A stretch of 32,145 nt of DNA from an uncultured Candidatus Nemicrothrix sp. (GTDB lineage: Bacteria; Actinomycetota; Acidimicrobiia; Acidimicrobiales; Acidimicrobilacustridaceae): positions 1-32,145 of the forward strand of contig CAIPQK010000003.1 in the NCBI GenBank assembly GCA_903867185.1. The letters are read 5' to 3'. A model generated the notes under the pieces. The model did no database searches and was not told where the DNA came from. It saw only the letters and a program-made list of their open reading frames with translations. The translations under genes and the position numbers were made by a program. Below, one piece after another: positions 1 to 32,145 of this stretch. Numbering within the stretch: the first letter of the stretch is position 1; each line of letters starts with the position of its first letter.

Positions 1-313
1 CGATGACAGTCACGCCACCGTCATCGAGCATCTCGGCAACACCGAGATCCAGAACCTCACCGAGTGCTTCAAGTCGATAAACATCGAGATGGTTGAGCTC
101 GAGACGACCCTCGTAGGTATTTACCAACGTGAAAGTCGGCGAGGTAATGAGATCATCGATGCCAAGCGCTGCGCCGAAACCCTGCGTGAACGCCGTCTTA
201 CCCGCGCCAAGATCACCGGCAAGAAGCATGAGGTCACCGGGACGCGCCAATTCGGCAAGCGCCGCGGCGAGTTCCTTCGTCTCTTCCGGCGAGGTAGTGC
301 GAGCAAAAATCAT
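1..313 (-). CDS. tsaE: TsaE, tRNA threonylcarbamoyladenosine (t6A) biosynthesis ATPase, 5' part only
   Basis: The reading frame starts at ATG 313-311 and runs off the window edge, giving 104 codons that begin MIFARTTSPEETKELA. The P-loop is visible as GDLGAGKT around residues 33-40, followed by FTQGFGAALG and the family motif SPTFTLVNTY, then LNHLDVYRL. In the known family, TsaE is the ATPase partner that works with TsaB and TsaD to form t6A37 on ANN-decoding tRNAs in the cytoplasm. Its ATG overlaps the alr stop codon by one base (TAATG), which implies translational coupling. tsaB, rimI and tsaD often follow in actinobacteria but would lie outside this window. The C-terminus is missing only because the window ends. 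Confidence 0.93.
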   Translation of the reverse strand, partial: MIFARTTSPEETKELAAALAELARPGDLMLLAGDLGAGKTAFTQGFGAALGIDDLITSPTFTLVNTYEGRLELNHLDVYRLEALGEVLDLGVAEMLDDGGVTVI

Positions 314-1431
314 TAATCATTTCCTCGCGGATAAAAGCGAGGAACCCGAGGACCAATTCCGCAAACGATTTCATAGGCAATCGTGTCGAGATGCGTTGCG
401 ACGTCTTCGGCGGTAATCGTCGCTTTGCCCTGGGTGCCGATAAGCACCACTTCATCGCCTACTTCGATGTGATCGTCACCGCAATCGACCATCAACTGAT
501 CCATGGTGACAACTCCAACAATCGGGCGCTTCTTCCCACCGATAAGTACCTCGCCACCAACAAGACCAAGACGACGGGGAACGCCATCGGCATAGCCAAT
601 GGGCACAGTGGCCACCGTGGTATCGGCGTCGAAACGATGGCGAAGGCCATACGAAACACCCTCGCCGGCGGTCACTCGTTTCACAAACGAAACTTCAGCT
701 CGCAAGGAAAGCGCGGGCCGAAGGTCGGGAGTTCCCTCTAGGCCAGGCGCGGGGGAAATGCCGTAGACCGCTATTCCGACACGCACGAGGTCGTAGCGGC
801 CACGCGGGTGCGCTATCGCGGTCGCTGAATTCGCCGAGTGGCGGATCGAAGGGAAGATTCCGGCATCACCAAGTTTTGCGAGGACTGCTTCGTACAGATC
901 GAGTTGCTCATCGGTAAACGGGTTATCGGGTTCGTCCGCAACAGCGCAGTGAGTGAAGATGCCTTCAAGGAGAAGTTCTGGGCGCTTCACCACGTCACGC
1001 GCAAGCGCAAGCGCATCAGCTGGCGCAACACCGATGCGGTTCATTCCGGTATCGACCTTTAGATGGACAGGAACAATCTTTCCTTGTTCACGCGCCGCAT
1101 TCGCGAGTAATTCAGCGGCCACGGGCGAGGTGATACACACGCGCAAGTCGTATCGAACGACAGCTGCGAGATCGGCGAGCCGAGGCTGTGAGAGTAAAAG
1201 GATGGGCGCAGTGATCCCCGCTTTTCGGAGCACCGCCGCTTCTTCAATAAGCGCAACCGCGAGCCAATCGGCGCCCGCATCGAGAGCGGCTTCGCTCACA
1301 GCAATCGCACCGTGGCCGTAGCCGTCGGCTTTTACAACCGCGCACACCAAAGACGGGGCCACCAAGGCACGCAGCTCACCCACATTGTGGGCAACCGCTC
1401 CAAGGTCTACCTCAGCGCGTGCGGCGCGCAT
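313..1431 (-). CDS. alr: Alanine racemase (PLP-dependent)
   Basis: This 372-residue protein interconverts L- and D-alanine for peptidoglycan precursors, using PLP in the cytoplasm. The N-terminal signature RAEVDLGAVAHNV is followed by AVVKADGYGHG, with the PLP-binding lysine at K34. The opposing catalytic tyrosine is in GVSYGLRHRF (Y261), and the C-terminal beta domain contains TMDQLMVD. The frame stays open upstream to 1629, but that part overlaps the CBS gene. The ATG at 1431 fits the family N-terminus, lies four bases after the CBS stop, and has AGGA just upstream. The 3' end overlaps tsaE by one base. Length is normal for the family, and all key residues that I can check are present. Confidence 0.95.
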   Translation of the reverse strand: MRAARAEVDLGAVAHNVGELRALVAPSLVCAVVKADGYGHGAIAVSEAALDAGADWLAVALIEEAAVLRKAGITAPILLLSQPRLADLAAVVRYDLRVCITSPVAAELLANAAREQGKIVPVHLKVDTGMNRIGVAPADALALARDVVKRPELLLEGIFTHCAVADEPDNPFTDEQLDLYEAVLAKLGDAGIFPSIRHSANSATAIAHPRGRYDLVRVGIAVYGISPAPGLEGTPDLRPALSLRAEVSFVKRVTAGEGVSYGLRHRFDADTTVATVPIGYADGVPRRLGLVGGEVLIGGKKRPIVGVVTMDQLMVDCGDDHIEVGDEVVLIGTQGKATITAEDVATHLDTIAYEIVCGIGPRVPRFYPRGND

Positions 1432-1435
1432 CGTC

Positions 1436-1954
1436 CTACGCGCCCGCTCCGGCAGAACCGGCGCCAGAAGAGCCATCCTGCGAGTCCCATTCGCGCACGA
1501 TGGCGCGAACAATGTCACCGCGGGCGACGATCCCGATAATCGTTCCGGACTCGTCAAGAACTGGCAGGCGATCAGCACCTTGCTCATGCATGATCGTTGC
1601 CGCGTATTCAACCGTGTCATCGGGAGCAAGTGTCGGTGCCGCGTCGCCCATCACTTCGCCAACGGTTGAGCCAAGTGCCTTTTCAACATCGTGATCGAAC
1701 TTCTTCTTCGACGAAGGCAACTCGATATAGGCACCAAGCAAGGTGATGACAGTGGGAAGGTGAACTCGTGCTTCCTCGACAATGAGATCAGCAGTGGAAA
1801 GCAAGCCAACGATCGAACCGGCGGCATCAACCACTGGGGCACCATCGACATGGCGCGTAAGCATGGCCCGCATGGCATCCATCACATTGTCGCCAGGAGC
1901 AAAGGTCAGGACATCGCTGGCCATTACGTCACGAACAGGCAGTTCTCGCAGCAT
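1436..1954 (-). CDS. CBS-domain pair protein
   Basis: This 172-residue protein consists of two CBS motifs in tandem (about residues 8-60 and 97-152) joined by a short linker; the repeats begin VRDVMASDVLTFAPGD and VGEVMGDAAPTLAPDD. CBS pairs bind adenine nucleotides and usually sense energy state or control a partner protein. No catalytic or membrane domain is attached, so the partner cannot be named. It ends in a Gly/Ser/Ala-rich tail. The ATG at 1954 has GGAGG four bases upstream. The gene lies between the AcpS-Nnr fusion and alr, with only four bases to alr, so it is probably cotranscribed with alr and tsaE. A role linked to alanine racemase would be speculation. Confidence 0.88.
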   Translation of the reverse strand: MLRELPVRDVMASDVLTFAPGDNVMDAMRAMLTRHVDGAPVVDAAGSIVGLLSTADLIVEEARVHLPTVITLLGAYIELPSSKKKFDHDVEKALGSTVGEVMGDAAPTLAPDDTVEYAATIMHEQGADRLPVLDESGTIIGIVARGDIVRAIVREWDSQDGSSGAGSAGAGA

Positions 1955-1986
1955 CGTTCCTCCAGGATCCGGCCGTGGACCGGAAA

Positions 1987-2011
1987 GCGGCCTTTCTGGG
2001 ACTAAGGCCGC
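1987..2011 (-). other. Inverted repeat overlapping the acpS-nnr stop codon
   Basis: GCGGCCTT at 1987-1994 pairs perfectly with AAGGCCGC at 2004-2011 around a 9-base loop. The structure spans the TAG stop of the AcpS-Nnr gene (2004-2002) and sits in the 47-base gap before the CBS gene. No T-run follows on the minus strand, so it is not a classic intrinsic terminator. It may be an attenuator, an RNA-processing hairpin, or chance. Confidence 0.4.
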
Positions 2012-3813
2012 AGAAAGGTCAAGTCGTCAAGCACAGCCGGGAGATGAGCGATCACATCGCCAGCCACCAGACCGCGTCGCCAGCCTAGGGCTCCGGCCCG
2101 TCCGTGGAGGAATGCCCCACCGGCCGCGGCGCGAAGCGGATCAACACCGCACGCAAGTAACGCACCGATGATCCCGGCCAGAACATCGCCTGTCCCCGCC
2201 GTTGCTAAACGCTGATCACCGGCGATTGAGACAAGCACTTCCCCGTCGGGAGCAGCCACCACAGTGGTTCTGCCTTTCAGAAGCACGACGGCACCACTTT
2301 CAGCGGCGAGTGCGCGCGCTTCGGCGATTCGATCTTCTCTTATTGCGTGTCCGGCAAGCCGAGCGAATTCACCGTCATGTGGGGTGAGAACTGTGAACTC
2401 GGAAACAAAGCGCGAAACATCTGTGCCGAGCGCTGTCAGACCATCGGCATCGACCACTGTGGGTAGACCTCGACCTGTTGCAGCGGCAACGACCTGACGA
2501 ATCTGTTCCTTCGTTGCATCACCGATGCCGAGACCGTTTCCGATCACAAGTGAATCGAACCGGCCGAGGTCACCGATCACCTCACTCGACCATCCTTCGG
2601 CAGAGACGTCCATGCGCACTGCTTCTAAAGGCATCTCCGTTGTTGCACCGCCTGGCGTCGAAACGCGCACGTATCCAGCGCCGGTTCGCGCTGCCGCACC
2701 ACTGCTCAATGCTGCGGCTCCACCCATGCCGGGACTGCCAGCCACAACCCACACCGCGCTCTGCCACTTATGGGTATCGATCGCTGGTTCGGGAATCCAC
2801 GAGGCAACCGCCGCGGCACCGACGAGGTGCGCACGAGTACCTCGAGTATCGAGTCCGATGTCAGCCACGGTGAGTGCACCGCTGCACGCAAGTCCATCGC
2901 CAAAGACGTTGCCGGGTTTAAGCGCCGCGAACGTGATCGTTGCGTCGGCCTCCAGCACATCCCCAACACACGACCCAGTCAGCCCGTCGACCCCCGAAGG
3001 AATATCCACCGCGAGCACAAGACACCCGGGCGCAACGATCGGAGCATTCCACTCACCGCGGAATCCAGTGCCAAAGGCAGCGTCGATTACGAGATCGCAA
3101 TCAGGAAGAATCTCTGGAGCATCGGCGGCATCGACCACGGTGACGCGCACGCCGTGGGTTCGCAGCCGTTCAGCGGCGTTACGGCCATCGTTTCCGTTGT
3201 TGCCTTTGCCGGCCAAAACAATGACACGGCGCCCGTAGGCCCCACCCAACATTTCGAGTGCAGCTCGCGCGACCGCACCTCCAGCTCGATCGATCAGCAC
3301 TTCTACCGGTTCCGGAGCCAATCGATCGATCTCATTCATCTCGCTGGGTGTCACGATGGGAACGAGCCCCCCACCGTCGATGGCGCCGGGATGCGGAAGC
3401 GACTGTGCGTCAACGGGACCAAGCGCCGCGACAGAACGTTCGGGGCCAAGCGCTACGACAACGGCTTGAGCAACGATCGCTGAATGACTCAGCGTGAGGC
3501 GCCAATCTTCGATACCCAACTGAGCGGCAAGCGTCGACGCTCGACCACTCAGTGCAACTGATGGTTGACCATCTGCATCGCGACGGACTTCGATGTCATG
3601 CCAATCGACCGCGCCGATACCAACACCCATTGCCTTCAGGACTGCTTCCTTCGCCGCAAAACGAACCGCAAAACGTTCCGTTGGGTCAGTGCGCCGAAGG
3701 GAATACTCGCGTTCTGCTTCCGTGAAAAGTTTCTCGACTAACCCAGCACGACGCTCAAGCACACGACGGAACCGATCAAGATCAACAAGATCGTTTCCGA
3801 TGCCGACGATCAT
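2002..3813 (-). CDS. Triple fusion: holo-ACP synthase (AcpS) + NAD(P)HX epimerase (NnrE) + ADP-dependent NAD(P)HX dehydratase (NnrD)
   Basis: A continuous 603-residue frame carries three enzymes. Residues 1-125 are AcpS, which moves 4'-phosphopantetheine from CoA to acyl carrier protein: MIVGIGNDLVDLDR (Mg ligand D8) and RFAAKEAVLKAMG (E56). Residues about 153-340 are the YjeF_N/NnrE epimerase, with AGKGNNGNDGRN at 201-212 and DAAFGTG. Residues about 345-600 are the NnrD dehydratase, with LTPHDGEFARL and the nucleotide loop ATAGTGDVLAG at 537-547. The last two domains repair hydrated NAD(P)H. NnrE-NnrD fusions are common, but AcpS is normally a separate neighbour. The usual GNNGGDG loop here reads GNNGNDG. 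The start is fixed by the AcpS N-terminus, although no good ribosome site is visible. It follows the GlmS-like gene by 13 bases. Confidence 0.93.
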   Translation of the reverse strand: MIVGIGNDLVDLDRFRRVLERRAGLVEKLFTEAEREYSLRRTDPTERFAVRFAAKEAVLKAMGVGIGAVDWHDIEVRRDADGQPSVALSGRASTLAAQLGIEDWRLTLSHSAIVAQAVVVALGPERSVAALGPVDAQSLPHPGAIDGGGLVPIVTPSEMNEIDRLAPEPVEVLIDRAGGAVARAALEMLGGAYGRRVIVLAGKGNNGNDGRNAAERLRTHGVRVTVVDAADAPEILPDCDLVIDAAFGTGFRGEWNAPIVAPGCLVLAVDIPSGVDGLTGSCVGDVLEADATITFAALKPGNVFGDGLACSGALTVADIGLDTRGTRAHLVGAAAVASWIPEPAIDTHKWQSAVWVVAGSPGMGGAAALSSGAAARTGAGYVRVSTPGGATTEMPLEAVRMDVSAEGWSSEVIGDLGRFDSLVIGNGLGIGDATKEQIRQVVAAATGRGLPTVVDADGLTALGTDVSRFVSEFTVLTPHDGEFARLAGHAIREDRIAEARALAAESGAVVLLKGRTTVVAAPDGEVLVSIAGDQRLATAGTGDVLAGIIGALLACGVDPLRAAAGGAFLHGRAGALGWRRGLVAGDVIAHLPAVLDDLTFLRP

Positions 3814-3826
3814 GCGGAGACCGCAC

Positions 3827-6800
3827 TCATGATCGCCAGTGTTCGGCCAACAGGTTCACAGGTTCGGTCATGAGTTCAATAACCGGAACATCGGTCAGAA
3901 GGTCGTCGCGGAAAACCGGCTCAGTTTCGGTGACCGCATGTTTGATGGCGGCGTAGCGATTCCGATAACCCTGCAAGACCGATCGCAACGCGGTAAGTGA
4001 AAGGTCGTCGTTCAATCGAACATGTAAGAGCGACAAACCGGTCGGCTCACCATCTTTGATCTCAGGAACGATGACAACTGTTCGACCGTCATTACGACCC
4101 TTCGCAACAAGAACGGTGTGTTCAACCGCAACCAATCGCTTTGTTCCTCGTAGTTGCGGATCGTCGGTGGTACGACTTTGCAAATCACGAGCTAACCCAC
4201 CGCGATCGACAATAACCACGCGCGCTTCATCGCGACCTGCAGGGTCGACATGACCCTCAATCGCATAACGGGTATATCCAAGAACCTCGTCGATGAGAGG
4301 TTCGAGTGCTGCAAGCGTGCGCAACGTCGAATAGGTGAGGCGGTCGCGAGAGACACCGGTGCTGAGCACCTCTTTCACCAACGGCACCTGCATGAGCGTT
4401 TCGTCGCTTCGAGAGATGCCTACCGTGACGGTCTTTGCCTGGTGTTTGATCGCGTCGACAGGCCGGGTGAGCTCATCGATCGCCGAAGTGAGCGCTGTCG
4501 CTAAATCTTCAAGGACAACTGCCGGCGTGCCGACCTTGCCATATTCGAGTTGATACGACTCAAGCGGCACGGAACCCAGAGCAAATCTCCAGACGGTGGC
4601 CAATCGCACCGCCGAACTTGCTTCGAGATGTCCGTTGTACTCGCCATTGCGCAACCCATCGAAATACCGGGACGCCTGCGCATTGAGTAAGGGGCGTAGA
4701 CCCGACAACAGCGATTCACCGTCACCGGGAAGTCCAGAAGCAACCGCGTTGTCAATCGCCGCGCGAGCTTCGCGGAGCGGACGAGCCTGCGCATCGATAG
4801 CTAATGCCGCTTCGTAACCGAAGAGATGACCGACCATTGCCGAAAGAATGAATGCGAGACGAGGATGAACCTCGGGTACTGCAATCACCTGAAGGGCAGC
4901 CGAGAATCGTTCCTCACCTTGAGTCGCGATCACGACAGGCGCTGCTTTGTGGGCGCGATAGATAGCGACCTCTTTGGCAACATCATCGGCGGTTGAACCT
5001 TGGAGTCCGGCGGCGCAAACCAGGATCATTGGCTCGGACGAAAGATCGATGTGCTTTTTGTCCTCGGTGCCATCGCAGGCGATTGCTTTGTAGCAAAGCT
5101 CTGAAAGCTTGATTCGAACTTCTTCGGCAGCGATGCGATTCGCCCCATTGCCAACAATTGCCCAGTAGCGACGTGATGGCGCAACGCGCTGGGCCGCTGC
5201 TGCGATGTCGTCACGCAACGCAAACGTACGTTCCATCGCCTCGGGGATCTGACGAAGACCCTCGAGAACAGAAGTGCGTTCCGCTGACGTCGCGCCAATT
5301 GCGTCTGCCAGTGCAGCAGCCAACAAGAAACAGGCAGCGATCTGTGCATAAAACGCTTTGGTTGATGCAACGCTCATCTCTATATCGCGGCCATCGGAGG
5401 TGTACAGAACACCATCGGCTCGATCAGTGAGATCGCTGTTACGGCGATTAACGATCGCGACAACATGTGCTCCGCGAGCGCGGACCAAATCAACTGTGCG
5501 GTTGGTGTCGGTAGTCGTTCCCGATTGGCTCACTGCAACAACCAGGGTGTCAGCCATCGAATCGGTGAGATGGAAGCCGCTGAGTTCGGTCGCCAGAACA
5601 GCTTCCACTCGCACTTCGGTAGTCGGAGCAAATGCAGCGAGACCTTCGAGCAACGCTCGCGCCGCAACTGCAGCTGTTCCCTGTCCGATCGCCAGAATTC
5701 GCTTGATGGAACCATCAGCAAGTGCACCACGGAGCGCCGGTGACAGAACATCGTCGCCGAGGCTCACGTCAGCGCGTCCGTCGATGTCTACCAATTTCCC
5801 GCGAAGTGTTTTGCGGAAAGATCCCGGCGCCTCGCCGATTTCCTTAAGCAGGAAATGAGGTGAATCACCGCGGTCTATGTCACGAGTTGTGATCTGCGCT
5901 TCAGCGAGATCGTCGGCAAAAACTGAAATTGGCGTGCCGTCGTAGGCCCAACGTTCGATTCCATCGCGATCGCCCGCCTTTGAACCAACGAGTCGCACAA
6001 CCTGTCCGCTGCTTGCTGGGTTCGCTGGATCGACAGGGATATCGCCATCGAGCCGGAGATACGAAACCGTTTCTTCGACGACGCCATAGGGCTCGCTCGC
6101 CACGATGAACGAATCCTCGGCCAAGCCGATGTACAACGCCTGCCCACTTCCCCGAAGCGCAAGCAAAAGCGAATCAGCGGCATCGGCAGCACTGGCCGCG
6201 ATCGCCACTGAACCTTCAAGTTCATTCACTGTGAAACGAAAGGCCTCGAGGACACCTGTTCCATCAGCCATCGCACGCGATGTCAGCGTTGGAATCACCT
6301 TGGCATCGGTGGTGATCTCATCTGCGATGTGAAGTGCTTGCGCCGCTTTGAGGTCCGCAAAATTATCGACATCGCCGTTAAGAACTGCCGTGACGTAAGC
6401 CCCACTGTTTTCGTCGGTCTCATCGGAGTTCAATGGATGAGCATTGGGTTGGCTGATGATGCCGACACTCGCCCACCGAGTATGCCCAAGCACAACGGCC
6501 TCGACACTCGATGCCCCAAGGGCATGGCGAAGCAAAGGATCACCGACAATCGCAGCGCGAAGCGCACGAGTGTTGTCACCCAGTTCGCCGATTTCTGCGG
6601 CAGCCTTGTAAACGAAACTCAAATGTCCTTCTGGGGTTCGCACCGCCATTGAACCAAACAATGGATCCGCAGCGCGATCGGCGATTACAGCGCTGATCGC
6701 TGGCGACTGCAGATCAATGCCGTGATTACGAACAAGGAGGTGTAATCCGGCACTGTCGCGCCCACGCACTTCGAGTCGGTCGAGTGCCGAGAGCGCTTGG

Positions 6801-7300
6801 TGAATCGAAAGGGCAACACCTACCGCGGCTGGACTCAATGGCTCGCCTGCAGTCGCGACGCCATCGAGAAGTGCAGCCACTCCATCAGCGGCTCGGAGGC
6901 GATCACGTTGCACCGCCCATACGGCATCTTTGAGATTGACGACTGCCGCGTTGAGGCGCTCAAGTTCGATCCCGACCAGAGCAACGTTCCCAGTCGCTTC
7001 AGAGTCGAGATGGTTCTCGAGTTCGACAACCTGCCGGGCAAGACCATCAATGAGCGTCACGATCGACGCGTGAAGCCCAGGGGCTTCAAGTAAGGCCCGA
7101 ACACCTGCGACCCCGCCAAGCAGTTGATCGGCAGCGGCTACCGCTTTCGCTGCATCGGAAATTGGAGCAACGACAACTGATCGAGACGCAACAACTCCCG
7201 CCAACGACTGTGATGCTGCTTCGAGGCGGTCAACGACCTCGGCCGCTCCTGGTGGCTGGCGCAATGATGGTCGACGAACGACGGCGATAATCCCGCACAT
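3827..7300 (-). CDS. Giant GlmS-like amidotransferase/isomerase (GATase II + two SIS domains) with internal insert and C-terminal extension
   Basis: This is a 1157-residue relative of glucosamine-6-phosphate synthase (GlmS), which is normally about 610 residues and makes GlcN-6-P from Fru-6-P and glutamine. It starts MCGIIAVV, so the Cys2 nucleophile is kept. An unmatched helical, Ala/Val/Leu-rich stretch of about 140-150 residues (about 10-165) precedes LEVRGRDSAGL (177-187). LGHTRWAS (271-278), NAHPL (286-290), LNGD (307-310) and HFLLKEI (482-488) follow. SIS1 (about 530-665) has SQSGTTTDT and SVASTKAF; SIS2 (about 708-835) keeps residues matching E. coli E488 and H504 (E734, H750). By eye, S303 aligns with Ala and K603 with E844. 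Residues about 850-1157 match nothing I recognise. Adjacent glmM supports an amino-sugar role, but catalysis is uncertain. Confidence 0.85.
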   Translation of the reverse strand: MCGIIAVVRRPSLRQPPGAAEVVDRLEAASQSLAGVVASRSVVVAPISDAAKAVAAADQLLGGVAGVRALLEAPGLHASIVTLIDGLARQVVELENHLDSEATGNVALVGIELERLNAAVVNLKDAVWAVQRDRLRAADGVAALLDGVATAGEPLSPAAVGVALSIHQALSALDRLEVRGRDSAGLHLLVRNHGIDLQSPAISAVIADRAADPLFGSMAVRTPEGHLSFVYKAAAEIGELGDNTRALRAAIVGDPLLRHALGASSVEAVVLGHTRWASVGIISQPNAHPLNSDETDENSGAYVTAVLNGDVDNFADLKAAQALHIADEITTDAKVIPTLTSRAMADGTGVLEAFRFTVNELEGSVAIAASAADAADSLLLALRGSGQALYIGLAEDSFIVASEPYGVVEETVSYLRLDGDIPVDPANPASSGQVVRLVGSKAGDRDGIERWAYDGTPISVFADDLAEAQITTRDIDRGDSPHFLLKEIGEAPGSFRKTLRGKLVDIDGRADVSLGDDVLSPALRGALADGSIKRILAIGQGTAAVAARALLEGLAAFAPTTEVRVEAVLATELSGFHLTDSMADTLVVAVSQSGTTTDTNRTVDLVRARGAHVVAIVNRRNSDLTDRADGVLYTSDGRDIEMSVASTKAFYAQIAACFLLAAALADAIGATSAERTSVLEGLRQIPEAMERTFALRDDIAAAAQRVAPSRRYWAIVGNGANRIAAEEVRIKLSELCYKAIACDGTEDKKHIDLSSEPMILVCAAGLQGSTADDVAKEVAIYRAHKAAPVVIATQGEERFSAALQVIAVPEVHPRLAFILSAMVGHLFGYEAALAIDAQARPLREARAAIDNAVASGLPGDGESLLSGLRPLLNAQASRYFDGLRNGEYNGHLEASSAVRLATVWRFALGSVPLESYQLEYGKVGTPAVVLEDLATALTSAIDELTRPVDAIKHQAKTVTVGISRSDETLMQVPLVKEVLSTGVSRDRLTYSTLRTLAALEPLIDEVLGYTRYAIEGHVDPAGRDEARVVIVDRGGLARDLQSRTTDDPQLRGTKRLVAVEHTVLVAKGRNDGRTVVIVPEIKDGEPTGLSLLHVRLNDDLSLTALRSVLQGYRNRYAAIKHAVTETEPVFRDDLLTDVPVIELMTEPVNLLAEHWRS

Positions 7301-7312
7301 GAGGTAGCCAGC

Positions 7313-8638
7313 CTACGCCGAGCAGGCGCTGATGACGGCTGCAGCGAGGTTGTCGGCTGCGGCCTCAGCCTGCTCCATGGTGGGGGCTTCGACCATGACC
7401 CGCACAAGGGGTTCGGTACCGCTGAGGCGAATAAGGACTCGGCCTCGGTCACCCAACGACTGTTCCACCGCGGCAATGTCGTCAGCGATGGCCTCGGCAA
7501 TATCGTCGCGACGATTTTCAAGTCGAACATTTCGCAGCACCTGCGGGAATCGTTCCATGACCGCATCGGTCAAGACCGAAAGGGGTGTTTGGGCACGGCC
7601 TACGAGATCGACCAGTTGGACTCCGGAAAGCACGCCATCTCCAGTCGTCGCCCGGTCAGCAAAAACGATATGGCCAGACTGTTCGCCCCCAAGCGAACTC
7701 GAAGTACGAGCAAGAGCCTCGAGAACGTGCCGATCACCTACGGGAGTCTCGACAACTTCAATTCCTTGTGCGTCCATCGCCAAACGGAATCCAAGATTCG
7801 ACATCACGGTGACAACAACACGATCTCCGGCGAGTTGACCGCGATCACGGAGATCACGTGCAAACAGCGCAATGAGTTGATCACCATCGACGAGTTCACC
7901 GCGTTCATCGACTGCCAGAAGGCGGTCAGCGTCACCGTCGAAAGCAAGCCCAAGTGCAGCGCCATTCGCAACCACTGCTTTTTGAAGATCCCCCGGATGT
8001 GTTGATCCACACGCGTCGTTGATATTGCGACCATCGGGTTGCGCATGCAGTACTTCGACATCGAGACCGAGACCGCGAAAGATCCCTGGAGCAACCGAAG
8101 AGGCCGCACCGTTCGCACAATCGATCACGATGCGCATCGGGGCAACTGCAGAAACTGATGACGCGACGGCATCGCACCATTCGGCGACAGCGTTGGTGTC
8201 TGTCTCTCTACCAACTGCTGATTCTGTTTCACTAACGGATTCCGCTCGCGCAACAACCACATCAAGCGCTCGTTCAAGCGCCGTTTCCAGTTCATCGGAC
8301 AACTTGCGGCCGCCGGCAGCAAAGAACTTGATGCCGTTATCGGACCAAGGGTTATGCGATGCGGAAATCACTGCACCAGGTACTCCGCGTTGCGCACAGA
8401 TCCATGCAACAGCAGGAGTGGGAACAACGCCCATGCTCAGCGGCTGCGCGCCGCCATGAGAAAGTCCAATAGCCAAGGCCGTTTCAAGGCGCTCGCCCGA
8501 TTCACGGGTATCGCGACCGATAACAAATGTGGTGGTTCCAAGAACCTGCGCAGCGGCCTGACCTAACGAAATGACGAGCGCGTCAGTTAACTCAGATGCG
8601 GGTCCGCGTACACCGTCGGTTCCGAATCGGAGAGTCAT
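7313..8638 (-). CDS. glmM: Phosphoglucosamine mutase
   Basis: A 441-residue enzyme that converts GlcN-6-P to GlcN-1-P, the step after GlmS on the way to UDP-GlcNAc for peptidoglycan. It opens with MTLRFGTDGVRG, carries the phosphoserine loop SASHNPWSDNG (active serine S94), the Mg loop DGDADR at 234-239, the sugar-binding GGEQSGH, and the C-terminal phosphate-binding RLSGTEPLVRV. Length is normal (about 445). The ATG at 8638-8636 gives the canonical N-terminus, but no clear ribosome-binding site is seen. It lies 46 bases after rpsI and 12 bases before the GlmS-like gene, so glmM and that gene form a likely transcription and pathway pair. Confidence 0.97.
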   Translation of the reverse strand: MTLRFGTDGVRGPASELTDALVISLGQAAAQVLGTTTFVIGRDTRESGERLETALAIGLSHGGAQPLSMGVVPTPAVAWICAQRGVPGAVISASHNPWSDNGIKFFAAGGRKLSDELETALERALDVVVARAESVSETESAVGRETDTNAVAEWCDAVASSVSAVAPMRIVIDCANGAASSVAPGIFRGLGLDVEVLHAQPDGRNINDACGSTHPGDLQKAVVANGAALGLAFDGDADRLLAVDERGELVDGDQLIALFARDLRDRGQLAGDRVVVTVMSNLGFRLAMDAQGIEVVETPVGDRHVLEALARTSSSLGGEQSGHIVFADRATTGDGVLSGVQLVDLVGRAQTPLSVLTDAVMERFPQVLRNVRLENRRDDIAEAIADDIAAVEQSLGDRGRVLIRLSGTEPLVRVMVEAPTMEQAEAAADNLAAAVISACSA

Positions 8639-8656
8639 GAGTTAGCAAGATACGAA

Positions 8657-8674
8657 CTCGCCAAACAAGGCGAG
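8657..8674 (-). other. Hairpin between rpsI and glmM
   Basis: CTCGCC (8657-8662) and GGCGAG (8669-8674) form a perfect 6-bp stem with a 6-base loop in the 46-base gap between rpsI and glmM. It is followed on the minus strand by TTCGT rather than a real T-run. It could be a weak terminator, a processing site between the ribosomal and envelope genes, or incidental. Confidence 0.4.
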
Positions 8675-8684
8675 AACGAATGGA

Positions 8685-9077
8685 TCAGCGCTTCGAGTAC
8701 TGCGGAGCCTTACGAGCCTTCTTGAGGCCGTACTTCTTGGATTCCTTCTTACGATCATCGCGAGTAAGGAAGCCGGCCTTCTTGAGCTCGCCACGCAGTT
8801 CGGGATCGAGTTCGATAAGTGCTCGGGCAATGCCATGGCGAAGTGCGCCGGCTTGTCCTGAAACGCCGCCACCGTCGATGTTGCACACGATGTCATAGAC
8901 CTCGTCGGTGCTTGTAAGACGAAGCGGTTCGGTGAGAATCATGCGGTGAGTTTCCGACGGGAAGTAGTCGGCAACTGGACGCTTGTTCACGGTGATGGTG
9001 CCTGAGCCAGGACGCAGCATGACGCGTGCAACTGCACGCTTACGACGACCGGTTGACTGAACGAGAGGGTTCGACAT
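8685..9077 (-). CDS. rpsI: 30S ribosomal protein S9 (uS9)
   Basis: A 130-residue small-subunit protein. It begins [19 protein letters not shown] and ends [12 protein letters not shown], the conserved basic tail that reaches the decoding P site. The central [22 protein letters not shown] block is diagnostic. Length matches the family. It follows rplM by 17 bases, the universal bacterial rplM-rpsI pair, so both products are probably made from one message. Nothing is missing. Confidence 0.98.
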
Positions 9078-9094
9078 TGTCTGTTCCTTGCCGC

Positions 9095-9541
9095 TCAGCG
9101 AGCCTTGGCGTGGGCGAATTCGATGGTCTGCGGATCCTGTGCGGTGTGATTGTGCACAGGACCGGCATACACCTTGAGCTTCTTGATCATCTGACGACCA
9201 AGACGGTTCTTCGGGATCATGCCGCGCACAGCACGACGAACTGCTTCGTCTGGCTTTTCGGCAATCAACTGACCGTAGGACTTTGTGCGCAAACCACCCG
9301 GGTAACCGGAGTGACGATGCACGAAGAGTTTGTCGCCCTTGTTCGAGGTCAGCACGACCTTGTCGGCATTAATCACGATGACGTGATCGCCGGTATCGAT
9401 GTGCGGGGTGTACGTGGGCTTGTGCTTGCCACGAAGAATGGTTGCAACTTCGGTAGCGAGTCGACCGAGGACCATGCCTTCGGCATCGACCACGTACCAC
9501 GAGCGCTGGATCTCACTGACCTTTGGGGTGTAGGTGCGCAC
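9095..9541 (-). CDS. rplM: 50S ribosomal protein L13 (uL13)
   Basis: A large-subunit assembly protein of 148 residues when started at GTG 9541-9539. From there the protein reads (M)[19 protein letters not shown], the usual L13 start, and AGAAGG lies eight bases upstream. The frame extends to 9619, but the extra 26 residues do not fit the family. Diagnostic blocks are [28 protein letters not shown], and [21 protein letters not shown]. It heads the rplM-rpsI unit after a 133-base gap downstream of truA; that gap holds a plausible promoter and two short hairpins that could allow separate control. Confidence 0.96.
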
Positions 9542-9563
9542 GGCGCAGCCCTTCTGCTTGGGT

Positions 9564-9593
9564 CCACCCGAAGGTGGCTTTCGAACGAAAGCC
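9564..9593 (-). promoter_or_regulatory. Two overlapping hairpins in the rplM leader
   Basis: Read on the minus strand, GGCTTTCG-TT-CGAAAGCC (9593-9576) is a perfect 18-base palindrome. It is followed by CCACC-TTCG-GGTGG (9577-9564), a 5-bp stem closed by a UUCG tetraloop. The two share two bases, so they may compete. They lie 23 bases upstream of the GTG start. L13 autoregulates through leader RNA in some bacteria. That this is such an element is inference. Confidence 0.5.
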
Positions 9594-9634
9594 CCAGCGT
9601 CGGCAGATGAACTGCGCACCGGAGCGGAGGAGAG

Positions 9635-9664
9635 AGCCTACGGGGAGCCCTTGAACTGAGGCAA
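9635..9664 (-). promoter_or_regulatory. Candidate promoter for rplM-rpsI
   Basis: On the minus strand, TTGCCT (9664-9659) and TAGGCT (9640-9635) are spaced by 18 bases just downstream of the truA stop. This resembles a weak sigma-70-type -35/-10 pair. A transcript would start near 9628 and include the leader hairpins. It is only a consensus match and was not tested against background. Confidence 0.35.
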
Positions 9665-9674
9665 CTCGCCGATT

Positions 9675-10589
9675 TCAGTACCCGACTTCCCAGAGACAAA
9701 GCCCCTGCGGCGGGGCCACTCCCCCGGCCAGGGATCGGTCCTGGGCCCGGATGATCCCGGCCATTTCCCCGGGTCGGCGAAGGCCCCGGCCCATTTCGAT
9801 CAGCGTGCCCACAATGGATCGGACCATTTGGTGGCAATAGGACGAAGCCGTGATATCGAACCGCAGAATGCCATCACCCGCCTCATGCCAGCTGGCGTTT
9901 CGGACCCGGCGCATGAGCGAGGGTTCGAATCCGGTGATCGGATTGGGCTTGGGCCGGCGACAAAAGCTTGAGAAATTGTGAAGCCCATAGAGGGCATCAC
10001 ACCCCAACTGCAGTGAATGAAGGTCGAGATCTTGCGGAACCCACCAGGAGGTGGCGGCCAAAAATGGATCAGGAACTGGCCGATTCACAATGGTGTAGCG
10101 ATAGGAGCGCGTCATCGCAGAGAAACGGGCATCGAAATCGGCAGCCGCGAGTTCCGCGTCGCGAACAACAATCGACGGGACTGACTGCTGATTAATCGCG
10201 CGAGCCAAACGAGCCGGCGAACCTTTTCCGGAAGCGACGAGATCAGAATCGATGTCGAAGGAAATGACTTGGCCCCACGCGTGCACCCCTGCATCAGTAC
10301 GACCAGCAACCGAAAGCACCACCGGATGATCAACGCAGCGTTCGAGTTCAGCACGAATGGTGCCAGCAACAGTTGTGACACCATCGTTCTCGGCCATCCC
10401 GCGAAACTTTGAACCGTCATAGGCAACGGTCATACGCACTCGCGTGAAACCAGCAGCCGGCGCGGGAATTTCAATCGCAGCGCGTTCAGCATGTGGTTCG
10501 CTATCGCAATCACTCGCGCTATCGGTTGGTGAATCCGTGTCCAGACGCGAACCGACCGACCACAGTGGGTCGGTCGAGATCACGTTCAT
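9675..10589 (-). CDS. truA: tRNA pseudouridine(38-40) synthase TruA
   Basis: A 304-residue enzyme that converts U38-U40 in the tRNA anticodon arm to pseudouridine. The core begins near residue 53 (MTVAYDGSKFRG). The catalytic aspartate D99 is in VAGRTDAGVHAWGQVISF, followed by FDARFSAMTRSYRYTI, FSSFCR and the SYCHQMVRSIVGTLIEMG block. About 50 N-terminal residues, acidic and Ser/Asp-rich, precede the core. The upstream ATG has no good ribosome site, so a start at the internal ATG (10433) is possible and would give about 252 residues. It sits 26 bases after rplQ, the usual alpha-operon position in actinobacteria. Confidence 0.94.
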   Translation of the reverse strand: MNVISTDPLWSVGSRLDTDSPTDSASDCDSEPHAERAAIEIPAPAAGFTRVRMTVAYDGSKFRGMAENDGVTTVAGTIRAELERCVDHPVVLSVAGRTDAGVHAWGQVISFDIDSDLVASGKGSPARLARAINQQSVPSIVVRDAELAAADFDARFSAMTRSYRYTIVNRPVPDPFLAATSWWVPQDLDLHSLQLGCDALYGLHNFSSFCRRPKPNPITGFEPSLMRRVRNASWHEAGDGILRFDITASSYCHQMVRSIVGTLIEMGRGLRRPGEMAGIIRAQDRSLAGGVAPPQGLCLWEVGY

Positions 10590-10615
10590 AACAGTCCGAT
10601 CCGGACGAAGACGAT

Positions 10616-10969
10616 TCAGACGAGTTCGATACGAGCCATCGACGCATTGTCGCCTTGGCGCGGGCCGAGCTTGAGGATGCGTGTGTAGCCACCCGGGCGT
10701 CCTTCATAACGCGGTGCGATGTCGGAGAAGAGCTTGGAAGCCATTTCCTTATCGCCCATGAATGACACGACCTGACGATGACGATGAACGCCACCCTTCT
10801 TGGCCTTCGTGATGAGCTTTTCTGCGATTGGGCGAAGTGCCTTGGCCTTCGCCTCGGTGGTGACAATCCCCTCGGCAGCAAACAACGATGCTGCAAGATT
10901 GGCCATCATGAGACGTTGGTGAGAGGCGCTACCGCCAAATCGCTTCGACTTACGTGGAGTTCCTGGCAT
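10616..10969 (-). CDS. rplQ: 50S ribosomal protein L17 (bL17)
   Basis: A 117-residue bacterial-specific large-subunit protein near the exit tunnel. It starts [26 protein letters not shown], a slight variant of the usual MRH...LGR...R..L..NL pattern, and continues with [37 protein letters not shown] and [12 protein letters not shown]. All expected blocks are present and length is normal. It follows rpoA by six bases, the standard rpoA-rplQ pair. Confidence 0.96.
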
Positions 10970-10975
10970 GGTGGA

Positions 10976-11914
10976 TCAGTCCCGGTTCTTGAGCGACAAA
11001 CCGCGCTCGTCAAGTTTCAAGATGACCTCGTCAAGCGACTTCTGACCAAAGTTCGTCACCGCAAGAAGATCGTCCTCTGACTTGAGGAGAAGTTCGCCAA
11101 CGGTGTTGACCTGGGCACGCTTGAGGCAATTACGGGGACGCTCGGAAAGATCGAGGTCCTCGATGAGGAGGTCGAGATCGGGTGAGCCGGCATGCGTAAT
11201 GCTGACTTCACCGAGTTCGAGACCCTGAGGCTCGTCGCTCATTTCGGCAACAAGTGTGACCAGTGCCTGAAGTGTTGAACCAGCAGAGGCAAGCGCCTCA
11301 CGAGCGGTGATCGTGCCGTCGGTCTCGATGTCGAGAACCAAACGATCGAACTCCGTCGACTGCTCAACGCGAGTCGGTTCCACAGAGAACGTCACGCGAC
11401 GCACCGGCGAGAAGATCGAGTCAACCGGGATAACACCAATGGTGTTGGTCGACTTGTTCCGCTCGGCCGACACATAGCCACGACCCTTTTCAACGGTGAC
11501 GTCGACGGCAAGTCGACCTGACTCGTTGATGGTGGCGATGTGAAGTTCAGGGTTGAGAATCTCGACGTCGGAAGTCGTCACGATGTCACCTGCGGTGACC
11601 TCGGCCGGACCCTTTACGTCGATGCGAAGCGTCACAGCTTCGTCACTATGCACCCGAAGGACGAGGTCCTTGAGGTTCAAAATGACGTCGGTGACGTCTT
11701 CGGTAACACCCTTGATGGTGTCGAATTCATGGAGAGCCTCGTCGAACCGCACCTGAGTGACGGCTGCGCCGGGGATTGATGAGAGAAGGGTGCGGCGCAA
11801 TGAGTTGCCAAGCGTGTGGCCAAAGCCAGGCTCGAGCGGTCCCACTGCAAACAATTGACGATCGCCATCGGCGTCGCCAAGCGCTTCAACCTTCGGTCGC
11901 TGCATAACCAGCAT
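10976..11914 (-). CDS. rpoA: DNA-directed RNA polymerase subunit alpha
   Basis: The 312-residue alpha subunit nucleates RNA polymerase assembly. The N-terminal dimerisation domain (about 1-225) contains FAVGPLEPGFGHTLGNSLRRTLLSS, where the LGNSLRR helix is diagnostic. A short linker leads to the C-terminal domain (about 245-312) with LDLSERPRNCLKRAQVNTVGELL and LTNFGQKSLDEV-like residues, used for UP-element and activator contacts. The ATG at 11914 has AGGA four bases upstream; a second ATG three codons in is possible. It lies 74 bases after rpsD. Confidence 0.97.
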   Translation of the reverse strand: MLVMQRPKVEALGDADGDRQLFAVGPLEPGFGHTLGNSLRRTLLSSIPGAAVTQVRFDEALHEFDTIKGVTEDVTDVILNLKDLVLRVHSDEAVTLRIDVKGPAEVTAGDIVTTSDVEILNPELHIATINESGRLAVDVTVEKGRGYVSAERNKSTNTIGVIPVDSIFSPVRRVTFSVEPTRVEQSTEFDRLVLDIETDGTITAREALASAGSTLQALVTLVAEMSDEPQGLELGEVSITHAGSPDLDLLIEDLDLSERPRNCLKRAQVNTVGELLLKSEDDLLAVTNFGQKSLDEVILKLDERGLSLKNRD

Positions 11915-11971
11915 GTGTTCCTACCTCGGATCCGTACGTTCGATTTCGTGAACTTGCACAGGGTCGGGATG

Positions 11972-11986
11972 GTCCCGCCCCGGGAC
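11972..11986 (-). other. GC-rich hairpin in the rpsD-rpoA gap
   Basis: GTCCCG (11986-11981 on the minus strand), a GGG loop and CGGGAC (to 11972) form a perfect 6-bp stem just after the rpsD stop. There is no T-run, so it is unlikely to terminate fully. It could tune the rpoA:rpsD ratio or protect a processed 3' end. Confidence 0.4.
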
Positions 11987-11988
11987 AC

Positions 11989-12606
11989 TTACTTGGAATA
12001 GAGCTCGACGATGAGCTGCTCGCGCACCGGCACGTCGATCTGATCGCGGAGGGGAACCGCAAGAACAGTGGTGCTAAAGCCACCGTCTCCAGACTCGAGC
12101 CACGCCGGAGGCGTGCGATCGAGAACTTCGCGATTCCACTGGATAACGACCAGTTCACGTGTCTTGTCGCGAAGGGTGATGATGTCGCCCTTGCGAACCC
12201 GATAGCTCGGGATGTCGACGCGCTTGCCGTTGACATTGATGTGTCCATGACCCACAAACTGACGAGCCTGCGGACGAGTCGCTGCCCAACCTGAGCGGTA
12301 GACAACATTGTCGAGACGCAGTTCGAGGAACCGGAGCATGTTCTCGCCGGTCACGCCCTCGCGGCGATTCGCTTCCTCATAGAGGTTGCGAAACTGCTTC
12401 TCGGAAAGCCCGTAGGTGAAACGCGCCTTCTGCTTTTCCTGCATTTGGAGCAGGTACTCGCTGGGGTTGCCACGACGACGCGTACGTCCGTGCTCACCCG
12501 GCGGGTAGGGGCGCTTCTCAAGAGCGACGGTTTCGCCCTTGGTTCCAAAAATGTTGGTGCCAAGACGACGCGAGACGCGTGCCTTGGGGCCGGTATAGCG
12601 AGCCAT
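11989..12606 (-). CDS. rpsD: 30S ribosomal protein S4 (uS4), cysteine-free type
   Basis: A 205-residue primary 16S rRNA-binding assembly protein. The start is ATG 12606 (MARYTGPKARVSRRLG); an upstream ATG at 12639 would overlap rpsK and does not fit the family. It carries RPYPPGEHG, LRLDNVVYRSGWAATRPQARQFVGHGHINVNGKRVDIPS (the S4 RNA-binding fold) and the conserved C-terminus VREQLIVELYSK. The N-terminal zinc-binding cysteines found in some S4 proteins are absent, so this is the zinc-independent form. It begins two bases after the rpsK stop. Confidence 0.97.
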   Translation of the reverse strand: MARYTGPKARVSRRLGTNIFGTKGETVALEKRPYPPGEHGRTRRRGNPSEYLLQMQEKQKARFTYGLSEKQFRNLYEEANRREGVTGENMLRFLELRLDNVVYRSGWAATRPQARQFVGHGHINVNGKRVDIPSYRVRKGDIITLRDKTRELVVIQWNREVLDRTPPAWLESGDGGFSTTVLAVPLRDQIDVPVREQLIVELYSK

Positions 12607-12608
12607 GT

Positions 12609-13007
12609 TCAGACCCTCCGACGCTTGGGTTGACGGCAACCGTTATGCGGGACAGGAGTGACGTCCTTGATTCCCGTTACTTCGATGCCGGCGTTCTGGA
12701 TGCTGCGGATCGCGGTTTCACGACCCGAGCCTGGACCTTTAACGAGCACATCGACCTTGCGGACTCCGTGCTCCATCGCTCGCTTTGCACACTGCTCAGC
12801 AGCCATCTGCGCGGCGAACGGCGTGGACTTACGTGAGCCCTTGAAACCGACATTGCCGGCTGATGCCCACGAAAGAATGTTGCCGTCCTGATCGGAGATG
12901 CTGACGATGGTGTTGTTGAACGAGCTCTTGATGTGAGCGACGCCATGCGTGACGTGCTTGCGTTCCTTCTTGCGGGGCCGACGGCCACCACTTGCTGGCT
13001 TTGCCAT
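12609..13007 (-). CDS. rpsK: 30S ribosomal protein S11 (uS11)
   Basis: A 132-residue platform protein of the small subunit. Diagnostic segments are [66 protein letters not shown] and the C-terminal [16 protein letters not shown]. Its ATG overlaps the rpsM stop by one base (TAATG), so translation is coupled. The N-terminus is slightly longer and more basic than in E. coli, which is common in actinobacteria. Confidence 0.98.
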
Positions 13008-13384
13008 TAGCGCGCCACCTTCTTCTTACCGGCAACGGTCTTCTTGGGACCCTTACGGGTACGGGCGTTGGTGTGAGTGCGCTGACCACGAACGGGAAGA
13101 CCGCGGCGGTGACGCAGACCCTGGTAACAACCGATTTCCATCTTGCGGCGGATGTCTTGATCGACATCGCGACGCAGATCGCCTTCAACCTTCAGGCTGG
13201 CATCGATGTAGCCACGAATCTTGTTGACCTCTTCATCGGTGAGGTCGCGAACTCGAGTACTTGGACTGATCTCGGTGGCTTCACAGATCTGCTTGGCAGT
13301 CGTGTTACCGATTCCGTAGATGTAGGTAAGGCTGATTTCCAGGCGCTTTTCGCGCGGGATATCAACACCGGAGATACGTGCCAT
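13007..13384 (-). CDS. rpsM: 30S ribosomal protein S13 (uS13)
   Basis: A 125-residue head protein that contacts the P-site tRNA and the L5 bridge. It begins [34 protein letters not shown] and continues with [31 protein letters not shown], the conserved basic C-terminus. Length is normal. It starts three bases after the rpmJ stop and overlaps rpsK by one base, so rpmJ-rpsM-rpsK-rpsD form a tight block. Confidence 0.98.
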
Positions 13385-13387
13385 GGA

Positions 13388-13501
13388 TCAGCCCTGCCGT
13401 TGCTTGTGACGAGGGTTCTCACAAATGACCTGCACGCGTCCATGGCGGCGGATCACTTTGCACTTCTCACAGATCTTCTTGACGCTTGGGCGTACTTTCA
13501 C
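13388..13501 (-). CDS. rpmJ: 50S ribosomal protein L36 (bL36), zinc-binding type
   Basis: A 37-residue protein read from GTG 13501-13499: (M)[16 protein letters not shown], then [20 protein letters not shown]. The four zinc ligands C11, C14, C27 and H32 are intact, so this is the zinc-containing paralogue. AAGGA lies nine bases upstream of the GTG, and the length exactly matches the family. It sits between infA and rpsM, as in most bacteria. Confidence 0.97.
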
Positions 13502-13518
13502 TGCGTTTGTTCCTTTCG

Positions 13519-13577
13519 CCCGGACTCTGCCGGGAACATCGGAGCGATCGTGTGGCCGAGGCCAAACTCCTCCGATG
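13519..13577 (-). promoter_or_regulatory. Structured intergenic RNA between infA and rpmJ
   Basis: Two structures are seen within the 123-base gap. An 8-bp inverted repeat, CATCGGAG (13537-13544) with CTCCGATG (13570-13577), encloses a second perfect stem, TGGC-CTCG-GCCA (13553-13564). Closer to rpmJ, CCCGG and CCGGG (13519-13534) form a 5-bp stem with a 6-base loop. No T-run follows. Position makes a ribosomal-protein-responsive leader for rpmJ-rpsM-rpsK-rpsD-rpoA plausible, as S4 controls the alpha operon in other bacteria. This is inference. Confidence 0.5.
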
Positions 13578-13624
13578 GGTCCGATCCTTCTGATCAGACA
13601 CTCGCTTGTGTTCAGTTGTAGGTG

Positions 13625-13849
13625 TTACTTGTACCGATAAGTGATCCGACCACGAGTGAGGTCGTAGGGCGTCAGCTCAACTTGGACGCGATCACCGGGC
13701 AGAATTCGGATGTAATGCATCCGCATTTTCCCGGAGATATGGGCCAAAACTTTGTGGCCATTTTCGAGTTCGACGCGGAACATTGCGTTCGGCAGCGGCT
13801 CGGTGACCGTTCCTTCCAGAACGATCGCGTCTTCCTTGGGCTTAGCCAG
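13625..13849 (-). CDS. infA: Translation initiation factor IF-1, apparent CTG start
   Basis: A 74-residue factor that binds the ribosomal A site during initiation. The protein reads (M)[18 protein letters not shown], then [21 protein letters not shown] and [18 protein letters not shown], ending RGRITYRYK, an almost textbook S1-fold IF-1. The codon aligned with the family initiator Met is CTG (13849-13847), and AGGAG lies at 13862-13858, eight bases upstream. In-frame ATG (14002) and TTG (13972) exist further up but would add about 40-50 unrelated residues and lie upstream of the likely promoter. No in-frame ATG, GTG or TTG lies near the expected position. Confidence 0.94.
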
Positions 13850-13857
13850 GACACTGA

Positions 13858-13862
13858 CTCCT
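13858..13862 (-). promoter_or_regulatory. Ribosome-binding site that decides the infA CTG start
   Basis: AGGAG on the minus strand at 13862-13858 ends eight bases before CTG 13849. It is the only strong Shine-Dalgarno match nearby. The same site could also serve a GTG at 13854 in another frame, but that frame encodes no recognisable protein. Confidence 0.7.
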
Positions 13863-13932
13863 GTGTGGTGGATCTGAAAACCCCTGCTCAGGACCGCGCA
13901 AAGGCGGGTTCCCGGACGAGGGCGGACTGAAG

Positions 13933-13961
13933 ACCCTACCGGTCGGGCCCGCTGGCTCCAA
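13933..13961 (-). promoter_or_regulatory. Candidate promoter for infA and the downstream alpha operon
   Basis: On the minus strand, TTGGAG (13961-13956) and TAGGGT (13938-13933) are separated by exactly 17 bases in the 184-base gap between the inserted glycan gene and infA. They match 4/6 and 3/6 of the sigma-70 consensus, including the conserved TA...T of the -10. A promoter here would uncouple infA-rpmJ-rpsM-rpsK-rpsD-rpoA from the inserted gene. It was not tested against random matches. Confidence 0.4.
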
Positions 13962-14033
13962 ATGCGCCCCAAATGAGCAGACCCGTTCCACTCTCTCGGC
14001 ACCGTTGTCAGGGGTACACCTGTTCGCTAACTG

Positions 14034-17000
14034 TCACGAATCTTTCCGCAATGCAAGGTGAAATGAGGTGAATGTCCGCCCCATGTGATCAAGCACGATA
14101 TGTGGATAGCGGGCATAGGTGACATGGTGGGTCCAGAGCCCACCGAGTCGCTCAACCTGGCGATTTTGGTCTTCAGCAACGTCAAGGAAGGGTGAGCGCG
14201 ACGCCCAGGTCTCGGGGGACACCGAAGCATCGAACGGTTCAATCAACGACCACTTTCGATCGCCGAGGAAGACAGTTCGGATGTCCTCGTCATCAAAGAG
14301 CAGCGCCCCAGGGATTCCCGGGCGATCGCCCTCAAGTCGGAACTCCGTCGAGACAGAAAGAATTCCACCCGGGCGCAGGACGCGCCACGCCTCGTCGAGT
14401 GACTTTGCCACGTCCTCCCGATCACCGAAATGCTCAATGGAACTCGACGAAAAGACACCCGAAACGCTTTCGTCAGGGAGGTCGAGCGCAAGCGCGTTCA
14501 TATCCTCCACTCGCAATCGCGTCGGGTCCCAGATGAACGGCCAGTGGGCTCCAGGATCGACAAGCATCGATGAATCAGCGCTTTCCTCCCAGCCCTCCTC
14601 TAGGTAGAGATCGGTGGCGATGACCTCTTGCGCGAATCGCGTCAGATAGAACAACGTCGGTTCATTTCCTGCACCGATTCCAAGGAGACGATGGGTTCCA
14701 TCAAGTAACCCTGCCTCGCGGAACGAAAGAACCGCCATCGCAACTTCCCAGTACTTTCGATACTCGCGAGCAGTCGGAAACTCGGGACCAAAACGCAGCA
14801 GTTCATGTGCAAACACATCACGAATCACATCGCGAAGTCGCGGTGTCACAAAATCCTCGACCTCACAAATTTTCGAAAGGGAGAGGTTCCGTTCAAGGAG
14901 TAACGGTTTCTCAATCACTAGTTCCGAATCACGATCTTGAACACGAATCGCGGGAAGATCTTCGCAGAGCCACTCGGCGACTCTCCGAAATTTTTCATCG
15001 AAGCGAAGTGGATCGACGTTCGAGCGATAGCGATCGGTTTGGATCGCAACGAATGTGGATCGATTCGCAACTGTGGATCGGAGCGCTCGCAACGCGTCGA
15101 TCGGATCGTTCGGTGAGAAATTCCAGGGTCCGTTACCGAGCAATTCATCGTGCGCCGGAATCGAAGACAACACGACTGGGGTTCCGCGTTCAAGGGACTC
15201 AATAACCGAGAGTGAAAAACCTTCATGAAGCGACGGGACGATGACCGCTTCAGCGTTCCGAAGTATTGAATCGAAATCGTCATCCGGGATCTGACCTCCG
15301 ATTCGAAAGCGATTCCGTTCAAGACCTAGCTCTAGCGCCAGCGTCGTCAACGCGACCCGATGCTCATCGGACATCGAGGCAATGACGACGACATCGAGAT
15401 CGGTTCGATCCAGAACAGCAAACGGAACTGCTGCCGCCACACCCACAAGGAGATTTTTGTGCGGGAGCCCATTTCCCACAACGACAATGTGTGATCGTCG
15501 AGTCGTTCGTGATTCTCTCCCTGCTTGCGTCACTGATTCGCCCAGCCGTGTCAATCCCGGCGCACATCCCGTTTCTACGATGCACTCGGGGCGAACCCCT
15601 AACTCGATTGCCTCGGCAGTCGACGACGCGGAAAGAGTAAGAAGCTTCCCGTACCCCCCGATGCATTCAAGACCGAATTGATACTCCAGAAACTCAGCAT
15701 CTGTTCTCAAAAAACTGTGTGGGTAGGTTCCCATAATCGAATCAAGCCACACTCCAGCGCTTCGCACCGATGGCGACCGCGATAACCGCACCTGTAGATC
15801 GGTTTTTCGGTGGATAAACGGAGCCAACTGAAGAAACGATCCAACGCGTCGGCGATGGTGCGAACCCCATGTGCCATCGAATCGCCCAACAAACTCTTCC
15901 GGAAGCGGCGGCAAGTCCATCGATGCAAGTTGCCAAACTTCGACATCATCAGGAACTGCATCAAGAACAATCCTGAGGGCATTTCGAGCATGAGTGCGTG
16001 TGCCGCACATGATGGCCACCTGGGCACCGCGTGTGTCGATAAGAAGCACGTTCGGCCAATCCGCATCTCCTGCAGGATCTGTTTCTATCGAACGAAACCG
16101 TCGTAACTCGCTTAGTCCGGCCGAGTCAGCTTCAGATTCCGAAAGGGATTCGATGAGCTCCCATTCGCGATCGTCAAGCAGGCGCGGAGCGGTTATGCGT
16201 CTGGATCGAAGTTGACCGGTTTCCCCCAAGGCTCTTTGATCAACATCCAACTGTTTTGAAACGGTCGCTCTCCCCAAACCGTCAGTCGTCACAAGCCGCT
16301 CAAAGGGACGACCCGGAGCGGTGAACTCTGCAACCGCCGAAACAACATTCGAAGGACTACTCAATTGTTTGTGCCGTAGCCGCCTGAGGCGGTTCGCCAA
16401 GGGAAGGACCAGGACTCGAAACGGACGGGCAGGCGCCACGATGACCCGGCCGATTCGGTACGCCCAACTCATCTCTAATTCCCAGACACGTTGCTGGTTC
16501 AAGATTGCCCGATGTTGTTCCGCGGCCAACAGAGCATCGCGCTGAATCAGTTGGGCCTGGCTTCGCTGCAGAGCAACTTCGACTTCCTTTGCGTGCTTGT
16601 CTCGCTCGAGGATTGTCAACGTCATCTGCGCTTGGGCACCACCACCTAGTTCAGAAATGCCTGCTTTCTTAAGTGCTTCAAGATAGGTCCATTGGGGAAA
16701 ACCATCGATCGGAGAAACCGGTTGCGCAAGACGTTGCCGCAGATCAGGTCGATCTGCTCTCGAGTAGAAACGATTGATCCCATCATCGATCGCGAATTCG
16801 TACCCCGCCTCAAGAACCATTGGTTCCCAACTCGCGAAGGACGGTGCCCACGTCGACGGGTCTATTGATTCAATGACCAACACCAGAGGGCGGAAGCGAT
16901 CCCAATCATTGGAGGAAACAACTTCAATTTCGGCACCCTCAACGTCAATCTTTAAAAACCCAATCTCTCGGTTTTCCAAGTAGCGGTCGAAAAGCTCCTT

Positions 17001-17423
17001 AAGAGTGAGTGATTCCACAACAACAATTTCTCTGCGCTCATCAAGTGCGCCGGGAAATACCTCAGACTCGTTATAGATCGAGGAAAGATCGAGATGGGGA
17101 TACCGCAGGGTGAATTGAATCTCTCCCGAACGACGTGAAATGGCAACCTGCAAGGTCAGATCGCGCGGACGCTCGCTCATCAGAACCGAAGCATTCGGGC
17201 CTGGTTCAACATTGATTCCGTTCCAACCTCTGTCTGAGAAGAGTCGGGTCACCGAGAAATTCGTCGGATGCCCGGCACCAATATCGACATAGATGCAGTC
17301 GGTCTCGTTTGACAGCGCTTTCCAGAGGCGAACGTCTTCGAAGTTCTGCGCATAAGAAATCGGTGCGACCGGAATGGGCTCCTCACGCGCAAAAAACGGC
17401 TCGACCATTCTTTTTCTCCGCAT
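14034..17423 (-). CDS. Three-domain FkbM methyltransferase / GT4 glycosyltransferase / class I SAM methyltransferase
   Basis: About 1129 residues from ATG 17423 (GAGGA five bases upstream). GTG 17507 and ATGs at 17471, 17453 and 17408 are alternatives. Domain 1 (about 22-220) is an FkbM-type methyltransferase: SYAQNFEDVRLWKAL, YVDIGAGHPTNF and FLKIDVEGAEIEVV. A charged, Gln-rich probable coiled coil follows (about 269-317). Domain 2 (about 460-815) is a GT4/GT-B glycosyltransferase with VVVGNGLPHKNLLVGV and the sugar-nucleotide E-x7-E motif in HEGFSLSVIESLERGTPVV. Domain 3 (about 880-1060) is a Methyltransf_11-like fold with LLGIGAGNEP, SSIEHFGD and LRPGGILSVSTEF. No signal peptide or membrane segment is evident. 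It probably builds and methylates a surface glycan; the acceptor is unknown. Its place between map and infA is abnormal. Confidence 0.85.
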   Translation of the reverse strand: MRRKRMVEPFFAREEPIPVAPISYAQNFEDVRLWKALSNETDCIYVDIGAGHPTNFSVTRLFSDRGWNGINVEPGPNASVLMSERPRDLTLQVAISRRSGEIQFTLRYPHLDLSSIYNESEVFPGALDERREIVVVESLTLKELFDRYLENREIGFLKIDVEGAEIEVVSSNDWDRFRPLVLVIESIDPSTWAPSFASWEPMVLEAGYEFAIDDGINRFYSRADRPDLRQRLAQPVSPIDGFPQWTYLEALKKAGISELGGGAQAQMTLTILERDKHAKEVEVALQRSQAQLIQRDALLAAEQHRAILNQQRVWELEMSWAYRIGRVIVAPARPFRVLVLPLANRLRRLRHKQLSSPSNVVSAVAEFTAPGRPFERLVTTDGLGRATVSKQLDVDQRALGETGQLRSRRITAPRLLDDREWELIESLSESEADSAGLSELRRFRSIETDPAGDADWPNVLLIDTRGAQVAIMCGTRTHARNALRIVLDAVPDDVEVWQLASMDLPPLPEEFVGRFDGTWGSHHRRRVGSFLQLAPFIHRKTDLQVRLSRSPSVRSAGVWLDSIMGTYPHSFLRTDAEFLEYQFGLECIGGYGKLLTLSASSTAEAIELGVRPECIVETGCAPGLTRLGESVTQAGRESRTTRRSHIVVVGNGLPHKNLLVGVAAAVPFAVLDRTDLDVVVIASMSDEHRVALTTLALELGLERNRFRIGGQIPDDDFDSILRNAEAVIVPSLHEGFSLSVIESLERGTPVVLSSIPAHDELLGNGPWNFSPNDPIDALRALRSTVANRSTFVAIQTDRYRSNVDPLRFDEKFRRVAEWLCEDLPAIRVQDRDSELVIEKPLLLERNLSLSKICEVEDFVTPRLRDVIRDVFAHELLRFGPEFPTAREYRKYWEVAMAVLSFREAGLLDGTHRLLGIGAGNEPTLFYLTRFAQEVIATDLYLEEGWEESADSSMLVDPGAHWPFIWDPTRLRVEDMNALALDLPDESVSGVFSSSSIEHFGDREDVAKSLDEAWRVLRPGGILSVSTEFRLEGDRPGIPGALLFDDEDIRTVFLGDRKWSLIEPFDASVSPETWASRSPFLDVAEDQNRQVERLGGLWTHHVTYARYPHIVLDHMGRTFTSFHLALRKDS

Positions 17424-17585
17424 GAGTTTCCTCAATCGCCTTTCCCGCCGCATGACCGACTGTAGTCCCATGCAAACAAAAGACGGACCGTTTCCCTTAG
17501 AGCCCACGCGAAGTCTGCAACTTCGAACATTTCACCCAGTGTCACGCCGGAAACTCGGGAGCATCGTTCTCTTCCCCCATTTTTT

Positions 17586-17600
17586 GTGACCGCATGTCAC
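17586..17600. repeat. Short inverted repeat upstream of the glycan gene
   Basis: GTGAC (17586-17590), CGCAT, GTCAC (17596-17600) form a 5-bp perfect dyad in the gap between map and the three-domain gene. A run of T (17581-17585) flanks it on the plus strand. It may be an operator or be incidental. Confidence 0.3.
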
Positions 17601-17614
17601 TACGCATCCATTGG

Positions 17615-17642
17615 AGGGTATTTTCGACCTGAAGGCACGCAA
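17615..17642 (-). promoter_or_regulatory. Candidate promoter for the inserted glycan gene
   Basis: On the minus strand, TTGCGT (17642-17637) and TACCCT (17620-17615) are spaced by 16 bases, immediately after the map stop. The match is weak (TTG and TA...T positions only). If real, it lets the inserted gene be expressed apart from the secY-adk-map message. Confidence 0.28.
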
Positions 17643-17654
17643 TCATGAAGAAGC

Positions 17655-18398
17655 TCAGGCGATCGTCAAAATTTCGGGCCCATTGGGGCCGATGGCGATC
17701 GTGTGTTCAAAATGAGCCGCCCAAGACCCATCCGCCGAAAGCACTGTCCAGCCATCCTCGGTAAGGAAAGTCTCGGCCTCGCCGATGGTGACCATGGGCT
17801 CTACCGCCAGAGTCATGCCCGTCTTCAACGTTCCGCCCTTACCTGCCACTCCGTAGTTGGGCACCTCGGGGGCCTCGTGCATCCGACGGCCGATTCCGTG
17901 GCCGACATAATCACGAACGACAGAGAAGCCCGCCGCCTCGACCACGGCCTGCACCGCAGCGCCAATGTCGCCCAGGGTGTTGCCATCGACCATCGCAGCA
18001 ATGCCCGCGGCAAGAGAGGCCTCGGTGACTGAGATCAGTCTCGAGGCCTCGGCGGAAATCGTGCCAACGCCGGCGGTGAACGCCGCGTCGCCATGCCACC
18101 CCTCGACCACCGCGCCACAGTCGACCGAAATGATGTCGCCCTCGTTCAGAACGATTGGTCCGGGGATGCCGTGGACGATCACATCGTTCGGCGACGCACA
18201 GATCACCGCTGGGAAGCCGTGGTAGCCGAGGAAGTTCGACGACGCTCCCCTGCTGTCGATCACTTTGCGGCCAATTGCGTCGAGATCGGAAGTTGTCACG
18301 CCAGGACGAATCGCGGCGCGAATTTTTTCGTGCATTTCCGCAACCACGCGACCAGCAGCACGCATGTGGCGAAGCTCATCGTTCGTCCGAGCTTTCAT
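17655..18398 (-). CDS. map: Methionine aminopeptidase, type I
   Basis: A 247-residue metalloprotease that removes the initiator methionine from nascent proteins. All five metal ligands are present with E. coli-like spacing: D93 and D104 (VDCGAVVEGWHGDAAFT), H167 (YVGHGIGRRMHEAP), E200 (LAVEPMV) and E231 (HFEHTIAI). The substrate-site histidine is in IVHGIP (H76). There is no N-terminal SH3-binding or zinc-finger extension, so it is the short form. It follows adk by seven bases in the usual secY-adk-map order. Confidence 0.97.
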   Translation of the reverse strand: MKARTNDELRHMRAAGRVVAEMHEKIRAAIRPGVTTSDLDAIGRKVIDSRGASSNFLGYHGFPAVICASPNDVIVHGIPGPIVLNEGDIISVDCGAVVEGWHGDAAFTAGVGTISAEASRLISVTEASLAAGIAAMVDGNTLGDIGAAVQAVVEAAGFSVVRDYVGHGIGRRMHEAPEVPNYGVAGKGGTLKTGMTLAVEPMVTIGEAETFLTEDGWTVLSADGSWAAHFEHTIAIGPNGPEILTIA

Positions 18399-18405
18399 GC
18401 CCGAC

Positions 18406-19053
18406 TCAGTTTGAAAGTCGAGCGTCGATTGCGCTCAGAAGCCGAGCGAAAACCTCGTCAGGAGAACCAAGGCCGTCAACTCGAACAAGCGAACCGCTTG
18501 CCGCATAAAAGTCAATGGTTGGCTGGGTTTCTGAGGTGTACGCAGCAAGACGCTTCGCAATTGATTCCGGTGTGTCGTCGGCGCGCTGCTGAACTTCGCC
18601 GCCACACTTGTCGCAGACCCACTCGGTTGAGGGCGGTGCAGCAACGGAGTAAATGGCTCCGCACTTTGCGCACACGCGACGTGAGGAGATGCGCTCAAGC
18701 ACAATCTCTTCAGGAACAACAAGGTCGATTGCAACATCAATTGTTGCAAACTTCGCCATGCCTTCTGCTTGCACAACTGTGCGCGGAAAGCCGTCGAGAA
18801 GAAAACCGTTCGCTTTGACATCGGCTTCAGCGAGCCGTTCTTCAACAACACCAAGAATGATTTCGTCGGAGACGAGACCGCCACCATCCATCACGGCCTT
18901 GGCTTCAATACCCAGCGGAGTACCTGCAGCAACAGCGGCGCGCAACATGTCGCCCGTGGAAATATGTGGCGTTGCGTAATGCGCTGAAAGCCGCTCGGAC
19001 TGTGTGCCCTTACCCGCTCCCTGCCGTCCGAAGATAAGCAGACGAGCAGTCAT
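18406..19053 (-). CDS. adk: Adenylate kinase with zinc-type LID
   Basis: A 215-residue kinase catalysing ATP + AMP to 2 ADP. The P-loop is GRQGAGKGT (residues 9-17), slightly unusual in having RQ where most have PP. ISTGDMLRAA and LDGFPRT form the AMP site. The LID carries four cysteines, C128, C131, C147 and C150, the zinc-binding arrangement seen in Gram-positive and actinobacterial long forms. Its ATG overlaps the secY stop by one base (TAATG), so it is coupled to secY. Confidence 0.97.
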   Translation of the reverse strand: MTARLLIFGRQGAGKGTQSERLSAHYATPHISTGDMLRAAVAAGTPLGIEAKAVMDGGGLVSDEIILGVVEERLAEADVKANGFLLDGFPRTVVQAEGMAKFATIDVAIDLVVPEEIVLERISSRRVCAKCGAIYSVAAPPSTEWVCDKCGGEVQQRADDTPESIAKRLAAYTSETQPTIDFYAASGSLVRVDGLGSPDEVFARLLSAIDARLSN

Positions 19054-20375
19054 TACTTCAGGAATCCTTCATAGTTACGCATCATCAACTGGCTATCGAT
19101 CTGCTTCATCGTTTCGAGGGCAACACCCACGGCGATAAGGATCGAGATACCCGTGAACGACACCTGCGTGCCGGGGAGATACGTGGTCAGGATGTAAGAA
19201 GGAATAAGAGCGATGGCGGCGATGAACAGCGCGCCGGGAAGCGTGATGCGGGAAAGCACCTTGGCCAGATAACGCTCGGTCTGGGGACCAGGACGAATAC
19301 CCGGGATGAAACCACCCTGCTTACGAAGCTGGTCGGCCTGCTTCACCGGATCGAAGGTGATCGCTGTGTAGAAGTAGGCGAAGCCAATGATCAAAAGACC
19401 AAAGATGATCATGTGAATTGGCGCATTTGGCGTAACCAGGTTTGAGTTCACCCAGTCCTGCATGGTTTTGCCCCATCCGTCGGACGGCAGCACAAAACTC
19501 AGCAACTGCGGGAGATACAACACCGAACTGGCGAAGATGATCGGGATAACGCCCGACTGGTTCACCTTGAGTGGGATATAGGTGCTCTGTCCGCCGTACT
19601 GGCGACGACCAACGACGCGTTTCGCGAACTGCACAGGGATGCGGCGCTGGCCTTGTTCGACATAAACGATTGCCACCGTGATGAACGCGTAACCGAGAAG
19701 CACCATGCCAACAGCAACCCAGCCGCCATTGGCTTTGATGGTGGCCATCTGACTGGGCAGCAAAGAAACTACCGAAGCAAAAATCAGCAGCGACATACCG
19801 TTGCCGATTCCTCGTTGCGTCATGAGTTCGCCGATCCACATGAGGAGCGCGGTGCCGGTGGTGAGCGTCAACACAATGAGCAGTACGCGACCGACGGTGA
19901 AGTTTGGGATGAGGTCAAGGCCAGTGGTGTTGCCACGAGTAAGGCCACCGCCACCGTTGTGGAACAAATAGGCCAAACCTGTCGATTGCAGGACGGCAAT
20001 GCCCATTGTTACGTAACGGGTCCACTGCGTGATCTTGCGCTGACCAACTGCGCCCTGGTTCTGCCATTCCTCAAGTTTGGGAATAACAACACCAAGAATC
20101 TGCATGATGATCGATGCAGTGATGTACGGCATGATGCCGAGCGCAAAAATCGCGAAGTTTGTGAGACCGCCGCCAGAAAACAACTTCAAGAACGCAAGCA
20201 CGCCACCCTGATCGGCCTGCGACTTCAGCTGCTTGAGCGCAGCGGTGTCGATTCCGGGAACGGGGAGATGAGCGCCCAGTCGATACAGGGCGATCATCAG
20301 GAACGTGAACAGAACCTTGTTACGAAGGTCCTGGACCTTGAAGATGTTCTTCAGGTTGGTGAGCACCGAGGTCAC
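19053..20375 (-). CDS. secY: Protein translocase channel subunit SecY
   Basis: A 440-residue integral membrane protein that forms the Sec channel with SecE and SecG. It shows the expected ten hydrophobic segments. Diagnostic parts are the plug region GAHLPVPGIDTAAL, the segment FAIFALGIMPYITASIIMQ, the cytosolic loop RRIPVQFAKRVVGRRQYGGQSTYIPLKVNQSGVIPIIFASS, and the C-terminal KQIDSQLMMRNYEGFLK. Length is normal. It lies 41 bases after rplO and is coupled to adk by a one-base overlap. Confidence 0.98.
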   Translation of the reverse strand: MTSVLTNLKNIFKVQDLRNKVLFTFLMIALYRLGAHLPVPGIDTAALKQLKSQADQGGVLAFLKLFSGGGLTNFAIFALGIMPYITASIIMQILGVVIPKLEEWQNQGAVGQRKITQWTRYVTMGIAVLQSTGLAYLFHNGGGGLTRGNTTGLDLIPNFTVGRVLLIVLTLTTGTALLMWIGELMTQRGIGNGMSLLIFASVVSLLPSQMATIKANGGWVAVGMVLLGYAFITVAIVYVEQGQRRIPVQFAKRVVGRRQYGGQSTYIPLKVNQSGVIPIIFASSVLYLPQLLSFVLPSDGWGKTMQDWVNSNLVTPNAPIHMIIFGLLIIGFAYFYTAITFDPVKQADQLRKQGGFIPGIRPGPQTERYLAKVLSRITLPGALFIAAIALIPSYILTTYLPGTQVSFTGISILIAVGVALETMKQIDSQLMMRNYEGFLK

Positions 20376-20416
20376 TCCTACCGCCAGCTACGAGGCCAGC
20401 AGTTCGTCAACGATCG

Positions 20417-20905
20417 TCAGCGGTTTGTGAACTGATTTCCCTTTGCGGGAGGACGACGCTCGCCCCATGGCAAAGGAATGATTTCAACGGTGCCGCCAGC
20501 TGCGGTGATTGCCGCTTCGGCCGACTTTGAGACTGCATGCGCACGCACGGTGACGGGGCGTGAAAGTTCTCCACGACCAAGCACCTTCACGAGCGAGCCC
20601 TTACCGACGAGGCTCTTGCCCAACAGTGAGACTGGATCGACGATGTCGAGACCTGACTCGTGGATGGTGTCGAGGTTGATCGCCTGGTATTCGACGCGGA
20701 AGGGGTTATTGAAACCGCGAAGCTTCGGGACACGCATATGCAGCGGGTTCTGACCACCTTCGAAACGAGCGGGAATGCTCGTACGCGCGCTCTGGCCCTT
20801 GGTACCGCGGCCTGCGGTCTTGCCGCCCTTGCCACCGATACCGCGGCCGACGCGCTTACGGCGACGGTTGGAGCCCTCAGCGGGCTTGAGATCATGAATC
20901 TTCAC
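20417..20905 (-). CDS. rplO: 50S ribosomal protein L15 (uL15)
   Basis: 162 residues from GTG 20905 ((M)KIHDLKPAEGSNRRRKRVG). GAGGA lies four bases upstream and the start is seven bases after the rpmD stop; the open frame up to 20968 would overlap rpmD. It contains GRGIGGKGGKTAGRGTKGQ, FEGGQNPLHMRVPKLRGF and the C-terminal VSKSAEAAITAAGGTVEII, all standard. It is the last ribosomal protein gene before secY. Confidence 0.97.
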   Translation of the reverse strand: MKIHDLKPAEGSNRRRKRVGRGIGGKGGKTAGRGTKGQSARTSIPARFEGGQNPLHMRVPKLRGFNNPFRVEYQAINLDTIHESGLDIVDPVSLLGKSLVGKGSLVKVLGRGELSRPVTVRAHAVSKSAEAAITAAGGTVEIIPLPWGERRPPAKGNQFTNR

Positions 20906-20912
20906 GATGTCC

Positions 20913-21113
20913 TCACTTGCTGGTCGAGCCGGGCTCGACCTCTTCGACAGTAATGAGATGCGGGACACGAGCGATCATGCCGCGGATTTCAGGACGGTCG
21001 GGAAGGGTATTGGTCTTGCCAATGCCACGAAGACCAAGTGCACGGAGCGTTCCGCGGTGCTTGGGCTTGGTGCCGATCGACGACTTGATTTGAGTGACCT
21101 TAAGTTCTGCCAT
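20913..21113 (-). CDS. rpmD: 50S ribosomal protein L30 (uL30)
   Basis: 66 residues from ATG 21113 ([35 protein letters not shown]), the bacterial short form with the conserved SxIGxxxxxRxTLxxLGLR pattern. A GTG one codon upstream is possible, but the ATG overlaps the rpsE stop by one base (TGATG), matching the coupling style of this operon. A short acidic tail (EEVEPGSTSK) follows the core. Confidence 0.96.
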   Translation of the reverse strand: MAELKVTQIKSSIGTKPKHRGTLRALGLRGIGKTNTLPDRPEIRGMIARVPHLITVEEVEPGSTSK

Positions 21114-21676
21114 CACGCGACCTCATTGGGAACGTGCGGGCCACGCTCGGAAAGCTTGAATGCTTCGAGCATGCCCTTGGGGACGAACTCTTCAGGAGCA
21201 AGGCCGCGAAGTCGAGCGACCTCGTTGGGATCCTTGAGTCCCTGCAAACCAGCGATGGTTGCGCGAGCCACGTTGATGTGGTTCGAGGAACCAAGCGACT
21301 TACACAGAACGTCGTGGATGCCAGCTTCTTCGAGAATGGCGCGTGCAGCACCACCAGCGATCACACCGGTACCAGGAGCAGCGGGCTGAATAAGCACGCG
21401 TCCGGCACCCATGCGTCCGACGATGGGATGAGTCACGGTTGACCCGGCCAACGGCACCTTGAACAGGTTCTTGCGAGCCTCTTCGGTGCCCTTTTGAATG
21501 GCCAGCGGAACTTCCTTGGCCTTGCCATAGCCGAGACCGACATGGCCGGCACCGTCACCGATCACCACAAGAGCGGTGAAAGAGAATCGACGACCGCCCT
21601 TAACGACCTTGGCAACTCGGTTGATGTTGATCACGCGTGACTCGCGAAGTGCGAGAGCGTCAGCGTTGAGGGCCAT
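21113..21676 (-). CDS. rpsE: 30S ribosomal protein S5 (uS5)
   Basis: 187 residues. The N-terminal double-stranded RNA-binding-like domain has [27 protein letters not shown] and [28 protein letters not shown]; the C-terminal domain has [34 protein letters not shown]5 shapes decoding accuracy and mRNA entry. The ATG overlaps the rplR stop by one base and the stop overlaps rpmD by one base. Confidence 0.98.
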
Positions 21677-22041
21677 CAGAACTCCAGTCCAGCTTCTCGG
21701 GCGGCATCGGCAACTGCGGCGACACGACCGTGGTAGAGGAAACCGCCACGATCGAAGACGACCTTGTCGATACCAGCAGCCTTGGCGCGCTCAGCGAGGA
21801 GCTTGCCCACTGCGGTTGCGGCGGCGATGTTGCTGGTGCCACCAGTGGTGACACCGGTCTCGACGGACGATGCAGCAACAATTGTGCGGCCGCTGATGTC
21901 GTCGATGATCTGTGCATTGATGTGACGGTTGGATCGGTAGACCGCCATGCGAGGACGCGTTGCGGTGCCACGCACCTGCTTGCGAACTCGACGGTGACGG
22001 CGGATCCGCGCGTCGCGCTTTTGCTGTGCCTTGTCGCTCAT
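21676..22041 (-). CDS. rplR: 50S ribosomal protein L18 (uL18)
   Basis: 121 residues; a 5S rRNA-binding protein of the central protuberance. It has the basic N-terminus [36 protein letters not shown] and the C-terminal [28 protein letters not shown]. It starts two bases after the rplF stop and overlaps rpsE by one base. Confidence 0.98.
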
Positions 22042-22043
22042 GT

Positions 22044-22583
22044 CTACTTACCTGCCTTGCCGGCTTTGCGGGCCACGTACTCGCCCTTGTACCGGACGCC
22101 CTTGCCCTTGTAAGGCTCGGGCTTACGGATTGCACGAATGTCTGCGGCCACCTGGCCAACAGTTTCTTTGTCGGTTCCCTTGATGAAAATCTGCGTTGGG
22201 ACCGGAACCTCAAAAGTGATGCCAGCCGGAGCAACAACGCTCACGGGATGGCTGAAACCAAGAGCGAGATCGATCGCAGTGTCGCCCTTCGCTGTGGCGC
22301 GGTAACCGACACCGATGATTTCAAGTTCCTTGGTGAAGCCTTCGCTCACACCAACGACCATGTTGTTCACTAGCGAACGGACGAGGCCATGCAGCGCACG
22401 GTTCTGACGTTCGTCGTTGGGACGTTCGACGATGAGTACTGCACCTTCCTGACGGATGGTGATCTCACCGGGGATGTCGCGTTCAAGTGTTCCTTTGGAG
22501 CCCTTCACGGTGACGTGCTGACCAGCGATTGAAACCTCAACGCCAGCAGGTACCGGGATAGGAGCGCGTCCTACTCGTGACAT
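22044..22583 (-). CDS. rplF: 50S ribosomal protein L6 (uL6)
   Basis: 179 residues; binds near the factor-binding centre of the large subunit. It opens [21 protein letters not shown], has two repeats of the L6 fold, [10 protein letters not shown] in the middle, and the C-terminal signature [19 protein letters not shown]. Length is normal. Nine bases separate it from rpsH, which lies upstream of it on the minus strand. Confidence 0.98.
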
Positions 22584-22592
22584 GTCAGCCCC

Positions 22593-22997
22593 TTACCAAA
22601 CGAAACACAGGATCTCGCCGCCCATGCGACGCTTGCGCGCCTCACGGTCGGTCATCAGACCCTGACTGGTGGACAGGACAGCGACTCCAAGGCCACCGAG
22701 AACCCGAGGGATCTTGTCGGCCTTGATATAGACGCGGAGGCCCGGCTTCGACACGCGCTTGACACCGGAGATGACGCGCTTGCGTTCGGGCGAATACTTC
22801 ATGGTGACGGTGAGAACTGAACCGGGACGGTTCGGATCGTCAGCGATGGTGAAGCTCTCGATATAACCCTCGGACAGGAGGAGTTTGGCGAGTGCTTCTT
22901 TCACCTTGGATGAGGGCATGCGTACTTCATCATGCATCGCGGTGTTCGCGTTGCGGATGCGGGTGAGCATGTCGGCGATGGGGTCTGTCATTGTCAT
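22593..22997 (-). CDS. rpsH: 30S ribosomal protein S8 (uS8)
   Basis: 134 residues from ATG 22997 ([20 protein letters not shown]), chosen because GGAGG lies seven bases upstream. The ATG two codons later gives MTDPIADM and is also acceptable. The longer open frame to 23117 overlaps rpsN and is rejected. The C-terminus has [36 protein letters not shown], the S8 signature. S8 controls the spc operon in E. coli; no such target was identified here. Confidence 0.97.
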
Positions 22998-23010
22998 GTC
23001 GTCGCCTCCC

Positions 23011-23196
23011 CTACCAGCTGGCCTTTTTGAGACCAGGAATTTCGCCAGCGTGTCCGAGTTCGCGAAGGCAAATACGACACAGCTGGAACTTGCGGTACAC
23101 GGCACGTGGCCGTCCACACTTCTGGCAACGGGAATATGCCCGCACCTTGAACTTCGGGGTGCGACGTTGCTTATTAACGAGCGCCTTTTTGGCCAT
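23011..23196 (-). CDS. rpsN: 30S ribosomal protein S14 type Z (uS14, zinc-binding)
   Basis: 61 residues, the short zinc form: [21 protein letters not shown], then CxxC (C24, C27) and CxxC (C40, C43) in RCQKCGRP and LCRICLREL, ending [11 protein letters not shown]. The long zinc-free paralogue used under zinc limitation is not in this window. The start overlaps the rplE stop by one base. Confidence 0.98.
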
Positions 23197-23768
23197 TACT
23201 GCTGCCCCTCACGCTTGAACGGGAAGCCGAAAGCATCGAGCAGGGCTTTGCCCTCGGCATTGGTCTTGGCAGTGGTCACGATTGTGATGTCGAAGCCACG
23301 GGGGGCGTCGATCTTGTCGTAATCGATTTCCGGAAACATGAGCTGTTCGGGAAGACCAAAGGTGTAGTTGCCGTGTCCGTCGAAGGACTTCGGAGACAAC
23401 CCACGGAAATCGCGGATGCGGGGAATCGCAAGGCTGATGAGCCGGTCGAAGAATTCCCACATGCGATCGCCGCGAAGAGTGACCTTCACGCCGATGGCAT
23501 TGCCTTCACGCAGCTTGAAAGCGGCGACGGACTTCTTGGCCTTGGTCACAATGACCTTCTGGCCGGTAATCAGTTCGAGGTCGCGCACAGCGCCATCGAT
23601 CAGCGATGACTGAACGAGGGCCTTGCCGACGCCCGAGTTGATCACGATCTTCTCGAAACGCGGGACCTGCATGATGTTGCCGAGTTCGAGCGTGTCCTTA
23701 AGTTGGCCACGGATCTCGTCGTTGTAGCGGGTCTTCAGTCGGGGAATGGTCGCAGTTGCGGTGCTCAT
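23196..23768 (-). CDS. rplE: 50S ribosomal protein L5 (uL5)
   Basis: 190 residues; binds 5S rRNA and contacts the P-site tRNA. It shows [69 protein letters not shown], and [23 protein letters not shown]. Its ATG overlaps the rplX stop by four bases (ATGA) and its stop overlaps rpsN by one base. Confidence 0.98.
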
Positions 23769-24076
23769 GCGAGGTCTCCTTCACACTTGCGGCAGATCCG
23801 GACCTTGGTGCCATCGGGCTCGAAGCGATAACCGACACGAGTCGGCTTGCCGCATGAGTTGCACACGATGGCGACGTTCGATGCCGGAATCGGCATTTCT
23901 TTGTCGATGATGCCGCCGGTGTTGGTCTGGCTGACAGGCTTCTGATGCTTCTTGGCAATGTTGACACCGTCGACGATGACCTTTCCCTTTTCGGGAATGG
24001 ATCGAGTGACGGTACCGGTCTTGCCACGGTCCTTACCGGACAGCACCTGGACGCGGTCGCCCTTGCGGATTTTCAT
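23765..24076 (-). CDS. rplX: 50S ribosomal protein L24 (uL24), with CxxC pairs
   Basis: 103 residues from ATG 24076, which overlaps the rplN stop (TGATG) and has GGAGG seven bases upstream. The KOW motif is [23 protein letters not shown]. The C-terminal part carries two CxxC pairs (VCNSCGKPT and ICRKCEGD), a zinc-ribbon arrangement seen in many L24 proteins. L24 starts large-subunit assembly. Confidence 0.97.
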
Positions 24077-24444
24077 CACAACACCTCCGGGGCGAGTGAA
24101 ACGATTCGCATGAACTTCTTGTCACGCAATTCACGGCCAACTGGGCCGAAGATGCGCGTGCCACGAGGCAGCAAGTTGTCCGTGATGAGAACAGCAGCGT
24201 TCTCATCGAACTTGATGTACGAACCGTCGGGACGACGCTTTTCCTTCTTTACGCGAACGACGACGCACTTGACGACGTCACCCTTCTTTACGCCGGCGCC
24301 AGGAATGGCGTCCTTGACCGTAGCGACAAAGATGTCACCGATCGAGGCGTAGCGGCGACGCGTGCCACCAAGAACCTTGATGCAAAGAACTTCTTTTGCA
24401 CCACTGTTGTCGGCAACCCGAAGTCGGGATTCCTGCTGGATCAT
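24076..24444 (-). CDS. rplN: 50S ribosomal protein L14 (uL14)
   Basis: 122 residues, fully typical: [60 protein letters not shown], and [30 protein letters not shown]14 forms intersubunit bridges and binds the silencing factor RsfS. Its ATG overlaps the rpsQ stop by four bases. Confidence 0.98.
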
Positions 24445-24719
24445 CGTGCACGCTCCAGGACATCAAGAAGACGCCAGCGCTTTGTCTTAGAAAGCGGACG
24501 GGTCTCCTGCACACGGACCTTGTCGCCCACGTTGAGATCGTTGCTCTCGTCGTGGACGTACAGCTTGTTCGTGCGCTGAACGGTCTTGTTGTAACGAGGG
24601 TGACGCACGCGGTCTGTCACAGCGACAACAGCGGTTTTGTCCATGGAAGTCGAAACGACCATGCCCTCACGAATTTTGCGCGGATTGGCGCGCTCGGTGG
24701 CCGTGGTTTCCTCAGCCAT
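24441..24719 (-). CDS. rpsQ: 30S ribosomal protein S17 (uS17)
   Basis: 92 residues. After a short polar N-terminus it has [76 protein letters not shown], the whole S17 OB-fold pattern; I list it as segments of a single domain. It overlaps rpmC by one base and rplN by four. Confidence 0.97.
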
Positions 24720-24952
24720 CAGGCGTTCTCCTCGTTCTTCGACAGCGCTTCGGCTGCCGCGATTTCGCGACTGCGCAACTCAGTGTTGAGCTGTGCAACC
24801 TGCTTGCGAACAACGCCCAGACGAGCGGTGTTGTCGAGCTGACCAGTGACGTGCTGGAAACGAAGGTTGAAAAGTTCTTCCTTCGAAGCCGCCAGCTTGT
24901 CGAGCAGTTCGCCGTCGCTGATGTCACGGAGTGATTCTTTGGTCTTTGCCAT
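24719..24952 (-). CDS. rpmC: 50S ribosomal protein L29 (uL29)
   Basis: 77 residues forming the two-helix L29 hairpin near the exit tunnel: [26 protein letters not shown] and the conserved [28 protein letters not shown] short acidic tail follows. Both ends overlap neighbours by one base (rplP upstream, rpsQ downstream). Confidence 0.97.
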
Positions 24953-25368
24953 CAGAAGCCCTCCTCACGGGCAACGAAGCGAGCCTTGATCGGCAGCTTC
25001 TGGATGGCCCGGTCGATTGCCTCGCGGGCAACCTCAGGGTCGTTGTAGGAAAGTTCGAACATGACCCGGCCTGGCTTCACAACAGCAACCCAACGTTCGG
25101 GGTTGCCCTTGCCAGAACCCATGCGGGTTTCGGCCGGCTTCTGGGTAACGGGCTTGTCCGGAAACACGTTGATCCAGACCTTTCCGCCACGCTTGATATG
25201 ACGGGTCATAGCGATACGGGCGGCTTCAATCTGACGGGCGGTGATCCAACCCGGCTCAAGGGCCTGGATGCCGTAGTCACCAAACGTGACTTCGGTTCCA
25301 CCCTTTGACTGACCCTTCATGCGACCGCGCTGTTGCTTGCGGTGCTTCACCTTCTTTGGCATCAACAT
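24952..25368 (-). CDS. rplP: 50S ribosomal protein L16 (uL16)
   Basis: 138 residues; sits near the A-site tRNA elbow. It begins [19 protein letters not shown]; either ATG 25368 or the one two codons later could start it. It contains [49 protein letters not shown] and [20 protein letters not shown], the block around the L16 loop. The start is two bases after the rpsC stop. Confidence 0.97.
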
Positions 25369-25370
25369 AA

Positions 25371-26273
25371 TCAGTCACCATCCCCAGGACGGAAGTGCGG
25401 GGTCTCGTGATGCTGACGAGTTGAACGCTCGATTTCCTCTTCCTCGGCAAGCAGTCGCTCGAGTTCGGGATCGGCTTCCTTCACCAGCGGCGTTGCTTCG
25501 AGATCTTCAACAATTTCGGAATCGGCATCGCGCTTACGACCAGCGGCCGAAGACACAACCTTGCGGGGACGAGCGTCTCCTGAGGTTTCACCAACAGCCA
25601 TCGCCGCTTCGCGGGTGGCCTTGTCGTCGAGGACGCTCTTGTACGGAAGGATGTCGCCCTTGTAGAGCCAGACTTTCACGCCAATACGGCCGTAGGTGGT
25701 CTTTGCTTCACGAAAGCCGTAATCGATATCGGCACGAAGCGTGTGCAACGGCACACGACCTTCGCGGTACCACTCGGTACGTGACATTTCAGCGCCGCCA
25801 AGACGACCTGCGCACTGAACACGAATGCCGAGAGCGCCAGCCTTCTGCGCGTTCTGCACTGCGCGCTTCATGGCACGACGGAATGCGACACGGCCAGCGA
25901 GCTGATCGGCAACACCCTGCGCAATAAGCGCGGCGTCGAGTTCAGGCTGCTTGATTTCTTGGATGTTGAGCTGCACCTTGTTGTTGCCGGAGATCTTGGT
26001 GAGACCGGCACGAAGGCGATCGGCTTCTGCACCACGACGACCGATGACGATGCCTGGACGAGCGGTGTGCACGTCGACACGAAGACGATCACGAGTGCGC
26101 TCGATCTCAACACGGCTGATTGCCGCGTGCGGCAACTGCGTCATGAGGTAATCGCGGATCTGCCAATCCTGAATGAGATTGTCGGAATACTCGCGACGAT
26201 CGGCAAACCAACGCGACTTCCAGTCGGTGGTCACGCCGAGGCGGAACCCGTAAGGGTTGACCTTCTGACCCAT
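25371..26273 (-). CDS. rpsC: 30S ribosomal protein S3 (uS3) with long acidic C-terminal tail
   Basis: 300 residues against about 230 in E. coli. The KH domain has [20 protein letters not shown], and the C-terminal S3 domain has [52 protein letters not shown]. From about residue 215 onward there is a charged tail rich in Glu, Asp and Arg ending [12 protein letters not shown]. Such tails on S3 are common in actinobacteria but vary in sequence. S3 forms part of the mRNA entry helicase. It overlaps rplV by one base. Confidence 0.97.
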
Positions 26274-26887
26274 CAGTCTTCCTTCCCGTCAGTCTTGACG
26301 GCTTCGTCGGTCACTGCTTCAGCAACAACCTCATCGTCGGTTTCCGCGTGATCATGTTCGTGATCATGGTCATGTTCGTGGTCATGATCTTCTTCAACCT
26401 TGCGCTCGGCCTTGGCCTGACGGCTGCGGGCAACGCGTTCACGACGAGCTTCAGCAGCAGCGCGTCCACCAGAGACACGACCGCTTGCGGCTTCACGTTC
26501 ACGCAACTTCTCAAGATCGTCGGCAGCCAGACGGCTCACGATGATCGTGATGTGACAGGTGCGCTTACGGATACGCGTCGCACGGCCACGAGCACGGGGA
26601 CGCCAACGCTTAAGCGTCGGGCCTTCGTCGGCGAAGCATGCAGAAACGAACAATTCGTCAGCGGGAATTTGGTTGTTGTGCTCGGCGTTAGCGATTGCTG
26701 ACTCGAGACACTTCAGAACGACGCGAGCGATGTCGCGTTCAGCAAGTTCGAGCACCTCAAGTGCTCGCGCTACCGGGAGTCCGCGGATGAGATTGAGAAT
26801 CTCACGGGCCTTATACGCCGATGAACGGACGTACTTGACCTCGGCGCGGACGCCAGGACGCTCGTTGGTCTTCGCACCGAAGGCCAT
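26273..26887 (-). CDS. rplV: 50S ribosomal protein L22 (uL22) with histidine-rich C-terminal tail
   Basis: 204 residues; E. coli L22 has 110. Residues 1-120 are the normal core ([20 protein letters not shown], the beta-hairpin that reaches the exit tunnel, [24 protein letters not shown]). Residues 121-165 are a charged Ala/Arg/Glu helix. Residues 167-180 alternate Asp/Glu with seven His ([14 protein letters not shown]), coded at 26348-26389, and then an acidic tail follows. The His block looks able to bind divalent metal; that is inference. The gene overlaps rpsS and rpsC by one base each. Confidence 0.97.
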
Positions 26888-27165
26888 CAGCGGCGTCCCT
26901 TCTTCTCTTGACCAGCATGGAACCGGAAGGTTCGCGTCGGCGCGAACTCACCAAGCTTGTGGCCAACCATGGCCTCGGTGACATACACCGGGACATGCTT
27001 GCGACCATCGTGAACGGCCATCGTGTGACCGACCATCTCGGGGATGATCGTGGAACGACGTGACCAGGTCTTGATGACCTTCTTTTCGTTCAGTTCGTTG
27101 AGTGCGTCGACCTTCTTGAGAAGATGGTCGTCGACAAACGGACCCTTTTTGAGGCTGCGAGGCAT
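26887..27165 (-). CDS. rpsS: 30S ribosomal protein S19 (uS19)
   Basis: 92 residues from ATG 27165 ([19 protein letters not shown]), with GGAGAGGA upstream in the 11-base gap after rplB. The longer frame to 27270 would overlap rplB and does not fit. It contains [49 protein letters not shown], the S19 head-protein signature. Confidence 0.98.
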
Positions 27166-27176
27166 TTCGTCCTCTC

Positions 27177-28013
27177 CTAACGCCGCGAGCCGCGGGTGCG
27201 GCGACGACGGACAATGAGTTTCTGAGACGGCTTGGTCTTGTCGCGTGTACGACCTTCGGGCTTGCCCCAAGGAGACACAGGATGACGACCGCCGGAGGTC
27301 TTACCTTCACCACCACCATGTGGATGGTCGACCGGGTTCATGGCCACACCGCGGGTTTGAGGCTTAACGCCCTTCCAACGGTTACGACCGGCCTTACCGA
27401 TCTTGATGAGTTCATGTTCGGAGTTACCAACTTCACCGACAGTGGCGCGACAGTCGATCGGGACACGACGCATTTCGGTGCTTGGAAGACGGAGGGTTGC
27501 GTAGTCGCCTTCCTTGGCCACGAGCTGAATGCTCATGCCGGCACTACGGCCCATCTTTCCGCCACCACCGGGCTTGAGTTCGACGTTGTGCACGACGGTA
27601 CCGACTGGGATGAAACGCAACGGAAGCGCGTTACCCGGACGGATGTCTGAACCCTGCCCACTTTGCAGAATGTCGCCAACCTGCACACCCTTCGGGGCGA
27701 GGATGTAACTCTTCGCTCCGTCGTGGTAATGCAGAAGTGCGATACGGCAGGTGCGGTTCGGGTCGTATTCGATCGCGGCGACAGAGGCGGGAACGCCGTC
27801 CTTGACGCGACGGAAGTCGACAAGACGGTAACGCTGCTTGTGACCGCCGCCCTTATGACGAGCTGTCTTGCGGCCGTAACTATTACGACCACCAGTGCGG
27901 TGCTTGGGGACGAGGAGCGACCGTTCCGGCGTGTCCTTTGTGATCTCCGCAAAATCGGAGACAGTCTGGAAACGACGGCCGGGGCTAGTCGGTTTGCGTT
28001 TACGAAGAGCCAT
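27177..28013 (-). CDS. rplB: 50S ribosomal protein L2 (uL2)
   Basis: 278 residues; needed for peptidyl transferase assembly. It has [28 protein letters not shown] in the N-terminal OB fold, the central [24 protein letters not shown], and the conserved catalytic-core loop [25 protein letters not shown]. Length is normal. It starts six bases after the rplW stop. Confidence 0.98.
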
Positions 28014-28019
28014 GGTTCC

Positions 28020-28310
28020 TTACCCCTCGAACAATTCGATGCGGTCGCCAGCGGCGAGAGTGACGAAGGCGCGCTTTTGGCCCGTCTGGGAACCAAAGGT
28101 TCCGTTGCGACGATTGCGCTTGCGCTTGCCATTGCGGTTGAGCGTGTTGACGTTGAGCACCTTGACACTGAAGATCGACTCAATTGCGTCGTGGATCTCA
28201 GGCTTTGAAGCGTCGGGGTGAACAACAAACGTGTACACGTTGTTGTCGAGAAGGGCGTAGCTCTTCTCGCTCACTACCGGACGAATGATGACATCACGAG
28301 GATCTTTCAC
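28020..28310 (-). CDS. rplW: 50S ribosomal protein L23 (uL23)
   Basis: 96 residues; the exit-tunnel docking site for trigger factor and SRP. It has [60 protein letters not shown], then [20 protein letters not shown]. Its ATG overlaps the rplD stop by four bases (ATGA), so translation is coupled. Confidence 0.98.
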
Positions 28311-28927
28311 TTCGATGCCTCCACATTCGGCAGGGTTGACTTGGTGAACACAACGAAGTCCGAGACAAGGACGTCGTAGGTGTTGAGTTCAGCGGTCTCG
28401 ATGATGTGAACCTCGCCGAGATTTCGGAAGCTCTTCCAGGCAGCGACATCAAGACGATCGAGAACCAACAGAACCTTGCCTTCGATGCCGAGAGCAGCAA
28501 GTGCTGCAACCGCACCCTTCGTTGAAGGAGTAGCAAAGTTCCATTCATCGACGACGATGACCTTGCCCTCTGACGCACGGTCGGACAGTGCCGAACGAAG
28601 CGCGAGCTTGATCATTTTCTTCGGTGTCTTTTGGGCATAGCTGCGTGGCTTCGGGCCGAGCGCAACGCCACCACCGATGAAGTTGGGGGAACGGGTGGAG
28701 CCGGCACGGGCACGACCGGTGCCCTTCTGCTTCCAAGGCTTGGCCCCGCCGCCACGAACTTCAGCGCGAGTCTTGGTGCTTTGCGTTCCAGAACGACGCG
28801 CCGCAAGTTGTGCGGTCACGACCTGGTGCATCACCGAGACGTTGGGTTCGATGCCAAACGTTGTGGCATCAAGTTCGAGAGAGCCAGCATCGGTGCCAGC
28901 TGCAGTCTTAACGGTCACAGTTGCCAT
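28307..28927 (-). CDS. rplD: 50S ribosomal protein L4 (uL4)
   Basis: 206 residues from ATG 28927, which overlaps the rplC stop by one base (TGATG); a GTG directly before it is less likely. It has the tunnel-loop block [54 protein letters not shown] and [23 protein letters not shown] at the C-terminus. In E. coli, L4 represses the S10 operon by acting on its leader; the structured leader upstream of rplC makes the same idea worth testing here. Confidence 0.97.
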
Positions 28928-29580
28928 CACGCATCACCCTTCGTGTGGATCTTCACTGCGTCGCGGATAACCACGATGCCGCCCTTGGGGCCAGGCACCG
29001 CACCGCGCACGAGCAGCAAGTTCTTTTCGGGATCGGCAGACACAACACGCAAGTTCAGCGTGGTGACTTTCTCTGCACCCATACGACCCGCCATGCGCGT
29101 GCCCTTGAACACGCGGCCGGGGGTGGCGCAGGCGCCGATCGAGCCAGGAGCACGATGGACCCGGTGGGCACCATGGGATGCGCGCTGGCCTTTGAAGTTG
29201 TGACGCTTCATCGTTCCGGCGAAACCCTTGCCCTTGCTCACGGCAGTGACATCGACAAACTCGCCAGCAGCGAGCGTGTCGACTTTGATTTCCTGTCCAA
29301 CTTCGAAGTCGTCGACGTTGTCGAGACGAAGCTCGAGCACGCGCTTGCCGGCAGCAACGCCAGCTTTTTCGAAGTGACCGCGATCGGGGCTATTCAGCTT
29401 GCGTGCGTCCTTCTCACCGAAGGTCACCTGCAACGCGTTGTACCCATCGCGTTCAACGGTCTTGATCTGCACCACGCGCATTGGAGCGACGTGCAGCACG
29501 GTCACGGGTACAACGCGGTTGGCGTCATCCCATACCTGTGTCATGCCGACTTTTTCGCCGACTACTGCTTTGTTCGCCAT
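28927..29580 (-). CDS. rplC: 50S ribosomal protein L3 (uL3)
   Basis: 217 residues from ATG 29580 (MANKAVVGEKVGMTQVWDDANRVVPVTVL). The open frame to 29658 adds residues foreign to the family. It contains KGKGFAGTMKRHNFKGQRASHGAHRVHRAPGSIGACATPGRVFKGTRMAGRMG, the conserved loop that reaches the peptidyl transferase centre. Here rplC is the first gene of its unit, because rpsJ is about 2 kb away. The ribosome site (GAAAG) is weak. Confidence 0.97.
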   Translation of the reverse strand: MANKAVVGEKVGMTQVWDDANRVVPVTVLHVAPMRVVQIKTVERDGYNALQVTFGEKDARKLNSPDRGHFEKAGVAAGKRVLELRLDNVDDFEVGQEIKVDTLAAGEFVDVTAVSKGKGFAGTMKRHNFKGQRASHGAHRVHRAPGSIGACATPGRVFKGTRMAGRMGAEKVTTLNLRVVSADPEKNLLLVRGAVPGPKGGIVVIRDAVKIHTKGDA

Positions 29581-29649
29581 AACGGCAACGATCTTTCTGT
29601 TGTGGTTTGCGTCGAGTCGGACATGCGGGGACGGGCCCTTCATGCCAAC

Positions 29650-29775
29650 GCTCGGCACGGGAAAACCCGGCCGAGCGCCTGTCGGTTGTGCTGCGGGGTA
29701 TCTACCGAAGTAGACCGTCGCAGACGTCGGTTCGATCGACGTAGAGGTGCGGCTGGCGGTCTTCCGGAGAAGACC
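29650..29775 (-). promoter_or_regulatory. rplC leader with four consecutive hairpins
   Basis: Read on the minus strand, the leader holds four perfect or near-perfect stems. GGTCTTC-TCCG-GAAGACC (29775-29758) has a 7-bp stem. ACGTCG/CGACGT (29742-29724) has a 6-bp stem and 7-base loop. TCTAC-TTCG-GTAGA (29714-29701) has a UUCG tetraloop. GCTCGGC/GCCGAGC encloses CGGG-TTTT-CCCG (29676-29650), a 7+4-bp stem with one bulge. The series is dense for an mRNA leader and suggests a ribosomal-protein-controlled element. Which protein binds is unknown. Confidence 0.6.
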
Positions 29776-29794
29776 CCTGTTGCACGGAGGTGAA

Positions 29795-29823
29795 ACTCTA
29801 GGGGTTCAGCGGTCTCGGACCAA
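29795..29823 (-). promoter_or_regulatory. Probable promoter for the rplC-to-map ribosomal operon
   Basis: TTGGTC (29823-29818) and TAGAGT (29800-29795) on the minus strand are spaced by exactly 17 bases. The -10 matches the consensus at four of six positions. Initiation near 29788 would give a leader of about 208 bases before rplC, containing all four hairpins. A restart is required here because rpsJ is terminated upstream. Confidence 0.5.
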
Positions 29824-29864
29824 ATCCCGGATTTTCGGAGAAATGGGCCGATCGACTCTGGCGG

Positions 29865-29886
29865 TGTACCACGTCTCTGTGGTACA
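29865..29886. promoter_or_regulatory. Perfect 8-bp dyad, likely VapB-type autoregulatory operator
   Basis: TGTACCAC (29865-29872), a 6-base spacer, and GTGGTACA (29879-29886) form a perfect inverted repeat ending eight bases before the antitoxin ATG at 29895. The right arm overlaps TACAAA (29883-29888), a possible -10 element only six bases from the ATG, so the message may be leaderless. Ribbon-helix-helix antitoxins usually repress their own promoter through such a dyad. Confidence 0.6.
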
Positions 29887-29894
29887 AATAGCTC

Positions 29895-30308
29895 ATGGCG
29901 AGCGATGAGATTTTAGATCGAATCAGCGCACTTCTCCACAGCCCCGACGACACCACCGTCAATACCTCGATGCGCCTACCTGTCACCCTTCGTGAGGCCG
30001 CAGCGCTGGCCACCGAGCACCTCGGAGTGGCCCCTTCCACCACGGCCTACACCGCTCAGCTCCTTCGCTCGGACATCGAGGCATCGCTCTTGGCCGCCGT
30101 TCTCGAAGCCCACTACCAAGAAGAGCCGTCCGATCGACCCTCCCTCGCCGAAATCACCCTCGGAGTAGCCGAAATCGATGCCAATCCCCTCGCCCGGCGA
30201 CCCGACCTCATCACGAAAGCCGCTGCGGAAATCGTGGCCACCCACCCAAAGGCGACTCCCGATGAGGTCCTTCTCTGGGCCGAAGCTCAGTTCGTGATCC
30301 GATCATGA
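29895..30308 (+). CDS. VapB-like ribbon-helix-helix antitoxin
   Basis: 137 residues. The segment from about 22 to 60 (VNTSMRLPVTLREAAALAT and following) fits a ribbon-helix-helix DNA-binding fold, one beta-strand followed by two helices. The C-terminal two-thirds should wrap the toxin. This is larger than typical VapB (70-90 residues), and the RHH is preceded by about 20 residues. It overlaps the toxin gene by four bases (ATGA) and has no ribosome site, consistent with leaderless translation. Assignment rests mainly on the PIN partner and the operator dyad. It is one of two plus-strand genes in this window. Confidence 0.7.
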   Translation: MASDEILDRISALLHSPDDTTVNTSMRLPVTLREAAALATEHLGVAPSTTAYTAQLLRSDIEASLLAAVLEAHYQEEPSDRPSLAEITLGVAEIDANPLARRPDLITKAAAEIVATHPKATPDEVLLWAEAQFVIRS

Positions 30309-30721
30309 CCGTGGTGATCTTGGACAACGAAGCAGTGCAGGCCATTCTGCAACCCCACCACCCCAAGTTCCGCAGTGTGGCTGCCCGAGTTGAGGCGGCG
30401 CGATGGAGATCGGCGAATCACACCCAGGTCTCCCTTCATGTTCCCGCGACTGTGCAGGTAGAAGCCGGTTGGGACCGAACCTCGCCGAGAGCGGCCCGAC
30501 TCAACCGCTACCCCATCACGATCAACCCGCTGGACACTTCCACCGCAGACGCAGCGGCGCGTATCGTCGCCGAGTATTCAGTCACGCCAGCAGACGCGCA
30601 TATTGGCGTGCTTTGTCAGAAACACGCAACTGGAAACACCCGCGTAATCGTTCTCACAAGTGATCCCGAAGACATAGTGCGCGTCACCGATGCTGCCCCG
30701 GTTATCGCACTTCGAATCTGA
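30305..30721 (+). CDS. PIN-domain ribonuclease toxin, VapC-like
   Basis: 138 residues. The acidic quartet of PIN nucleases is visible: D7 in VVILDNEAV, E53 in VQVEAGWDR, D97 in TPADAHIGVLC, and D120/D123 in LTSDPEDIV. VapC toxins cut tRNA or rRNA when freed from VapB; the target cannot be told from sequence. It is coupled to the upstream antitoxin gene by a four-base overlap. It ends seven bases from the convergent SDR gene with no terminator between them. Confidence 0.82.
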   Translation: MTVVILDNEAVQAILQPHHPKFRSVAARVEAARWRSANHTQVSLHVPATVQVEAGWDRTSPRAARLNRYPITINPLDTSTADAAARIVAEYSVTPADAHIGVLCQKHATGNTRVIVLTSDPEDIVRVTDAAPVIALRI

Positions 30722-30728
30722 TCGGGAG

Positions 30729-31511
30729 TTACAGACCCATTCGCTTTGTAACACCATGATCGCGTCCGGCGGTGTAACCACCGTCGACTGCAATTGTTTG
30801 TCCGGTTACGAACGAAGCATCGGGCGATGCAAGAAACGCAGCAACTGCTGCAATTTCTGAAGGGCGACCAAGTCGACGGAGCTTGTGCTCTTCTTTGATC
30901 TCCATCAGCATTTCGTTCATCTCGGGATCGCCAAGACCGCGCAACATCGGCGTGTCGATAAATCCAGGACAAATAGAATTCACTCGAATGCCTTGACGGC
31001 CGTAATCAATGGCCATGTTCTTCGTAAGAATCGCAACGCCACCCTTTGACGCGTTGTACGAACTTCCACCTGCTGTTCCCTCAAGACCTTCAACACTGGC
31101 GACAGTGATGACACTCCCCCGCTCTCCGTCAACAAGCTCTTGCGCAAGCATCTTGATGATGACGTGCTTGCACGTGGTGAATGTGCCAGTGAGATTGATG
31201 TCGAGTGTGCGCGTGAAGGTTTCAACATCAACAAGATGAACCGGTCCACCAGCAGGAATTCCGGCGAATGTACACACGGCATCAATGCGGCCGGTGAGTT
31301 TCGAGGCTTCGTCGACCCACGCCACGATTGCCGCCTCATCGGTCACATCGACATGGGTGAATGTGGTCGGCTGCGCCGCGCCGTCTACTGGAGGCTGCAC
31401 ATCAGAGCCAGCAACGATTGCGCCTTCGGCCAGGAACCGTTCCACCGTTGCCGCGCCGAGGCCCGATGACGAACCGGTAACCAAAATGACCTTGCCATCG
31501 AAACGTCCCAT
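30729..31511 (-). CDS. SDR-family NAD(P)-dependent oxidoreductase
   Basis: 260 residues, a classical short-chain dehydrogenase. The Rossmann motif is TGSSSGLG (residues 12-19), with an acidic residue after the second strand (D37 in GSDVQPP) that favours NAD over NADP. Catalytic residues are N106 (LDINLTGTF), S139, Y152 and K156 (SSYNASKGG). The NAG-type motif reads FAGIP. The C-terminal [13 protein letters not shown] is standard. The substrate is not evident. AGGGG lies five bases before the ATG. It is convergent with the vapC-like gene and separated from rpsJ by a terminator. Confidence 0.9.
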
Positions 31512-31532
31512 GACTTCCCCTAAAGATTCGGC

Positions 31533-31549
31533 GATTGCTCAGTGCAATC
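31533..31549. promoter_or_regulatory. Dyad upstream of the SDR gene
   Basis: GATTGC (31533-31538), TCAGT and GCAATC (31544-31549) form a perfect 6-bp inverted repeat, 22-38 bases upstream of the SDR start. It could be an operator or a small leader hairpin. No confident -35/-10 pair was found beside it. Confidence 0.4.
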
Positions 31550-31605
31550 AGTGAGATTCGAAACCTACATCGCACAGCGACACTACGAGTCGCTCGTGCC
31601 ACCGC

Positions 31606-31641
31606 AAAACGACAAGTGCCCCCGCCAAAGCGAGGGCACTT
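31606..31641 (-). terminator. Intrinsic-type terminator after rpsJ
   Basis: On the minus strand, AAGTGCCC (31641-31634) pairs with GGGCACTT (31621-31614), extended inward by TCGC-TTTG-GCGG, to give about 12 bp with a 4-base loop. GTCGTTTT follows. The stem starts about 24 bases after the rpsJ stop. It is the strongest terminator-like structure in the window and separates tuf-rpsJ from the SDR gene. Confidence 0.75.
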
Positions 31642-31665
31642 CTCAGATTCTCAGTTCTGAACGAA

Positions 31666-31986
31666 TCAGACCTGTTGGATCTTGATTTCGATATCGACAC
31701 CGGCCGGGAGGTCGAGACGCTGGAGCGAATCAACGGTCTTCGGGGTGGGATCAACGATGTCAAGGAGACGCTTGTGAATACGCATCTCGAAGTGCTCGCG
31801 TGAGTCTTTGTCCTTGAAAGGACCGCGAATAACGGTGTAGCGGTGCTTCTCGGTTGGAAGCGGCACCGGGCCACGAACCGTTGCACTCGTGCGGACGACG
31901 GTTTCCACGATCTTCTTCGTCGACTGGTCGACGATTTCGTGGTCATACGCCTTCAGACGGATGCGGATCTTCTGCTTGTCAGCCAT
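31666..31986 (-). CDS. rpsJ: 30S ribosomal protein S10 (uS10)
   Basis: 106 residues from ATG 31986 ([30 protein letters not shown]). The longer frame upstream runs into tuf and is rejected. It contains [46 protein letters not shown] and the C-terminal [17 protein letters not shown]10 also links to NusG in transcription coupling. It lies 16 bases after tuf, as normal, but rplC does not follow it: a terminator and 2 kb of accessory genes intervene. Confidence 0.98.
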
Positions 31987-32002
31987 GTTCAGTTTCGACC
32001 GA

Positions 32003-32145
32003 TCACTTGAGGATCTTGGTGACGCGGCCGGCGCCGACGGTACGACCACCTTCACGGATGGCGAAGCGCAAGCCTTCTTCCATCGCGATGGGGTGGATAA
32101 GTTCAACAGTCATCTCGGTGTTATCACCCGGGATACACATTTCCG
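32003..32145 (-). CDS. tuf: Elongation factor Tu, C-terminal part only
   Basis: The last 46 codons are present, ending [23 protein letters not shown], preceded by [23 protein letters not shown]. This is domain 3 of EF-Tu, which carries aminoacyl-tRNA to the ribosome. The N-terminus lies beyond the window. It is the upstream partner of rpsJ in the str operon arrangement. Confidence 0.97.

Follow-up and report, generated by a model that had tools for sequence, protein, structure and literature searches.

The 1157-residue GlmS-like protein encoded in the window (the whole stretch of 32,145 nucleotides analysed here) belongs, in our reading, to a deep and previously unnamed subfamily that replaces canonical GlmS across much of the Acidimicrobiia and is a working enzyme in this organism. 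We put the probability of this reading at roughly 0.87. Synthesis of peptidoglycan and UDP-GlcNAc begins with GlmS, an essential enzyme that produces the first cell-wall amino sugar and, in its canonical form, has a length of about 610 amino acids. The Acidimicrobiia are common and little-studied, with abundant freshwater, marine and soil actinobacteria among them. The strongest evidence that the giant protein does the job of GlmS is its mutual exclusion with the canonical form, together with the gene slot that both forms share.

The giant protein is encoded by an intact reading frame, while the plus strand across the same region contains stop codons throughout. Its start lies 12 nt downstream of glmM, which encodes the next enzyme of the pathway and scores above the cut-off of its family model, so both the size and the position after glmM reported in the first-pass annotation are confirmed. 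A frameshift or gene-fusion artefact can be ruled out, since the same architecture is found intact in about 100 independent genomes. Neither a glmS ribozyme nor any other RNA family was detected within the window at the gathering threshold. The features discussed below are collected in Table 1; residue r of the giant protein corresponds to bases 7301-3r to 7303-3r.

Table 1. Positions in the window of the giant glmS gene, its parts and its neighbours
Feature	Position	Strand	Remarks
Giant GlmS, 1157 aa	3827..7300	-	Intact ORF; TIGR01135 228.6 bits, PRK00331 248.8 bits
Cys2, N-terminal glutaminase nucleophile	7295..7297	-	Invariant in 84 relatives
Residues 12-165, helical insert between glutaminase strand 1 and LEVRGRDSAGL	6806..7267	-	Poorly conserved (0.37)
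Residues 166-420, rest of glutaminase domain	6041..6805	-	HTRW 273-276, NG 308-309, D332; GATase_6
Residues 476-837, double-SIS isomerase core	4790..5875	-	SQSGTT 591-596, VASTKAF, K731, E734, K749, H750
Residues 838-943, helical insert between last SIS helix and C-tail	4472..4789	-	AF2 helices
E844, earlier suggested as K603 replacement	4769..4771	-	E in 69/84; in helical insert (helix 840-854)
Residues 945-961 (TRPVDAIKHQAKTVTVG), internalised C-tail	4418..4468	-	Counterpart of canonical C-terminal (D)RPRNLAKTVTVE
K956, proposed K603 equivalent (Schiff-base lysine)	4433..4435	-	Invariant in 84 relatives and in a divergent set of 35
Residues 962-1157, PAS/GAF-like alpha/beta C-terminal domain (predicted fold)	3830..4417	-	AF2 alone: pLDDT 95.0, pTM 0.90
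glmM, next pathway enzyme, immediately upstream of the giant gene	7313..8638	-	TIGR01455 482.3 bits, cut-off 447.55
acpS-nnrE/nnrD fusion, downstream neighbour	2002..3813	-	Same-slot marker in canonical genomes
alr, alanine racemase, next downstream slot marker	313..1629	-	TIGR00492 354 bits

A Pfam search of the giant protein returned GATase_6 at residues 267-403 (37.2 bits, cut-off 27) and SIS at residues 533-662 (73 bits, over the cut-off), and no other notable domain. An N-terminal cysteine glutaminase of the GATase_6 type and two SIS domains are combined in one chain, which is the layout of GlmS/GFAT (EC 2.6.1.16). The NCBIfam GlmS models cover residues 266-835 with scores well below their cut-offs: the GlmS equivalog model TIGR01135 demands 418.05 bits and gives 228.6 bits for the giant protein, and all intact giants listed score about 180-237 bits. 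The giant protein can be classed as a GlmS by its architecture and gene context, and its score places it outside TIGR01135. Since the giants miss the curated GlmS cut-off, they could give rise to false calls of a "missing glmS" in genome-scale reconstructions. No Pfam or NCBIfam model covers the whole giant family or its C-terminal domain, and no report of a GlmS built in this way was found in the open-licence literature, which is weak evidence of novelty.

Matches to the giant protein were found in 58 of 61 related genomes, and the majority of them are giant relatives with 52-97% identity. A scan of species-level genomes added 80 further loci, mostly full-length; judged by their titles, nearly all of these come from actinobacterial or Acidimicrobiia assemblies, a few titles being evidently wrong. 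The giant is also present in Aquihabitans sp. G128, a sequenced relative from the Acidimicrobiia. Family members are about 1100-1300 amino acids long, and more distant giants (45-58% identity) are known from further orders of the class as well as from a small number of lineages elsewhere in the phylum. In a tree of the isomerase core, the giants are monophyletic with full support (100/100) and sit on a very long stem, separate from all sampled canonical GlmS proteins; the branch between the giants and canonical GlmS amounts to 5.86 changes per column.

We found no second, canonical GlmS in the genome of the window by a TIGR01135 search, a check that the first-pass annotation had proposed; the one other match to this model is PurF and was rejected. 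A PF01182 search yielded no NagB, its sole match being 6-phosphogluconolactonase (Pgl), and for NagA nothing exceeded the cut-off. Among the candidates searched (GlmS, NagB and NagA), the giant protein is thus the only source of GlcN6P in this genome. A GlmU-like gene that stays below the TIGR01173 cut-off is present upstream of a gene reading as prs.

A similar picture was obtained across the order: of 148 genomes with a completeness of 90% or more, 98 carry the giant, 49 carry a canonical GlmS above the cut-off, and one (G070) carries neither. In a single giant-bearing genome (G162) an additional canonical gene is present, which is split by a frameshift and located outside the glmM slot. Of 30 canonical glmS loci within the order, 22 have glmM on one side and acpS/nnr or alr on the other, and 28 show at least one slot marker. 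In three members of a family outside the class (f112), the giant gene is located away from glmM and canonical GlmS is absent. Both forms occur together in G302, an assembly with 5% contamination, where either contamination or a second copy is possible.

These observations bear directly on a rival reading, in which the giant is a GlmS paralogue without K603 that performs another amidotransfer, a deamination or a purely regulatory role. The long branch and the sub-cut-off score would be in keeping with such a paralogue, as would the non-conserved S303 position and the by-eye alignment that sets a glutamate at K603 (both treated below). We nevertheless regard this reading as very improbable, given that no other GlmS is found in this genome or in 97 of the 98 giant-bearing genomes, that the gene occupies the slot of canonical GlmS, and that an invariant lysine lies within the C-tail motif. 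We therefore prefer to regard the giant as a divergent GlmS, while its specificity could have shifted because of the sub-cut-off score and the very long branch.

For the catalytic site we refer to E. coli GlmS, in which K603 acts in ring opening and Schiff base formation, next to E488, H504 and the sugar-binding S303. Cys2, HTRW, NG and D332 of the glutaminase domain are all invariant in 84 relatives, in agreement with the earlier statement that these residues are kept. K731, E734, K749 and H750 of the isomerase core are likewise invariant and equivalent to K485, E488, K503 and H504; the earlier pairing of E734 and H750 with E488 and H504, at the same 16-residue spacing, holds. S303 is the only one of the catalytic residues that is replaced in the giants. 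An invariant IGQGTA (GTA versus GTS) takes its place, with A543 in 84 of 84 giants, so the proposed loss of the serine is borne out; its exact exchange for alanine depends on the alignment, since phmmer places G541 opposite S303; the giant has G541-T542-A543 at this place.

The first-pass annotation had further concluded from an ungapped alignment that K603 is replaced by E844. This replacement is an artefact of that alignment: E844 varies among the relatives (Q, A, S, V or F where the glutamate is missing), and a C-tail motif with the invariant K956 is found 112 residues further downstream (RPVDAIKHQAKTVTVG). In the giant tail stretch LTRPVDAIKHQAKTVTVGISR, neither K956 nor any of the six letters AKTVTV varies, and the tail of canonical GlmS in this class reads (D)RPRNLAKTVTVE. 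The pattern AK[ST]VTV occurs exactly once in each of 98 giants (98/98), whereas 0.00024 occurrences per protein are expected. An HMM of the canonical tail scores 0.8 bits on the giant tail, no better than shuffled sequences, but its best site in nearly every giant is 955-960 or the equivalent position. About 197 residues follow the C-tail in the giant, while the chain stops with this tail in 41 canonical GlmS proteins from actinobacteria.

We then compared an AlphaFold2 model of the giant (pLDDT 85.9, pTM 0.78) with known structures by VIA-align 2. The best match is human GFAT-1 (6r4i_B: Z 39.9, rmsd 4.8, 601 aligned, model residues 2..960 versus 2..679), and E. coli GlmS aligns over a similar range (1jxa_A: Z 39.1, rmsd 5.3, 594 aligned, 2..962 versus 1..608). 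Taken separately, the glutaminase part matches 1xff_B (Z 29.1, rmsd 1.8, 234 aligned, model 2..471) and the isomerase core matches 2puv_C (Z 39.0, rmsd 2.4, 340 aligned, model 479..837); 1moq aligns from the isomerase core into the C-tail (Z 37.3, rmsd 2.7, 356 aligned, model 475..962 versus 243..608). Residue 601 of 2vf4 and residue 602 of 3ooj_A both lie opposite model residue 955, and 2j6h ends with 605 on 960. The chains of E. coli GlmS and of GFAT-1 therefore terminate on model residues 955-962, with a register that varies by 1-2 residues, which places the K603 counterpart at 956-958. The model has a pLDDT below 50 at 952-963, so that the placement of K956 by structure falls short of proof; confidence is also low at residues 279-283, the Q-loop. 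Both elements are mobile in known GlmS and GFAT proteins (PMC8041777; PMC7948480), and the low confidence of the model at these sites fits such mobility.

An active GlmS could also use K748, K776 or K952 as its Schiff-base lysine, with AKTVTV at 955-960 being coincidental. The invariance of K748 and K776, the uncertain model at 952-963 and the weak score of the tail HMM would all suit this alternative. We consider it improbable in view of the single exact AK[ST]VTV in every giant and the structural alignments that end at 955-962; K952, moreover, is an arginine in 4 of the 35 proteins of the divergent set. Motif, conservation and alignment range together point to K956 as the lysine at the K603 position, at a site of low model confidence, and we infer that the giant has kept its Schiff-base lysine in a C-tail that has moved within the protein. 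Another lysine in that position was the outcome that, according to the first-pass annotation, would speak against its own claim. Because K956 is retained there, neither a compensating mechanism nor a different amidotransfer needs to be invoked. Of the two functions offered earlier, the divergent GlmS with a compensating mechanism hence stands as a divergent GlmS (sole copy, slot, exclusion and fold) without the compensation, and the different amidotransfer falls away.

Three segments are added to the GlmS frame. The extra 140-150 residues noted earlier between strand 1 and LEVRGRDSAGL are real, helical, and correspond to about residues 12-165. A second insert, at 838-943, is modelled as helices 840-854, 861-884, 894-907, 913-920 and 926-949. 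The third segment is the C-terminal domain. No Pfam family was found consistently in the residues after about 840, in line with the earlier remark that some 300 C-terminal residues match no family. In the alignment of 84 giants, mean conservation is 0.62-0.77 in the glutaminase core, 0.72 in the SIS core, 0.65 over residues 901-1157 and 0.37 over residues 13-165 of the N-terminal insert. Invariant charged residues of the C-terminal domain are R1043, K1054, D1071, R1073, R1115 and E1125.

Compared with known structures, the C-terminal domain is closest to 7jsr_A (Z 8.7, rmsd 4.6, 160 of 196 residues aligned, chain residues 174..358), followed by GAF and PAS domains with Z of at most 7.0 over about 70-105 residues; Foldseek matches are marginal (best E 0.001). 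The confidently modelled domain thus appears PAS/GAF-like by fold only. Searches of the phylum revealed no stand-alone version, as all matches lie in giant frames, apart from those in frames truncated at a contig end or broken by a frameshift, and a marginal match in G502 (20.8 bits).

The extra segments could be structural or oligomeric scaffolding devoid of any regulatory role. The N-terminal insert, helical and poorly conserved, and the modest PAS/GAF matches make this a possibility to be taken seriously, although it sits less well with the good conservation of the C-terminal domain, its invariant charged residues and its direct connection to the mobile C-tail. Somewhat less likely than not is a class-wide metabolite-sensing GlmS, in which a sensor-like domain fused directly to the C-tail would gate its movement, and with it ammonia channelling and amino-sugar synthesis. 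The regulatory role suggested by the first-pass annotation survives in altered form, as the extra domains look regulatory.

Taken together, the evidence argues strongly for the giant being a catalytically active, divergent GlmS. In the N-terminal half, Cys2 would hydrolyse glutamine. The interdomain channel would lead the ammonia to the double-SIS half, where the phosphate loop SQSGTT would bind fructose-6-P. K731, E734 and H750 would open and isomerise fructose-6-P, and K956 on the mobile C-tail (AKTVTV) would form the imine (Schiff base). The C-tail would be held between the helical insert of about 105 residues and the PAS/GAF-like domain of about 195 residues; the latter would sense a metabolite and control the movement of the C-tail and hence ammonia channelling. 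Allosteric control of the mobile C-tail by the added segments is speculative. In every characterised GlmS or GFAT known to us, the ammonia channel is closed by a mobile C-terminus that also contributes catalytic residues. With its C-tail captive between two added modules and the lysine kept, the giant offers a natural experiment on the role of a free C-terminus in channelling. The added segments suggest a built-in control absent from ordinary GlmS and a potential allosteric point at the entry to cell-wall precursors.

Canonical GlmS (E. coli 1JXA/2J6H; TIGR01135) has in common with the giant the glutaminase and double-SIS halves, SQSG, VASTKAF, the AK[ST]VTV lysine tail and the gene slot after glmM. 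The two differ in length (about 610 versus 1157 residues) and share 31-35% identity within the same order; the C-tail is terminal in the former and internal in the giant, which in addition has three added segments and no serine at S303. GFAT-1 and GFAT-2 resemble the giant in being GlmS proteins that bear an added insert. Their insert, however, comprises about 46 residues (211-256 of hGFAT2; PMC7948480) at a site that differs from those of the giant, and their C-tail (670-681) is the C-terminus (PMC8041777), whereas that of the giant is internal. GFAT-1 is feedback-inhibited by UDP-GlcNAc (PMC8041777). As a guess, the signal for the C-terminal domain of the giant might be UDP-GlcNAc feedback or nitrogen status.

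Homology of this domain to the PAS segment of large glutamate dehydrogenases (L-GDHs) found no support in profile comparison, where hhalign against 20 actinobacterial L-GDHs gave probabilities of 0.1-1.2%, and the genome of the window contains no L-GDH of its own. 7JSR is the L-GDH of M. smegmatis, whose N-terminal segment was described as consisting of ACT-like and PAS-type sensor domains and was proposed to be an allosteric sensor (PMC8175468). The structural match between this segment and the C-terminal domain of the giant is modest, at an identity of 12%, and both are attached to an enzyme of nitrogen metabolism.

Two genomes carry both forms of GlmS. In G162 (locus L164, contig C29), the slot next to glmM is occupied by an intact giant, and an additional canonical glmS, split by a frameshift, lies outside this slot; it could reflect recent acquisition followed by decay, or a sequencing error. 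In G302, for which contamination is 5%, the canonical glmS adjoins glmM and the giant is found on a different contig without its usual neighbors (GlmS loci L159/L213 on contig C313 and L189 on contig C155). Neither form was found in G070, a 98% complete genome. The giant is present in other genomes of its genus (G107, G135, G160 and G181), and the missing GlmS of G070 is probably due to an assembly gap.

Giants without glmM or acpS neighbors also occur in a family of the same phylum outside the class (f112; loci L156-L158 and L214), in genomes from which canonical GlmS is absent. Either relocation or horizontal acquisition would account for this arrangement.

Downstream of the giant in the window, holo-ACP synthase (AcpS) and NAD(P)H-hydrate epimerase/dehydratase (YjeF) are joined in a single ORF, a stretch kept in relatives such as locus L037. 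A second ORF has exactly the length of the giant GlmS and is surrounded by ribosomal-protein genes, with rpsM and map as its flanks.

Window features other than the giant GlmS gene
Feature	Position	Strand	Remark
AcpS-YjeF fusion ORF, 603 aa	2002-3813	-	AcpS + YjeF
rpsM	13007-13384		one flank of the FkbM/GT4 ORF
Multidomain ORF, 1157 aa	14034-17507	-	FkbM methyltransferase + GT4 glycosyltransferase + second methyltransferase domain
map	17655-18398		other flank of the FkbM/GT4 ORF
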